NCBI RefSeq assembly: GCF_019879105.1
Contig: NZ_CP082249.1
Location: 2,976,001 to 3,040,000, forward strand
Source of the DNA: Natrinema sp. SYSU A 869
Lineage (GTDB): Archaea; Halobacteriota; Halobacteria; Halobacteriales; Natrialbaceae
DNA length: 64,000 nt
Direction of reading: 5' to 3'
A program made the translations under genes and the position numbers. The notes below the pieces were generated by a model, which had not been told where the DNA came from, did not search any database, and was given only the letters and a program-made list of their open reading frames with translations. Shown here piece after piece: positions 1-64,000 of the stretch. Every line of letters begins with the position of its first letter. The first letter of the stretch is position 1.

Positions 1-92
1 CGAAACGGTCGAGTCGTACTCCTCGGACCGTTCTCGTCCCCTGAGCTGCAGCGAGACGAGTCTCCCGTTTTTCTCCGCGAGTCGTCGCCCTT

Positions 93-656
93 ATGCCGAC
101 TCCAGCCGAAGCGCTGCCAATGGCAGACTCCGGCGTCCCGGGTTCCGACAGCGGTGATCGGCTCGAGCTTCCCTGCGGGGAGAGCGTCGACCCCCACGAA
201 ATCGATCTGGGGATGCGCGAGTATACCTGTCCCTGCGGCGACGCCCACGCCGTCGTGACCGACGTCCATCCGCCCTCGCGTTTCTTCCCGGAGTCGCTCG
301 TGGCCGTCCTCCAGGAAACGATCGACACTGATGACGAGTTCGAGGAGTTCGGGACGCCCCACCTGCTGGGCGTCGTCTTGGAGGAGTTCCCCGAGGAGGT
401 CGTCGTCTACGACGCGAGCGACGACGGTGCCGTCGGCTACACGCTGTTGTGGATGACCGACTTCGACGCCCGTCGACTCCACGAGATCGTCGTCGAACTC
501 GTCGTCGAACTCATGGAACACGCGATCAGCCACGCCGAGAACGACGACGCCGTCACCGAGTTCGAGTCCCAGATGCTCGAGTTCGACGTCGCGGAGTTCG
601 TCGATCAGTATCGCCGACAGCGCGAATTCGAGAGCGAACACGACCAGCCCCTCTGA
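93..656 (+). CDS. DUF5815-type haloarchaeal protein
   Basis: Acidic soluble protein of 187 residues with no signal peptide or membrane segment. It resembles the haloarchaeal family I know as DUF5815, whose function is unknown; the name is from memory. The first third holds two cysteine-containing stretches (LPCGES and CPCGDAHAVV) that could bind a metal. The rest is helical and ends in an Asp/Glu-rich tail. An internal ATG at 120 (MADSGVPG) fits the usual N-terminus of the family and is an equally likely start. The stop codon lies at the edge of the palindromic repeat that begins at 656. Nothing upstream (1-92) looks coding. Confidence 0.8.
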   Translation: MPTPAEALPMADSGVPGSDSGDRLELPCGESVDPHEIDLGMREYTCPCGDAHAVVTDVHPPSRFFPESLVAVLQETIDTDDEFEEFGTPHLLGVVLEEFPEEVVVYDASDDGAVGYTLLWMTDFDARRLHEIVVELVVELMEHAISHAENDDAVTEFESQMLEFDVAEFVDQYRRQREFESEHDQPL

Positions 657-736
657 TACGGATTACTGTAACGATTTACCGGCGCAACCCCAGAGCGGAC
701 GGGGTTGCGCCGGCAATGACTTACAGTAGACCGTAT
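656..736. repeat. Nested palindromic element, family copy 1
   Basis: Concentric inverted repeats: ATACGG (656-661) with CCGTAT (731-736), TACTGTAA (664-671) with TTACAGTA (721-728), and CCGGCGCAACCCC (679-691) with GGGGTTGCGCCGG (701-713) around a 9-base loop. Two unpaired 7-base segments separate the inner and outer arms symmetrically. Its flanks match those of the palindromic element at 24018-24104 (ACTG[A/T]AACGATTTAC on one side, CA[A/G]TGACTT[T/A]CAGT on the other), but the stem is unrelated. Probably a small non-coding mobile palindrome. It starts at the stop codon of the preceding gene, so it may also affect that transcript's 3' end. Confidence 0.8.
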
Positions 737-920
737 GAGACGCGACCCACGTGAGACGCGTCAATGGGTAGCGCAGAGCGTCTCGAGCGGCCTGCAATCG
801 TCGATTCCCGTGATCTGATCCATCGAGCAGGTTGGCGGTGATGGTTTTGCAAGGACGGTTCCACACTGCATTCCCACGACGAGACGTAGGATCTCCTTCG
901 GGTGGAAACGATGTGTGACC

Positions 921-1121
921 TCACGGTCGCGTCGCGAGAAATATCCCATACGCAAATAGACTGATGCCTATCATGAGAGAGACGATTCCGGGGAGGCTCC
1001 ACGTAATAACGTCCATCTTTCGAGCGACGCCGTATGCGAGCAGCGCACTACCGAGGCCGAGTTGGAGAACGAGCCGGGCCTGGTGAAGCGTCCTCCCGTT
1101 CGACTCATCCGATGCAGTCAT
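921..1121 (-). CDS. Small two-helix membrane protein
   Basis: 66 residues: a short polar N-terminus (MTASDESNGRTLHQ) followed by two hydrophobic segments, about residues 17-34 and 40-62, with a basic turn (ARK) between them, so probably a two-pass membrane protein. An AT-rich tract (about 1122-1150 on the plus strand) lies directly upstream and can supply a promoter. No family recognised. Codon usage and composition fit a real haloarchaeal gene better than the overlapping reading frames do. Confidence 0.55.
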   Translation of the reverse strand: MTASDESNGRTLHQARLVLQLGLGSALLAYGVARKMDVITWSLPGIVSLMIGISLFAYGIFLATRP

Positions 1122-1219
1122 TATATATAATAAAATAGTATCTACAAATATAACTTCGGGGCTCCGCGATACGAGTGTGACGATCGATCTCTGTGGAGAG
1201 TACTGCAGAGTCGATATCG

Positions 1220-3577
1220 CTACGTTGCGAACGAAACGGCCAGTCGAAGCCCGCCCGCCTCGCTCTCGCCGACGGCGATCGACCAGCCGTGGGCCTCGAC
1301 GACCTCGGAGACGATCGCCAGTCCGAAGCCGGTCCCGTCCGTGGCGGTACTGTATCCGGATTCGAGAATCTTCTCACGTTCGCGCGACGGGATTCCGGGG
1401 CCGTCGTCACCGATGGCGAACCCGTCGTCAGTCGGCTCGACCGTAATCGTCACGTCAGTCCCGACGTGGTCGTGTGCGTTTCGGAAGACGTTCTCGAAAA
1501 GCACGAGCAGCCGCTCTTCGTCGGCTTCGACAGTGGGTAACGCCCCCTCCTGGATGACGGTCAGTTCGGGGCCGACCGTCCGATGGGCCTGCTCGATGAT
1601 GTCGTCGAGGTCGACGGGTTCCGTCTCCGTCAGTCGCTGGCCGCTCCGGGCGAGCGTGAGGACGTTCTCGATGAGGGCATCCATCCGGTCGACCGCCCAC
1701 TCGATCTCCTCGCGGTATCGCTCGCCTTCGGCATCGAGGTGAGACTCGAGGTTATCGAGGTGGCCCGCTGCGAGTGTGAGCGGGGTCCGGAGGTCGTGGG
1801 AGACGGTGCTCGCAAAGGCGTCCAACCGGTCGTTCTGGCGCTCGAGTTCGGTCGTTCGCACGGCGAGTTCGTCCTCGCGGCAGGCCCGCTCGAGTGCGGC
1901 TTCGACGTTGGCCCCGAGGATGCGTGCGAGCGTGATCGTCTCCGGATCGAAGTCGTTCGTCGCCGTCGAACTGGCGATGAAGATCCCCGCCTCGCCGAGC
2001 GGGATGTGGACCTCGCTCCGGACCGAGGTCTTGGGATTTCGAACGTTGTCGGCGTAGCGAACGTCGCCGTGAACGATCGTCTCGCCGGCGTTGAAGGCGT
2101 CCCAGGCGATGCTGTTGCCCGGTTCGATGGTCGGGACCGTCCCGAGCAGTGCTTTCGTCTCGTCGGTCATCGCCGCCGGGACGAGCACGCCGGGCTCTCG
2201 TGACGGGTCGTCGCTACTTGAGGCAGATCGGTCCGCTCGCTCCTCGTACAGGTGGATCGAATTGGTCTCGAGCGACAACGCGTCATGGGCGATCTCGCTC
2301 GCCACCCGGGCGACCTCTTCGCTGCTCTCCGCGGCCATCAGCCGCCGGGTCCCCTCGTGGAGACAGTGAATCCGTCGTTCTCGCTCCTTGTAGTCGCTGA
2401 TATCTCGGATAGCGCCGACGCTGCCGGTAAACGACCCGTTCTCGTCGACCAGCGGTGCGACGTTGTTCTCGACGAGAACCGGGTCGCCGTCAACGGGTTC
2501 GAACTGCATCTCGTAGGTCTCCCATGTTCGATCATCGTCGGACAGGATCTCGCGGAGAGTCTGTTTCGCCCGTTCGACGTCCTCGTCGGACATGTAATTG
2601 CTCGGATGATCGCCGACGAGTTCGGGACGCGTCGTCCCGAGCATGTTGGCCATCGCGTCGTTGGCCATCTCGATCCATCCCTCCGCGTCGAGGACGAACA
2701 TCGGATCGCCGACCGTATCGACGAGGGTCCGATATTGCTCGAGTTCGCGTTCCCGCCGCTTCCGTTCGCTGATGTCGGTATAGATCGCGTACTCGTAGAC
2801 GTCGCCGTCGATTTCGGCCGCGAACCCGCGGAGAGAGAAGTCTCTGCGTCCGTCGACCGTCAGGCGCTCGACGGTCGCCGTGACCACTTCACCGAGCCCG
2901 ACTGTCCCGGCGATGCAGACCGGTTCGGCGTCGTCAGGAACGAGGACATCGTCGAGCGAATCCTCGGAGATTGCATCGCGTTCGTAGCCGAAGATGTCCT
3001 CGAACGCGGGGTTGACGTCGACGATCCGATTCGGATCGGCGCGGCGCGTCACGATGACGGCGTCAGGATTGTACTCGAAGAGCGCGGCGAAGTGATCACG
3101 GTCAGTTCCTCGCGTTCGGACCGACTGGGATGGATCAACGACCCGCTCGCCGTTGCCTGACTGCTGTCCCTCGTCGACTACCGTCTGGAGTTGTGCGAGC
3201 AGTCGCTTGATCGAATCTGCGCCGTCTTTTGAGACGTATCCCGATAGCCCGGTCGTAATGGCGTCGCTCGCGAGCCGCTCGTCGCCGTCGGCGGTGTAGA
3301 GAACGAACGGAATTTCGGCGGCTCCCTCGGCTCTGATGCGTTCGTGCATCGACAGCGCGTCCGTTTCGGTGAACCGATATTCGGTCACGACGCACGTTTG
3401 CTCGTCCGCGTCTATGAGCGTGCTGCGGAGTTCGGCCGGCGTTGCGACGGGTTCGACTACGAGTCCATCTACAGCTGACTCGAGTTCGTCGACGGTTCGG
3501 TGGCGAACCGCAGAGTCCGGGTCGGCGTAGATAACGGTGATTGGATGCTGGAAACGGATGATACCGGACGCAATCAT
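1220..3577 (-). CDS. Hybrid receiver-PAS-PAS-GAF sensor histidine kinase
   Basis: 785 residues without membrane segments, so a cytoplasmic sensor kinase. Domains in order: receiver-like (about 12-128), PAS (about 160-270, with NPDAVIVTRR), a second PAS (about 280-395), GAF (about 405-565), HisKA with the H-box ASTVSHDLRTPL, and a HATPase domain with the N box, G1 motif DDGPGIP and G2 motif GTGFGLAIV. In the receiver domain the phospho-acceptor position of the haloarchaeal pattern VVSDYDMPG is Glu (VVTEYRFTE, Glu66), while the conserved Thr (LYTADG) and Lys (VSKDG) remain. That suggests a pseudo-receiver that cannot be phosphorylated. No response regulator is adjacent, as is common for orphan haloarchaeal kinases. 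The signal is unknown. Confidence 0.9.
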   Translation of the reverse strand: MIASGIIRFQHPITVIYADPDSAVRHRTVDELESAVDGLVVEPVATPAELRSTLIDADEQTCVVTEYRFTETDALSMHERIRAEGAAEIPFVLYTADGDERLASDAITTGLSGYVSKDGADSIKRLLAQLQTVVDEGQQSGNGERVVDPSQSVRTRGTDRDHFAALFEYNPDAVIVTRRADPNRIVDVNPAFEDIFGYERDAISEDSLDDVLVPDDAEPVCIAGTVGLGEVVTATVERLTVDGRRDFSLRGFAAEIDGDVYEYAIYTDISERKRRERELEQYRTLVDTVGDPMFVLDAEGWIEMANDAMANMLGTTRPELVGDHPSNYMSDEDVERAKQTLREILSDDDRTWETYEMQFEPVDGDPVLVENNVAPLVDENGSFTGSVGAIRDISDYKERERRIHCLHEGTRRLMAAESSEEVARVASEIAHDALSLETNSIHLYEERADRSASSSDDPSREPGVLVPAAMTDETKALLGTVPTIEPGNSIAWDAFNAGETIVHGDVRYADNVRNPKTSVRSEVHIPLGEAGIFIASSTATNDFDPETITLARILGANVEAALERACREDELAVRTTELERQNDRLDAFASTVSHDLRTPLTLAAGHLDNLESHLDAEGERYREEIEWAVDRMDALIENVLTLARSGQRLTETEPVDLDDIIEQAHRTVGPELTVIQEGALPTVEADEERLLVLFENVFRNAHDHVGTDVTITVEPTDDGFAIGDDGPGIPSREREKILESGYSTATDGTGFGLAIVSEVVEAHGWSIAVGESEAGGLRLAVSFAT

Positions 3578-3844
3578 CTAGATATTCTAAAGAGATGGAA
3601 CGAGTCGTCATAAGGTGTGTGGCCGGAAATACCGGTTATTTCCGATCTCAATATCGCTATCGGCCGCCATCGGTAAGCGTGAGTGGGGTTCACACTCAGC
3701 CGCTGGATCGGTGGCAACCGTTGCGAATTCGGACTGATTCAGGGTGATAACTCCTACTGGGTTCGAATTTCGAAAATCGATTTCGAGATTCGTACTGTAT
3801 CGTGGGGCTTATTACGATGTACGAACTCCAATTCGACAAGACAA

Positions 3845-6800
3845 ATGAGTACGGACACCGCCACAGACGCCGAGACGGGCGACGGGCGCACGATCCTGTT
3901 GATCGGGAGCGGTCCGATCCAGATCGGACAGGCCGCTGAATTCGATTATTCGGGCGCACAGGCCTGCCGAGCCCTCCAGGAGGAAGGTGCCCGCGTCGTC
4001 CTCGTGAACTCGAATCCTGCGACGATCATGACGGACCCGGAGATGGCCGACGAGGTCTACATCGAGCCGATCACGACCGACGCCATCGCTGAGATCATCC
4101 GCAAGGAGAACCCCGACGGCGTCATCGCCGGGCTGGGCGGCCAGACCGGGCTGAACGTCACCGCCGAACTCGCGGAGGAAGGAATCCTCGAGGAGTACGA
4201 CGTCGAGATCATGGGAACGCCGCTGGACACGATCTATGCGACGGAAGACCGCGACCTCTTCCGCCAGCGCATGGAGAAGATCGGCCAGCCGGTTCCCGCG
4301 TCGACAACCATCTCGCTCGACGAGGGCGAGGAGGTTTCGGAACTAACCGAAGACGATCTGAAAGACCGCGTCCAGGCCGCCGTCGACAAGGTTGGCGGGC
4401 TGCCGGTCATCGCCCGAACGACCTACACATTAGGCGGCTCCGGTTCCGGTGTTGTCGCGGAGATGGACGAACTCCTCCAGCGTGTCCGTAAGGGCCTGCG
4501 CCTCTCCCGTAACAGCGAGGTACTCATCACGGAGTCTATCGCTGGCTGGGTCGAGTACGAGTACGAAGTGATGCGCGACGCCGACGACTCCTGTATCATC
4601 ATCTGCAACATGGAGAACATCGACCCCATGGGCATCCACACCGGGGAGTCGACGGTCGTCACGCCCTCTCAGATCGTCCCCGACGAGGGGCATCAGGAGA
4701 TGCGTACCGCCGCACTCGACGTCATCCGTGAACTCGGTATTCAGGGCGGCTGTAACATCCAGTTCGCCTGGCACGACGACGGCACCCCTGGCGGCGAGTA
4801 CCGCGTCGTCGAGGTTAACCCGCGCGTCTCCCGCTCTTCCGCACTCGCGTCGAAGGCGACCGGCTACCCGATTGCCCGTGTGACCGCAAAGGTCGCGCTT
4901 GGCAAGCGCCTCCACGAGATTACGAACGAAATTACAGGCGAGACAACCGCCGCCTTCGAGCCCGCGATCGACTACGTGGTTACGAAGGTTCCGCGGTGGC
5001 CCAAGGACAAGTTCGACGACGTCGACTTCGAGCTAACGACGGCCATGAAGTCGACCGGCGAGGCGATGGCCATCGGCCGCACCTTCGAGGAAAGTCTCCT
5101 GAAGGCACTTCGCTCGAGCGAGTACGAACCCGACGTCGACTGGGCCGAAGTCAGCGACGACGAACTCGAGGACCACTACCTCGAGCGCCCGTCGCCGGAC
5201 CGTCCCTACGCGATGTTCGAGGCGTTCGAACGCGGCTACACTGTTGAGGAAGTCCAGGAACTGACGGGCATCTTCGAGTGGTACACCGAGCGCCTCAAGC
5301 GCATCGCCGACTCGACGATCGCCGCCCAGGAGGGTGACTTCACCGAGGCTGCGATCGCCGGCCACACCAACGCAACGATCGCCTCCGCCGCCGGCGCGGA
5401 CGTCGACACTGTCGAAACCGAGGTTCCCGGCCGTACTTACAAACAGGTCGACACCTGCGCCGGCGAGTTCGAGGCCGAGACGCCGTACTACTACTCTGCG
5501 CGTAAGTCCGAGTTCGAGTCCGGCCCACTGCTGGGCGACGCTGCTGCAGGCGAACTTGAGGTCAATCGCGACATCGAGAGCGTGATCGTCGTCGGCGGTG
5601 GCCCGATCCGCATCGGACAGGGTGTCGAGTTCGACTACTGTTCGGTCCACGCAGTCCGCGCCCTGCGCGAACTGGGGATCGACGCCTACGTCGTGAACAA
5701 CAACCCCGAGACCGTCTCGACGGACTACGACACCTCCGACGGCCTCTTCTTCGAGCCGATCACGGCCGAGGAGGTCGCCGACGTCGCCGAGGCGACCGGT
5801 GCCGACGGCGTGATGGTCCAGTTCGGCGGTCAGACCTCCGTCAACATCGGCGAACCGCTCGAGGACGAACTCGCGCGCCGCGGGCTTGACTGTGAGGTCA
5901 TGGGCACCTCTGTCGAAGCGATGGACCTCGCGGAGGACCGCGACCGCTTCAACGCCCTGATGGACGAACTGGGCATCGCCCAGCCCGAGGGCGGCACGGC
6001 CTTCTCCGAGGAGGAAGCCCTCGAGTTGGCCCACGACATTGGCTACCCCGTCCTCGTCCGCCCCTCCTACGTGCTGGGCGGCCGTGCGATGGACGTCGTT
6101 TACAACGACGAGGAACTCGAGACCTACATCGAGGAGGCGGTTCGTGTCGCACCCGACAAGCCGATCCTCGTCGATGACTTCCTCGAGGACGCGATCGAGC
6201 TCGACGTCGACGCGGTCTCTGACGGCCGCAACGTCATCATCGGCGGCATCATGGAACACGTCGAAACGGCGGGCGTTCACTCCGGCGACTCCGCGTGTAT
6301 GATCCCGCCGCGCTCGCTCGATGAGGATACCATAGAGCGCGTCCGCGAGGTCACCGAGGACATCGCCGAGGCGCTCAAAACGAAGGGCCTGCTGAACGTC
6401 CAGCTGGCTGTCCGCGGCGTCTCCGGGCATGGCCCGGATGGCTCGTCGGACTCTGACGAGTCCGACGCTGGCGAGGTGTACGTCTTAGAGGCCAACCCGC
6501 GTTCCTCGCGTACCGTCCCGTTCGTCTCGAAGGCGACCGGCGTCCCGATCGCCAAACTCGCCGCGAAGGTCATGGCCGGCGAGACCCTCTCGAGTCTCGA
6601 GGTTGACGAGCAGATCCCCGACCACACTTCGGTCAAGGAGGTCGTTCTGCCCTTCGACCGTCTGCCGGGCTCGGACCCGCGTCTCGGTCCGGAGATGAAG
6701 TCCACCGGCGAGGTCATGGGGACGGCCAGCGATTCCGGCACGGCCTACTGGAAGGCCCAGCAGGCCGCCGATAACGCCGTCAGCGAGGGTACTGCTGTGG

Positions 6801-7072
6801 TCGATCTGGATGTCGACGGCTTCGAGGATCACTTCGACGTCGCGTCGTTCGATGACGTCCCACAGGCCATCCGCGAGGGGACGGTCGACTTCGTCGTCAG
6901 CCGCGACCGCGACTCCCTCGAGATGGCCGTCGAAGAGGAGATTCCCTACCTGTCGACGGAAGCCAGCGCCGAGGCCTACGTCGAAGCGCTCGATAGCTTC
7001 GAAGGCGACCTCGAGGTCGCGTCGGTGACGGACCGTCCGAAGCACGCCGCCAAGTGGGGCTCGGCGGAGTAA
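3845..7072 (+). CDS. carB: Carbamoyl-phosphate synthase large subunit
   Basis: 1075 residues, the family's normal length. CarB makes carbamoyl phosphate from bicarbonate, ATP and ammonia delivered by the CarA glutaminase, for arginine and pyrimidine synthesis. Two homologous halves each begin with a GSGPIQIGQ / GGGPIRIGQ motif followed by an ATP-grasp domain (TLGGSGSG; YVLGGRAM). The C-terminus is an MGS-like regulatory domain. The frame stays open upstream to 3683, but the ATG at 3845 gives the family N-terminus. carA is not adjacent. An acidic low-complexity insertion before the EVYVLEANPRSSR segment is coded by DNA with two hairpins (6422-6438 and 6444-6467). Confidence 0.97.
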   Translation: MSTDTATDAETGDGRTILLIGSGPIQIGQAAEFDYSGAQACRALQEEGARVVLVNSNPATIMTDPEMADEVYIEPITTDAIAEIIRKENPDGVIAGLGGQTGLNVTAELAEEGILEEYDVEIMGTPLDTIYATEDRDLFRQRMEKIGQPVPASTTISLDEGEEVSELTEDDLKDRVQAAVDKVGGLPVIARTTYTLGGSGSGVVAEMDELLQRVRKGLRLSRNSEVLITESIAGWVEYEYEVMRDADDSCIIICNMENIDPMGIHTGESTVVTPSQIVPDEGHQEMRTAALDVIRELGIQGGCNIQFAWHDDGTPGGEYRVVEVNPRVSRSSALASKATGYPIARVTAKVALGKRLHEITNEITGETTAAFEPAIDYVVTKVPRWPKDKFDDVDFELTTAMKSTGEAMAIGRTFEESLLKALRSSEYEPDVDWAEVSDDELEDHYLERPSPDRPYAMFEAFERGYTVEEVQELTGIFEWYTERLKRIADSTIAAQEGDFTEAAIAGHTNATIASAAGADVDTVETEVPGRTYKQVDTCAGEFEAETPYYYSARKSEFESGPLLGDAAAGELEVNRDIESVIVVGGGPIRIGQGVEFDYCSVHAVRALRELGIDAYVVNNNPETVSTDYDTSDGLFFEPITAEEVADVAEATGADGVMVQFGGQTSVNIGEPLEDELARRGLDCEVMGTSVEAMDLAEDRDRFNALMDELGIAQPEGGTAFSEEEALELAHDIGYPVLVRPSYVLGGRAMDVVYNDEELETYIEEAVRVAPDKPILVDDFLEDAIELDVDAVSDGRNVIIGGIMEHVETAGVHSGDSACMIPPRSLDEDTIERVREVTEDIAEALKTKGLLNVQLAVRGVSGHGPDGSSDSDESDAGEVYVLEANPRSSRTVPFVSKATGVPIAKLAAKVMAGETLSSLEVDEQIPDHTSVKEVVLPFDRLPGSDPRLGPEMKSTGEVMGTASDSGTAYWKAQQAADNAVSEGTAVVDLDVDGFEDHFDVASFDDVPQAIREGTVDFVVSRDRDSLEMAVEEEIPYLSTEASAEAYVEALDSFEGDLEVASVTDRPKHAAKWGSAE

Positions 7073-7106
7073 GGGAGCGCTCGAGTCGTTCCGTCGCAGG
7101 TATCGC

Positions 7107-7120
7107 TTTCACCGTTTTTG
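7107..7120 (+). terminator. T-rich terminator after carB
   Basis: A CCGTTTTTGACT tract lies about 40 bases after the carB stop. Archaeal RNA polymerase stops at U-runs, and no competing gene overlaps, so this is the likely end of the carB transcript. Assigned by position and base composition only. Confidence 0.4.
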
Positions 7121-7277
7121 ACTGTAGCGAGCGATTTGTTCGGTTGACGTTCCCGACCGCGAATTTGCTAACCCAACTGGCGCACTAGGACGGAAGTAGT
7201 AGAACGATTGCTGAGTAGGACCTGTCAGACGGTAAGGGGAACTCGATGTCCGTTCTCTCGAATCCAGTCGGCAGAAC

Positions 7278-7937
7278 TCAGCGGCCGAACCGGACGTCGA
7301 TCGTCGTCCCGTCGGTTTCCGTCTCTCTGATGCGTACCGCCGGGAGGATTGCGCGTAGCCTCGTTGGGACGAGGCCCCCGATCCCAGCACCGATCGCCGC
7401 GAGCCGTTTTCGACATAGCGAGTACAGTCCCGCGACCGCGACCAGCGAGAACAGGGCGATGTCGGCTGCTGCCGGCGTGCTCCCCGACGAGATCGTGACG
7501 GCCGCGAACCCGAGACAGACCAGGAAGTCCTCTGGCGCGCCCGAGTACCGAACGTACCGTCGCGGTCGGTGCCATCGGCCGAGGACGTGGTTGTAGACGC
7601 CGTTTTCGGTCACCGGATTCCAGGGTTCCCGTTCCGCACTGCCGCCGAACACGTCGGAGACGGCGTGCAGGGCGGCGGCTCCGACCCCGACCGTCAGGAC
7701 CACCAGTGGAGCCGACGCCGTCAGGTGGACCGCGCCGAGCAAGACGAGGAAGAGGACCGAAAAGCCGACCGGATAGTGCAGCGTCTTCCGATGGCTCGCC
7801 AGCAGGTCGGCGTCCGGCGCGAGCCCGCCGACGAACGCCGCCGCGAGCAGGAGGGGCGCCCCGACGTAGTCGCCGAGAACTGGAAGGACGACGACCGCGG
7901 CGGCGAGGGCCGCGAACCCGTGTGTGAGCGCCATCAT
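7278..7937 (-). CDS. YdjM/DUF457-type membrane metal-dependent hydrolase
   Basis: About 219 residues of membrane protein with five or six hydrophobic segments. It resembles the YdjM / 'LexA-binding, inner membrane-associated putative hydrolase' group: a His near the start (LTHGFAAL), then LAPDADLL, HRKTLHYP and HAVSDVFGG supply His/Asp residues typical of this metal-dependent superfamily. The substrate is unknown. The frame is open to 8150, but the ATG pair at 7937/7934 is preferred: the upstream part has no homology signal, would overlap the PHP gene, and contains a TATA-like CTATATAGC about 20 bases ahead, giving a leaderless transcript. Confidence 0.8.
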   Translation of the reverse strand: MMALTHGFAALAAAVVVLPVLGDYVGAPLLLAAAFVGGLAPDADLLASHRKTLHYPVGFSVLFLVLLGAVHLTASAPLVVLTVGVGAAALHAVSDVFGGSAEREPWNPVTENGVYNHVLGRWHRPRRYVRYSGAPEDFLVCLGFAAVTISSGSTPAAADIALFSLVAVAGLYSLCRKRLAAIGAGIGGLVPTRLRAILPAVRIRETETDGTTIDVRFGR

Positions 7938-8089
7938 AGCGATACTGGTCGCTATATAGCGCTCAGTACTGATAAGCAACGAGGCTTCGCCTCCAAGGAC
8001 GACACACGCTCGAGGAATGATGGTGACCCACCGCTGCTCGAGTCGAGCTGTCGCCGCGCCGTCGACTCGAGGGGGGTCAGGAACCGAAC

Positions 8090-8797
8090 TCAGCGCAGCG
8101 AGGGAGTCTTTCGCCTCGCGTTCCTGAATACCTTGCTCAGGTATTGCCACGTCGTCGTCCGCTCGCCGACGGCGGCAGTCCGGCCGGCGCGCATCGACTC
8201 GAGGATCGCGTTCGGCGTCGGAGCGGTGTCCGTGGGCAGTTGAACCGTCGTGGCGGCGCGGCCGACGTTATTAGGACGGTGGGCGTCACTTCCCCCGAAT
8301 TGTGGATAATCACAGCGCGTCGCGAACCGGTCGGCCTGTCGGTTCCGGACGTTCGTAACCGTGTGGGCGTTGTAGACTTCAATGCCGTCGACGCTATCGA
8401 TTGCGGCCTCGCGAGCGCCGTGTCGGGACCGTTGGAACGGATGAGGAACGACCGTGACGCCGTCTGTGGCGCGGACCGCCCGTGCCGTCTCGGCGAGCGG
8501 GCGGTCGGGTTCGGGTGCGGCGTCGACGCCCATCGCGAGCAGGTGGCCGTCGGCAGTCGAAACCTCGCAGCCGACGATGACAGCGAGATCGTCGGGTGCC
8601 AGTTCTGCGACCCGGGTTGCGCCGTCGACCGTGTCGTGGTCGGTGACGACGATGCCGTCGAGGCCGATAGTCCGTGCCGTCCGGACCAGTTCCGCTGGCG
8701 TCGTCGTTCCGTCGTAGGAGGCGCTGGTATGGACGTGGGGATCGATACGCAGCGTTCGCGATGCCCTATCGCCAACGCCGATCGCATGACCCGTCAT
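8090..8797 (-). CDS. PHP-domain metal-dependent phosphoesterase
   Basis: 235 residues. PHP signature motifs are visible: DPHVHTSASYDG (His21, His23), VTDHDTVDG (Asp53-His54-Asp55), a Glu/Cys motif (GCEVST), VVPHPF and GGSDAH near the C-terminus. Together they form the metal site of the PHP superfamily, which hydrolyses phosphoesters such as histidinol phosphate or 3',5'-bisphosphates; the substrate here is not known. Its start overlaps the stop of the upstream CDP-alcohol phosphatidyltransferase gene by 4 bases, so the two are probably co-transcribed and translationally coupled. Confidence 0.88.
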   Translation of the reverse strand: MTGHAIGVGDRASRTLRIDPHVHTSASYDGTTTPAELVRTARTIGLDGIVVTDHDTVDGATRVAELAPDDLAVIVGCEVSTADGHLLAMGVDAAPEPDRPLAETARAVRATDGVTVVPHPFQRSRHGAREAAIDSVDGIEVYNAHTVTNVRNRQADRFATRCDYPQFGGSDAHRPNNVGRAATTVQLPTDTAPTPNAILESMRAGRTAAVGERTTTWQYLSKVFRNARRKTPSLR

Positions 8798-9525
8798 AGG
8801 TGGCCGAACTCGAGGGCGATCGCCAGCCCGGCGGCGGCGACCGCGGCGAGGCCGGCCAGCACGTGGGTGGTATCGGTCTTATAGGCCTTGTAGTCCGAGA
8901 TCATCAGCGGGCAGACGGCACCGATGACGAGCCCTGCCAGCCAGCCGTTCCAGCCCCCGACGAGGATGATGAGGAAGTAGTTTGCGACGACGACGAGGTT
9001 CGTGTGCACGACGGTAGTCCCATGGTAGAAGCTCTCGCCGCCGTCCGATCCGAACCCCTCGCTGTTGTGCCGGACCAGCCTGAGTCCGCCGAACGCGAGG
9101 ACGAGAAACCCGACGACGAGGCTCGCGTACACACTCGGTGCGAGGACGAAGTGATACAGGAGGACCGCCGGGACCAGATACGCGAAGATGTCGATGAAGG
9201 AGTCTACCTGGCGACCAAACGGTGACGACGTTCCCGTGCGGCGAGCGTACCACCCGTCGGCCTTGTCCAGCAGGAAGGCACCGAACATGACCAGCAGTGC
9301 CCAATTGGGCTCCCCGCGAGCGAACAGGAGCGCGCTGGCCCACCCGACGAACAGCGCGCCGAGGCTGATATAATCGGCCCCCGTGAGCTGTCCGAAGACG
9401 TTCGTTCGATCCGCCGCGTTGCCGACCCGCCGATCGGCGAGATCGAGCCGATTCCAGACCCCTCGTATCGCCTCTCGCAGTTCACTGGCCATCCGCTCGA
9501 GTGGAGACTCCACGGGGACCGGCAT
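8794..9525 (-). CDS. CDP-alcohol phosphatidyltransferase family protein
   Basis: 243 residues, membrane protein with about six helices. It carries a complete CDP-alcohol phosphotransferase signature: Asp87, Asp90-Gly91, Ala94-Arg95, Gly104, Asp108, Asp112 (segments DKADGWYAR and GRQVDSFID). The family joins a CDP-lipid to an alcohol. In haloarchaea the closest roles are archaetidylserine, archaetidylglycerol-phosphate or archaetidylinositol-phosphate synthesis; the sequence alone does not choose between them. A TATA-like AAATAG sits about 22 bases before the start, consistent with a leaderless mRNA. First gene of a two-gene operon with the PHP protein. Confidence 0.88.
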   Translation of the reverse strand: MPVPVESPLERMASELREAIRGVWNRLDLADRRVGNAADRTNVFGQLTGADYISLGALFVGWASALLFARGEPNWALLVMFGAFLLDKADGWYARRTGTSSPFGRQVDSFIDIFAYLVPAVLLYHFVLAPSVYASLVVGFLVLAFGGLRLVRHNSEGFGSDGGESFYHGTTVVHTNLVVVANYFLIILVGGWNGWLAGLVIGAVCPLMISDYKAYKTDTTHVLAGLAAVAAAGLAIALEFGHL

Positions 9526-9654
9526 AAATCTGCTCTGACAACTATTTACTTACTACCGTTCTATATAGATGTGGAGAGATACGTACCGCTCGAGAGCGTT
9601 CCGATCGTCTCACCAGCTGGGAACGCAGCGAACGGGGTCGACCTGGGCCACCGA

Positions 9655-10242
9655 TTACATCGCTCGAGTCGCTCGAGTCGCCCGATGGGAGAACGGGCCG
9701 ACCCTAACGTAGCGCCGACGGCGACGCGGTTCGAAGCCGTGGCGTTCGAACAGTAAACGCGACGGTGCGTTATCGACGGCGACGAGCGCGGTCGCCTGCT
9801 GTGCGCTCCGTTCGCGCGCCCGTCGACAGGCCTCGGCGACCATCGCCGTCGCGATACCGCGGTTTCGGTGTTCCGGATCGACGAAGACGCGTCTGATGTA
9901 GGCACCGTCGAACGCGAGCGTCCGCTCGAGGGGATCGATCTCGTGGGCGGTATCCACTGAGAGAAAGAGATATCCTCGTGCTCGCCCGTCCTCGAGCGCG
10001 GCGACGATGCGCTCGTCGGGACCGAGTTCGGCCACTGGCGCGTCGAGTGATGCGACCTGTGCTGGCTCACAGGCTTCGATCGCGTATGATCGCTTGCCGT
10101 CCGGCGCGAGCGCGTCGAACTCGCTCTCGTCGAGCGCCGCGACGTACTCGTCCATCACCGTCGCTGTGATCCCTGCCTGTGCGAGTGCGTCGTAGGCGGC
10201 ACGGCCGTACCGATTGCGCGTCAGCCGCCACAGTCGTGGCAT
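9655..10242 (-). CDS. GNAT-family N-acetyltransferase
   Basis: 195 residues. The GNAT acetyl-CoA-binding motif A is clear: RRVFVDPEHRNRGIA, with Arg126-x-x-Gly129-x-Ala131, followed by the helix AMVAEACRRARE. Motif B follows as VAVDNAPSRLLFERHGFE. The N-terminal 80 residues are less conserved. The acceptor (protein, antibiotic or small amine) cannot be inferred. Single gene, flanked by intergenic spacers on both sides. Confidence 0.88.
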   Translation of the reverse strand: MPRLWRLTRNRYGRAAYDALAQAGITATVMDEYVAALDESEFDALAPDGKRSYAIEACEPAQVASLDAPVAELGPDERIVAALEDGRARGYLFLSVDTAHEIDPLERTLAFDGAYIRRVFVDPEHRNRGIATAMVAEACRRARERSAQQATALVAVDNAPSRLLFERHGFEPRRRRRYVRVGPFSHRATRATRAM

Positions 10243-10348
10243 CGGTCATCGGATTTCGCCGCCGATCGAATAAAGGGTCGGGTCGACGGACCCCCTCTAC
10301 TCGAGCGGGCACGGCGTGCGAGTCGGAATCGGTCGCGCTCGTCGTTCC

Positions 10349-11146
10349 TTACTGGGTCGTTACCGCTGTCTCTCCGGTACACGCGAGAATCAACTGCGTC
10401 GCCTCCTCGGGGGCGTCCCAGTGGGGGTAGTGACCGCACCCTTCGAACCAGTACAATCGTGCGTCGGGAAACCGCTTCAGCGCGCGTTTCGCCTGCCGCG
10501 GGAGGGTGACCCGATCCTTGCGGCCCCAGCCGATCACGACCGGGCCCGGGGTGGAGTCCGTCCCCTCCTGACCGGGTCCGAATGCCAATCGACGCAGGAG
10601 TTCGTCGAAGGACGGCGAGTCCGCGAAAGTCCGCATCTCCTCGAGTGCGACGTCGGCGGGCAGCTCCCAGGGGCGTGCCGAGAGCTGAGCCAGCAACAGC
10701 GTGCGACCCACGGCGCTATCCATGAGCCGCCCCATCACGGGCTGGAGCAGGCGAACGAGACGGATCGACGGGGCGAGGGTCGCGTAGAAGAAGTACCGCT
10801 CCCATCCCTTCCAGAACCCACCGGGATCGAGCGCAACGGTCGCGCCGACCTCGCCCCGGCGCGCCAGTTCGAGCACGAGCCGCCCGCCCATCGAGTTCCC
10901 GACCACGTCGACGCCCTCGAGATCATTCCGCTCCAGAAACGAACCGACGGCGTCGGCGAGGGTGTCGACGGATGTCTCGCCGGACAACGGCGGCGTTCCA
11001 CCGTGACCGGGAAGATCGATGGCGATCACCTCGCGCTCGGCGGCGAGTAATTCGAGTACTGGCCGCCACGTCCGCCAGCTTCCACCCAGTCCGTGGACGA
11101 GGAGTAACGGCTCGCCCGTCCCCCGGCGTACGTGATTCAGTTCCAT
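10349..11146 (-). CDS. Alpha/beta-fold hydrolase
   Basis: 265 residues of classic alpha/beta hydrolase: oxyanion-hole segment LLVHGLGGSW (about 16-24), GHGG, nucleophile elbow VVGNSMGG with Ser85, acid region IGWGRKDRVT and catalytic His in FEGCGHYPHWDAPEE. An esterase, lipase or haloperoxidase-like role is possible. The open frame reaches 11281, but the ATG at 11146 gives the usual short N-terminus of the family, and the additional 45 residues look non-coding (Arg-rich). Monocistronic by spacing. Confidence 0.9.
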   Translation of the reverse strand: MELNHVRRGTGEPLLLVHGLGGSWRTWRPVLELLAAEREVIAIDLPGHGGTPPLSGETSVDTLADAVGSFLERNDLEGVDVVGNSMGGRLVLELARRGEVGATVALDPGGFWKGWERYFFYATLAPSIRLVRLLQPVMGRLMDSAVGRTLLLAQLSARPWELPADVALEEMRTFADSPSFDELLRRLAFGPGQEGTDSTPGPVVIGWGRKDRVTLPRQAKRALKRFPDARLYWFEGCGHYPHWDAPEEATQLILACTGETAVTTQ

Positions 11147-11511
11147 GCTCCGTAAACGACCTCGGACGGTGTAGGGCCTCTGCATCGATAGTGACACGTT
11201 CCTCGCCGTTCGGGGCCAATTCCCGTGTACGGACGCGGAACGCCCGCAGCCGACGCGGTTCAATTCTCGCCTCCGAGACACGGCACGACCCCGCTATGGT
11301 GATGACCACGCGAATAGAGACCGTTCTGTCGGATATCGAGGTCCCGGTTTCGGACACCGTCCGTCCGGGTCTCGACGGGACTATTCCGGTGATCGATATC
11401 GAGTCTCGAGAGTGCACCACGGCGGCTAGATCTTCTGTTTTCGGTCGGTAAAAATATCTATAACGACGTATGGGTTTTTACCGACTCAAGCGCTACCCTG
11501 GGTCGCGATTT
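11147..11511. other. Intergenic region between divergent genes
   Basis: About 365 bases between the alpha/beta hydrolase (minus) and the Tat beta-propeller (plus). The only clear signal is an AT-rich TATA-like tract, TAAAAATATCTATAA (about 11449-11463), which probably serves the plus-strand gene. An ATG at 11470 in the frame of that gene could be a leaderless start. The open frames crossing this interval are Arg/Ser-rich and look like shadows. Confidence 0.4.
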
Positions 11512-12666
11512 ATGCCCGACCAGACGAGACGCGACGTCCTTCGACTCGCAACTGCATCGACGGCTGCCAGCGTTCTCACGCTCGGCTCGGTGGCCGCACA
11601 ATCGAACGAAAGCGAATGGGAGCAGGTCGAATCACCGACCGGAAAGTCACTCAACGATGCCGTCGATACCGCCGCGGGGCCGTTCGCGGCCGGTGCCGAC
11701 GGGAACGTCGTCGCCCGACGGGAGAGCGGCTGGGAGACGGTCGTGGGCTACGGTCCGCAGGCGCGGAGTCGTCGGCTGACCGGAATCGACGCCACCGACG
11801 ACGGGACAGCGGTCTGGTTCGTCGGTGGGAGCGGCGTCATCGGTGAGTACAACGTCGAGACGCAGACGCTGACGAACTACTCTTCGCCGGGCGGAAAGAC
11901 GAGCACGTGGGAGGACTGCGCCGTACAGGGGACCGCCGGCGAGAACGAGCGCCTCTACTTCGTCAACGGATCCGGCGAACTCCTCGTCGGCGTCCGGCAG
12001 GACAGCGGCGCGATCCAGTACGACGAGGTGACCGAACCCGGCGGCGGCTCGACGATTCCTGGCATCGACTTCCACGCTCGAGAGGCGGGCCACGTCTGCA
12101 GTACGAGCCAGTTCGTCGCCGAGACGTTCGACGGCGGGAGTACCTGGGAGCAGATCGGTATCGATTTCGCGGGCGGTGCGTTCTTCGATATCGCCAGCCA
12201 GGGCGAACGAGACGTGAACGTCGCCGCCGGGTCCGGGATCGTCTACCGCTACGACGGCTTTCGCTGGACGCCCCATGTCGTCGACGACGGGCGACGGGCT
12301 ATCCGCGCTATCGACCGTAGCGGTGCCGACGGGATCGCTGCCGGTGACGGCGGCATGCTGTACGAGCGCCAGTCCGCGGGCCAGTGGACGCAGTACGAAA
12401 CCGCGCTCGAATCGAAACTGAACGGCGTGGCGAGCGGGTCGTCATACGACGTCGCAGTCGGCGACGGTGGGACGATTCTCGAGCGTCAGATCGGAGAATC
12501 TGACACCGGTACTGCGGACGGCGATAGTACCAACACCAGTGACGGAAACAGTTCGAACTCGACGACGATCACGGCCACGTCCGTCTCGGTGGACGCGCTC
12601 TCCGCCGAGTCACTCTCGGTCGAGAACTACGTTGACGGAGAGTGGGTACCGACGCCGGAACAGTAG
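11512..12666 (+). CDS. Tat-exported beta-propeller (Ycf48/HCF136-like) protein
   Basis: 384 residues from the ATG at 11512. The N-terminus is a Tat signal (QTRRDVLRLATAS, hydrophobic stretch, cleavage near VAAQ). The body is a series of repeats with the rhythm 'VAAGSGIVYRYDG', 'AAGDGGMLYER', 'AVGDGGTILER', typical of the BNR / photosystem-II-assembly-like beta-propellers that haloarchaea export. The C-terminus is a Ser/Thr/Asn/Asp-rich linker and a short 'ENYVDGEWVP' tail. Probably an extracellular binding or scaffold protein. An in-frame ATG at 11470 would add 14 residues and sits better relative to the TATA-like box, so the start is uncertain. Confidence 0.8.
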   Translation: MPDQTRRDVLRLATASTAASVLTLGSVAAQSNESEWEQVESPTGKSLNDAVDTAAGPFAAGADGNVVARRESGWETVVGYGPQARSRRLTGIDATDDGTAVWFVGGSGVIGEYNVETQTLTNYSSPGGKTSTWEDCAVQGTAGENERLYFVNGSGELLVGVRQDSGAIQYDEVTEPGGGSTIPGIDFHAREAGHVCSTSQFVAETFDGGSTWEQIGIDFAGGAFFDIASQGERDVNVAAGSGIVYRYDGFRWTPHVVDDGRRAIRAIDRSGADGIAAGDGGMLYERQSAGQWTQYETALESKLNGVASGSSYDVAVGDGGTILERQIGESDTGTADGDSTNTSDGNSSNSTTITATSVSVDALSAESLSVENYVDGEWVPTPEQ

Positions 12667-12699
12667 GATCGTCGCGAGCGGCGGCGAACTTCGATCGAC

Positions 12700-14358
12700 T
12701 CACTCGAGCGTATACCAGTCGAACCGCTCGACCGCGTAGCGATAGGAGATGACCGGCGCGATCAGGCCGGCGATCAGGACGATCCATGCTCCGACGGTAA
12801 TCGTGCGGGCGGAGATCGAGAGCTCGGAAAGCGGCGTCACTGCCGCGGCCGACGCAATCAGGCCGGCGATCAGGTCTGGTGCCTCGAGGGAGAGCACGAC
12901 GGCGGCGACCGTCGGGAGCACGATTGCGAGCGTATAAACGACGAAGGCGGTCTTGCTCGGCATCACCGCCTCGCGGTTGTTAGTCACGCTGACGCTGCCG
13001 AAGCGGGGAAACGCCGAGCCGATCCCGGCTGCCAGTGCCGGCGTGGCGACCGCACCGACCGCGGTTCCGGCGACGAGCGCTGCGGTCTGCTCCAGCGAGA
13101 GCGGACTGACGAAACCAGTGACGAGCGAGATACCGAGTGCGAATGGGATGCTGATGAGCACACCGGCGATTATTCGGCCCCGAATCGCCTGCTGACCGGT
13201 GAGAGTCGACGGTACGACGGCGGGCAGCGCCGGCCCGAGATCACCAAGCGGGTTGAGCGTGAACAGCACGCCGGCCGCCCAGACGACGTACAGGGAAAAC
13301 AACACGGCCATGAACGATGGTATCGTCCCCAGCTCGATGATCTGCCGGACGAACCCGAGCGCGCCCAGCAGCGGGTAGCCGACGTACACCAGTCGAATGG
13401 GTGCCCGTTTCGTTCGACGGATCGCGGTCACCGTCACTGTTCGGACCGGCCGCGAGAGCGTCCCCGAGAGGAGTCCGGCGAGCCGATCAGACGACGTCGT
13501 CTCGTCGACTTCCTCGTCTTCGGTCCGTGCCGGATCCGCGAACCAGTGGCGCTCTGCGGAGGGAATCGCGGCCGCGATCGCGAGTCCGACGACGAGGAGC
13601 GAGCCGCCGATCGCAGCCCCGATTCCGGTCGCGGACGAATCGATACCGGGGATTCCGACCACCAGCAGGTGACCGGGCCACCCGAGGGGGCTGGCCTGTA
13701 ACGCGGTGAATAGCGTTCCCATGACCGCATTGAATCCGCCGGTCGCGACCGCGCCGAAGTAGACGGCCCAGAACGCGGCGAACAACAGCGTTCGATATCG
13801 GGCGATCGGCTCGTAGACGGTGACAAGGTGTCGGATCCAGACGCCGATGGTGAACCCGACTGGGACGGCGGTACACAGGACTAGGCCGATCAGCAGTGGC
13901 GCGACGATCACTGGAAGCACCGTTCCCGCACCGTAGGCAAACGCGGTCGCGGAGAGTACCGTCGGCGGTACCAGCCAGATCGCAAAGAGTGCGATCTCCG
14001 CAGCGACGACCCCGATGACGGCGTTCCGGACTGTGGTCGAGAGCAGGAGAAACGCCGGTTCGTCGACGTCGGCGACTTCCGTAACCGTTCGCATAATCGC
14101 CATGACGACAAGAAATAGCCATAGGACTGCCGTTCCACCGGTGACGAACTCGGTCACCGTCGCCGCGTCGGTCGCGGAGAGCGATCCGGTGGCGGCCTCC
14201 TCGCCGAGTGCCGGAAAGATGAGCAGTGCGACGGCCGTAACCGGACCGAGCGCAAACAACACGACCACCGCCATCATGAGCAGTTTCGTCCGATTGTCGG
14301 CGACCGCTCGAATCGTTCGTCGAACCTCTGTTCTGGCGATGGAGAGCGCAGGTGCCAT
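12700..14358 (-). CDS. ABC transporter permease, multi-pass
   Basis: 552 residues with about 12 hydrophobic segments and a charged acidic loop (about 285-305, RTEDEEVDETTSSDR). No catalytic motif and no recognised export-family signature. It is divergent from an ABC ATPase gene (start 14524, 165 bases away), which with the size and helix number points to the membrane subunit of an ABC-2-type exporter. Substrate unknown; Natrialbales genomes carry many such pairs annotated only as permeases. Pairing with the ATPase is inference from position. Confidence 0.75.
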   Translation of the reverse strand: MAPALSIARTEVRRTIRAVADNRTKLLMMAVVVLFALGPVTAVALLIFPALGEEAATGSLSATDAATVTEFVTGGTAVLWLFLVVMAIMRTVTEVADVDEPAFLLLSTTVRNAVIGVVAAEIALFAIWLVPPTVLSATAFAYGAGTVLPVIVAPLLIGLVLCTAVPVGFTIGVWIRHLVTVYEPIARYRTLLFAAFWAVYFGAVATGGFNAVMGTLFTALQASPLGWPGHLLVVGIPGIDSSATGIGAAIGGSLLVVGLAIAAAIPSAERHWFADPARTEDEEVDETTSSDRLAGLLSGTLSRPVRTVTVTAIRRTKRAPIRLVYVGYPLLGALGFVRQIIELGTIPSFMAVLFSLYVVWAAGVLFTLNPLGDLGPALPAVVPSTLTGQQAIRGRIIAGVLISIPFALGISLVTGFVSPLSLEQTAALVAGTAVGAVATPALAAGIGSAFPRFGSVSVTNNREAVMPSKTAFVVYTLAIVLPTVAAVVLSLEAPDLIAGLIASAAAVTPLSELSISARTITVGAWIVLIAGLIAPVISYRYAVERFDWYTLE

Positions 14359-14492
14359 CAGCGAGCACCTCGGTTCGGGTGCGGGGACCGGGAACGAACG
14401 GGTTGCATACCTGAAATCGCATCACGCTGCCAGTAAATTGTTTGGTTTTCTGTCATTCGGGTCGCGTCGACGCTACTGCGGGACGTGACACA

Positions 14493-14502
14493 CATTTAAT
14501 TA
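14493..14502 (+). promoter_or_regulatory. TATA box of the ABC ATPase gene
   Basis: CATTTAATTA lies 22-31 bases before the ATG at 14524, the spacing expected if transcription begins at or next to the start codon. No Shine-Dalgarno is present, so the gene is probably leaderless. The 165-base divergent region probably also holds the permease promoter. Confidence 0.5.
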
Positions 14503-14523
14503 TACCGCTGAGAAAGGAATCGT

Positions 14524-15306
14524 ATGAGCCCCGTCGCCGCCGCTGCTATCGAAACTGAGGGTCTGACGAAACGCTACGGCGAGACGACCGCCGTCTCCAA
14601 TCTGACGATGGCCGTCGAGCGTGGCACGGTCTACGGCTTCCTTGGCCCCAACGGCGCGGGGAAGACGACCACGATGCGGATGCTGACGACGCTGACGAAG
14701 CCGACCGACGGGACGGCTCGCGTCGCTGATTACCCGATTACGGACCGCGAGTCCGTCACCCCTCATATCGGCTATCTCCCCGAGGAGCCGCCCATCTACG
14801 ACGAACTCTCCGGTCGCGAACAACTCGAGTACGCCGCCGGCCTGCGGGATATGCCCGAGGACGCGGCCGGCGAGCGTATCGAATCGTTGCTCGAGCGTTT
14901 CGACCTGCTCGAGGACGCCGACAAACGGATCGAGGACTACTCGAAGGGGATGCGCCAGAAGGTCGGGGTCATCCAGGCGGTCCTCCACGAACCGGCGGTC
15001 GCCTTCCTCGACGAACCGACGAGCGGGCTCGATCCCCGCGCCGCTCGGACGATGCGGAACACGATCGCCGAACTCGCCGACCGGGAGATGACGATCTTCC
15101 TCTCGACGCATATCCTCCCCGTCGTCGACGAACTGGCCGACGAGATCGGCGTCCTCCATAACGGCGAACTCGTCGCCGAAGGCGACCCCGAGACGCTCAA
15201 GTCCCGCGCAGAGACCGGCGACGCCCGCAGCTTAGAGGATGCCTTCCTCGAGATCACCCGCGAACCCGGTGAGGACGGGCTGGCGAAAGAGCAGGCTGCG
15301 GAGTGA
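14524..15306 (+). CDS. ABC transporter ATP-binding protein (exporter type)
   Basis: 260 residues. Walker A GPNGAGKTT (41-49), Q-loop region YLPEEPPIYDELS, signature YSKGMRQKVG (a variant of LSGGQ typical of ABC-2/DrrA-like ATPases), Walker B AVAFLDEP, D-loop SGLDP and H-switch LSTHIL. A C-terminal acidic extension (EPGEDGLAKEQAAE) follows. It energises export through a separate membrane subunit, most probably the divergent permease ending at 12700. Confidence 0.92.
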   Translation: MSPVAAAAIETEGLTKRYGETTAVSNLTMAVERGTVYGFLGPNGAGKTTTMRMLTTLTKPTDGTARVADYPITDRESVTPHIGYLPEEPPIYDELSGREQLEYAAGLRDMPEDAAGERIESLLERFDLLEDADKRIEDYSKGMRQKVGVIQAVLHEPAVAFLDEPTSGLDPRAARTMRNTIAELADREMTIFLSTHILPVVDELADEIGVLHNGELVAEGDPETLKSRAETGDARSLEDAFLEITREPGEDGLAKEQAAE

Positions 15307-15489
15307 CGCGACCGTCGAGTCACCAGGAGCGCTCGAGTCGGTTCGACCGGCGGAACGGTCGGCGGACGAGACCGGTGATCGCAGCCTGATCGCTGAAACT
15401 GGATGAGATCGGTGGATGGGTGCGTAGCTACGTTATGTGCCCCTCAATCTCCACATGTTTTTAGTGGGATGGGATCGGACGTCCCATCG

Positions 15490-15497
15490 GGAGGTGA
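15490..15497 (+). promoter_or_regulatory. Strong Shine-Dalgarno site GGAGGTGA
   Basis: GGAGGTGA is perfectly complementary to the 3' end of haloarchaeal 16S rRNA (ends ...TCACCTCC). It is 6 bases before the ATG at 15504. Most genes in this window lack such a site, so it fixes this start (rather than the TTG at 15501) and implies a transcript with a leader. Confidence 0.8.
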
Positions 15498-15503
15498 GAA
15501 TTG

Positions 15504-15746
15504 ATGAGACGGAGAGACATCACTGGAATCGAGCCGGTTGCTCGACTCGCCGAGTACGCTTCGACGATTGACCGATACGATCTCTTGCTCGGACTGATCC
15601 CGACGGCCTTCGCGGTCGCTGGATTCGTCGGCCGCATCCTCGATCTCTCCAGTGAGGCGACGCTTCTCGGCGGTGTCGTCATCGCCATCATCGCCTTGCT
15701 CGACGGCCTGTTCTTCCGGCCCCCGACGAGACCTCACGGAACGTGA
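15504..15746 (+). CDS. Small membrane protein with strong RBS
   Basis: 80 residues. A short basic N-terminus (MRRRDITG), an amphipathic stretch, then two hydrophobic segments (about 29-48 and 55-70) and a Pro-rich C-terminus ending FRPPTRPHGT. Probably two-pass membrane protein. The perfect Shine-Dalgarno sequence 6 bases upstream strongly supports translation. No family recognised, and no operon partner (next plus-strand gene is 1.9 kb away). Confidence 0.7.
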   Translation: MRRRDITGIEPVARLAEYASTIDRYDLLLGLIPTAFAVAGFVGRILDLSSEATLLGGVVIAIIALLDGLFFRPPTRPHGT

Positions 15747-15865
15747 TTTCGCCCGGTAGCGGCGCTCAACGCTTGTGCCACAGTCGGAACGATATCGAAT
15801 TCGTCTCGATACCAGTCTAGTCTCTGCGTAGCCCCGTCTCGGAGCGACGCCAAACGGCTGGCGCA

Positions 15866-16822
15866 TCAGTGACTCTCAGTCCGACGAGCGGGACTGAACG
15901 CTTCGATAGTGATCGCGATCGCATCGTCGCCGGGGACATCGCGGACGCCGTAGACCGTCGGATACTCACCGGCCGCCGGATACATCGTCGGCTGGGGAAT
16001 CTCGTACCGATCGGTGCCGGTCACGGCCTCGAGGTGTCGCTTCGCTATCATCGGTTCGACGAACGTGAGTTCGCCACGCCCATCGCCGGTCGTATCGTAT
16101 GCACCCCAGATGAGCGTGGTCGTGAACTCGCCGCCGGCAATCTCCGGTGGTTCGGGGTCGATCAGATGCTCACCCATGTCCGTCACGACCGCGAAGTCAC
16201 CGTCGAGACTCGGTTCGGGAACGCGGACATATCCCTCGGGGAGCCGCGGTTCCGGGATGGTGTACGACGCTGCGTCCAGCCCTGCAATGGCATCTATCGT
16301 GGCCGCCTCGAGCATATGGAAGTGGACGTCGATGTGCGGAACGTCGTAGGTTCCAGCCGGCGGATGCCCCTCCGGGTTCCAGGTCAGGCCAAGGAAGGTA
16401 AACGGCGTCGCCGCCGTTTCGGGAAATGGAACGAAGAACTCCTGTGACCACGCGTGATGGATTTCGACGGCCGCGCCGTTCGGTCCGTATTTGTCGCCAG
16501 GATCGCCGCGTTCCGCCCGGGTTCGCAACTCTGCAGCTGACGGGAGGTCGGTGAGCGCATCGCGATCGAGCAAGACGCCGTGGGACGCCGGGTCGCCCGA
16601 CGGCGTGACCGTGGTAAACGTCCGCAGCTCGCCGTTTCCGAGCGTTATTGGCTCGCTCCATTCCGTGCGCTTTCGCGGTGGGAATTCTCGATCAATCATG
16701 CGCCCGGTGACGGTGCCGGTCGCTGTGAGCGTCGTTCCGACGCACGTCACGGCGCGGAGGAACGTCCTTCGATTACCGGTCCGTCGACCGCCCGGGAGTC
16801 GGCTTTGATTTGAGTCGACCAT
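15866..16822 (-). CDS. Tat-exported protein, possibly TTHB210/DUF5602-like
   Basis: 318 residues. The N-terminus carries a Tat motif (RRTFLRAVTCVG) and a hydrophobic segment, so the protein is exported. The mature part contains a histidine cluster (PHIDVHFHMLEA) typical of metal-binding secreted proteins, and a C-terminal segment (YPTVYGVRDVPGDDAIAIT). It reminds me of the TTHB210/DUF5602 group of secreted proteins, but that is from memory and uncertain. No enzyme motif recognised. The short hydrophobic stretch lacks a lipobox cysteine in the usual place, although one Cys (AVTCVG) lies within it. Confidence 0.75.
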   Translation of the reverse strand: MVDSNQSRLPGGRRTGNRRTFLRAVTCVGTTLTATGTVTGRMIDREFPPRKRTEWSEPITLGNGELRTFTTVTPSGDPASHGVLLDRDALTDLPSAAELRTRAERGDPGDKYGPNGAAVEIHHAWSQEFFVPFPETAATPFTFLGLTWNPEGHPPAGTYDVPHIDVHFHMLEAATIDAIAGLDAASYTIPEPRLPEGYVRVPEPSLDGDFAVVTDMGEHLIDPEPPEIAGGEFTTTLIWGAYDTTGDGRGELTFVEPMIAKRHLEAVTGTDRYEIPQPTMYPAAGEYPTVYGVRDVPGDDAIAITIEAFSPARRTESH

Positions 16823-16976
16823 AGCGTATGATAGCTGCCCTTCTGCTATCGATGAGATGTCACACTCCCAACAGCATATAGCACTCTGTGATAGCTTGTG
16901 AACGTAACAGAGCAGTATCTATCGGGGACTCGAGAACGGATCGGTGGCGGCGAACACAGTACGAACAGGGCTCGAG

Positions 16977-17348
16977 TCAGGGATCGAAGACACCGTGCCG
17001 GAGCCCTTCCTGAACGGGCGCGTGCTCGGCGTCGGTCGGCGGCGGACTGGTCGTGAGCAGGGCTTCAAGCCGTCCGTCATCGTCGGCCCGTATTCCCCGG
17101 TCGACATCGGCCTCGACGACAATCACGTCGTCGGTCCCGACGACGTGTTCGGTCTCTCCCTCCCGGACGACACCGGTTCCGGAGCGGACGCAGATTGCGA
17201 CGTCACTGCCGGGTGCGTGGACCGGGATGAACTGTCCCGGCTCGAAGTAGCTGAGTACGACCTTCATCCGGTCGCTCTGGAACACGGGTCGCGTGCTGAA
17301 TCGATCCTCGTCGTACGTCCGTTCGGTGTCGAAATCGGTTGCTGGCAT
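16977..17348 (-). CDS. Small cupin-domain protein
   Basis: 123 residues folding as a single cupin: VVLSYFEPGQFIPVHAPGSD (motif 1, one His) and VVGTDDVIVVEADVDRG (motif 2). Motif 1 is short of the usual histidines, so a metal-free or divergent cupin is possible. The ATG at 17348 is preferred to the upstream frame start (17435) because GGAGGAGATC lies just ahead of it, a Shine-Dalgarno-like stretch. Function unknown; small cupins often bind sugars or act as sensors. Confidence 0.78.
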   Translation of the reverse strand: MPATDFDTERTYDEDRFSTRPVFQSDRMKVVLSYFEPGQFIPVHAPGSDVAICVRSGTGVVREGETEHVVGTDDVIVVEADVDRGIRADDDGRLEALLTTSPPPTDAEHAPVQEGLRHGVFDP

Positions 17349-17621
17349 CAGTGATCTCCTCCGGCAGTCTCTCTCACGTGGCCGGGCCGGACCGATCGCT
17401 CTTCTCCCGAACGTGTTAGCGTCGTTGGCCCGCACTCGAGCGGACGGCTTCGATCATGCCGGTTGCAACCCTTCCCCTGGAGTGAGCCTCTGTGCACTCG
17501 AACGATTTCGTGGCTCTCGTCGCACGAGACGCGAATATATTTCTACATACTACTCGTTACATAAACATTCAATTCCCTAACAAGAATTATGGCGTTTCGA
17601 TCGGTAATCGGAGCCGGAGGC

Positions 17622-18713
17622 ATGACTAACGACACGAATCCTTCCACAATTCGACGGCGAACAGCGCTGAAATCTGGTGTGGCAGGACTCGGCGGCATCG
17701 TACTTGGCGCGGCAGGCGCCACGGGTTCCGTCCGGGCGGTATACGAGTCGTATCGGTTCCTCTGGGTGAACTCGTGGCTCGTCGACGGCATCGAGGGCGT
17801 CATGGGTTCATCGCTCGACGTCGCGGCGAAACCGCAGTATCAGGAGCGGACGGTCGAACTCGGCCAGCGGCTGGGTGCGGAGGGCTACGATGTCGTCGGG
17901 CTCTGTGAAATCTTCAATGACGAACAGGAGACGATCGAAACCGAGTACGTCGATGCTGCCGGGACCGGAACGGCGATTTCGGGCCCCGGACCGGACGGCG
18001 GCGAGAAGGGCTCGGGACTGCTGGATCTGGTCTCGGGCGTTTCCGTGACCGATCAGGCGACGGTCGAGTACGGCGCGGAACCGGACGATCATCTGACCTA
18101 CGTCGATGCACATGTCGGGAAAGGGGCACAGTACGTCGAACTGGACCTCGGACCCGGGAAGGTAGACCTGTTCACGACGCATCTGGTGACTGGATCACCT
18201 CTCCCGTGGGCCGATGGTGGCGACGAGGATATCCCGGCGCTGCGGAGCCAGCAACTCGACGAACTGGGCGAGTTCGTCGCCGAGCAGTCCAGTCCGGAGA
18301 ATGTGACCCTTGTCGCAGGTGATTTCAACATCGCGCCGGACGGCGAAGCGGCCGACGCCCTCGAGAGGTTCACGTCGACCGCCGGGCTGTCCGACACGTG
18401 GATCGACCACGGGAGCGGGCCGGGCGGAACGAATGACGACGCGATCGTTGACGGTTGCGCCTTCGATCCGACCGATGCACCGCCGGCGTACTGCCCCAGC
18501 GACGACGCGGGCGAGCGAATCGACTACGTCTTCCTCGAGGAACCCGCGTCCGACCACACGATGGAACTGAGCGTCGAAACGATCGAGCGCCGCGTGTTCT
18601 GGCGAGAACTCGCGCCGCCGACCCAGTTCTATGCCGACGACGATGGCGAGGTCCCGAACTACCTGACCGATCACGTTGGTCTGGAACTGTCGCTGACGGC
18701 GACGAGCACGTGA
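17622..18713 (+). CDS. Tat-exported endonuclease/exonuclease/phosphatase-family enzyme
   Basis: 363 residues from the ATG at 17622. A Tat signal (TIRRRTALKSG, then hydrophobic GVAGLGGIVLGAAGATG) predicts export. The mature part has the DNase I-like fold motifs: VVGLCEIFND (Glu), HLVTGSP, AGDFNIAP (Asp/Asn), ERIDYVFL and the catalytic His in TDHVGLELSL. Secreted members include nucleases and sphingomyelinase-type phosphodiesterases; which substrate applies cannot be told. An in-frame ATG at 17589 would lengthen the signal region by 11 residues. Confidence 0.87.
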   Translation: MTNDTNPSTIRRRTALKSGVAGLGGIVLGAAGATGSVRAVYESYRFLWVNSWLVDGIEGVMGSSLDVAAKPQYQERTVELGQRLGAEGYDVVGLCEIFNDEQETIETEYVDAAGTGTAISGPGPDGGEKGSGLLDLVSGVSVTDQATVEYGAEPDDHLTYVDAHVGKGAQYVELDLGPGKVDLFTTHLVTGSPLPWADGGDEDIPALRSQQLDELGEFVAEQSSPENVTLVAGDFNIAPDGEAADALERFTSTAGLSDTWIDHGSGPGGTNDDAIVDGCAFDPTDAPPAYCPSDDAGERIDYVFLEEPASDHTMELSVETIERRVFWRELAPPTQFYADDDGEVPNYLTDHVGLELSLTATST

Positions 18714-19004
18714 GACGCAGGTCGATCGGTGGTCGCCGTATTTTTCGACACCCGCGGTCTGACGAGCGCCGAGCACAACGCCGAACTCAGCCGTCATCTG
18801 TCTCCTCGCGCAGCCGCTGGACCGGGCGTTCGACCCGCGTCCGGGCGACCCGGTCGAAACCCGTCGACGGTGACGAGAGGACTCGTCCGCGAAGAAGATC
18901 CAGACGGACGAGGGATGGCCGTCGACCGGTCCCGTGGCCCACTCGAGACACGGCCCGAGAGCGGAGTCCGACACCCTAAAGCGGCCAGACTCTGTGGTTC
19001 GGAT

Positions 19005-21623
19005 ATGGAGTATCACGAGGCGGCGGACTTCCTCTTCGATCTGCGGCGGTTCCGCCCGAAGCCGGGCACGGAGTCGACGGCCCGGCTGCTAGCCTACCTC
19101 GAGAACCCACACGAAACCGTCGACTTCGTCCAGATCGCCGGCTCCAACGGGAAGGGGAGCACGGCCCGAATGCTCGAGCGGACACTGCGCGAGGCGGGCT
19201 ACTCCGTCGGCCTCTACACCTCGCCACACCTCGAGGACCTCCGCGAGCGCGTCCGCGTCGACGGCCGGAAGATGTCGCAGGCGGCGGTCTGTGACTACGT
19301 CGACGCCGTTCGCGAGTACATCACCGAGCGCGGAGCCGATAGCGAGTCCCCGACCTTCTTCGAGACGATGACCGCGATGGCAATCTGGCAATTCGGCCGC
19401 GAGGACGTCGATATCGCCGTCCTCGAGGTCGGTATCGGTGGCAAGTACGACGCCACGAGTGTCGTCGATCCGGTTGCCAGCGCGGTCACAAGCGTGACCC
19501 TCGAGCACACGGGAATTCTCGGCGACACCGTCGAAGAGATTGCCCGCGACAAGGCCCACGTCGCCCCAGCCGACGCGCCGCTGGTCACGGGCGTCACCGG
19601 AAGCCCGCTCGAGGCGATCCGCGACGTTGCCGGCGATGTCGTCACGGTCGGACCGGCAGCGGACGCCACTGATAGTGGGGTTGACGACGGTGGCGACAGG
19701 GATGAGACTGCTTCGAGTCCGGACGTTCAGGTCGCCTACGGCGGGCGGACGAACCACACCGAAGCCGCTGTCTCGATCGACGCTGAGGCGTGGGACCTCG
19801 AGACGCGGATCCCGCTGCTGGGCGAGCATCAGGCCGCAAACGCCGGCATCGCTGCCGCCCTCGCCGGACAGGTCGGCAACGTCTCGGAGACGAACCTCTC
19901 ACGCGGGCTACGGAGCGCGCATTGGCCGGGCCGATTCGAGGTGCTCGATACCGAACCGTTGACCGTCCTCGACGGCGCGCACAATCCGGGTGCCTGCGAG
20001 GGGCTCGCCGAGACGCTCGAGACCTACGACTACGACGACCTCTACCTCGTCTTCGGCGCGATGCATGACAAGGACCACCGCGAAATGGCCGCCGCGCTGC
20101 CGACGCCGGACACCGTCGTCACGACCGAACCGACGCTCGATCGGGCTGAAGATCGGGCGGTCCTCGCCGATGTCTTCGTCGACGCCGGCGTCGGCACCGT
20201 CCGTACCGAGACCGCGGTCCCGGACGCCCTCGCGACCGCCCTCGCCGACGCCGAGAGCGACGACTGCGTGCTCGTCACCGGGTCGCTGTTCGCGGTCGCG
20301 GAGGCCCGCTCGAGATGGACTCGAACCGATGTCTCCAAACGGGTCCGCGACCGCTCTGACGCCCGCGACGCGCTCGCGGCGGCGAACGTTGCTGCGGGTG
20401 ACGTGGAACGGCTGGACGGCGACGCCGTCCACCGGGTCGTCAGGACGGCGCTGCGGGACCGACAGGCAACGGTCCTCAAGGAGGAACTGCTGCGGCTGGG
20501 CGGGGAATGCGCGCTTTCGGGCCTCGAACGGAACGACGAGGCCGTCGACGCCGTGTTGATGGGGACACTCACCCAGTTCGAGGCGCTCGTCGAGGCCCTC
20601 GAGAGTCGCTCGCGACCCCACGGATTGACCGATGTCACCCAAGAACTGCGGGACACGCTCGAACTCGACGCCGAGGCCGGCGTCAGCGTCGCGGACGATA
20701 CAGAAGCCAACAGCGGAACCGACGGCGACGTGACGGACTCGATCCAGCCGGCCGGTCGGCCCCACGCTCCCATCCGGACGGCTGACGGCTCGAGCGGCCC
20801 GGACTACCCCTGGACGGATCGGACAGCCGTCATGGGAATTCTGAACGTCACGCCAGACAGCTTCCACGACGGCGGCGAGTACGACGCCCTCGGGGATGCC
20901 GTGGCCCGCGCCGAGGCGATGATCGCGGCCGACGCCGACGTGATCGACATCGGCGGGGAATCGACCCGGCCGGGCGCGGCTCCCGTCTCGATCGAGGAGG
21001 AACTCGAGCGGGTCGTCCCTGTGATCGAACGGATCGCCGACCTCGATGCCCTGATTTCGGTCGACACCCGTAGAGCCGCCGTCGCTGACGCCGCGCTCGA
21101 GGCCGGTGCCGATATCATCAACGACGTTTCGGGGCTCGAGGACCCGGAGATGCGCTTCGTCGCCGCCGAGCACGATGCGGGGCTGGTCGTGATGCACAGC
21201 ATCGACGCGCCGGTCGTCCCGGACCGCGACATCGAGTACGACGACGTCGTCGCGGACGTGATCGACCAACTCTCCGAACGCATCCTCTTAGCCGAAAAGG
21301 CTGGCCTCGACCGGAATCAGATCATCGTCGATCCCGGCATCGGCTTCGGAAAATCCGCCGCCGAGAACTTCGAACTCCTCGATCGGATCGACGAGTTCCA
21401 CGCACTCGGCTGTCCGGTGCTGTTCGGCCACTCCCACAAGTCCATGTTCGCGACGGTCGGCCGTGAAGCCGGCGAGCGACTCGAGGCGACCGTCGCGGCC
21501 AGCGCACTCGCGGCCGATCGAGGGGCCGACCTCGTCCGCGTCCACGACGTTCCCGAGAACGTCGCCGCGGTTCGGACGGCGCTCGCCGCGCGCAATCCGG
21601 AGCAGTTTGACTGGGAATCGTAA
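19005..21623 (+). CDS. folCP: Bifunctional dihydrofolate/folylpolyglutamate synthase - dihydropteroate synthase
   Basis: 872 residues, a fusion of two folate enzymes. FolC (about 1-430): P-loop IAGSNGKGST (45-53), Mur-ligase-like motifs and LDGAHNPGA; it adds glutamate to dihydropteroate and folates. A linker domain (about 435-600) contains helical and acidic low-complexity parts. FolP (about 603-872): MGILNVTPDSF, GGESTRPGA, ISVDTRR, INDVSG, DPGIGFGK and FGHSHKS, the dihydropteroate synthase motifs. The same fusion is known in Haloferax and other haloarchaea. The ATG at 19005 gives the expected FolC N-terminus; the open frame extends to 18729 without homology. Confidence 0.95.
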   Translation: MEYHEAADFLFDLRRFRPKPGTESTARLLAYLENPHETVDFVQIAGSNGKGSTARMLERTLREAGYSVGLYTSPHLEDLRERVRVDGRKMSQAAVCDYVDAVREYITERGADSESPTFFETMTAMAIWQFGREDVDIAVLEVGIGGKYDATSVVDPVASAVTSVTLEHTGILGDTVEEIARDKAHVAPADAPLVTGVTGSPLEAIRDVAGDVVTVGPAADATDSGVDDGGDRDETASSPDVQVAYGGRTNHTEAAVSIDAEAWDLETRIPLLGEHQAANAGIAAALAGQVGNVSETNLSRGLRSAHWPGRFEVLDTEPLTVLDGAHNPGACEGLAETLETYDYDDLYLVFGAMHDKDHREMAAALPTPDTVVTTEPTLDRAEDRAVLADVFVDAGVGTVRTETAVPDALATALADAESDDCVLVTGSLFAVAEARSRWTRTDVSKRVRDRSDARDALAAANVAAGDVERLDGDAVHRVVRTALRDRQATVLKEELLRLGGECALSGLERNDEAVDAVLMGTLTQFEALVEALESRSRPHGLTDVTQELRDTLELDAEAGVSVADDTEANSGTDGDVTDSIQPAGRPHAPIRTADGSSGPDYPWTDRTAVMGILNVTPDSFHDGGEYDALGDAVARAEAMIAADADVIDIGGESTRPGAAPVSIEEELERVVPVIERIADLDALISVDTRRAAVADAALEAGADIINDVSGLEDPEMRFVAAEHDAGLVVMHSIDAPVVPDRDIEYDDVVADVIDQLSERILLAEKAGLDRNQIIVDPGIGFGKSAAENFELLDRIDEFHALGCPVLFGHSHKSMFATVGREAGERLEATVAASALAADRGADLVRVHDVPENVAAVRTALAARNPEQFDWES

Positions 21624-21714
21624 TCCCCGCGTTTCTCGGCCGAGACGCCTTCGAAACCGCTGATCGTCCGTTCCAGGGCGGGACTTATACTGCTTGACGG
21701 CCACGTCCGATCAT

Positions 21715-23840
21715 ATGAGCGAACGAGCGGGGATCTCGGGGACGGACTTTTGGGAGGACGTAGACGATTCCGAGGCGCTCCAGCGCTATCGAACGCTCGT
21801 GGATATCGTCGACGACGGCATCTACCAGCTTGATCCCGACGGACAGTTCGTCGCAGTCAACGATCGGATTCTCGAGCTAACGGGCTATACGAGCGACGAA
21901 CACCTCGGCGAGCATATCTCGCTAGTCCTCGACGAAGGCGATTGCCAGCGAATCGAAGGGGAGATCTCAACTCAGCTCTCGACGGATGACCGACAGCAGC
22001 AAACGTTCGAATTGACGGTCCGGACTGCTGACGGGGAGACGATCCCCTGTGAGCTGAGCCGGACGGGACGGTGCTCGATATCAACGGAACGGCGATGGAG
22101 TACATCGACGGCGACCTCGAGGCGGTGACGGGCGAGCCGTTCTGGGAGACGCCGTGGTGGGGCGAGAGTGACGGCGTCCGAGACGTGGTCGAGGAGTGGA
22201 CCGAGCGAGCGGCCGCCGGCGAGTACGTGGACCTCGAGACGGACCTTACCGGTCCGGACGGTCAGCGGTACACCCTCAGCGGCTACTTCCGGCCGGTCAC
22301 GAACGACGACGGCGAGGTGGTATCGATCATCGTCTCGGACCGCGATATCTCCGAACGCATGGAGCGCGAGCGCGAACTCGAGCGCAACAAGGAGCAACTC
22401 GAGACCCTGTTCGCGGTGCTCCCGGTCGGCGTCGTCGTCGCGGAGGCCGACGGTGCGATCGTCGCGGCCAACGACACCGCACATGCGGTCTGGGGCGGCG
22501 ATGTGTTCGACGCCAACTCCGTCGAGGAGTACGGACAGTATTCGGTGCGATGGGCCGATTCGGACGAGCAAGTCGAACCCGAGGAGATGACGCTGGCCCG
22601 GGTGCTTCGCGGCGAGGAGGTGACCGAACCCGACATCCTCGAGATCGACGCCTTCGACGGTGAACGCCGGATTATCGAGGCAGAGGGCATGCCGATCCGT
22701 GATGAGACCGGCGAGGTGGTCCGCGGCGTTATCACGCTGAGCGACGTCACCGAGCGCAGGACCGCCCAGCGCCAACTCGCGGAGTCCGAGCAGCGCTATC
22801 GAACGATCGTGGAGAATTTCCCGAACGGTGCAGTAGGGCTGTTCGACGAGGATCTCAGATATACGGCTGCCGGCGGGGCGATCCTAGACGATGTCGGTAC
22901 CTCGGCTGAAGAGATCGTCGGCAAGACCCTCTGGGAGCGGTATCCGGAACCGCTGGCCGCCCAGTTCGAGCCGAACTTTAAAGCCGCTCTCGACGGCGAA
23001 TCCAACTCGTTCGAGATCGAGCTCCACGGCCGCCACTTGGTCGCGTACACGCTGCCGGTCGCGGACGACGACGGCGACACCTTTGCCGGCATGGTCATGG
23101 TTCAGGACATCACGGAACGCCGGGAGTACCAGCGAAAGCTCGAGGAGTCTAACGAGCGCTTAGAGCAGTTCGCCTACGCCGTCTCCCACGACTTACAGGA
23201 GCCGCTGCGGATGGTCACGAGCTATCTCCAACTCCTCGAGCAGCGGTACGGCGACGTCTTCGACGAGGACGGCGAGGAGTTCCTCGAATTCGCCGTCGAC
23301 GGGGCCCAGCGGATGCGCGAGATGATCGATGGATTGCTCGAGTACTCGCGAATCGAGACCCGGGGCGATCCACTGGAGCCGACCGATCTGGACGACGTGC
23401 TGGATGACGTGCTCACCGACCTCCAGATCCGGATCGAGGAGACCGACGCCGAGATCGCGAGCGAGCCGTTGCCCGTTGTCGAGGGCGACGCCAACCAGCT
23501 CCGACAGGTGTTCCAGAACCTGCTGTCGAACGCGATCGAGTACAGCGGGGACGAGCCGCCGCGAGTTCGTATCAGTGCTGAGCGCGACGGCGCGGAGTGG
23601 CTGCTTTCGGTCAGCGACGAGGGGATCGGGATCGATCCCGACGACCGAGAGCGCATCTTCGAGGTGTTCCAGCGACTTCACACCCGCGAGGAACACACCG
23701 GCGCGGGGACTGGAATCGGCCTCGCGCTGTGCGAGCGGATCGTCGAGCGCCACGGCGGCGACATCTGGGTCGATTCCGACTCCGGCGAGGGAACGATCTT
23801 CTCGTTTACGCTCCCCGCCGCGAGCGATCGAGAGTCGTGA
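21715..23840 (+). pseudogene. PAS-type sensor histidine kinase, deletion plus frameshift
   Basis: Two reading frames together spell one kinase. Frame A (from ATG 21715, TATA-like CTTATA about 28 bases ahead) encodes a PAS domain up to ETIPCEL at about 22055, then 20 meaningless residues and a stop at 22128. Frame B opens at GTG 22071 in the middle of a second PAS domain (DGTVLDINGTAM), whose beginning is missing, and continues through two more PAS domains, HisKA (FAYAVSHDLQEPL) and HATPase (DEGIGIDPDDRERIFEVF, GTGIGLALCERIV). The end of one PAS and start of the next are lost, so a deletion of perhaps 120-200 bases plus a frame change is likely. Frame B alone could still make a truncated kinase. 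Confidence 0.8.
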
Positions 23841-23907
23841 TTTCGGTCGGCGACGGCGTCATCATACATTCCTTCCATTTCTTGGTGTCGCGCCGCTCGA
23901 TGCCGGT

Positions 23908-24269
23908 ATGCCCCTCTCTAACGGACTCGTGAACAGTCTCGCGTCGCTGATCGTCGTCGGTTTCGTCTGCCGAGCCATTGGAAGCTTCTTCGAAATCCCG
24001 AAACGCCGCATCGAGAGCTATAGTCGCCACTGAAAGTCACTGCACACCTGATCGCATGACAGCTGTGCGATCAGCGTGTAAATCGTTTCAGTGGCTACTA
24101 TAGTGCCGGCGTGGGAACGCCGGTTGACGACGTCGCCGGGATCCCGCTCTCGCTCGTCGGTGCCTCGACACTGGTCGACGGCCCGCTCGCGGTCCCGTAC
24201 GATCCACTCATGCTGCTCTTTGTGGGAGTCGTTCTCCTCACTTATCCCGAATTCGCGAGGGCCTACTGA
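23908..24269 (+). pseudogene. Small membrane protein gene split by a palindromic element
   Basis: The first 39 codons (MPLSNGLVNSLASLIVV... to ...RRIESYS) run into the element and stop at once (Arg-His-stop). After it, the same frame resumes at SAGVGTPVDDVAGIPL and reads to a stop at 24267-24269 (ending YPEFARAY). Removing one 7-base target copy plus the 73-base element leaves 282 bases, exactly 94 codons, and joins IESYS to AGVGTP. The restored 93-residue protein has two hydrophobic segments. No family recognised. Confidence 0.85.
24018..24104. mobile_element. 73-bp MITE-like palindromic element, family copy 2
   Basis: Element 24025-24097 between two copies of CTATAGT (24018-24024 and 24098-24104), the probable target-site duplication. 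Terminal repeats CGCCACTGAAA and TTTCAGTGGCTA, with an inner stem CTGATCGCA/TGCGATCAG. It is too short to code for protein. Flanks match the element at 656-736. The target CTATAG is itself a palindrome. Likely moved by a transposase encoded elsewhere; I cannot assign the family. Confidence 0.85.
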
Positions 24270-24273
24270 CCCC

Positions 24274-27200
24274 TCAGTCGTCGCCCGCTTCGTTGATTTC
24301 GGGCGTGTACTCCGCCGGCCCACAGCCTAACGACCGGTGCGGACAGTGCTGGCAGTGGTCCCCCGGCGTCGTCTCCGTGAACGATGGTTCGTCGACCGCT
24401 TCCAGTGTCTCGAGGACTGACTCCCAGGACGGGAGCTCGTCGGGCTCGAGGAGGTCAACGCGAGGGCCGTCAACGTCGCCGACGTAGATGTAGCCGACGG
24501 CCGAGATCGGTTCGTCGAACCGATCCTCGCAGGCCCGTGCGTAGAGCGACAACTGGACGGCGTCGTCGGGTTCGATCCGCTCCGCGGTGGCCTTGTAGTC
24601 CAGCACTGCGAGCCCGCCGTCGGGAAGCCGCCGGACCGAGTCCACGTAGCCGACGACGTCCCCCGTCACTCCGGTCACATCCTCGAGCGAGAAGGGGAGT
24701 TCCGCGGCCAGCGGCTCCCAGTCGGCGACCGGGCGATCGAACTCCGGCGCGGTCGCCGCGAAGTAGTGGTCGACGCAGGCGAGGACCGGCTCACGGTGTG
24801 CGAGCAGGTCCCGGGCGGTGAGCTGTCGGACGGCGGCCTCGCGCCACGCCTCACGGGTGCGGTACTCGCGGTGGAACGCCTCCTCGGCGACGTCGTGGAA
24901 GACGGTGCCGACAAGTCGCGACGACGGGTCGCCGGTCGCTGCGGGCGTCCCACCGTTCGTCTCGATCTCCTCGTCGTCCACCGCGACCGCCGTGAGCGGG
25001 TCGTCGATCGCCCGGACGACGTGATCGAGGTAGTGTTTCCGGGCACAGGTCTCGTGAGTGTCCATCGCGGAGTAGCTGTGGCGCATCGCGACCGGGAGCT
25101 CCGTCGCCGTCGCGAGCGTCTCGACCGGGAACCGGACCGTGTCGGTCGTCAGCGCAGAGGCTCGCCGACCGCTGGGGACTCGAGTCGGTGCGTCCGCCGC
25201 CGATCGGTCGTCGCTCCCATCCTCGTGCGGGCCGTGACTCGCGGCGTCGGCTGCCGACAACAGCGTCCCGTCGCGAAGCAGCCGTCCCAGCTGGTGGACG
25301 GTCGCAATCGCCTCGCGGGTCTCGAGCGGTTCGATGGGGCGGTCGCCGTAGTCGGCGTAGTAGGTGATCGTTCCCGGGCTCTCGCCGGCCGAGGCGGCGA
25401 TCTCGTCGGTGCGATCGACCACGGTTTCGGGGTAGGTCTCCCGCACGCGATCAAAGCTCTCGGTCAGCGACGACCAGAGATCCATCCGCTGGCCGGTCAC
25501 TGACCACTCGATGTCGCTCGCCAGGCAAGCCTCGGCCGTCGACGCCGCGAGTTCGTCGTCGTCACCGTCGTACTCGTACTCGGAGCCGAACACGAACAGG
25601 TGCGCTTCGGCCCGGGTGAGCGCGACGTGGAGTACCCGCCACTCCTCGGCGACCCGCTCGGCGGCGAGATCGGCGAGCAGTGGCGAATCCACGTCATCAT
25701 CGAGCGTCGCAGCCAGCAATCGGTAGCGGGCCCGCTCGACGTAGTCGCCGTCGACGCACCACTCCTCGTCCGAGAGGTAGGGGGCGAGGACGGTATTGAA
25801 CTCGAGGCCCTTCGCTTGGTGGACCGTCATCACGTCGACGCAGTCCTCGGAGTGGGTCCCACGCGTTCGGTCGCTCCCACCGCTTCGCAGGGTCTGTGCC
25901 AGCGCGTCCACGAACTCGGTCGACAGCGACTGGACGACGCCATCGGAATCGTAGGCCTCGACGAACCGCTCAAGGCGGTCGAACGCCGCCCGTTCATCGC
26001 TCGTACAGAACCACTCGATTCGAGTTAGCTCTCGGAACCGTCGAACGAAGCCTGAGAGCGGGTAGACATCTCGGAACCGCTCGAGGGCCGTGAGGTGCGC
26101 TCGAACCGTCTCGAGTCGGTCGGGTCGCTCGAGATCGAGCGTCGCCGGGTCGGCGTCCATCACGGCATCGGACAGCGATCCGTCCCGCCGCTGCAGCGTC
26201 GCGAGGTCGCCTTCGGTGAAGCGGTAGCGATAGAGCAGCACACGTCGGAGGTGGGCGTCGGCATCCGGCTTGACGAGGACTCTGAGATACGAGAGTACCG
26301 TCCGAATCCCGGGCGAAATCTCGCCGCGGGGCGAGCCGGATATCTCGTGGGGAATCTGTAGCTCCTGCAGTTCGTCCGCGACCTGCTGTGCGTGGTGGTT
26401 GGTCCGGACGATGACAGCGATATCGCCCAGCGAGCGCTGTGGGACGTTCGCGGCCTCGCCGTTGAGCAGCCGCGAGACCGTCGTCGCGACCTGCTCGGAC
26501 GTCGACTGTGGAACCCGATCGCTCTCGACTTTGACGACCCGGTCCGGCGGCTCGTCCTCGTCGTAGGTGCCGGCCGTCCGGCCGTCCTCCCGCAGCGTCT
26601 TCGAGGACTGAGGACCGTAATCACAGGCGTTGGTCAGGTCCAGGATCTCCTGTCTCGAGCGGAAGTTGAGCTCGAGTTCGATCGCCTCGTGGTCGTCGTA
26701 GGCGTCGGCAAGCCGGTCTAACCCCTCTCGGTCGGTGCCGCGCCAGCCGTAGATGGCCTGGTCCTTGTCGCCGATCGCGAGCAGGTCCGGCCGGTCGGGG
26801 CCGTCTGTGAGTTCGGTCAGGAGGGAGAACTGGGTCGCGTCGGTGTCCTGGAACTCGTCGCAGTAGACCTGCGTCCACTGGCCGGTGATCTCGTCGGCGA
26901 TCGCGTCGTCGTTTAACAGGTCGGTCGCCGTCCGCACCAGTTCGTCGAAGTCCATCGCCCGCTCGGCCTCGAGTGCGTCGTGGTAATCCGCGTAAACGTC
27001 GGCGTAGTGGCGGGCCAACCGGAGGAACTCGACGTAGTGTTTCAGCCGGCCGAAGGGGGTCTGTTCGATCCGGCTCGTCGCTTGCCCCCAGATTCGGTTG
27101 CCGAACAGCGCCCGCGGCAGGTGTTTCGTCGTCGGGTCGTCCAGCGATAGCGCATCGATCGTATCGGTCACGCACTGCTGGAGCACTCGGAGATAACGAT

Positions 27201-28050
27201 CGACGTCCTGCACCAGGTCGTCGTCGCGGAAGGCCGCTGGTGCCTCCGCGATCTTCTCCCGGCAGTAGGAAACGAGTTTGCCGTAGTCGACCAGCGATTC
27301 CCGGGCCGTCTCGAGGTACTCGTCCCGGTTGAAATAGCGAAGCGCCTCGTTGTCGAACGAGAGGTCCTCACCGGCGGTCCGCTCGAGCCAGAGGACGAAC
27401 TCGTTGCACAGCTCGAGGGTCCGCACTGGCGGCAGCCCCGACTGCAGGTCGTCGGGCGTGATATCTTCCTGACTCATCGACTGAATGAACCGGTCGATGG
27501 CATCGACGAGGTCGGCCGGCGAGCCGTCGTTGCGGGTCGACGCGGCCGCGAAGTCGTAGTCGTTGTCTGCGAGCAGGCGGCCGATGAGCCGGCGACGCGT
27601 GCGCTCGGTGACGACGTCGAACTCCGGCGAATACCCGAGGTAGTAGGCGTACTCCCGGACCAGCCGGTAACAGAAGGAGTGGTAGGTGTAGACGTCGATC
27701 GCCGCCGCGGCGTCGGGCTCGAGCCGCTCGCTGACCGCCGCCCGGATGCTCGCGGCCGCCTCGTTCGCGAAGGTTAACACGAGCACGTCGTCGGGGTCGA
27801 CATCGCCCCGCTCGATGGCGCGCTCGATCCGGACGAGCATCGTCGTCGTCTTCCCGGTGCCGGCACCCGCGTCGACTGAGGTACAGGCCGCGCGGCTGTC
27901 GATGACCGCCTCCTGGTTGCCCTTCGGTTCGATCTCGGCGGCGGACGCGAGGCCGGCAGCGGCCGTCGCGTCAAGTCCGTCGTCGGTCGGGTCGGCCCCC
28001 GGCTCGAGCGGTCGCTCTCCACTGCCGTCCCGCCGCGAGTTGTTACCCAT
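24274..28050 (-). CDS. AddA/RecB-like UvrD helicase with Fe-S PD-(D/E)XK nuclease domain
   Basis: 1258 residues. Superfamily 1A helicase motifs: Q-motif region EPKGNQEAVID, Walker A DAGAGTGKTT (61-69), VLTFANEAA, DEFQDTD, GDKDQAIYGWRG, LNFRSRQEI, MTVHQAKGLEF and HVALTRAEAHL. The C-terminus is a PD-(D/E)XK nuclease domain (GYVDSV, AVLDYKAT, QLSLYA) with four cysteines, one in ETCARKHYLDH and three at 1233, 1236 and 1243 (CQHC...C), the pattern of an iron-sulfur nuclease. It should unwind and degrade DNA ends. The ATG at 28050 overlaps the preceding gene by 8 bases. Its homologues include AddA and RecB. Confidence 0.9.
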   Translation of the reverse strand: MGNNSRRDGSGERPLEPGADPTDDGLDATAAAGLASAAEIEPKGNQEAVIDSRAACTSVDAGAGTGKTTTMLVRIERAIERGDVDPDDVLVLTFANEAAASIRAAVSERLEPDAAAAIDVYTYHSFCYRLVREYAYYLGYSPEFDVVTERTRRRLIGRLLADNDYDFAAASTRNDGSPADLVDAIDRFIQSMSQEDITPDDLQSGLPPVRTLELCNEFVLWLERTAGEDLSFDNEALRYFNRDEYLETARESLVDYGKLVSYCREKIAEAPAAFRDDDLVQDVDRYLRVLQQCVTDTIDALSLDDPTTKHLPRALFGNRIWGQATSRIEQTPFGRLKHYVEFLRLARHYADVYADYHDALEAERAMDFDELVRTATDLLNDDAIADEITGQWTQVYCDEFQDTDATQFSLLTELTDGPDRPDLLAIGDKDQAIYGWRGTDREGLDRLADAYDDHEAIELELNFRSRQEILDLTNACDYGPQSSKTLREDGRTAGTYDEDEPPDRVVKVESDRVPQSTSEQVATTVSRLLNGEAANVPQRSLGDIAVIVRTNHHAQQVADELQELQIPHEISGSPRGEISPGIRTVLSYLRVLVKPDADAHLRRVLLYRYRFTEGDLATLQRRDGSLSDAVMDADPATLDLERPDRLETVRAHLTALERFRDVYPLSGFVRRFRELTRIEWFCTSDERAAFDRLERFVEAYDSDGVVQSLSTEFVDALAQTLRSGGSDRTRGTHSEDCVDVMTVHQAKGLEFNTVLAPYLSDEEWCVDGDYVERARYRLLAATLDDDVDSPLLADLAAERVAEEWRVLHVALTRAEAHLFVFGSEYEYDGDDDELAASTAEACLASDIEWSVTGQRMDLWSSLTESFDRVRETYPETVVDRTDEIAASAGESPGTITYYADYGDRPIEPLETREAIATVHQLGRLLRDGTLLSAADAASHGPHEDGSDDRSAADAPTRVPSGRRASALTTDTVRFPVETLATATELPVAMRHSYSAMDTHETCARKHYLDHVVRAIDDPLTAVAVDDEEIETNGGTPAATGDPSSRLVGTVFHDVAEEAFHREYRTREAWREAAVRQLTARDLLAHREPVLACVDHYFAATAPEFDRPVADWEPLAAELPFSLEDVTGVTGDVVGYVDSVRRLPDGGLAVLDYKATAERIEPDDAVQLSLYARACEDRFDEPISAVGYIYVGDVDGPRVDLLEPDELPSWESVLETLEAVDEPSFTETTPGDHCQHCPHRSLGCGPAEYTPEINEAGDD

Positions 28051-29077
28051 CGAACCGCACCTCCGCTGCGATATACTCCTGACAGCAGACAGTGTAGTCA
28101 CAGTCGGGACACGCGTGCTCTGCGATCTGTGCCCAGCGCTCGGACGGATCGAAGGGGCCAGAGAGCAAGCTCGCAGCGATCCTCGAGAGTCGGTCGTCGA
28201 CGGTCTCGTTTCGGTGGTCGTGTGTCATGCCGTAGGTGTGGTGGTCGACGTAAACGTCGGTCAGATCGACGACCTCGAGGCTCGTCTCGACGGTGTCCTG
28301 GACCCAGTTCACCGTCGTTCCCGAGCGCTCTGCCAGCGGAATCTGGAGATATCGACAGGTTCGGTCACCGAGCCCGAGCCGGTCGCGGAGCCCGCGAAGC
28401 CCGTCGAGGACGACGGCGGTCTCGAAGAGCGAGCCGACCGGGTCCGGTTCGAATGTGGTCGACTCCTCGTCGAAGTGGTCGGTGAAGAGTTCGGCGATGT
28501 CACCCTCCCAGTCGGACCGGTAGCGCAGGTGACCCAGCGGCGCGAGCGTCGGGACGAACCGGACGCCGACGATCGACGAGCCGTCGCCGTAGACGTAGTC
28601 TACCGTCGCGTCGATCATCGCCCGTCCGGCCTCGTGGTCCCCATCGGATACCTCGACCGTGCTCGAGAGTGGCAGTCCCGGCCCGATCAGTTCGCCGCGG
28701 GCCGCGTCGGCGTCCAATCGCTCGATCCCCGCGGCGTGGTCTGCCCCGACGCGCTCGAGGTATGCCGAAAGCGTTGCCTCGAGTACTCGTCGCTCGTGAC
28801 GGCGCTGCGTTCTGGAGTGAAACGGCTCGTCGTGCTCGTTCCACAGCGTCGAGAGCCGATCGCTGGCGACGGCCTCGAGCGCCTCCTGCTCCGTCTCCCC
28901 GCTCCGGAGCGCGTCGCAGATGGCGGTCCGCAACACGTCCACGCGGTCGGCGACCGCGTCATCGTCGCTCCCCTCGAGGCCGTGAATGTGGGCGAATTCG
29001 TATCGGCGCGGACAGTGGAGCGCGGTGCGGAGGCCGTCGACGTCGATCGTGGGGGCGGTCGTCGCGTCGTCAGTCAT
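28043..29077 (-). CDS. Cas4/AddB-nuclease-like Fe-S protein, catalytic motif degenerate
   Basis: 344 residues. It has a Cas4/AddB-type cysteine frame: Cys22 in ALHCPRRYEFAH and CPDCDYTVC near the C-terminus, so four Fe-S ligands seem present. The core strand region TVDYVYGDGSSIVGVRF lines up with the catalytic D...(D/E)xK segment, but the ExK position reads GVR; the nuclease is probably inactive and structural, as in RecC. Overlaps the preceding gene by 8 bases and the following helicase by 8, so the three products are surely made together. It may act as a DNA-binding subunit of an AddAB-like complex; this is inference. Confidence 0.75.
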   Translation of the reverse strand: MTDDATTAPTIDVDGLRTALHCPRRYEFAHIHGLEGSDDDAVADRVDVLRTAICDALRSGETEQEALEAVASDRLSTLWNEHDEPFHSRTQRRHERRVLEATLSAYLERVGADHAAGIERLDADAARGELIGPGLPLSSTVEVSDGDHEAGRAMIDATVDYVYGDGSSIVGVRFVPTLAPLGHLRYRSDWEGDIAELFTDHFDEESTTFEPDPVGSLFETAVVLDGLRGLRDRLGLGDRTCRYLQIPLAERSGTTVNWVQDTVETSLEVVDLTDVYVDHHTYGMTHDHRNETVDDRLSRIAASLLSGPFDPSERWAQIAEHACPDCDYTVCCQEYIAAEVRFDG

Positions 29078-31328
29078 CGCGCATCACCTCGCCCGCAGCG
29101 AACTCGAACTGCGAGCGGACCGCCTCGGCGAGCTCGTCGTCGACGTCGCCCTCTTCGAGCACGACTGCGATCTCTTCGAACAGCGCCTCGGTCTCGCCGA
29201 GGTCGGCCTCGCCGCCGGTGCTGGCCTCCCGGAGGACCCGTTCGAGTTCGCCGCGGGGCTGGTTGAGCAGCGCCTCGACGGCGTTCGTCTCGCCGTGGAT
29301 GGCCGCGTCGCCCGCGGCGTCGACGTCTTCGATGCGGAGTCCGGGCGTCGACTCGAGCAGTTTCAGATAGCGCGACTCGTCGTAGGTCCGCTGGAGGCCG
29401 CCGGCACCGCGCTCGTAGGAGCACCAGTAGAGAGCACGCTCGGCCGCGCGCGCACCAAGTGCGAGCCGCCTGCGGGAGCGCTGGGCGTGGTACGTCTCGA
29501 AGGGATCGCCGACAGCGGTCGCGTCGACCGGCTCGAACGTCTCCGCGATCTCCTCGAGCGACGGGTCGGTGACCGCGGGATAGGTCGGCATCTCTCGGAG
29601 CCACGCCGATGGGAACAGCTGGGTGAGGAACTGCTCGCCCGGGTAGGTCTCGTCGATCAGATCCAGCAGGAAGACCGCCTGCCGCGAGTCGTACTTCAGG
29701 TCGTCGACGGCACAGACGGTGACGCCGCCGGTCGGCGGCCGCGTCTCGACCGCATGGACGTAGGGCGCGTCGTACCTGATCGTTCGCCGGAGCATTCGGC
29801 GCAACCCCTGCCAGTCCGGCCCCACGAGGTCCGTCTCCTCGACGAAACGGGCGATCTCGAGGACGCGCTTCATACCTTCGTACTGCTCACGGGCGTCGAC
29901 CCATTCCTCCTCGCGGGCGATTCGTCCTTTCAGGTCCGTCCGGCGGATCCAGCGCTCGAGCGAGCGGCGGACGCTCGACCCGGCGGTTTCGGCGAGCAGG
30001 GCCGTCGAAAAGTCGGGGACGCGGGCCTGAAGACGGTTCAGCGAGACGTCTCGCGGGTCGCTCGAGTCCCGGGACTCGCGGGACGGTTCGGCGGGATCGA
30101 ACCGCTCGAGTGCGTCGCCGTCGCGCTCTCGTTCGCACTGGCACGTGATGACCGCATACAGTTCGTTCACTGCAGGGTCTTCGGCTAGTGAGGGCGTCCC
30201 AATCGTCGCGGTCGGCACTCCGGCGTCCCGGAGCCGCCGTCTGGTCTCCGGAACCCGCTCGATTCGCGGCACGGCGACGGCGAACTCGTCGGCGGACCAG
30301 CCGTGGCGGTCGGACAGCGACTGGATTTCGGTCGCGACTGCCCGGACCTGTTCACGGGCGGTCTCGGTGCGGATGCGTCGGGCCCGACCTGCCGGGTCTC
30401 CCACTGTGGACCCGTCACCGGTATCGACGTTTCCCTCCGGCGGCTCGCCCGTTGCGAGGAACCGCGTGATCGGTTGATGTGGCGGTGCATCAGTAGATTC
30501 ACAATCGGACACGGGCTCGAGTGACTCGATCTCGAGGCCAGCATCCCTCGCCGCCTCCTCGACGCAGCCCGGTTCGACCCGGGTGCGCTCGACGCTGGCG
30601 TGGCGTTCGCCGAGACAGACGAGGTCGACGTCGCCGGAAAGCGCCGCGAGGTATCGTCGGTCGAGTCGGCGGTACTCCTCAAATTCGACGGCGAGGACGG
30701 CGTCGAAGGAGGCGGTCACGCGGGTTCGCAGTCCGTCCGCGTTCGCCTCGAGCAAGTCGACCGCTTGCGGGATCACGTCCGCCCGCTCGACGTAGCCTCG
30801 ATCGTCGAGTTCCGCATGGAACCGGTCGTTCATCGCGTAGAGGAAGGCCAGACAGTCATGGGGCAAATCGAGGTCATCGAGCCGGATCCGTTGGCGGGTC
30901 GCCGCGAGCAGCAGTTGCCCAACGTCGCGCGCGAAGCTCTCGTGGTCGGCCGCGCGCTCGAGGTAGGCGGGAACCGATCGGCTCGCGCCGTCGATTACCA
31001 TCGAAATGAGCTCGATACGTTCCTCGTACTCGAGTCGAGAAAGCGTCGGATCGTATTCCTCGATGGTCTTCGAGGCGTGTTCCGGAAGCGACTCGATTCG
31101 GGGCGAGCGGGGACCATCGTCGGTCCGCTCGAGGTCGGCATCGGCTAACGCCTCGATCAGTGTCTCGAGACCCGCCGGATGCCGTTTCAGCACCAGGACG
31201 TTCCGCGGGCCGTGTTCCGCGGCGAGAGCGGCGTACTCCGCGGCAACCGTCGCGAACACGTCGGTCCCCGGCGCAGGTGCGGGAAGGAGCTTGCAGGTTC
31301 CGTCGAGTGCGGGCGGCGTGGCGGTCAT
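29070..31328 (-). CDS. AddB/RecC-like helicase-fold subunit lacking Walker A
   Basis: 752 residues. The pattern resembles the inactive helicase half of AddB/RecC: no GxGKT at the N-terminus (APAPGTDVFATVAAEYAAL instead), but late helicase features survive, namely VTVCAVDDLKYDSRQAVFLLDLIDE-type motif V region and a motif VI-like RALYWCSYERG. First gene of the operon, overlapping the next by 8 bases. Probably a scaffold or sequence-reading subunit for the AddA-like helicase. Family assignment is from motif layout and gene order, not from a search. A TATA-like ATTTAAATA lies about 30 bases ahead of the ATG. Confidence 0.72.
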   Translation of the reverse strand: MTATPPALDGTCKLLPAPAPGTDVFATVAAEYAALAAEHGPRNVLVLKRHPAGLETLIEALADADLERTDDGPRSPRIESLPEHASKTIEEYDPTLSRLEYEERIELISMVIDGASRSVPAYLERAADHESFARDVGQLLLAATRQRIRLDDLDLPHDCLAFLYAMNDRFHAELDDRGYVERADVIPQAVDLLEANADGLRTRVTASFDAVLAVEFEEYRRLDRRYLAALSGDVDLVCLGERHASVERTRVEPGCVEEAARDAGLEIESLEPVSDCESTDAPPHQPITRFLATGEPPEGNVDTGDGSTVGDPAGRARRIRTETAREQVRAVATEIQSLSDRHGWSADEFAVAVPRIERVPETRRRLRDAGVPTATIGTPSLAEDPAVNELYAVITCQCERERDGDALERFDPAEPSRESRDSSDPRDVSLNRLQARVPDFSTALLAETAGSSVRRSLERWIRRTDLKGRIAREEEWVDAREQYEGMKRVLEIARFVEETDLVGPDWQGLRRMLRRTIRYDAPYVHAVETRPPTGGVTVCAVDDLKYDSRQAVFLLDLIDETYPGEQFLTQLFPSAWLREMPTYPAVTDPSLEEIAETFEPVDATAVGDPFETYHAQRSRRRLALGARAAERALYWCSYERGAGGLQRTYDESRYLKLLESTPGLRIEDVDAAGDAAIHGETNAVEALLNQPRGELERVLREASTGGEADLGETEALFEEIAVVLEEGDVDDELAEAVRSQFEFAAGEVMRDD

Positions 31329-31970
31329 CGGTCGTACGTCACCGTGTATGACGGAATTAGTATTTAAATGTGGGCACGATTCGATCCGATTCGGTGTGCG
31401 GATTGACTCCGATCGATCGGACTCGAGTTCTGTCGTCGTACTCGAGTCCGACTCCGAACCACTCCTCGCCTGCGATCACAGCCGAAACTATCCTATTGCA
31501 GTAGTAATAATATAAAATATGAATGCTTGGCAGACTGAATTGGGTCTGGACTAGCAGTAGTATCGTATTGGAGCAGTAGGGGAAATTCTACGGCCATATA
31601 GATGATACTGTGTTTCTGAATGAGACAGAACCGGCTGATCCGGGTAATCTTCGAACAGGGGTCTATTACGACCGATAACTGGCTACTAATACACGTGTAT
31701 CGGAAACGGACGGATATGAGTCATCTATTACTTCTCTTGACAACCCTATGATTCTCGATACTTCGAATATCGCTGTTTACCGGCCCGGTGAGACAGTGGG
31801 ATGGACTGTCAGTCGGAATCTCCGATCGAACGGCAGTCGGTCGATCCACAGACAACCGTTAGGGCGGTCGGTCTCGAGGATCACTTACTGTGTGACGCTT
31901 CCGAAGACGCTTTGTCGACCGGCGACTGCTATCGAAACCGCTTTTCGGGCAGTCGTCAAACGCCCTCTCA
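31329..31970. other. Intergenic region, no gene seen
   Basis: 642 bases between the AddB-like start (minus) and the MFS gene (plus). The first 60 bases contain the AT-rich promoter of the minus-strand operon. The stretch 31500-31760 is AT-rich with several stops in all frames. The open frame 31748-32092 overlaps the MFS start and has no coding character. No tRNA or hairpin was recognised. Confidence 0.4.
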
Positions 31971-33143
31971 GTGAACTGGTCATACAGGAATACGGTCCTC
32001 GTTCTCTGTACGTTCGCGTTCTTCGTAACGGTGACCGCGCGGCTGGTGATCAGTCCGGTCGTTCCCGACATCGTCGAGACGTTTTCGGTTAGTACCGGCG
32101 CGGTCGGACTAGCGCTGTCGGGCATGTGGGCCGCGTACGCGCTCTCGCAGTTTCCGAGCGGGCTGCTCGGCGACCGATTCGGCGAGCGGCGAATCATCCT
32201 GACCGCAATCGGCGGAACGGCGGTCGCGAGCGCCATCCTTGCGCTATCACCGACGTACGTCGCCTTCCTGCTCTTCGCAATCGTCCTCGGCGGGGCGGCC
32301 GGCCTCCACTACAGCGTCGCGACGACGCTACTCACTCGGTTGTTCGATCAAACGGGACGTGCGATCGGGATCCACGTCTCCGGCGCGCCGATCGCCGGCC
32401 TCGCCGCGCCGGTGCTCGCCGCGATCGCCGCCGACCGATACGGCTGGCGCGCAGCGATCGCCGTCGGGACGGCCGTCGGGATTCCGATCATTGTTCTCTT
32501 CTTCCTCCAAACCCGTCCGACGGAGCCGCGCTATCCCGATCGGCGGATGCGAGACCAGGTCGATCCGTCCCTTCTCTCGCAGTTGCTGGCCCGCCCCAGC
32601 GTGGCCTACACGACCGCGCTCTGTGCGATGGGTGCCTTCACTTGGCAGGCCACAGCGTCGTTTCTCCCGACGTTCCTCGCGGTCGGCTACGGTCTCCCGC
32701 GGACGACGGCCGGCCTCCTGTTTTCGCTGTACTTCCTCGTCAACGGGGGCGTCCAGCCGCTGATCGGGTCGCTGTCCGATCGCTACTCGCGCGACGCCGC
32801 CGCCGCGATCACGATGACGGCGGGACTGGTCGGCTTCGCAGTGTTGGTCACCGGCGACGGGCTGGTAACGGCGATCGCCGGAGTCACCTGTGTCGGTGTC
32901 GCAATGACCTGGGGTGCACCGCTGCAATCGCGGTTCATGGACGTGCTCTCTTCCTCCGAACGCGGCCTCGGTTTCGGACTCGTCCGGACCGCCTACATGA
33001 TACTCGGCGCAACGGGGAGCGTCGCCATCGGCACGGCCGCCGATCTGTTCGGCTGGATGGTCGCGTTCGGCCTCCTCTCGACGATCATGGCGATCGCGCT
33101 GGTGACGATCGCCATGAACAATGTCCTCTCACTGGGGTACTAA
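31971..33143 (+). CDS. MFS transporter
   Basis: 390 residues, 12 hydrophobic segments, with the major facilitator motif A in the first half (GLLGDRFGERR, about 62-72) and a weaker version in the second half (GSLSDRYSRDA). A proton- or sodium-coupled carrier of a small organic solute is expected. It starts at GTG 31971; no ATG in frame is better placed. It converges on a TPP-dependent enzyme gene with 29 bases between stops; with the IclR regulator further on, it may import a substrate for that enzyme. Confidence 0.87.
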   Translation: MNWSYRNTVLVLCTFAFFVTVTARLVISPVVPDIVETFSVSTGAVGLALSGMWAAYALSQFPSGLLGDRFGERRIILTAIGGTAVASAILALSPTYVAFLLFAIVLGGAAGLHYSVATTLLTRLFDQTGRAIGIHVSGAPIAGLAAPVLAAIAADRYGWRAAIAVGTAVGIPIIVLFFLQTRPTEPRYPDRRMRDQVDPSLLSQLLARPSVAYTTALCAMGAFTWQATASFLPTFLAVGYGLPRTTAGLLFSLYFLVNGGVQPLIGSLSDRYSRDAAAAITMTAGLVGFAVLVTGDGLVTAIAGVTCVGVAMTWGAPLQSRFMDVLSSSERGLGFGLVRTAYMILGATGSVAIGTAADLFGWMVAFGLLSTIMAIALVTIAMNNVLSLGY

Positions 33144-33172
33144 CTGAAGCCCGATTCCACCCCTGAACCCGC

Positions 33173-34816
33173 CTACTCGCTCATCCAGTCGCTCGCCTGT
33201 GGTTCGCTCGGGTCCGTCGGAATCTCGACGAGAACCGGCTCCGCTGCCTCGAGCGCGGACACGAGCGTTGACCGAATTCCCGACGGCGTCTCTGCGTGCT
33301 CGGCCCGCATCCCGAGACTCGTCGCGAGGCCCGAGAAACTGATCGGCGCGTCCGTCCAGTCGTACTCGCCGGCCTCGAGATCGTAGTTCCGGCCGGCATC
33401 GTCGCTGATGATCGCGTAGTCCTCGTTGACGAAGACGACAATAGTGATCGGCAGCCCCTCGGAGACGGCCGTGTGGAGTTCGTGGACACACATCATGAGT
33501 CCGCCGTCGCCGACTAGAACGACCACGTCCTGGTCGGGGTTGGCGACCTGTGCGCCGATTCCCGACGGGAGGCTGGTTCCCATCGTCGCCCACGAGCCCG
33601 GATTGACGTACGAGCGCGGCCCCGCGGCCTCGAAGACGTTGAGTCCCCACACGCGGGAACCGCCGGCGTCGGCCGTCACGATCGCCTCCCGCGGGACCGC
33701 TTCCCGAATCGCCTCGAGCGCGCTAACCGACGTGATCGGCGGCGACGAGTCTCGCAGGTCCTCGAGTCGCTCGCTCGTCGCTGTTCGGATCTCGCTCGCA
33801 CGCTCGATGGCGTCTCTGGCCGTGAACTCGCGGTCGGCGAGCGCGTCCTCGAGCGCAGACAGTGCCTCGCCGGCGTCGGCAACGATGCCGACTGTCGGGT
33901 CGTAGCCAGTCCCGAGATCGCCGGGATCGAGCGTGACGTGGACGAGAGTCTCGGGCACGCTCACGGACCAGGAGCGGGTCGTGACGGCGTCAAAGTCCGT
34001 GCCGACCGCGAGCGCCGCGTCCGCGCTCGCGAGGAGTTCGAGCAACTCGGGTGATGCACTGCCCGACAGCGTTCCGGCGACGTATCCGTCGGGACCATCG
34101 GGGAGGACGCCTTTCCCCTTGTAGGTGGTGACGACGGGCGCGCCGAGTCGCTCCGCGACGTGCCGGAGGTCGTCGCTCGCCTCGGCGGCGCGGATGCCAC
34201 CGCCGGCGATGATCACCAGCTCATCGGCGTCGGCGAGACGATCGGCAGCTGCATCGATATCGCGATCCGCGGCCCCCGAGACCGAGTCACGGCTGTACTC
34301 CGCCGGTGTCGCGAGCGGCACGTCCATCGACAGGAAGTTCTTCGGAATCCCGACCCGGACCGGCCCCTTCGGTGCCGTCTCGGCGATCGCGATGGCCTCC
34401 TCGAGGATGGCGAGCGTACTCTCGGGGGCCTCGACGAGCAGATTCGCTTTGACGACATTGTCGTAGGTGTCCGGCGGCGTCTCGTGAATGCCGTCGCCAC
34501 CGCGGATCTCGGGTTCGGTCTCGACGGCGATGTGCACGAGCGGCGTGCAGTCGTTGAGCGCGTTCTTCAGCCCGTTCATCGCGTTCATATCGCCCGGACC
34601 GGGCACGACGGCCGTCGCCGCGGGCTCCCCGCTGGTCTCCGCGTACCCCCATGCCTGATGAGTGACGGCAGTCTCGTGGCGAGCCATGACGAACTGAATG
34701 TCGTCCCGCGCTCCGATCGCCTCGTTCAACGGGAGTGTCTGTTTGCCCGGGATGCCGAACACGGTGTTAATCCCGTCGGCCGCCAATCGCTCGATGACCG
34801 CTCGGCTCACGTCCAT
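33173..34816 (-). CDS. Thiamine-pyrophosphate-dependent enzyme, acetolactate-synthase type
   Basis: 547 residues with the three TPP-enzyme domains: N-terminal Pyr domain (GIPGKQTLPL, catalytic-type Glu in ARHETAVTHQA), central domain (VIIAGGGI, GTLSGSASPELLE), and C-terminal PP domain with the TPP/Mg motif GDGGLMM...NEDYAI. Related enzymes include acetolactate synthase, benzoylformate decarboxylase and sulfopyruvate decarboxylase; the residues visible do not choose. GAGGTGA (34821-34827, minus strand) is 4 bases before the ATG at 34816, a good Shine-Dalgarno, deciding this start over the one at 34840. Divergent from the IclR gene. Confidence 0.88.
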   Translation of the reverse strand: MDVSRAVIERLAADGINTVFGIPGKQTLPLNEAIGARDDIQFVMARHETAVTHQAWGYAETSGEPAATAVVPGPGDMNAMNGLKNALNDCTPLVHIAVETEPEIRGGDGIHETPPDTYDNVVKANLLVEAPESTLAILEEAIAIAETAPKGPVRVGIPKNFLSMDVPLATPAEYSRDSVSGAADRDIDAAADRLADADELVIIAGGGIRAAEASDDLRHVAERLGAPVVTTYKGKGVLPDGPDGYVAGTLSGSASPELLELLASADAALAVGTDFDAVTTRSWSVSVPETLVHVTLDPGDLGTGYDPTVGIVADAGEALSALEDALADREFTARDAIERASEIRTATSERLEDLRDSSPPITSVSALEAIREAVPREAIVTADAGGSRVWGLNVFEAAGPRSYVNPGSWATMGTSLPSGIGAQVANPDQDVVVLVGDGGLMMCVHELHTAVSEGLPITIVVFVNEDYAIISDDAGRNYDLEAGEYDWTDAPISFSGLATSLGMRAEHAETPSGIRSTLVSALEAAEPVLVEIPTDPSEPQASDWMSE

Positions 34817-35621
34817 ACGCTCACCTCGTAAACCAGGCACTTATGATCTCCCGTCAGTCCGCTCTCGGCCTCGTTTTCCGAGCGACGACTCGAGCCGTGA
34901 AACACCGCTTTCAGCGCTGATTCCGTGATCTATTCGCTCATATCGTCTCATCCGGATCCGTATGGGCTTCCCACTTATCAGTATGAATTACATCCATATC
35001 TATGTAAGCCTAATGGGGGATTCTCGGTCGATTTTCGTCGTCTCGGCTTGCGATTAGCCGGGTCGACAAACTAATACATCCGTTCAAATGAACAATGGAT
35101 GTGTGATTGAATTCATCTATTCGTCCGGTTTCGCCTGCGTTCCGTCACACTGATTCGAATCACGGTCCGATGATACCACGGTCGGCGGTCGAAAACAGTG
35201 TAAGTTGGGCCGTCTCGAGCAGCGGTATCGCAAGGATTGGCTCAGAACGCCTCCATATTTCGATTCGCGAAACGATATCCGAATGCCGATCGTCACCGGA
35301 ACCGACAGTATAGCCGATCTGTCTCTCGTCGTAATCGTGTCCTGCTGCGAAGGGGATTTGGTGAGTAAATTACGCAAGGTACAGACTGCCTCCGTCGCCA
35401 ATAGCGTCGTCGATTGTGGTCGTCATCGTTGTCACTTGTACTATCGGCTCTCTACACCCTCTCTACAGGAACTCAATAAGGTCGTTTCTTTTGGATTGCT
35501 GCCAATGGTGACGGCGACCAAATTGATGGGAATAGCCGTCGCTATCGGAGAGCGAAATAGTTCGCGGAGACGTTTCTCATTGGTGAACATTTTTATGGGT
35601 ACGGGCGCTATGACGCATATC
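34817..35621. other. Long divergent regulatory region
   Basis: About 805 bases between the TPP enzyme (minus) and the IclR gene (plus). It contains AT-rich tracts (34970-35020), a short inverted repeat at 35082-35093 and a TATA-like TTTTTATG at about 35590. Open frames here (35117-35401 minus; the upstream extension of the IclR frame from 35205) have no recognisable content. No other gene seen. Confidence 0.4.
35082..35093. promoter_or_regulatory. Candidate operator GTTCA-AA-TGAAC
   Basis: A perfect 5-base inverted repeat with a 2-base centre in the region between the TPP enzyme and the IclR regulator. IclR proteins bind palindromes of about this size near their own and target promoters, but the distance to either start (266 and 529 bases) is large. 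Position-based suggestion only. Confidence 0.25.
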
Positions 35622-36413
35622 ATGTCCCACAACGACGCCGGGAATCGGGAACGCGAACCCGGTTCACCGATAATCAAGAGCGTCGAAACCTCGCTCGCGA
35701 TCGTCGACGAGCTACAGGCTCGAGACGGAGCCGGGGTTTCGGAGCTAGCCGACGCGATCGGGAAATCGAAGGGGACGGTTCACAAACACCTGATCACCCT
35801 ACGCAAACACGATTACGTGGTCAAGGAGGGCGATACCTACCGGATCGGCCTCCGATTCCTTGACGTCGGTGGCTACGCCCTCCATCAGGTCGAGGGGCTT
35901 CAGTACATCGAGCCGAAGGTCCGAGAACTGGCGGATATCACCGGGGAGACGGTCCAGTTCTCAATCGAACAGCGCGGCCGATCCATCGTCCTCGACCGAA
36001 AAGCCGGGAAAAAGGGTGTCTTCAGCCGTGCTCGGATCGGAAAACGGTTCTACATGCATCAGGTCGCCGGCGGCAAGGCGATTTTGGCGAACCTGCCCGA
36101 CGAGCGCGTTCGCGAGATTGTCGCCTGTCACGGGTTGCCAGCCGCCACCGACGAGACGATCACTACCGAAGCCGAACTGTTCGAAGAACTCGAGGCAGTC
36201 CGTGAACGAGGATACGCGTTCAATATCGACGAGAGCACGCACGGACTCTGCGCGGTCGGCGTGCCACTGACGGGACCAGAGGGGTCAGTCATCGGCGCGT
36301 TCGCCGTCGCCGGCCCGAGCCATCGCATGCGCGGCGAGCGCTTCGAGTCGGAGATTCCCGACACGATCCGAAGCGTCATCAACGAACTCGAGTTAAATCT
36401 CGCCCACTCCTGA
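35622..36413 (+). CDS. IclR-family transcriptional regulator
   Basis: 263 residues. N-terminal winged HTH (about 15-75): SLAIVDELQA, GVSELADAIGKSKGTVHKHLITLRK. C-terminal IclR effector domain: YIEPKVRELADITGETVQFSIE, MHQVAGGKAILANLP, RERGYAFNIDEST and a Gly-rich CAVGVPLTGPEGSVIGAFAVAGP. It probably controls the divergent TPP enzyme and perhaps the MFS transporter in response to a small acid. The frame is open far upstream (35205); ATG 35622 follows a TATA-like TTTTTATG by about 25 bases. In-frame ATGs at 35595 and 35610 are alternatives. Confidence 0.9.
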   Translation: MSHNDAGNREREPGSPIIKSVETSLAIVDELQARDGAGVSELADAIGKSKGTVHKHLITLRKHDYVVKEGDTYRIGLRFLDVGGYALHQVEGLQYIEPKVRELADITGETVQFSIEQRGRSIVLDRKAGKKGVFSRARIGKRFYMHQVAGGKAILANLPDERVREIVACHGLPAATDETITTEAELFEELEAVRERGYAFNIDESTHGLCAVGVPLTGPEGSVIGAFAVAGPSHRMRGERFESEIPDTIRSVINELELNLAHS

Positions 36414-36537
36414 GACGGCTCAGTCGGCGTCTTCACTCCACCCTCGCGACCGCGCTCCTCGAGTTCGAATCGACTCCAGACATCAGATACGAATGATAGT
36501 TTGTATAGATATGTACATGTGCGACCAAAATCACATC

Positions 36538-36675
36538 TCATACCGGCTTAATCGGATATAGTGGGTTATTTGGGCTGTATGGGGCCGCTTGTTCTTCCTT
36601 TTGTCGCTGTCGAACAGCCTCGAATCCGGCTGCAAGGATAACCGACACAAATGCCCTCAAAGCACGGAAATACCG
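36538..36675 (-). pseudogene. Possible fragment of a protein C-terminus
   Basis: Within the roughly 530-base space between the IclR and CBS genes, the minus strand reads 45 residues with coding-like composition (RYFRALRAFVSVILAAG..., then KEEQAAPYSPNNP..., ending IKPV) to a stop, but an in-frame TAG precedes it and there is no start codon. It may be the tail of a decayed gene. The rest of 36414-36945 shows only a TATA-like ATATTGTATAC ahead of the CBS gene. Weak call. Confidence 0.25.
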
Positions 36676-36945
36676 CTATCTGGCGAGTGAATGGTCGAAC
36701 TTTCGTTTCTACCTCAGAAGAACTCTTCTCTGATAGATTGGTATAAATATATGAAGAATGGTACGTACTGAACTACGTCTTTGGTTCGGGTTCGAACCGG
36801 TCTCTCGAGTCCGATCGACAGCACGGATTCGACCGTCTCGAGTCAGGTCCCACCGAACCGGCTCGCATACTACTCTATCCATGTCACCGTTTCGGATGGG
36901 GGTCAGTCCGACAATCCTTATATTGTATACTGAATACTGTATGGT

Positions 36946-37350
36946 ATGGAGGATATTTTCGTCGCTCGGGTCATGTCCTCGTCACTGCACACGGTGACGC
37001 CAGACACGCTCGTCGAGGACGCTGCTCAGAAAATGCTCGACAATGAAATCAGTTCGGTCGTCGTCGTCGACGACGACAATCAGCTCGAGGGGATCTTGAC
37101 GACGACGGACTTCGTTCGGATCGTTGCCGAACAGAAGCCGAAGGATCAGACGTTGGTTTCGAAGTATATGAGCAGCGACGTCGTGACGGCATCCGCTCAA
37201 GATAGCATCCGCGACGCCGCGGATGTGATGATCGAACGCGGCTTCCACCATATTCCCGTCGTCGATGAGGACGAGGGCGTCATCGGGATGGTCACCACGT
37301 CGGATTTGGCGGGCTACCTCTCGCGCGAGCAGTCGCCGAGTCCGGAGTGA
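36946..37350 (+). CDS. Two-CBS-domain protein
   Basis: 134 residues, essentially a tandem CBS pair: first repeat about 5-62 (VMSSSLHTVTPDTLVEDAAQKM, VVVVDDDNQLEGILTTTDF), second about 70-128 (YMSSDVVTASAQDSIRDAADVM, IPVVDEDEGVIGMVTTSDL). CBS pairs bind adenosyl ligands (AMP, ATP, SAM, NAD) and regulate partner proteins; the partner is not adjacent in an operon. A TATA-like TTATATTG about 27 bases before the ATG suggests a leaderless mRNA. Confidence 0.9.
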   Translation: MEDIFVARVMSSSLHTVTPDTLVEDAAQKMLDNEISSVVVVDDDNQLEGILTTTDFVRIVAEQKPKDQTLVSKYMSSDVVTASAQDSIRDAADVMIERGFHHIPVVDEDEGVIGMVTTSDLAGYLSREQSPSPE

Positions 37351-37631
37351 GTTTCGCGGATCGGACCTGGTGACCTCCTTCTGAAGTGAGCGGGGTGCGG
37401 CCCCCCTCTTGCACCGTGACCATACGCTGCCGCTCGAGACGCCACTGCCATCTCGTAACTGCGCGAAGCAGAAGCGGTGCGCCCGCAAAGAGAGACGGAC
37501 GGCTTCTCAGGCGTCACTCGATACTGACCGGTTGCGGAACCGCCAAACCGATCGTACTCGCATCGCGGATCGGCCGCAACATCCTTGCCGGTTCCTACGT
37601 CTGTTATACGTACCTCTCGATAGCCCTACCG

Positions 37632-39686
37632 ATGAATACCCACTTATTTCAGTTCATCCCTTATACGATACCGTTTGTCGTCGGCGCAGCGGTCCTCCTG
37701 ACGCTGGCCGGCTACTCGATCAGACTCGGCCGAGCGAATGGATTCGACAAGACGCTGCTCGCGTTCATCGCTACGATGGCGACATCGGCTCTCTGGGCGC
37801 TCATGCGAGCCGTTCAGTTTTCGACGGCCGTACTCGAGCTCAAGCAGGCAGCTCTTGGATTCCTCTATGTCGGGTATCTCGGGTCCTCAGTGTCACTGCT
37901 CTGTTTTGCGCTCACGTTCACCGGACGGAAAGATCTCGTCACAAGACAGACGGTCGTCTTGCTCTCGATCGTCCCGGTCGTCGGAATCGTCCTCGCACTG
38001 ACGAACTGGTCCCACGGATTGCTCTGGACGCTGGAACCCGACCGGGTCGGTGACCTCATCTACATCGATCGCTCCTTTACTGGACTCTTCTTGCTGTTCG
38101 TCCTCTACAATACAGCGTCGTCGATAGCCAGCACGGCAATCCTCGTGAGATACTCGTTCACGTCGAAGGAACTCTACCGACGTCAGGCACTCGCGGTGTC
38201 AGTCGGAATCGTTTTTCCGATTATAGCCGGGATTCTCTACGTTCTCGAGGCGTATCCGTTCCTCTCGCGCCAGGTCGATCTGACCCCGATCGCGTTCGTG
38301 CTCACCGGCCTCTGTTTCGGGTACGCGATATTCAAATTCAGATTCCTCGATATCGTTCCCGTCGCTCGTGATTCGGTAGTCGAGAACATGCGCGACGGCT
38401 ACGTCGTCCTCGACACCGCCGATCGGATCGTCGACCTCAACCCCGCCGCCCACGCCATCTTTCAGTGTGGCGACGAGATCATCGGCGATCACGTCGACAC
38501 CGTCCTCTCGACGGTCGAGTCGCTCGTCGACGAGCACGAACACGGGAGCCACATCCAGCAGGAGCTCTCGGTCACGATCGACGGCGACGAACGGTTCCTC
38601 GTCGCGACCGTCTCGACGCTATCCAAGGGGTAGAATCGAATCGGACGGCTATTGATTCTCCGCGACGTAACCGATCGACACGCGGTACAGAAGCGCTACC
38701 AAGAACTGATCGAGAACGCCACGGACATCGTCTTCGTCTTGGACCCCGATGGGACGATCACGTTCGCGAGCCCCTCGGTCACCCGGTTGTTCGGCGTCTC
38801 GCCCGAGTTGATCGTCGGCGAGGATGCATTCGAGTACGTCCACGACGAGGATACGCAGGCGGCTCGCGAAGCATTTGATCGAGCGCTAGACGACCCCAGC
38901 AGCCAACCTCGAGTCGAATACCGGGTTCCCGACGACAGTGGCGAGTGGCGCGTCGTCAACGTCGTAGCACGGAACCTCGTCGAGAACTCGTACGTCGAGG
39001 GTGTCGTCCTCAACGCGCGGGACATCACCGAGCGCAAGGAACGGGAGCGTGAACTCGAGCGAACGAACGACCAACTCGAGCAGTTCGCCTCCGTGGTCTC
39101 CCACGACCTGCGAAATCCGCTCAACGTCGCCAGCGGTCACCTCGAGGTCGTCCGCGAAACCGGGTCGGCGGATTCCCTCGACGAGATCGAACACTCGCTC
39201 GACCGCATGGAGACGATAATCGAGGACGTCCTCACGCTCGCTCGGCAGGGCAAATCCATCGGTGAAACCGAACCGCTCTCGCTCGAAACTGTCGCCCGCG
39301 ACGCGTGGCGTCAGGTCGACATTCGCGGCGCCGAACTCGTCGTCGACGCCGACCGAACCGTCGACGGTGATCGAGATCGTCTCCTCCAACTGTTCGAGAA
39401 CCTCTTCCGCAACGCGATCGAACACGGCGGGGGCGACGTCACCGTCACCGTCTCCCTCGAGGACGATGGGTTCGCCGTTGCCGACGACGGCCCCGGCATT
39501 CCGGAGCCACAGCGGGAGTCCGTCTTCGACTCCGGCTACACGACTGCCGATACCGGGACCGGCTTCGGGCTCGCGATCGTCGAACAGATCGCCGAAGCCC
39601 ACGGCTGGGACGTGTCCGTCAGAGTGAGCGAGAGCGGCGGCGCACGTATCTCCGTGGCCGTCTCCGATCGTCTCGTCGTATCCTGA
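37632..39686 (+). pseudogene. 7TM histidine kinase interrupted by an in-frame TAG
   Basis: ATG 37632 begins a 7-helix membrane sensor domain (about 1-220, histidine kinase N-terminal 7TM type). Then comes a PAS domain (about 245-330) that runs to LSKG, where codon 334 (38631-38633) is TAG. Reading continues in the same frame as NRIGRLLILRDVTDR, the expected PAS ending, then a second PAS, HisKA (FASVVSHDLRNPLN) and HATPase (DDGPGIPEPQRE, GTGFGLAIV) to 39686. Replacing TAG with a sense codon (CAG is the nearest) restores 684 residues. A TATA-like TTATAC lies about 27 bases upstream of the ATG. Nonsense mutation or sequencing error; no frameshift is needed. Confidence 0.85.
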
Positions 39687-39710
39687 GCACTGATGCCAGA
39701 GACTCGCCCG

Positions 39711-40076
39711 TTAGGTCGAGTCAGGGTCAGCGCCGCTCTGGGACCCCTCGTCTTCAGTCATCCACCGAACCGTCTCGTCGAGTTGATCTCGCAACGCACG
39801 GACCTCCGTCGGCGTCAGCTCGACGTCCGCGTGGCCCGTCCCGTGGTCGCCGGCCATCGCGTCGATACTGAGAACGACGCGGTGGCCGTCCGCCGATTCG
39901 GGTCGGACCGAAACGTCAGCCCGATCGGGATAGTCCCGCGGCGGTCCCAACTCGAGGTCAGTTTCCCCACGTGTGACGCCGATTCGGACGCGCTCCGTGT
40001 GCTTGAGGTCGAACGAGTCCGTCCGATCCTCCTCGACGGGGGTCGGCTCCTCGGCCGGAGTGGTGTCCTCTGGCAT
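39711..40076 (-). CDS. Small acidic haloarchaeal protein, function unknown
   Basis: 121 residues. Acidic N-terminal tail (PEDTTPAEEPTPVEEDRTD), then a beta-rich middle (VRIGVTRGETDLELG, VVLSIDAMAG) and a C-terminal helix with the phrase LTPTEVRALRDQLDETVRWM, which has the look of a small regulatory or chaperone-like domain. Ends in an acidic tail. No family recognised. Transcribed with the next minus-strand gene only if the 87-base gap is crossed. Confidence 0.65.
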   Translation of the reverse strand: MPEDTTPAEEPTPVEEDRTDSFDLKHTERVRIGVTRGETDLELGPPRDYPDRADVSVRPESADGHRVVLSIDAMAGDHGTGHADVELTPTEVRALRDQLDETVRWMTEDEGSQSGADPDST

Positions 40077-40163
40077 ACGTATCCCTTGTTTACCGCTCCC
40101 CTTGGCTGTACGCCTGGCCGACCCCGCGCGGTCTCGGCGGCAGACATCGAGTAGGAACGGCCG

Positions 40164-41180
40164 TCATTCGCTCGCGGATCGCGGGACGAAGGGGCCGAAA
40201 TCAGCGGTTCGAGCGGCGATCGTCGCGATCCGGAGTGCGTAGCTCAGTAAGACCATAAAGGGGAGAAAGACGAGTACGACGCCGGCGGCGGCGATCGCCA
40301 GCAGAAGCCAAGCGCTCGCGACCGCGTCAGTGATCCGCGCATATGAGACGAGCAATAGGCCGCCGCCGACCAGCGTGGGGAAGCCGACGTAGAGAAGCAT
40401 CCGCGAGAGGACCGCGAGTTCATGCTGAATGTACAGCGTTTTGAACGTTTGCCGAGCAATCGCGAGAAAGCCGAGTAACTCGATCAACTCCTCGAGCGGT
40501 TCCGTCTCATCGAAGGCGTCGCCCCACTCGTCGCGGAACGTCCGCGCCGCGTGGTAGTAGTTGCCCTGATGGTGGCCGAGAACTGCCGACAGCGCCTCGA
40601 ACGTCCCGAACTCGGCGTCCTCGAGCGCGTCCGAGACCGTCTCCCCGTCCGACTTGAAGGCCTCGATGAATCGCTCGACTTCCGTTCGCTTGGCCGGGTC
40701 GACATCGTCCGTGAGCGCGTCGGGAAGCCGCCGGGCGCGGTCGACGGTCGCCGTGACGATGACGTTCAGAAAGGCGGCCGGTGACGCCGGACTGACGCCC
40801 GACTCGGTCAGTTCCTCGACGTCCTGCTGAAACTCGGTCATCCCTTCGAACCGAGTCCTGAGATCCGATGTCCAGCCTAATTCTTGGGAGAGGACGAGCT
40901 GATTAATCGCCAGTACGATCGTGATGAACGGCAGCGTGCCACCGACGAGTGATCCGTAGAGTGTCACAACGGTCCCCGCGTCGTTTACGGGGAACAACCC
41001 AGCAACGTACAGCGCGATGACGGCGACGTACAGGCCAACCGCTAACAGTCCGGCGATCACCAGCCGGTGGCCGTCGAGCATTAGCCAGCGCTTAGCCGGC
41101 GACTCGGTTATTTTCTGGTACGTCAACTGGCTCTCCTCACCGTCCGCAGTCGTGGACAGCTCCCGGTCGTGGGCGCTCAT
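40164..41180 (-). CDS. Four-helix membrane protein, function unknown
   Basis: 338 residues. Hydrophobic pairs at about 38-60 and 70-95 (VIAGLLAVGLYVAVIALYVAG; TVVTLYGSLVGGTLPFITIVLAI) and about 265-325, with a long soluble helical region between (DLRTRFEGMTEFQQDVEELTES, ALEDAEFGTFEALSAVLGH). This layout occurs in many haloarchaeal membrane proteins of unknown role. The ATG at 41180 is preferred; the frame is open to 41537 but the added part is Ser/Arg/Pro-rich and non-homologous. No motif for transport or catalysis. Confidence 0.72.
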   Translation of the reverse strand: MSAHDRELSTTADGEESQLTYQKITESPAKRWLMLDGHRLVIAGLLAVGLYVAVIALYVAGLFPVNDAGTVVTLYGSLVGGTLPFITIVLAINQLVLSQELGWTSDLRTRFEGMTEFQQDVEELTESGVSPASPAAFLNVIVTATVDRARRLPDALTDDVDPAKRTEVERFIEAFKSDGETVSDALEDAEFGTFEALSAVLGHHQGNYYHAARTFRDEWGDAFDETEPLEELIELLGFLAIARQTFKTLYIQHELAVLSRMLLYVGFPTLVGGGLLLVSYARITDAVASAWLLLAIAAAGVVLVFLPFMVLLSYALRIATIAARTADFGPFVPRSASE

Positions 41181-41262
41181 ATCGACTCGACAACGCCGGT
41201 ACTGAAAAGAACGGACACGGCACCGCCAACTATTGAAACGGACAGACCACGCGATTGAACCG

Positions 41263-41679
41263 TTACTCGACGGCGAACATCTCGCCGTCCAGTTGTCGGC
41301 CACCGGTCCAGCACTCGCGGGCGAACCAGATGAGATATCCCATCGCGAAGACCGTGGCTGTGGCAGTGAGCAGCCACGGACCGCTGGTGGCCTCGAGCCC
41401 GCGGAGTTGGGAGAGCCCGAACCCGCCACAGCCGACAGCGAGTATCCCGATTCCGACCGCGGCGACACGGGGCCAGCCGACGGTCCGATCGCCGATGGCG
41501 AGTCGCTCTCGAGTCCCGGCGAGGAGTAATACCACACCGACGGCGGTGAGCCAACCGATCAGTAACAACGTCGACGGAGTCGTCGAGCCACCACTCACGA
41601 CGAAGAGGCCCGCTAATAGTAGCGTTGCGACGCCGCCACCGGTGAATCCATGGCGAACGACTGTCTTCAGCCCGCTCAT
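41263..41679 (-). CDS. Small membrane protein, four hydrophobic segments
   Basis: 138 residues: hydrophobic stretches at about 15-30, 37-55, 70-90 and 100-120, with short charged turns (ARTRER-like region GTRERLAIGDRTVG). No family recognised. It reads like the small integral membrane proteins common in Natrialbales. Stands alone between two minus-strand genes. Confidence 0.6.
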   Translation of the reverse strand: MSGLKTVVRHGFTGGGVATLLLAGLFVVSGGSTTPSTLLLIGWLTAVGVVLLLAGTRERLAIGDRTVGWPRVAAVGIGILAVGCGGFGLSQLRGLEATSGPWLLTATATVFAMGYLIWFARECWTGGRQLDGEMFAVE

Positions 41680-41737
41680 TGCGCGGCTGATTTGGCGGGG
41701 TCGTAGTTAGTGGTTCCCACTCGTCGCGGCTCGTCGA

Positions 41738-44701
<2,964 letters not shown>

Positions 44702-44906
44702 CGTTCGGTCGCAAATAGACACTGTCTCTCTTGTCGACGCAGTTCCAGATTCATTGTATCTGAGTCAGTGGCCGCAAGGACTTAACGAGTCTGAAAGGCC
44801 GATGCCACGTCATTGGTTGGCACATGACACTCGGCCGTCGTCGGTATCGTCACGAATCGGCAGGGAGGTGGAGTTTGGTGTGGCGTGTCGCTCGCGTCCC
44901 CCAAAA

Positions 44907-45557
44907 TTAGCCATCCGCTGAACGCTTGCGGGGCGTCGAATCGGACGACTCGTCCCCGCGATTGTGCCACCACTGGCTGGCAATCGCACCGGTCGCGACG
45001 GCGACGAGACCGAGGACGACGACGATGTTTACCACTGGAATCAGATAGAGGACGTTGACCGTGATCGCGCCGACGACGAGCGCGAGCCACGGGTTCGGTT
45101 TCGGTCCGCGACCGGCCCGCCGGAGCAGCCTCGAGCCGAGGACGATGACACCGACGGTGTTGGAAACTGTCAGCGCGATTGGGAACACGACCGTCAGTGC
45201 CTCGAGTCCGGTCCCGACCGGTTCCGGCACGCCGACCGCGACGAGGAGCGACGCGACGGCCATCAGGACCGCGAACGCGACGACGCCGCCGACCAGAATG
45301 GCGATGCCGATCACGCCCGTAGTCACCGGTTCCTCGACGATTCGGGTTTCGATCCGCCGAACGGACGACTGGGAGACCGCGAGAACGAGCGCTCCGATGA
45401 CGACGGTCGCGAGGACGTAGAGCCCGACCGCGAGCGCCAGTTCCTCGAGCGTCGCGGGGTTCGTGACGACGTCCTCGAGGTCGCTTCGGCCGGTGACGGT
45501 CGCGGGAACGAGCGTCGACAGTGTGATCGCAGTTACGAGGGTATATCGCGGGGTCAT
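44907..45557 (-). CDS. Multi-pass membrane protein, function unknown
   Basis: 216 residues from ATG 45557. An N-terminal hydrophobic stretch, then about five further hydrophobic segments (such as GLYVLATVVIGALVLAVSQ and IGIAILVGGVVAFAVLMAVAS) and a charged C-terminus (HNRGDESSDSTPRKRSADG). The first segment could be a signal or a membrane helix. It resembles the haloarchaeal membrane-bound polymer/bactofilin neighbours I have seen, but no family can be named with confidence. The ORF can be extended to 45599. Confidence 0.65.
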   Translation of the reverse strand: MTPRYTLVTAITLSTLVPATVTGRSDLEDVVTNPATLEELALAVGLYVLATVVIGALVLAVSQSSVRRIETRIVEEPVTTGVIGIAILVGGVVAFAVLMAVASLLVAVGVPEPVGTGLEALTVVFPIALTVSNTVGVIVLGSRLLRRAGRGPKPNPWLALVVGAITVNVLYLIPVVNIVVVLGLVAVATGAIASQWWHNRGDESSDSTPRKRSADG

Positions 45558-45755
45558 ACCGTGGTACAGGTCACGTCTGGCGGGCCCGACGCTCTTCAAT
45601 CGGTGGGTCCCAACGGCGTCGAGAGCCGCAGTTCCACGGTATCGCAGTTCGACGCGGTCTCAGTTCGGCGGACACGATAAATCGGCCTGCGGTCTGCGAG
45701 ACGATCAGACCGCTCTTTCGCCTGTATTTATGGATATCGGCTCGAAAGAGGGCGT

Positions 45756-45989
45756 ATGGACGATATCGATCTCGACGAACTCGTGTCCTCGCTGACGTTT
45801 CGTGAGGAAAACGAGGCGATCAAGAGTTATCAGAACACGGTGGCAGTCGCCTGCCCGGCCTGTGACTCCCAGTTCGATGACCTCGTCGTCTGCAAAGAGA
45901 ATCCGGCGAGTCTCAATCTGTCGAAGCAACTGGATTTGTGTGTAGGATCGGCGGACGATCAGGTGGTCATCTTCACGCACAAGAAATAG
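45756..45989 (+). CDS. Small zinc-ribbon protein, flagella-cluster/DUF7385 type
   Basis: 77 residues. Central VACPACDSQFDDLVVCKEN supplies a CxxC pair plus a third cysteine; the tail LCVGSADDQVVIFTHKK ends in the FTH motif of the small 'flagella cluster' proteins later called DUF7385 (named from memory). Such proteins are thought to bind zinc; their role is unknown. A TATA-like TTTATG about 25 bases upstream suggests a leaderless mRNA. Followed within 13 bases by tandem hairpins. Confidence 0.78.
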   Translation: MDDIDLDELVSSLTFREENEAIKSYQNTVAVACPACDSQFDDLVVCKENPASLNLSKQLDLCVGSADDQVVIFTHKK

Positions 45990-46001
45990 CGTTCCGGCTC
46001 C

Positions 46002-46045
46002 GCTGAAACCTTTTTCAGCCATTTTAGTGAATATCCCGTTCACTA
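46002..46045. terminator. Tandem hairpins after the zinc-ribbon gene
   Basis: GCTGAAA (46002-46008) pairs with TTTCAGC (46013-46019) over a T-rich loop, and TAGTGAA (46025-46031) pairs with TTCACTA (46039-46045). Both follow the stop codon at 45989 and include a T run, so they could end or stabilise the transcript. Archaeal termination rarely needs a hairpin, so a repeat origin is also possible. Confidence 0.4.
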
Positions 46046-46099
46046 TATGTTCGAACTTATTGTCAGAACTAAACAATCTAAACGTCAATTGTTACTCTA

Positions 46100-46198
46100 A
46101 TGGACATAATACGGAAAGTCCTTATCGGTGCCGCTATCGGACTTGCAGCCGCTACCCTCTATGACATACTCAATATAGGAAGCCTTCTGGGGCTTTGA
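46100..46198 (+). CDS. Possible 32-residue hydrophobic peptide
   Basis: ATG 46100 opens a 32-residue frame whose body (RKVLIGAAIGLAAATLYDIL) is a single membrane-spanning stretch after a basic start and ends at a TGA. It lies at the edge of the AT-rich island. No Shine-Dalgarno is visible. It might be a small membrane peptide or chance; the hydrophobic run is stronger than expected for a random frame in this AT-richer DNA. Confidence 0.3.
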   Translation: MDIIRKVLIGAAIGLAAATLYDILNIGSLLGL

Positions 46199-46312
46199 GA
46201 CAAGTGTCAGACGTAGAACTGGGCAATTGGTAGGTAGTCTCCACATAGAACTCTAACCTGAACTACCTGCAAAGAAGAACAGCAATTCGCTATGTGAACT
46301 TGCTTACTGACT

Positions 46313-46440
46313 AGAGGGTGTCATAGAACTCTTCTCACATCGTGATGATCGTGCTTCCCGGATTGTCTCCGCGTTCGTAGTTTGTGATAGCGACGACGAG
46401 GCGAAAGCACAGGGCAAGAAGACGCTCCGTGAGGCAGGGT
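46313..46440 (-). mobile_element. Relic of an ISH8-type element, 3' end only
   Basis: Minus-strand reading gives the C-terminus of an ISH8-type transposase (TERLLALCFRLVVAITNYERGDNPGS..., stop), closely matching the end of the transposase at 48618-50992 (VALCLRLVVAITNYERGNDPGC). The element end GAGGGTGTCATAGAA is present at 46313-46327, matching the right end of the ISH8-like element. The rest of the element is missing beyond about 46440. So the island has had at least two ISH8-family insertions. Confidence 0.75.
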
Positions 46441-46470
46441 TATCACGCTATGGGACGGATCTGTGTCACC

Positions 46471-47373
46471 TTATTCTCGTCTATTAAGGTATTCTTCGAG
46501 ATTATTGATGATTTCTTCGTCATCAAACCGGAGATCGTTTCGATCGAATCGAATACTCGGTAAAAGACCGGATCGATGTAATATTACATGGTTCTCCAAC
46601 ACTGTAACGTATTTTATCTGTGACATTGGTATAAATTGGCGCCAGGTGACAAGTTTTCCACCTCCACTCCGACGAAGCTCTAACCCAGCCGGAGTAAGCT
46701 TATAGGCTCTATCAGACAGCACTGTGTTTGTTGTACTAGATACTGTGACGACGACAACGAGAGCAGTTAACACAGTCAGATATGGAGGAAGCCAAAATGA
46801 AAGTAGTCCAACTGGGACCAATCCAGTGACCATGGTGAATATCTGCACTTTTATTCTGTGAGCCCGCGGCCACCTGGAAGTCCATTCTATCAGGACGTTC
46901 TCGGATGCGATAGCGGAAGACGCAACCCGATTACGAGCCGTGAGTATGGCAATCTCACCTGCCACAGCTGCGACAATCCCGAGTAGGAACCCAGTCGCAC
47001 CGACGAGACTTGACACGGGGATGGAAGCCGGGTCAATGAGATAGACAGCGACCACCTCGAGGACACTAAAATGGTAAGCCATCATTGGAACGAGTCCGAG
47101 AAGCGGGAAGAGCCAGGCTACCCAACCTGAGTTCAGCCAAGAGGCTATTTGTCCGTTGTCGGTTGTTAGGAATGCCGTCCCGGAACCGATAGTAATACCG
47201 ATCGTTCCTAGAACGGCGAATGCAAGCACTTTGCTGCGCAAGCCCAAATACTCCACAGTGAACAGAGTAAGCGTCGGCGCAATCAGCGCGGCTACGTAGC
47301 TGCCGACGAGCACGCCGAATCGAGGACCCAATCCATCCGGTGAAACTACCGAGTTTTCGGTATTATATTTCAT
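46471..47373 (-). CDS. Membrane protein with C-terminal PH-like domain
   Basis: 300 residues. Six or seven hydrophobic segments in the first two-thirds (for example AALIAPTLTLFTVEYLGL, AGFLLGIVAAVAGEIAILTA), then a soluble tail (YKLTPAGLELRRSGGGKLVTWRQFIPMSQIKYVTVLENHVILH) with the strand pattern of a bacterial-PH-type domain. No enzymatic motif. The ATG at 47373 follows a TATA-like TTTATAC by about 25 bases. It is in the AT-richer island, with base use unlike the flanking chromosome, suggesting transfer. Confidence 0.7.
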   Translation of the reverse strand: MKYNTENSVVSPDGLGPRFGVLVGSYVAALIAPTLTLFTVEYLGLRSKVLAFAVLGTIGITIGSGTAFLTTDNGQIASWLNSGWVAWLFPLLGLVPMMAYHFSVLEVVAVYLIDPASIPVSSLVGATGFLLGIVAAVAGEIAILTARNRVASSAIASENVLIEWTSRWPRAHRIKVQIFTMVTGLVPVGLLSFWLPPYLTVLTALVVVVTVSSTTNTVLSDRAYKLTPAGLELRRSGGGKLVTWRQFIPMSQIKYVTVLENHVILHRSGLLPSIRFDRNDLRFDDEEIINNLEEYLNRRE

Positions 47374-47729
47374 ATTTGATTTTGATGTGGGGCGTATAAA
47401 GTATTTAGGTACGCTGAAAACTGAGTGTTGACCTCAGCGTGAAGGAGGGAGTTGAAGCGGTTTCTGACGAGTGCTGTTACTGAAGACTCACCGGCCCAAG
47501 GTCGCGGGCTGGCCGTCAGCCCGCGACCGGAGCGTACGCGTCGGGACGCCGATACGTTCGTCTCGATCTTCCACCGCCGCGCTACCTCTGCTTCTAGTTC
47601 GTGGCGAATCCAGCCACAGAACGTCTGGAATGTGAACTGTTCGGGCAGGTCGCGCCCACCCTTTCGCGGTCGGACGACGGCTGTAAACGGATGCTGAACA
47701 CATCCAGACGCAGACTTTCTCATGACCAA
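47370..47729 (-). other. Doubtful ORF, possible insertion-sequence remnant
   Basis: 119 codons overlapping the start of the preceding gene by 4 bases, with phrases such as FTFQTFCGWIRHELEAEVARRW that look like protein but others (ASRRVRSGRGLTASPRP) that do not. The DNA holds a perfect 12-base hairpin, GGTCGCGGGCTG (47500-47511) with CAGCCCGCGACC (47517-47528), of the same kind as the hairpins inside the two transposases downstream. A decayed transposase is my best guess, not a secure one. Confidence 0.3.
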
Positions 47730-47776
47730 CTCGTCGATACGATTCAGCTGATTACGTCGGTTGGGAAGTACCAGTC

Positions 47777-48506
47777 TTAGCAGTCACAATGCTGTGAAGA
47801 TATGATCTCTAAATCAGACCTGATTTCAATGCCACATCCTTCATTAGTCAAACCGATATAGATCGCAGTCGTCGTCGCGAGGACGGCCGCCACTGCCATC
47901 ACAACCGGCGCCAATGCAGTTGCTGCAAAATAGGCGGCGATCACAGTAGCGATAGTGAAGGTGCCGGCAGATAATACGGCTCCCCATTGAATACTATCGA
48001 CGGCGTCGTCATCAAGATAGCCCACGTCGTCGCTAATCCCTACTTTCCCATCACAGTGGCTTTGGGCCTGGACCCGACGTCTGCGATTGTTGCCACTCTT
48101 GAGAAATCGACTACGCCCTTTTTCGGTTAGATCAACGTCAAGTTCGCCGGCACTCTCTTTTATTTTCCAGTATCCTTTTTCTACACCTTTATTCATTTGT
48201 TTAGCAATTTTTTGGGCAGTGAATGTGAGCGATTTCCCGTTAGCAGAGATCTCAACTTTTCCTTCCCAGATGTCCGACGTTTCGCTTTTCCTTCCCGAGT
48301 GCGTTCACCTGACCTTTCACTTTTGCCTTACCGTTGGCGACCGTGATCGAATCTGTGAGTTTTTCGAACTTGTTGGCTTTCTGATTGCCAATCGCTTTCT
48401 TGTCCTTTGCCGCAGCGGCGGAGCCAGCCATGAGACTGCCACCAATAAGACCGCTAGCTGATTTGAGAACACTACGCCTATTGATATCATTGTAATCTTC
48501 TTTCAT
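47777..48506 (-). pseudogene. Frameshifted Tat-exported hydrophobic protein
   Basis: The first frame (48506-48252) has a Tat signal (NRRSVLKSASGLIGGSLMAGSAAAA) and reads to VNALGKE. The second frame (to 47777) continues as SETSDIWEGKVEISANGKSL... to KQMNKGVEKGYW and on. Removing one base from the TTTT run at 48286-48289 joins them; the total 730 bases is one more than a multiple of three. The mature protein has a polar first half, a hydrophobic pair (about TFTIATVIAAYFAAT and VVMAVAAVLATTTAIYIG) and a Cys-containing tail (EGCGIEIRSD, HCDC). A microhalocin-like precursor is conceivable but not shown. Non-functional unless the indel is a sequencing error. Confidence 0.6.
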
Positions 48507-48919
48507 GACTCCATCAACATTTTATCCCTTACTATATATATATATATAAAATTATCTTTCTCCCACTGGATCGTATCATGGAAAGCCTCCCGTGGGAGGC
48601 CGCAGGGTTTGGAAACTGTGTCCAGCAGTACCAACGCCCTGCAAGACGTAGCTTCGGTAGACGACTTCTTGGATGCGGCGGCTACCGAGACAGTACCGCT
48701 GTTTGATCATCTTGTGTTCGAGTTTCTGCTGGAGTACGACGTGTTCGCCCCCGGCAGGCGGGGGCGAACACGAGTGCATCAGCCACCAGATCTCTTTCGT
48801 GGCTTTCTGCACTGCTACTACGAGGATGTCTACGGTACGCGCCCAGTTACACGAGAACTTCAGAACGGCCTTGTCTGGTATTACTGCGGACTCGACAAAC
48901 CGCCATCTAGAGACAGGAT

Positions 48920-50296
48920 CAGTCGATCACATCGAGAGGCTCACGATCTCCTCCAGTAGGCACTGAATCTACGTCCGTAATGTCTGGATAGCCTTCGGAA
49001 CGATGGTGGTGGCAGGATCTGACATCAGTCAGTCGCTGTCGGCGGCGGATCGCCGCCGACGCGACAGTGTAGCCACTCACGAGCGCAGCCCCAATTCAGG
49101 GACAGCTACCGGAAGAACCGGTCGTCGGGTGGTTGATTCGCTGGGACAGCTCTGCGCACACCGAGGGCTGTCCAGGCAGCACGAACCACCATCTCACAGA
49201 ACTCCGTGAACGACCACTCCCAGAGGCGGCGCCCCCCACGGCGGGGCGCCGCCACGTACATCCAGTGGAGGTATCGCCAGACGTTCTGCAGCAACAGACT
49301 CACGACAAACAGCAATAACCGAAGCCCAGCGTCCCGTGAACTGGTGAGAGCGAGGCTCTGCTTGGCTAATCGGTAGCTTGATTCGATGCCGAAGCGCTTG
49401 CGATAGTGTTCTCGTGCATCCTGTGGTGTGTCAATGAACGGCGCGTCAACGGCGTAGCCGTGACGCGCCACCCCGTGCTCGTCGTATCGTCCTCGCTGGT
49501 AGACACAGTCGATGAACACAGGGAATGTTACCCGCCCAGCGAGTTCGTGTTCGATCACGCGACTCCAGCCTCTGCTGAGTTCGTCTTGAATCGTCTCACC
49601 CCACTTGACGATTGGCATGATGTAGGCGTAGTTGTGCGCGTACAGCAGTTCGAGACAGGTGCTGTTGTAGAATCCGCGATCAAGGTAGACGGCCTTGACG
49701 CGCAGGTCAAGGCCGTCGGGGAGTTCGAGGAACTCATCAAGAGCATCGCTGGTGACTTCGCCAGCGACCAGCTGGCGAACCGCCAGTGTGTATCGCTTGT
49801 TACGCACCCGTGCGTAGAGCGTGACGTAGGCGTGAAAGGCAGTGGTTCCTCGTTTCGCCTGCGAGAAATACAGTGACTCCGTCTCGTCCTCGTCACCGTA
49901 GTAGGGATCGAGGTGGAGGTCGGCGACGACCTCCACCGGTCGATCTGGAAGCGTCTCAAGAACATCCCGTTGAAGGAGCGTGTTCCCAACCGCTTCAACG
50001 GTATCAAGATCGAACTGATCGGTAAGATATCCACGGACGGTATTGGCGTGGGGCGAGTCGTTTGTTTTCTCGCAGACGTGATTGATTGAGGTCCCGCCGG
50101 CGCTGGCGCCGGCGAGGACCTCGTACAATTCCTCCGTCGTGACCGCTACATTCTCCCCGAGCTCCAGCGAAAGTTCCTCATCGAGACTGTTGACGACAAA
50201 ATTAAGCAGGTGCTCTTCTTTTAGCTCGTTGTCTGCTTGGGTTGCTTTCACACCTTCGCCAAGCAGACACTCATCCTAATCCGATGTGATCGACTG
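48920..50296 (-). mobile_element. ISH3-family insertion sequence, 1377 bp
   Basis: Terminal repeats CAGTCGATCACATCG (48920-48934) and CGATGTGATCGACTG (50282-50296), perfect over 15 bases. Flanked by AGGAT on both sides (48915-48919 and 50297-50301): a 5-base target duplication, as known for ISH3. One intact transposase gene on the minus strand. Element looks complete and possibly recently moved. Hairpins occur at 49038-49060, 49225-49253, 49440-49469, 49689-49716 and 50088-50122. Confidence 0.92.
49106..50251 (-). CDS. ISH3-family transposase
   Basis: 381 residues, full length with no stop. DDE residues are visible: Asp in VVADLHLDPYYGDED, Asp in KAVYLDRGFYN and Glu in RFGIESSYR. The C-terminus (VRRAVPANQPPDDRFFR) is the standard ISH3 ending. 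It should catalyse cut-and-paste or copy movement of the 1377-bp element that contains it. The gene lies in a high-hairpin DNA, with GC-rich inverted repeats at four places within the coding region. Confidence 0.95.
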   Translation of the reverse strand: MKATQADNELKEEHLLNFVVNSLDEELSLELGENVAVTTEELYEVLAGASAGGTSINHVCEKTNDSPHANTVRGYLTDQFDLDTVEAVGNTLLQRDVLETLPDRPVEVVADLHLDPYYGDEDETESLYFSQAKRGTTAFHAYVTLYARVRNKRYTLAVRQLVAGEVTSDALDEFLELPDGLDLRVKAVYLDRGFYNSTCLELLYAHNYAYIMPIVKWGETIQDELSRGWSRVIEHELAGRVTFPVFIDCVYQRGRYDEHGVARHGYAVDAPFIDTPQDAREHYRKRFGIESSYRLAKQSLALTSSRDAGLRLLLFVVSLLLQNVWRYLHWMYVAAPRRGGRRLWEWSFTEFCEMVVRAAWTALGVRRAVPANQPPDDRFFR

Positions 50297-51130
50297 AGGA
50301 TTGATCGCTTTCTCACCGACCTCGAACACATTGTTGACGATGTCTTCGACAGGCTCGTCGAGCAGGCCGCTGTCCGCGGCCTGCTCGACTCAACATACTC
50401 TATCGATTCAACCCACGTCGAAGCGATCCAGTACAACGACGCTGCATCGTGGAACTACGACCCAACAGCCGAGGAGTACTACTACGGCTTCGGTTGTACA
50501 ATCGTCTCAACCGGTTCAAAGATCCCAATTGCAGCGGAATTCACCCAATCCAAGCAAGCATCTCAAGAGACGGCGATGCGCGTCATGCGTGACGCGCTCG
50601 CCGTCGGTACGCCGGTCTGGATGCTGGGAGACAGCGCCTACGACGTCCTCGATTGGCACGACCACCTGCTGGCCGCAGGGGTCGTGCCAATCGCTCCGTA
50701 CAATCCACGAAACACTGACGACCCGAAAGACATCGGGTACAGGGTCGAAGATCGCATCGAGGAACATAGCGAGGACGTTCAGCTGAAGCAATCTATCTTG
50801 GACGAGACGTACAACAACCGGACAGGCGTCGAACGAACCAACGACGCGGTCAAGGACTGCGGCCTCGGGCATGTCCGCGCCCGAGGCCGCGTTCACGCAC
50901 GAACAGAAGTATTTGTTGCGCTCTGTCTACGACTCGTCGTTGCCATCACCAACTACGAGCGAGGAAACGATCCGGGCTGTGAGATATTATGAGATGGATT
51001 CTATGACACGCTCGACTATGGTATTCAAAACACAATCATCCGCAAAATAAGAATGTTGATCAGCTAGTGGAGCTATGAAGTATAATTGTATACATAAAAT
51101 ATATTTAACTTCATATCCATTAATTGGAAT

Positions 51131-51850
51131 ATGGAACGTCGCCATTTCCTCGCTGGTGTCAGGATCGGCGTCTCAACCACATCTGTTGGGTGTCTCGCAG
51201 ATAGTCTACCAACTGATGGTAGTGAGAACGGGAATAAAGACAATAATAAATCCCGAATCAGTGATGGAACCAATGAAAAGACAATCAAAAAAGACCCACG
51301 AGTCACTAAACCCTCCTACAAGATAGAGCAGTCGGATAAGCCAAATAATCCCGAAGATTTCGACGAGTGGAACGATGAGTACCTCGGCGAACACATGGAT
51401 ACCGAGTCGTCACTCACGTTTGAGACTCTGTCTGTCCCAGTTGGTCATGTACGGGATACTAGCTTCACAGATGTAAATAGTCCAAATAAGGGGGCCTATG
51501 AAGTTAGAGTAGTGCAAAATATGGATGACTATAAGGCGGTATTTCACAAAGATGAACTCTATACCGTTGATTTCAACGAGTATATGTTACTCCTTGTTGA
51601 GTCTGGTTTCGGCTCCGGTTCAGTTGAACACCGCTGGGCGCGTATGGAAGTGGATGGGGGTATTGTTAATCTCTATGGCTACTATACCGACCCCTACGAA
51701 CAAACCGACGATATTGACACGTGGTTTTCTGTTCTTAAAGTTGAACAGCCATCCGACGACTTTGAATTTGCTCGCGTGAGTCTCACAGTTGATAAGAAGC
51801 GCCGTATCCATTTTAACTCAACAGAAGGGGTCGTCACGCTCAAAGAGTAA
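51131..51850 (+). CDS. Tat lipoprotein, function unknown
   Basis: 239 residues. N-terminus MERRHFLAGVRIGV with a twin Arg, then TSVGCLADS: a lipobox with Cys21, so a membrane-anchored surface lipoprotein. The mature part begins with a charged, Asn/Lys-rich linker and continues as a beta-rich domain (VFHKDELYTVDFNEYMLLLVESGFGSG; YGYYTDPYEQTDD). Base use is AT-rich compared with the chromosome and Lys/Asn content is high, suggesting acquisition. It lies just beyond the ISH8-like element. Confidence 0.75.
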   Translation: MERRHFLAGVRIGVSTTSVGCLADSLPTDGSENGNKDNNKSRISDGTNEKTIKKDPRVTKPSYKIEQSDKPNNPEDFDEWNDEYLGEHMDTESSLTFETLSVPVGHVRDTSFTDVNSPNKGAYEVRVVQNMDDYKAVFHKDELYTVDFNEYMLLLVESGFGSGSVEHRWARMEVDGGIVNLYGYYTDPYEQTDDIDTWFSVLKVEQPSDDFEFARVSLTVDKKRRIHFNSTEGVVTLKE

Positions 51851-52143
51851 TGCTCATAGTAGGAAAATAACCTCGCCCCCAATCCTTCGGCCAGTACCGG
51901 GTTGTCTACATGCTCACCCTTTACTGACCGAATCGGTACGTTCCAAGTACGAGCCCACCGTCGAGCAACAGCTAGCGAAGAGCAACGTCGACGATCGTCT
52001 CCGAAACGTCCACTTCACGTCTCGATCCCCGTAACACGAATCGACTGACCGCTTCCGGAGCCGCGATCGCTGTGACCCGGTCTCGAGCCCGGAAATCAGT
52101 ACCCGGACCAAAGTGACTTCGGCCGGCAGCCCAAAGGGCGACC

Positions 52144-52647
52144 ATGAGCGAGGACGCCGCGGACGCACTCGCGGTTGAGGACTTCGTCGAGTATTGCCGC
52201 ACCCAGGCCGGGCTGCTCTCGGGCAGCGTTAAGACGATGGGCGAGGAAGCCGACGAACTCCTCGACGAGATCGATCAGGAGATGGCCGAGATCCGGTCGC
52301 GCCTCGAGGCGCTGCCCGACGAGGTAGAGGCGACCGAAACGCCCTCGACCGCGGACGTGCCCGACGCCAGCGAGGTCGACGTCACGGCAATCGAGGAGTT
52401 ACAGCAGGAACTCGAGGAGAAGCAACTCCTCGTCGAGGCGAAACAGGCCCGGATGCAGGCGTTTCAGGACCTGGCCGCCGACTACACCGAGTTGGCCGAA
52501 GAGCTGCCGTCGACCGTCGACGACGGCCAGGAGGCGCTGACTCGCGTCGTCGAGTTCGAAGCCGACGCCGACGCGCCGGTATACTTCGACGAACGACAGA
52601 CGATGGTCGAGGCGGCGGCTGCGTCGGCCGATTCCGAGACCGAATAA
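52144..52647 (+). CDS. Acidic coiled-coil protein, function unknown
   Basis: 167 residues. Very acidic with two coiled-coil-like stretches: about 30-60 (EEADELLDEIDQEMAEIRSRLEAL) and about 80-120 (AIEELQQELEEKQLLVEAKQARMQAFQDLAADYTELAEEL). No membrane segment or motif. It reads as a cytoplasmic haloarchaeal protein; prefoldin-like or scaffolding roles are possible but unsupported. Confidence 0.7.
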   Translation: MSEDAADALAVEDFVEYCRTQAGLLSGSVKTMGEEADELLDEIDQEMAEIRSRLEALPDEVEATETPSTADVPDASEVDVTAIEELQQELEEKQLLVEAKQARMQAFQDLAADYTELAEELPSTVDDGQEALTRVVEFEADADAPVYFDERQTMVEAAAASADSETE

Positions 52648-52748
52648 CTGGACCGAGCGGAACGGAGCGAGGAACGCGAGCGCTGTGCCGTCCAGCCGCC
52701 GATCTGCGCCCGTCTTGTGACACTCACCCGAATCTTCATTGCGCATAG

Positions 52749-52764
52749 TGTTGTATAGACAACA
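52749..52764. promoter_or_regulatory. Palindrome ahead of the R2lox gene
   Basis: TGTTGT-ATAG-ACAACA, a perfect 6-base inverted repeat with a 4-base centre, directly before the ATG at 52766. A site covering the start region could let a dimeric repressor block transcription or translation initiation. The regulator is unknown; a metal- or redox-sensing one would suit an oxidase. Confidence 0.45.
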
Positions 52765-52765
52765 T

Positions 52766-53695
52766 ATGGCGATCGACTACAGCGAGCGCGAGACGTCCTA
52801 CGAACTCTACCGAAAGGGGAAACGAGAGGGCACTTGGGATCCCGACGAGTATGACCTCGAGCAGGACCGGGAGGACTGGAACCAGTTCGCCGAGGCCGAA
52901 CAACACCGGTTCCTCGCGACGTGTTCGGGATTTTACGACGGCGAGGAGGACGTCACGCGGACCCTCGCGCCGTACATGATGGCGCTGGATGCCCTGCCGA
53001 ACGACGAGATGCCGTTCGACACCGTACAGGAGGAGATGTACCTGGCCCAGCAGGTGTACGAGGAGGCCAAGCACACCGACTTCTTCAGCCGATATTTCGA
53101 GGAAGTCTTCGGCACCCAAGAGACGGCCCCGTACCGCGAGGGCGGCTATCAGGAGCAGGGGTACAGCACCGACGACCTCTACGACACTGCAGACGACCTG
53201 TTGGCGGCGATCGACAGCGGCGACCGAACCGAACTCGTCTATGCGCTCGGCGAGGCCTATCTGAACTATATGGGAATCGTCGAGGCGCAACTCGCCCGCG
53301 GCGGCTACCTCAGCTTCGATCAGATGATCGAACTGAAAGCCGAGGAGATGGACCGAGACGTCGTCCTTGAGTCGTTCCAGGCGGCGATTGGCAAGGTCCG
53401 ACAGGACGAGACGCGCCACATCGAGAACGGACGCTGGGTCATGAGCAAACTGGCTGAGGCCGAACCCGCCATCGTCGTGGACGTCTACGAGCCGCGCATC
53501 GAGGAGTACGTCGAGAATCGACTGCTAACGGGTCCCCTTGACGACGACCAGCCGTTCGACGGCTACGACCCGCGGGAGATCGGCGAACAGATAACCCAGT
53601 ACCTGCAGGACACCGTCGACTACATCGGTGCCGACCGGTTTGAGCGGTACAGTGACGTTCGGGCCGCCCTTCAGGAACGACGAGCCGCCGACTGA
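52766..53695 (+). CDS. R2-like ligand-binding oxidase (R2lox)
   Basis: 309 residues of ferritin-like four-helix fold, close to the R2lox group (relatives of ribonucleotide reductase R2). The metal ligands fit: Glu60 (GEEDV), Glu100 and His103 (EEAKH), Glu173 (GIVEAQ), Glu215 and His218 (DETRH). Val63 and Tyr168 are at the positions that form the Val-Tyr crosslink in known R2lox proteins. So it should build a heterodinuclear Mn/Fe site and oxidise a bound ligand. N-terminal phrase KGKREGTWDPDEYD is family-typical. A palindrome at 52749-52764 precedes the start. Ligand numbering is by analogy, from memory. Confidence 0.85.
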   Translation: MAIDYSERETSYELYRKGKREGTWDPDEYDLEQDREDWNQFAEAEQHRFLATCSGFYDGEEDVTRTLAPYMMALDALPNDEMPFDTVQEEMYLAQQVYEEAKHTDFFSRYFEEVFGTQETAPYREGGYQEQGYSTDDLYDTADDLLAAIDSGDRTELVYALGEAYLNYMGIVEAQLARGGYLSFDQMIELKAEEMDRDVVLESFQAAIGKVRQDETRHIENGRWVMSKLAEAEPAIVVDVYEPRIEEYVENRLLTGPLDDDQPFDGYDPREIGEQITQYLQDTVDYIGADRFERYSDVRAALQERRAAD

Positions 53696-53736
53696 CGCGT
53701 GAGGCCGAAGGCTCCCGCTCTCGTCCGCTGGATCAC

Positions 53737-54843
53737 CTACAGCGCCTCGAGCAGCGTGTCCACGTCCCCCTCGCTGTTGAACGCGTGAATCGACGCGCGG
53801 ACCGCGTCCGGAGCCGGCAGCGGCCGGACGACGATTCCCCGATCGGCGAGCCGCTCGACAGCCCCCTCCGGGTCGTCGTCGGCGATCGTCACCAGTCCGG
53901 ACTCGTACTCTCGCGGGCTCAACAGTCGCTCATCCGGAACGCCGTCCTTGAGCCGGTCGGTGAGCGTTTCGATCCGCCGTTGAATCGTCTCGATTCCGAT
54001 GTCCTCGAGCACGTCGATCGCGTCCGTCAGTCCGGCGTACGGAGCGGGGCTCGCGGTGCCGACCTCGAACCGTTGCGCTCCCGCTGCGTACCGATAGTCG
54101 CTGGCGTTCTCATCCGCGACGCTGCGGTAGCCGATCGCGGCGGGGACGAGATCCCGCTCGACGCCGTCGCGGACGAAGAGGAAGCCGGCACCGAAGGGGC
54201 CGAGAAGCCACTTGTGGCCCGCTGCGACGACGAAGTCGGCACCCCACTTGTGGACGTCGACGGGTACCTGACCGGGCGACTGCACGGCGTCGACTAGGAC
54301 CAGCGCTCCGGCGTCGTGAGCGATGTCGACGACTGCTCGGATCGGTAGTCGCGTTCCGTGGGTCCAGGTGAGCGAACTCACACAGAACAGTGTCGCGTCT
54401 TCGGCCGCCGCTTTCACGGCCTCGAGATCGAGCCGTCCGTCAGCGGTCTCGAGCACCCGAACTTCGACGCCGTGCTCGCGCTCGAGGCGTTGCCATGGCA
54501 GGATCCCCGCCGAATGTTCGAGGTCGGTTCGGACGACGACGTCGTCCTCGTCCCAGTCGAACGCACCTGCAACGCGGTTGATTCCGTCGGTCGTACTCTG
54601 TGTGAGTGCGATCTCGCTCGGCGCGGCGTTGAGCAGGTCGGCGACGGCCGTCCGCGCCTCGTCGTAGACGTCGAACGCTGCGGGATACATTCCGTCTGCC
54701 GTGGGTGCCTCATACTCGTGGTGCTCGAGCGCCGATTCGGCCGCCTCGACGACGCGGCGCGGGCTCGGGCCGCCGGCACCCCAGTTGCAGTAGACGCCAG
54801 ACTCGAGGGCCGGCATCGACTCGCGTATCTCGATCGGATCCAT
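53737..54843 (-). CDS. Class V aminotransferase/cysteine desulfurase-fold enzyme
   Basis: 368 residues. PLP motifs: substrate-binding ALTQSTTDGINRVAG, LVLVDAVQSPGQVPVDVHKWGADFVVAAGHKWLLGP with the Schiff-base Lys (in GHKWLLGP), and RFEVGTASP. The fold covers aminotransferases, cysteine desulfurases and isopenicillin epimerases; no iron-sulfur cluster partner is adjacent and the active-site loop for desulfurase (a Cys near the C-terminus) is not evident, so an aminotransferase or epimerase is more likely. Confidence 0.87.
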   Translation of the reverse strand: MDPIEIRESMPALESGVYCNWGAGGPSPRRVVEAAESALEHHEYEAPTADGMYPAAFDVYDEARTAVADLLNAAPSEIALTQSTTDGINRVAGAFDWDEDDVVVRTDLEHSAGILPWQRLEREHGVEVRVLETADGRLDLEAVKAAAEDATLFCVSSLTWTHGTRLPIRAVVDIAHDAGALVLVDAVQSPGQVPVDVHKWGADFVVAAGHKWLLGPFGAGFLFVRDGVERDLVPAAIGYRSVADENASDYRYAAGAQRFEVGTASPAPYAGLTDAIDVLEDIGIETIQRRIETLTDRLKDGVPDERLLSPREYESGLVTIADDDPEGAVERLADRGIVVRPLPAPDAVRASIHAFNSEGDVDTLLEAL

Positions 54844-54919
54844 TGCATGGTCGTTCGTCCAGTTCCGTGTTCGTTCTGGCGGTTAACCATCGCGGTCGTG
54901 CCTCGCCCTGTGGGAGTAT

Positions 54920-55470
54920 ATGAATGCCCACAATATACAGGGAACGGCCAATATAATTACCGTTCCTCGGGAATCGTCGATGCTATTGAACGTATGTCCA
55001 CCATACAGGAACAGCACTGGAACCGACGAGCCGGCGGTTGCGGAGGGACTGCCGGCGGCGAAGCCCGTCGACGTTGACCGGATCGCGCGGGATCCCACGG
55101 ACATCCCGGAGCCGGTCGACTGGGACGAGCCTCGCGAACACGACATTACGATCCGGACCGAGCGGGTGACCGCCGAGATCGAGCCGGGGGTCACCTTCGA
55201 GTACATGACCTTCGAAGGGCAGGCCCTGGACCGATGATCCGGGTCCGGCGCGGCGATCGGGTCACCCTCACGTTCGAGGTCCCCGATCGCGAGCGATCGT
55301 CTCGAGGTGCCGTTGTTTGCGGACGCCATCGGCTCGTCGGGACGCCGCTCGTCGCCGCCGTCCTGTTCAACACGGCCGTCGCGATCCGCCAGCAGGGCGG
55401 CGAACTCGAGCGGCTCTCCGACTGGACGACCTGGTGCGAACAGTCGTTCGACGATGGGTCCGTCGAGTAG
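54920..55470 (+). pseudogene. Decayed copper nitrite reductase (nirK) fragment
   Basis: Frame A includes VDVDRIARDPTDIPEPVDWDEP...ITIRTERVTAEIEPGVTF-type text and FEYMTFEGQA: the N-terminal part of a haloarchaeal copper nitrite reductase. It runs off frame at 55223-55228 (LDR, stop). Restoring one C there reads GQAPGPMIRVRRGD into frame B (from 55234), which gives FEVPD and then diverges at about 55290. The copper-binding parts are absent. What follows (VAAVLFNTAVAIRQQGGELE, to 55470) is a fragment of unknown origin. N-terminal signal missing. Likely a remnant of a denitrification gene. Confidence 0.7.
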
Positions 55471-55493
55471 TTTCGACTGTCCGACTCGAGGCG

Positions 55494-55733
55494 TTACAGT
55501 TCGCCTCGCAGGACTACTTCGTTGTCAACCCGCTGGAGCATGTCCTCGGTGATGACATAGTCTTCCTTGTCTTCGCCCTCCCAGCCGACGGAGGCGAGCA
55601 CCTGCTCCGCCAGGCTGGGGTTGGGATCGACGTAGCCCCTCTTGTTTTCGACTTTCGAGACGATGCCGAGTTCCTTTCCCTCGACATCGACGACCGTCTT
55701 GCCGACCGCGTCGTCGGTCAGTGGCGCTGTCAT
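55494..55733 (-). CDS. PRC-barrel-like protein
   Basis: 79 residues with a small beta-barrel pattern: DDAVGKTVVDVEGKELGIVSKVENKRGYVDPNPSL, then VGWEGEDKEDYVITEDMLQRVDNEVVLRGEL, typical of haloarchaeal PRC-barrel domains. PRC barrels occur in RNA-metabolism (RimM) and photosynthetic reaction-centre proteins, and in many archaeal stand-alone forms of unknown use. Single gene. Confidence 0.8.
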   Translation of the reverse strand: MTAPLTDDAVGKTVVDVEGKELGIVSKVENKRGYVDPNPSLAEQVLASVGWEGEDKEDYVITEDMLQRVDNEVVLRGEL

Positions 55734-55934
55734 AGTCGTTTCTTACCGCGACCATCCGGGTAAACGAACGGCCGTCTCGTGCCGGTCCCTCCGAGAATGT
55801 CCCAATCGTCGCCCGTCGTTCAGCGGTAGTCAACTCCGGCTGCACACGCGTCCCGGGACTATTTGACGCTGGCTCCCGACAATACGGCCACGCGTTCGAC
55901 CGCGCTCCGATCGCGCCGTGACGGTACTACCACC

Positions 55935-56084
55935 ATGACACAAACACTCGAGATCGACGACGACCTGAAAGACCGACTCGACAGCCACTGTGAGGAGGGC
56001 CAATCGCCCGAGGAACTCATCGAGGAACTGGTCTCGATGTACGAGACCGAAGGGGCGTTCCTGCAGGAAGGGTACTCCGAGTAA
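55935..56084 (+). CDS. 49-residue DUF7557-type protein
   Basis: A short acidic protein: MTQTLEIDDDLKDRLDSH, CEEGQSPEELIEELVSM, YETEGAFLQEGYSE. The IDDDLKDRLDSH...EELIEELVSMYE pattern is that of a ribbon-helix-helix-like haloarchaeal family (DUF7557, named from memory), perhaps a small DNA-binding or antitoxin-like protein. The ATG at 55935 is preferred; the frame extends to 55863 without homology. No toxin partner is adjacent. Confidence 0.75.
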   Translation: MTQTLEIDDDLKDRLDSHCEEGQSPEELIEELVSMYETEGAFLQEGYSE

Positions 56085-56264
56085 GGAGGATGGGGCTCGA
56101 ATCCCCGTCCGTCCCTGCCACTGACGAGACCGATGAGGAAACAGCCAGAGGAGACAGCCGGCGACGACGGACTTGCGTTCGCGGAGACGGTTCCTCGAGA
56201 CGCTCCGGCTGATCAAGTATGATAGTGGATGACACTCAAGTGGTTGGTCCCCGTATTAGTCGAT

Positions 56265-56681
56265 ATGCACCTGCTGGTCGCGCTCGACGACTCGAAGCCG
56301 GGGTGGGCAGCACTCGACTTCGCGTGTACGAAACACCCCGACGACGAGCTCACGGTCGTTCACGCGATCGATCCGACCGATAGCAGCTACGGCGAGGTGG
56401 CACACCTCGGCCCAGACGTGTTGCTCGAGCGCCAGCAGGAAGCCGCCCGGGAACTGCTCGCGGAAGCCGAGGACCGCGCGGCCGACCACGGCTGCGTGCT
56501 CGAGACGGAGACGATTATCGGCCAGCCGTCCGACGCCATCGTCGACTACGCCGCGGCCAACGACGTAGACCGGATCATCGTCGGCAGTCACGGCCGGACC
56601 GGCTTCTCGAGGGTGTTGCTGGGCAGCGTGGCGGAGCAGACCGCTCGACAGGCACCCGTTCCGGTGACGATCGTTCGATAA
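56265..56681 (+). CDS. Universal stress protein A family
   Basis: 138 residues of a single UspA domain: MHLLVALDDSKPGWAALD, DELTVVHAIDP, and the nucleotide-binding G-2x-G-9x-G(S/T) segment IIVGSHGRTGFSRVLLGSVAEQTARQAPVPV. A complete ATP-type motif, so it probably binds ATP. The ATG at 56265 is preferred to 56229 since it gives the family N-terminus. Other UspA genes in this window start at 62094 and 62690. Confidence 0.88.
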   Translation: MHLLVALDDSKPGWAALDFACTKHPDDELTVVHAIDPTDSSYGEVAHLGPDVLLERQQEAARELLAEAEDRAADHGCVLETETIIGQPSDAIVDYAAANDVDRIIVGSHGRTGFSRVLLGSVAEQTARQAPVPVTIVR

Positions 56682-57131
56682 CAATCGATTCGAGCCGTTT
56701 CGTCGTCAGCAGAGGAACTCCTACCAGCGCATCGAAACAAAGACCGATCGCATCGTTGAGGTCCTCGTAGCGTTCGGTCCCGGAGTCGTTGATCGCGATG
56801 TGAGTGAGTTGCTCCGCTGCTGGGGGGTGAAGTTGTTCCGCCGCTGGGGGTGACGTACTCGTGGAGCGGTCGTTGCCCGAGTTACCACTCGCTCTCGCTT
56901 GGCATTCCGTCCGGAAACTCGTCGAGTGACGTGGCAACTCTGACCACGACACAAAGGACGCATACATCCGTTCTGTTCGACCTGATTGGATGGCAGAATA
57001 TCGCGCGATACCGACGTTGTGATCACGGTATTACGCTCTTCCAGTGTCAGGGCCGGTACTCAAGGGATTCCGCCACGTACCGGCGACCGTAACAGGACAA
57101 ACTAATTAAGGTCCACCACAGTCTGGATTAC
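56682..57131. other. Intergenic region with a tandem repeat
   Basis: 450 bases. Contains an imperfect tandem pair, 56807-56830 and 56831-56853 (AGTTGCTCCGCTGCTG / AGTTGTTCCGCCGCTG), 24 and 23 bases long. On the minus strand, the interval reads stretches with coding character (SLDEFPDGMPSESEW; INDSGTERYEDLNDAIGLCF) in different frames, so it may hold a decayed short gene. A TATA-like AATTAAG about 25 bases ahead of 57132 serves the next gene. Confidence 0.4.
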
Positions 57132-58384
57132 ATGAACGACCGCTACGACGTAGTCATCGCCGGTGCCGGTCCCGCCGGCGCACAGTGTGCCCGCGATCTC
57201 GCCGCCAGGGGGTACGACGTCGTCGTCCTTGAGACCGAGGCCGAGGACGAGTTCCCGCGCCAGAGTAACAAGTCCACCGCGGGGACCTTCCACTCCATGA
57301 TGGCTGCCTTCGGTATCCCTGACGACGTCGTGATGCAGTACACCGACAGCGTCGTCCTCGAGTCGCCGACCGAACACTACGTCCGCGACCAGACCGGCGC
57401 GGTGTTGGAGTTCGCGGACTTCAAACGCTATCTGGTGAAAGACAGCTGCGACGACGGGGCCGAGTACCGGTTCGACGCTCGCGTCACCGCGCCGATCATG
57501 GAAACGGCGAGATCGTCGGTGTCACCTACAACGGCGACGAAGAGGTTTACGGCGATATTATGATCGACGCGACGGGACCGAGCGCGCCTCTCGCGAAGAA
57601 ACTCGACATCGTCGATCTCAAACGCGAGAATCACGCCATCGGCATCGAGTACGAGTTCGAGGGGATCGACATCGATCGCCCCGGCTTCGCGGACCTGCGC
57701 GACGCTATGATGTTACGACTGGACCACGAGATCGCCCCTGGCGGCTACTCCTGGATCTTCCACACGGGCGAGGACACTGCCAAGGTCGGCCTCTGTTACA
57801 TCCAGAACGGCAGCCACGACCAGTACAGTCGCGACGATTTCACTATCGACGACTACCTCTCTCACTGGCTCGAGACGGATCCGCGGTTCCGGAACGCCGA
57901 ACCGATCGAGGGCAAGCAACACCGCGGCTCGGCCCACATTCAGGAACCAACCAAACTCCACACCGATCGGTTCATGGCGATCGGCGATACCGTGCCGACC
58001 CTCGACCCGCTCTGGGGCGAAGGGATCAACAAATGCATGCAGTCCGGTCGCGCAGCCGCTGCCACCGCCGACAGCTGTCTCAAACACGATGGCGTCGAGC
58101 CGACCGCCGAGAACCTCGAGGTCTATGACACGCTCTGGCACCGCGACGTCGCACCCAACGCCAAGAGCCGGCTGCTGATGACACAGCTCCTCTATCTCGC
58201 ACCGAACGAGCGCTACGACGACCTCATGCGAGACCTCCAGCGACTCGACGACGACATGCTGGCCGAGGCGAACAAGGGTAACGTCCGCGCCATCGCAAAA
58301 CTGCTCGAGCCCGGGGACGCACCATTGCTCGTCGACCTCGCGAAACAGCGGCTGGATCTCGATCTCGGATCGCTTCTCTCGTAG
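57132..58384 (+). pseudogene. Geranylgeranyl-reductase-family flavoprotein, one-base deletion
   Basis: Frame A: FAD-binding GAGPAGAQCARDLAARGYDVVVLE (dinucleotide-binding fold, about 8-34) to EYRFDARVTAPIME. The frame then breaks near 57499-57501, where GAAACGG stands for expected GAAAACGG. Frame B (57560 on) continues MIDATGPSAPLAKKL, then MAIGDTVPTLDPLWGEGINKC, the conserved flavoprotein ending. The 1253-base span is one short of 418 codons. The family reduces isoprenoid double bonds, for example in archaeal lipids; here it may be decayed or a sequencing error. The ATG is preceded by a TATA-like AATTAAG about 25 bases upstream. Confidence 0.82.
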
Positions 58385-58495
58385 GCAAACCGCGGCCCCT
58401 CTCGTTCGATAGCCGGTCCGAACCTGACCCGGAAAAACGGTTATAGACGCCGCCTTCGCCGCCAATTTGTATGATCGGTCCGTTATATCCGATAG

Positions 58496-59293
58496 ATGGC
58501 GCTCCTCGAGAACCTCCTATTAGTGTTTGTCGCGGGCCTGCTCACGGCGCTGGCGACCGGTCTCGGTGCGCTCCCGTTTTTCTTCTTCGAGGGGATCAGC
58601 GACCGGCGAAACGTGGTTCTCTGGGGACTCTCCTCGGGAATCATGGTCTCGGCGTCGCTGTTCGGTCTCGTCGAGGAGGGGCTGGCGGAGGGGACGCCCC
58701 TCGAAATCGCGATCGGCATGGTGGCCGGCATCGCGCTCGTCGTCGTGGCCCACGACGTGCTGTTGGACGCTGACATCGATCCACGGACGTACGAGGAGGC
58801 CGATTTCAAGAAACTCGTCCTCATTCTCGGGGTCCTGACCGTCCATAGCTTTCCAGAGGGGGTCGCCATCGGCGTCTCCTTCGCCGATCTCGGCCTCGAG
58901 GGTGGCACCGAGCTGCTCGGCTTTACGATTCCGGTGCTGGCGATCTTCATGACGATCGCAATCTCGATCCACAACGTTCCAGAGGGGACCGCGATCTCGA
59001 TCCCCCTGCGCTCGATGGACGTCGCGAACTGGAAACTCGTCTGGTGGGCCGTCTTCTCGAGTCTCCCTCAGCCAATCGGGGCCGTCGTCGCGTTCGCGTT
59101 CGTCCGCTACGCCCGCGAGTTCCTGCCCTACGGCTTTGGCTTCGCCGCCGGCGCGATGATCTATCTCGTCCTCACGGAGTTCGTCCCTGAGGCGCTCGAG
59201 ATCGGCGAACGGCTGCCGTGGGGTGGAAAGCCGGAGTTGGCGGGCGGCATCGTCGTCGGTATCCTCGTGATGGTGCCGCTGACGTTCGTGTAG
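58496..59293 (+). CDS. ZIP-family metal transporter
   Basis: 265 residues with about eight hydrophobic segments. The two ZIP motifs are clear: TVHSFPEGVAIG (TM4, His/Glu) and SIHNVPEGTAIS (TM5), which form the metal site. ZIP proteins carry zinc, iron or manganese into the cytoplasm. Related to ZupT and haloarchaeal ZIPs. No regulator is adjacent. Starts at ATG 58496. Confidence 0.92.
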   Translation: MALLENLLLVFVAGLLTALATGLGALPFFFFEGISDRRNVVLWGLSSGIMVSASLFGLVEEGLAEGTPLEIAIGMVAGIALVVVAHDVLLDADIDPRTYEEADFKKLVLILGVLTVHSFPEGVAIGVSFADLGLEGGTELLGFTIPVLAIFMTIAISIHNVPEGTAISIPLRSMDVANWKLVWWAVFSSLPQPIGAVVAFAFVRYAREFLPYGFGFAAGAMIYLVLTEFVPEALEIGERLPWGGKPELAGGIVVGILVMVPLTFV

Positions 59294-59317
59294 CGGCGGT
59301 CGTGGCCGTCGTCACAC

Positions 59318-59785
59318 CTACTCGAGCACCCGCCCGTGTTCGTCGATCTCTCCGTTCACGATCCGGGTCGAGGAAATGCGCTCGCCATCGTCGGCACGGA
59401 CGTAGGGCGCGACGATTCCCGACAGCGGCTCGAAGCCGCGCTTCCGGCGGCGGTCGTTGATCACTTCGAGTTCAGGGGCCGTCTCGGGAGAGACTACCAG
59501 CGCGTCGATCGACGGCTCGTCGGTGGCAATTCCGTACTCGGTCTCGAGTTCCCGAATTTCGACGTCGCGGTCCCACTCGTCGAGTCCGGCGATGGCGTCC
59601 GAGACGGCCCGCACTCGCTCGCCGAACGGTGGGATCGGACGGGGCTCGTGACGCGTCTGGACCGCGAGGTCATCACCCGTCAGTGCAACGACGACGCCGT
59701 CCGAACCGAATCGGAGCGCGTGTTCGAACAGCGTTCGATGCCCGTCGTGGAGCGGCCCGAACGTGCCGGCGACTGCGACTCGCAT
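59318..59785 (-). CDS. coaD: Archaeal-type phosphopantetheine adenylyltransferase
   Basis: 155 residues. Nucleotidyltransferase motif VAGTFGPLHDGHRTLFEHAL (HxGH-like), then VVALTGDDLAV, VSPETAP and the ISSTRI signature near the C-terminus. It transfers AMP from ATP to 4'-phosphopantetheine to make dephospho-CoA. The archaeal form is unrelated in sequence to bacterial CoaD except in these motifs. Its neighbours are the cysteine hydrolase and MOSC genes, all minus-strand. Confidence 0.88.
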   Translation of the reverse strand: MRVAVAGTFGPLHDGHRTLFEHALRFGSDGVVVALTGDDLAVQTRHEPRPIPPFGERVRAVSDAIAGLDEWDRDVEIRELETEYGIATDEPSIDALVVSPETAPELEVINDRRRKRGFEPLSGIVAPYVRADDGERISSTRIVNGEIDEHGRVLE

Positions 59786-59858
59786 ACGCGACTCGAGTAC
59801 GAGTGTCCCTATAGTTATGTGCGGAACACTGCTCGTTGGACCGATTGCTGTCGTCAGC

Positions 59859-60458
59859 TCAGGACTCGCGCTCGAGACGTTCGGTGGTCATCGCCACTTC
59901 GGCGAACTCGCCCTCGAGGTGGGCTAGCGCGGTGCGGTGGACCGTTTCCGCATCGAAGGTCTCGCCGTCGACGGACCGAGCGAAGGTCGCGGTCGCGTCG
60001 CCGACGATAATCGGGTCGAAACCGAGGTTCTCCGCCATTCGCGTCGTCGTCGAGACGCAGTGGTCAGTCGTGAGCCCCGCGATGACGACCGTTTCGAGGC
60101 CTCGATCGCGCAGCCAGCCCTCGAGGTCCGTCCCGATGAACGCGCTGTTGACCGATTTCACCATCGTCGGTTCGTCCGTCAGCGGTGCCGTCTCGGGTTT
60201 GAACTCGAAGCCGGGGCCGTCGCCTTGGAGCGGCGAGTCGGGTTCCGTCGAATCGTGGCGAACGTGGACGATCGGCCGGCTTCGATCGCGCCAGTGCTCG
60301 AGCAGCCGCGCCGCGTTCGTTTCGGCGTCGGGGTTGTTTCGGTCGCCCCACGAGGGGTCGTCGAACCCCCGCTGGAAGTCGATCAGGACGAGGACGGCGT
60401 TCGCGAGTCGGGCGCGGTCGACGCCCGATTCGTCGGTTTCAGCTTCGGCGTCCGTCAT
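59859..60458 (-). CDS. Isochorismatase-family cysteine hydrolase
   Basis: 199 residues from ATG 60458. The catalytic triad Asp27 (LVLIDFQRG), Lys101 (TMVKSVNS) and Cys134 (LTTDHCVST) is complete. Such enzymes include nicotinamidases, isochorismatases and others; the substrate is unknown. The open frame extends to 60584, but an upstream small gene overlaps this start. ATGA overlap (60455-60458) with that small gene indicates translational coupling. Confidence 0.9.
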
Positions 60459-60634
60459 GGGAGCTGTACAGCGGGTTTCGGATGTGCCCGAGTGATCGTG
60501 ATTGGACACGTCGACGGCGCTTGCGCGTCGTCTTCCGAGAACATGTACTGGGGCCACTCGGGGGCCTCCCGGGCCCGAACACACCGATCGAGCGTCGCCT
60601 GATCCATCAGCGACTGGATGTCAGACTCGTTCAT
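60455..60634 (-). CDS. 59-residue protein coupled to the cysteine hydrolase
   Basis: Starts at ATG 60634 ([18 protein letters not shown], then [19 protein letters not shown]) and ends in an ATGA overlap (TGA at 60455-60457, next ATG at 60456-60458). Highly acidic and Gln/Met-rich first part, so it looks genuinely haloarchaeal, then a basic tail. No family recognised. The tight overlap supports translation and a shared role with the hydrolase. Confidence 0.6.
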
Positions 60635-60724
60635 TGATTCTCACATGTCATCCGGTGGAACGTATATTTTGTTTCTCTGACCGTCAGAATAGGGGTCGTA
60701 TGATGCTGTTATTGCCGATTAGAT

Positions 60725-61189
60725 CTATATTCGCTCGATACGGTCACCGCTCGTCACGACGCCGCCCTCGAGGAGCCGCGCCCGAAGTCCGCCGCGATGG
60801 ACGAGCGCCTCGCGGATCCCCTGCGCCTCGAGGTGACGCTCGAGATACGAACACGGCTCGCAGTGTTCGATGCCCTTACAGACGACCTCGCCGATCCGAA
60901 ATCGATCGTCCACTAGGTGGTTCAGCGCAATTCCGGTAGTCGTGAGATTCCGGCGGTGGACGCCAGGCTCGAAGTCGATATCGTAGTCACGCTCGACCGC
61001 GGCCAGTGCCTCGCCCTCGATGAGCGTGACGTCGCTGCCCTCGCGGTCGGCGAACGTCCCGTCGGCACTGTAGTAGCGGTCGCCCTCCAGACCGCACTCG
61101 GCGGCAGCTCGGACGCGGTCGACTCGTTCCGTCGGTGCTCCCTGTTCCGGCGCGACGTGGATTGCCCGGACCGTTCCTGTCGACGACAT
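60725..61189 (-). CDS. MOSC-domain protein
   Basis: 154 residues. MOSC layout: GLEGDRYYSADG, LIEGEAL, EPGVHRRNLTTTGIALNHLV, and the conserved Cys region KGIEHCEPCSYLE. MOSC domains carry sulfur onto molybdenum cofactors or act in sulfur handling; small stand-alone forms like this are of unknown substrate. Second in the minus-strand run after the SDR gene (43-base gap). Confidence 0.87.
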   Translation of the reverse strand: MSSTGTVRAIHVAPEQGAPTERVDRVRAAAECGLEGDRYYSADGTFADREGSDVTLIEGEALAAVERDYDIDFEPGVHRRNLTTTGIALNHLVDDRFRIGEVVCKGIEHCEPCSYLERHLEAQGIREALVHRGGLRARLLEGGVVTSGDRIERI

Positions 61190-61232
61190 GAGCGCGGAGA
61201 CGGCCGCGATCGAGGTATATCAATCGGTTGCC

Positions 61233-61973
61233 TCAGACGCGTTCGGGTAACCAGCCGCCGTCGATCTCGAGGTTTTCCCCGCTAACGTAGTCGCTCTTGG
61301 GATCAAGGAAGAAGTACAGCGGCCCGATCAGATCCTCGAAGCTCGCGGGTCGGTCGCGGGGCAATTCCTCGGGGAACTCATCGGAGTTCTCGACGACGTA
61401 CGGCGAGATGGCGTTGACCGTGATTCCGTCGTCCTGCGTGTCCGCCGCGAGCATGCGCGTAAACATCAACACGCCTTTCTTGGCGACGAAATAGGGGAAG
61501 TTCTTGGGATTGACGAGCCCCTGCTCGCTTGAGGCGTAGCCGATATTCACGATCCGCCCATACTCGGTTTCTCGCATCCCGGGCAGCGCCCGCTTCGAAC
61601 AGAGATAGGTCCCAGTGAGATTGGTCTCGAGGACTCGGTTCCAGTCCGCGAACTCGAGGTCGGCCCAGTGGGCGGGCGCGAAGTCGCCGACGTTGTTGAC
61701 CAGTACGTCGACGGGGCCGAGTTCGGCTTCAACGGCCGCGAAGAGGCCGTCGACGCTCTCGGGATCGGTCACGTCGCCCTGGATCGTCATCGCTGCCTCC
61801 GCACCGCGCTCGCGGGCGTCGTCGGCCGCCTCGCGAGCAGCGTCGGCGCTCGTGTGGTAGTGAACCGCCGTCCGCGCGCCGCAGTCGGCCGTCGCCAACA
61901 GGAGTTCGCGACCGACACCTTTCGCGCTCCCTGTGACGAGTACCGTCTGTCCTGCGAGGTCGGGTCCCTCCAT
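61233..61973 (-). CDS. Short-chain dehydrogenase/reductase
   Basis: 246 residues. NAD(P)-binding TGSAKGVG (14-21), the NNVG segment, and catalytic Ser/Tyr/Lys with the YFVAK motif. FabG-like layout. The substrate is unknown; many haloarchaeal SDRs act on 3-oxoacyl or sugar alcohols. Co-directional with MOSC, cysteine hydrolase and coaD genes, but gaps suggest more than one transcript. Confidence 0.92.
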   Translation of the reverse strand: MEGPDLAGQTVLVTGSAKGVGRELLLATADCGARTAVHYHTSADAAREAADDARERGAEAAMTIQGDVTDPESVDGLFAAVEAELGPVDVLVNNVGDFAPAHWADLEFADWNRVLETNLTGTYLCSKRALPGMRETEYGRIVNIGYASSEQGLVNPKNFPYFVAKKGVLMFTRMLAADTQDDGITVNAISPYVVENSDEFPEELPRDRPASFEDLIGPLYFFLDPKSDYVSGENLEIDGGWLPERV

Positions 61974-62093
61974 GCAGTGTCAGTCGGCAACGGCGTGGAA
62001 AAATCGCCCGGAAACCGAGCCTCGTCTGTGTCGACGGGACATTGGGTTCCGTAACCCGCGGATTTACGTCGGTGCATGGTCAACCCGCCATCT

Positions 62094-62555
62094 ATGCTAG
62101 ACACAGTATTACTCGCCGTCGGCCCCGGCGACGCCGACCGCAGCGACGAACTTGCCGAAGCAGTTCTCGAGGTAGCGAAACCAGCCGATGCGACCGTCGT
62201 CCTCGCACACGTGTTCAACAGCAGCGAGTACGACGACGTGCTCGACCGCCTCGAGTTCGATCCCGAGATGGACGAGATCGATCCTGACGCGGTGGCAGCG
62301 CGTCACGCGACGATCCACGATCTGCAGGATATCCTCGACCAGCACGATGTCGACTACGAGGTCCAGGGCGCGGTCGGCGAACACGGGCCGACGATCGTCG
62401 ATCTGGCGGCCAGCACTGATGCGGACCGCGTTATCGTTGGCGGGCGACGCCGGTCGCCGACCGGCAAAGCCGTCTTCGGATCGACGGCACAGGAAGTGTT
62501 GCTGTCGGCACCCTGTCCTGTCACGTTCGTCCGACACGACGAAGCAGCCGAGTAA
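62094..62555 (+). CDS. UspA-family protein, tandem copy 1
   Basis: 153 residues from ATG 62094: MLDTVLLAVGPGDADR, central AVGEHGPTIVDLAAST and the C-terminal segment IVGGRRRSPTGKAVFGSTAQEVLLSAPCPVTFV. In place of the usual G-2x-G this motif reads GGRRRSP, so ATP binding may be changed. Very similar to the next gene, so the pair probably arose by duplication; the ATG at 62076 would add 6 residues. Confidence 0.88.
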   Translation: MLDTVLLAVGPGDADRSDELAEAVLEVAKPADATVVLAHVFNSSEYDDVLDRLEFDPEMDEIDPDAVAARHATIHDLQDILDQHDVDYEVQGAVGEHGPTIVDLAASTDADRVIVGGRRRSPTGKAVFGSTAQEVLLSAPCPVTFVRHDEAAE

Positions 62556-62689
62556 CTCAGCAACCACTGAGTAGTATCGCTTGGCGGTTTGGTTTGCTAC
62601 AATAGTGGCAACACCGCTCTATCGGCGCGATTTCCGCAATACTGCAACGACGAGAATACTTAAGCGGGTGGCCTCACCACTGTGACGGT

Positions 62690-63154
62690 ATGGCAATCGA
62701 TACAGTACTCCTCGCAGTCGGACCGATGGACTCAGTACGTGCACCGGAACTCGCCGAGACGGCACTCGAAATCGCCGAGCCACTCGGTGCGACGGTCGTG
62801 ATCGGCCACGCCTTCACGGAAGAGGAGTACGAGGATATCTACGATGACCTCGGATTCGATGCCCGCGTCGACGACGTCGACCCCGACGAGGTCGCTGCCC
62901 AGCGCGCGCCGGTCCCCGAACTGGCCGACCGCTTCGAGGAGGCCAACATCGAGTACGAGATCAAGGGCGCGCTCGGCGAAGTCAGTACAAAAGTCGTCGA
63001 CATGGCGATCGACGTCGATGCGGACCGCATGATCGTCGGCGGTCGTCGCCGTTCGCCCGCCGAAAAGGCCGTTCTCGGCTCCGTCTCGCAGGAAATCATC
63101 CTACAGGCACCCTGTCCGGTCACCTACTTCCGCGATCTCGACGTGATGGAGTAG
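62690..63154 (+). CDS. UspA-family protein, tandem copy 2
   Basis: 154 residues: MAIDTVLLAVGPMDSV, EDIYDDLGFDARVDDVDPDEVAAQ, and IVGGRRRSPAEKAVLGSVSQEIILQAPCPVTYF. It shares the first copy's order, spacing and motif change (GGRRRSP), with about half identical residues by eye. Stress-responsive nucleotide-binding protein. Its own promoter is likely (135-base gap, AT-rich with a TTAAG near 62659). Confidence 0.9.
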   Translation: MAIDTVLLAVGPMDSVRAPELAETALEIAEPLGATVVIGHAFTEEEYEDIYDDLGFDARVDDVDPDEVAAQRAPVPELADRFEEANIEYEIKGALGEVSTKVVDMAIDVDADRMIVGGRRRSPAEKAVLGSVSQEIILQAPCPVTYFRDLDVME

Positions 63155-63218
63155 CGACGACGCGACGCTCTCGGACCCCGTGTTCCGTCCCCGACTCTCT
63201 CGTTTGCCCGCCGTCACC

Positions 63219-63653
63219 TCAGTCCTGCTCGTCAGCGTATCGCTTCCACTCCCGTTCCTGTCGGCGCTCGCGAACGTGGCGCTGACCGTCAGCTAGCTCC
63301 CGTCGGACCCGTCGCTCGAGCGATCGCGTCTCGGCCAACAGCGTCTCCTGGAAGTCCTCGAGGACATCGTAGGACCAGCGCTCCTCATCGACGACGCCGT
63401 GGGGAAGCAGTTCGGTTCGAATTTCGTCCGCGAACTTGTCGTGACCGGTCGCCCTGAGCAACTCCTCGGCCCGGTAGAGGTGGTCCATCCCGTGGCCCGT
63501 CGCGTGGTGAAACTCGAGCAGACAGCCCTGTGCCCGCTGGGCCCACTCGAGGCCGAGTTCGACTTCGTGGAGGGCCTCGCACTCCGCGTCGGACAGCACT
63601 GGTTCCGACTCGGCTGACGTGTCCGAATTCGGATGCGTGTCGTCGGTGGCCAT
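63219..63653 (-). CDS. Helical haloarchaeal protein, function unknown
   Basis: 144 residues from ATG 63653. Acidic start (TDDTHPNSDTSAESEP), then helices with a His-rich segment (LLEFHHATGHGMDHLYRAEELL) and a charged C-terminus (RHVRERRQEREWKRYADEQD). The histidines could bind metal. The ATG at 63671 adds six residues. No family recognised. Divergent from the gene starting at 63802. Confidence 0.65.
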   Translation of the reverse strand: MATDDTHPNSDTSAESEPVLSDAECEALHEVELGLEWAQRAQGCLLEFHHATGHGMDHLYRAEELLRATGHDKFADEIRTELLPHGVVDEERWSYDVLEDFQETLLAETRSLERRVRRELADGQRHVRERRQEREWKRYADEQD

Positions 63654-63801
63654 ACGCCAACTATGAGACATGGTACCATACGTGTGTCGCCGACCGCTCG
63701 CTGTCGGTCACCTATCGGGTCCGTAACGTATCGAAATCGCTACTCGTTGTCGAGTATAATCTGGGTAGTTAAGTACGGCCGCGGTCGTCCCTTAGGATAG
63801 A

Positions 63802-64000
63802 ATGGTCTACTATGCGGGCGTCGATCTCGGCGCGACTAATGTCCGGGCCATCGTCGCCGAGGCCGACGGGACGACGATCGGCGTGAGCCGCCGATCCACA
63901 CCACGCGGACCGACGGGTATCGACGTGACGGAAGGAGTCCTTCGAACGCTTCGCGAGGCGTGTGGCGACGCCGGGGTCAATCCCGAGCGAATCGCCGCCA
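63802..64000 (+). CDS. ROK-family sugar kinase, start only
   Basis: Partial: 66 codons to the end of the window. YYAGVDLGATNVRAIVAEADG is the ATP-binding phosphate-1 motif of ROK-family glucokinases and related sugar kinases. The start at ATG 63802 follows a TATA-like ATAGAATG region closely. Cannot say which sugar. The rest lies beyond the window. Confidence 0.85.
   Translation, partial: MVYYAGVDLGATNVRAIVAEADGTTIGVSRRSTPRGPTGIDVTEGVLRTLREACGDAGVNPERIAA

Follow-up and report, generated by a model that had tools for sequence, protein, structure and literature searches.

In AddAB (RexAB) of the B. subtilis type a single motor unwinds the DNA, the nuclease of AddA cuts the 3' strand and the nuclease of AddB cuts the 5' strand, and the helicase-like half of AddB, like that of RecC, lacks most or all motor motifs and recognizes Chi, for which F68 of AddB is a binding residue (PMC4824097). 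In RecBCD one nuclease works, and the dead nuclease domain of RecC, which retains no metal-ligating residues, serves as a hoop for single-stranded DNA (PMC1185551). No paper on archaeal AddAB was found in our literature searches, the scope of which was papers outside subscription, and an earlier description is possible. The operon of Halobacteria described here is probably an AddAB-type end-resection helicase–nuclease with its B subunit in two chains, which in the lineage of the window (the whole stretch of 64,000 nucleotides from Natrinema sp. SYSU A 869 that was analysed) would have one working nuclease, as in RecBCD. It resembles AddAB in that gene3 is comparable to AddA, an SF1A motor–nuclease, and in that gene1 and gene2 are comparable to the two halves of AddB; however, AddB unites both halves in a single chain and its nuclease is active, whereas the B side here consists of two chains and its nuclease site is lost in the window's lineage. 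A further contrast to AddAB is that gene3, the A subunit, also bears four Fe–S-type cysteines, and a second active nuclease with Fe–S cysteines on the B side is absent in the window, where only the cysteines are present, but complete in a sister lineage, referred to below as ON. The operon is comparable to RecBCD in that its B side has helicase and nuclease domains that are predicted to be dead, here in two chains, which would leave a single nuclease, that of RecB corresponding to that of gene3, but RecC is a single chain with RecD as its partner, whereas gene2 retains the motif-II Asp and its four cysteines; no RecD-like gene lies within the operon. We have classed the operon as a split variant working like AddAB, not as canonical AddAB.

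The three genes follow one another in the same direction on the minus strand, as gene1 (29070–31328; 752 aa), the inactive-helicase subunit, gene2 (28043–29077; 344 aa), a separate AddB-type Fe–S PD-(D/E)XK domain that has lost its catalytic residues, and gene3 (24274–28050; 1258 aa), an AddA/RecB-like SF1A helicase with a C-terminal Fe–S nuclease. Open reading frames were called mechanically, and the genomes of the relatives are partly drafts. An 8-base overlap joins the stop of gene1 to the start of gene2 (29070–29077, minus strand, ATGACTGA), and another joins the stop of gene2 to the start of gene3 (28043–28050, minus strand, ATGGGTAA). The longest mechanical reading frame of gene3 begins further up, at a GTG at 28101, but the ATG at 28050 is the likelier start because it yields this second 8-base overlap. 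The two overlaps suggest translational coupling of the three genes, and the reading frames, strands and coordinates agree with the original prediction of three overlapping minus-strand genes with 8-base overlaps. Scans of the operon for repeats and with bacterial promoter and terminator models gave nothing useful. Since the public records name the relatives of gene1 only as 'DNA helicase UvrD' or 'hypothetical protein', those of gene2 as 'PD-(D/E)XK nuclease family protein' and those of gene3 as 'ATP-dependent DNA helicase', the kinship to AddB is absent from these records.

The gene3 product matches the PcrA/Rep/UvrD, RecB and AddA models (E ~1e-41 for both AddA and RecB) and is intact, with the Walker A motif GAGTGKT (27847–27867, minus strand), which is present in 123/123 family members, and motifs II to VI. 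Its nuclease domain (24331–25077, minus strand; PF12705, E 2.4e-20) carries D-Y-K at 24592–24600 and four cysteines, and Walker A, motifs II to VI and the His, the Asp, the D-Y-K and the four cysteines of the nuclease are complete in all 122 of the copies that reach this domain, whatever the state of gene2. The earlier description of gene3 as a full UvrD-type helicase with an Fe–S nuclease is thus borne out, with all SF1A motifs and the entire nuclease site in place. The UvrD–Cas4 fusions likewise combine a UvrD-type helicase with a PF12705 nuclease, but are without the two B-side partners (PMC5704561). Stand-alone fusions of UvrD and PD-(D/E)XK of about 1020–1050 aa were also seen in other members of the phylum (L122, 2647–5703; L123, 4018–7158), and these are distinct from the AddB–AddA pairs described below. 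Gabija was considered for the operon and rejected: its GajB is a UvrD-type helicase too, but only gene3 matches the GajB models, which we take as general UvrD similarity, gene1 and gene2 match nothing, and Gabija needs the GajA nuclease, which was not found here.

In the family alignment the window's gene2 differs from the active lineage by the substitutions H50→R, D173→R and K175→V. R50 (28928–28930) occupies the position of the motif-I His and R173-F174-V175 (28553–28561) that of D-Y-K (VRFV versus IDYK), whereas the motif-II Asp, D160 (28598–28600), is kept in both lineages, all on the minus strand. The Fe–S-type cysteines are C22 (29012–29014, minus strand) and C323, C326 and C332 (28082–28111, minus strand). 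The original prediction was correct in the four cysteines and in the loss of the catalytic (D/E)xK, but the 'GVR' that it placed there is out of register, and it missed the lost motif-I His. Genes with His, Asp and D-Y-K are called ON and those that have lost these catalytic residues OFF; among 125 loci, 55 are ON, 67 are OFF (including the window) and three are intermediate. In two of the intermediates (L187 and L188) D-Y is still present but the His and the Lys are lost, while in the third (L191, gene2 at 5182–6108) D-Y-K is kept and only the motif-I His is lost (to Asp), a possible half-way state between ON and OFF. The four cysteines are found in all members except for one Cys-to-Tyr change in L185. 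PF12705 recognizes the ON genes at E 1e-20 to 1e-24, whereas the OFF genes match it at 1e-6 at best or fail to match, the window's gene2 lying below the threshold at 1.1e-3. The original prediction had overlooked that gene2 occurs in two states, of which the silenced one is only one, that the sister lineage is active and that the Fe–S cysteines are retained.

Strong matches were confined to Halobacteria among 393 genomes drawn across the phylum. In 391 Halobacteria genomes drawn, gene1 was found in 140, namely in 89/101 Natrialbaceae, the family of the window, versus a patchy 51/290 of the other Halobacteria, both fractions being counted from the table and the assignment to Natrialbaceae being judged from named relatives. 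One group within that family, g5, is without the operon. Conservation of gene order across Halobacteria, which the original prediction had named as a check, was found for gene1–gene2–gene3 in 124/125 fetched loci, which excludes chance as the origin of the three-gene arrangement, and in the same 124 loci the B subunit is encoded by two genes, unlike the one-chain AddB. The sole exception is a gene1 remnant on pHLAC01 of Halorubrum lacusprofundi (L202, 6989–7924; plasmid 306927–307862), which encodes a truncated protein of 311 aa without gene2 or gene3 and has transposase genes nearby.

The surroundings of the operon differ between the two states. A CBS-domain gene (36946–37350 in the window) is found close to OFF operons like that of the window in 41 of the fetched loci. 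In several relatives it adjoins gene1 directly, whereas in the window an MFS-type and an acetolactate-synthase-like reading frame (31971–34840) separate it from the operon, which reads as a local insertion or rearrangement. ON operons are often found on plasmids, and their neighbours include Argonaute with PLD genes, genes for type I restriction or for a tyrosyl-DNA phosphodiesterase, and other genes of DNA processing. Of the 34 loci in the largest ON cluster, 16 have a PLD gene directly upstream, and an Argonaute gene was seen in 14, within short flanks. On a Salinigranum marinum plasmid (L198, 4151–15421; NZ_CP100464.1, 34919–46189) an Argonaute (Piwi) gene, a PLD-family gene and the ON operon follow each other in one direction, which reads as an Argonaute-linked AddAB-like cassette. 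A 2024 paper describes a haloarchaeal Argonaute–PLD pair with a helicase gene near some of them, and its available passages do not treat gene1, gene2 and gene3 as an AddAB-like unit (PMC11442185). In 11 loci (among them L089, L130, L079 and L081) a divergent AAA ATPase with DUF4143 lies upstream of gene1 in plasmid-borne ON operons. Among the loci read, an ON and an OFF operon occur together in at least six genomes (for example L092/L093, L095/L143 and L130/L196), and Natrinema zhouii has its OFF copy on the chromosome (L047) and its ON copy on a plasmid. The ON operon on plasmid NZ_CP084884.1 of N. zhouii (L201, 4266–15390) comes just after genes for a metallophosphatase exonuclease and an SMC/Rad50-like ATPase, with orc1/cdc6 nearby.

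The plasmids and neighbours of the ON operons, together with the patchy occurrence outside Natrialbaceae, would fit a complex that is chiefly a defence enzyme degrading foreign DNA, with break repair as a secondary role. We regard this as unlikely, as the family to which the OFF lineage belongs has the operon in most of its genomes and OFF operons recur near the same CBS-domain gene, while no Argonaute was found in the window's genome and no relative of the operon was found on viral contigs. An AddAB-type enzyme for end resection is the reading that we prefer for the window's lineage, although the operon need not be the sole resection route, since the window's genome also has NurA-type genes.

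For gene1, a profile built from 30 family members found B. subtilis AddB as its top solved structure (3u44_B, E 1.1e-8), whereas a phmmer search of the PDB with the single sequence gave no match, and neither Pfam, PADLOC nor NCBIfam (searched to E 1 and including its curated AddB models) holds a family for it. Among its relatives the curated AddB model TIGR02773 gave weak matches with L087 and L191 only. The AF2 model of gene1 (pLDDT 80.3, pTM 0.81) has a UvrD-type fold, and its widest match is to AddB, with Z 22.7 over 633 residues (AddB 2–769, gene1 9–745); the match to RecC is weaker (Z 15.7), while UvrD and Rep reach Z ~26 (over 424 residues for Rep). A Walker A pattern is found in none of the 125 family members, as the original prediction of a helicase-fold protein without Walker A had it, and E217-E218 is invariant within a segment resembling motif II. 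The position of AddB F68 is Leu in most gene1 proteins in the sequence alignment, and a different signal may be recognized. A gene1 without an AddB/RecC-like fold had been named as one outcome that would refute the original prediction; instead, profile and model both show an AddB/UvrD-like fold.

The AF2 model of gene2 (pLDDT 81.8, pTM 0.84) matches AddB best, at residues 785–1137 (Z 15.1, 282 residues), tied with the nuclease domain of mycobacterial AdnA (Z 14.9) and followed by Cas4-family and Dna2 nucleases, and the match to RecC is weaker (Z 5.8). AdnA and AdnB are each one chain with helicase and nuclease parts, unlike gene1 and gene2. At the sequence level NCBIfam and PADLOC hold no family for gene2, and its profile gave only chance matches with PDB sequences. 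Because gene1 and gene2 together span AddB with a break at about 770–785, AddB appears to be split at the junction between its helicase and nuclease parts. The same order is found on an AddB that another archaeal lineage of the phylum makes as a single chain, where the gene1 profile covers residues 17–731 (E 8.6e-12) and the gene2 profile residues 705–891 (E 5e-7). Four such single-chain proteins (L125–L128; 1018–1141 aa) have the four cysteines and D-Y-K and adjoin an AddA-like gene; two of them were scanned and matched curated models of AddB (E 1e-20 and 6e-19), without reaching the cut-offs of these models. These pairs resemble the present operon in being archaeal, in having B beside A, in the four cysteines and in a B subunit with no obvious Walker A, and differ from it in that their B subunit is unsplit and its nuclease motif intact.

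Instead of deriving from one AddB chain, gene1 and gene2 could be an inactive paralogue of UvrD and a Cas4-like protein that were joined separately, and the fold of gene1 alone cannot distinguish AddB from such a paralogue, because its Z against UvrD and Rep exceeds that against AddB; UvrD and Cas4-like genes have also been linked more than once elsewhere (PMC5704561). We consider this origin improbable, since AddB is the top sequence match of gene1, the model spans the whole N-terminal part of AddB beyond the helicase core, the best fold of gene2 is AddB's own nuclease domain, and gene1 and gene2 map end to end on the single-chain archaeal AddB. The collinear alignment on both AddB proteins supports the original prediction that AddB is split here and its nuclease half silent, as it is in RecC.

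It is very unlikely that gene2 is still a nuclease by means of relocated or different catalytic residues, although relocation is known in the PD-(D/E)XK superfamily (PMC1185551) and the dead lineage conserves R50, Q91, H114 and E339 beside an invariant D160. Three of the four catalytic positions are gone, and OFF genes differ among themselves in what stands there instead, with R, Q, N, S or K at 173 and V, L or Q at 175, as expected when the catalytic constraint has gone. Moreover, W79, H114, P211, P311 and the cysteines are conserved in the active lineage too, and are therefore likely to be structural, and the residues conserved in the OFF lineage include no evident stand-in for the catalytic residues elsewhere in the chain, the presence of which had been named as the other outcome that would refute the original prediction. 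The OFF genes have dN/dS of 0.17–0.32 (window versus ten relatives), within the range of gene1 and gene3, and this purifying selection indicates that the gene2 protein is used. That gene2, with its catalytic residues lost, is a decaying gene without function is scarcely credible, being already contradicted by this selection and by the 67 loci in which the open frame, the gene order, the overlaps and the cysteines all persist.

The silencing of gene2 probably happened once. In a tree of concatenated gene1 and gene3 the ON members form one group (SH-aLRT 96), which L191 joins at 100, and a single change between ON and not-ON is needed. The gene1-only tree needs two such changes, and the gene3-only tree, with a far outgroup, three changes over three states; in the latter, 30 non-ON rows, L191 apart, group at 94, and the placement of L191 is unsure. 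Loss of the gene2 nuclease is the likelier direction because AddB proteins outside the family have intact motifs; since the very long outgroup branch leaves the root of the tree unsure, this direction is taken from the motifs and not from branch support.

By analogy with the bacterial enzymes, the three proteins may form a single complex that resects DNA ends before recombinase loading and so would have a role in repair. The gene3 protein, as the A subunit, would be the sole motor of the complex, being an SF1A helicase that also carries an Fe–S nuclease, and gene1 would correspond to the helicase-like half of AddB without ATPase activity; in AddB and RecC it is this half that scans the 3' strand, a strand assignment that we infer for gene1, and a Chi-like control signal, if any, may act here. 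The nuclease half of AddB would be supplied by gene2 as a separate subunit, so that two nucleases would work in the ON complex, as in AddAB, and a single one, that of gene3, in the OFF complex, as in RecBCD. In the OFF complex, gene2 has most likely been kept as a cluster-stabilized DNA guide or scaffold, comparable to the single-stranded DNA hoop of RecC. There is about an even chance that the split-AddB machine reached a RecBCD-like state independently of bacteria, with gene2 as a guide, and that the plasmid-borne ON operons serve in defence, some of them as Argonaute cassettes.

RecBCD has been proposed to have passed through an AddAB-like stage before the nuclease domain of RecC was inactivated (PMC1185551), and the same step from AddAB to an enzyme with one nuclease seems to have been repeated separately inside one archaeal family. 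As both states are alive, sometimes in one cell, this step can be tested by swapping one small subunit. For end resection in haloarchaea, for which a review names Mre11–Rad50 (PMC7776575), the operon is an added candidate enzyme.
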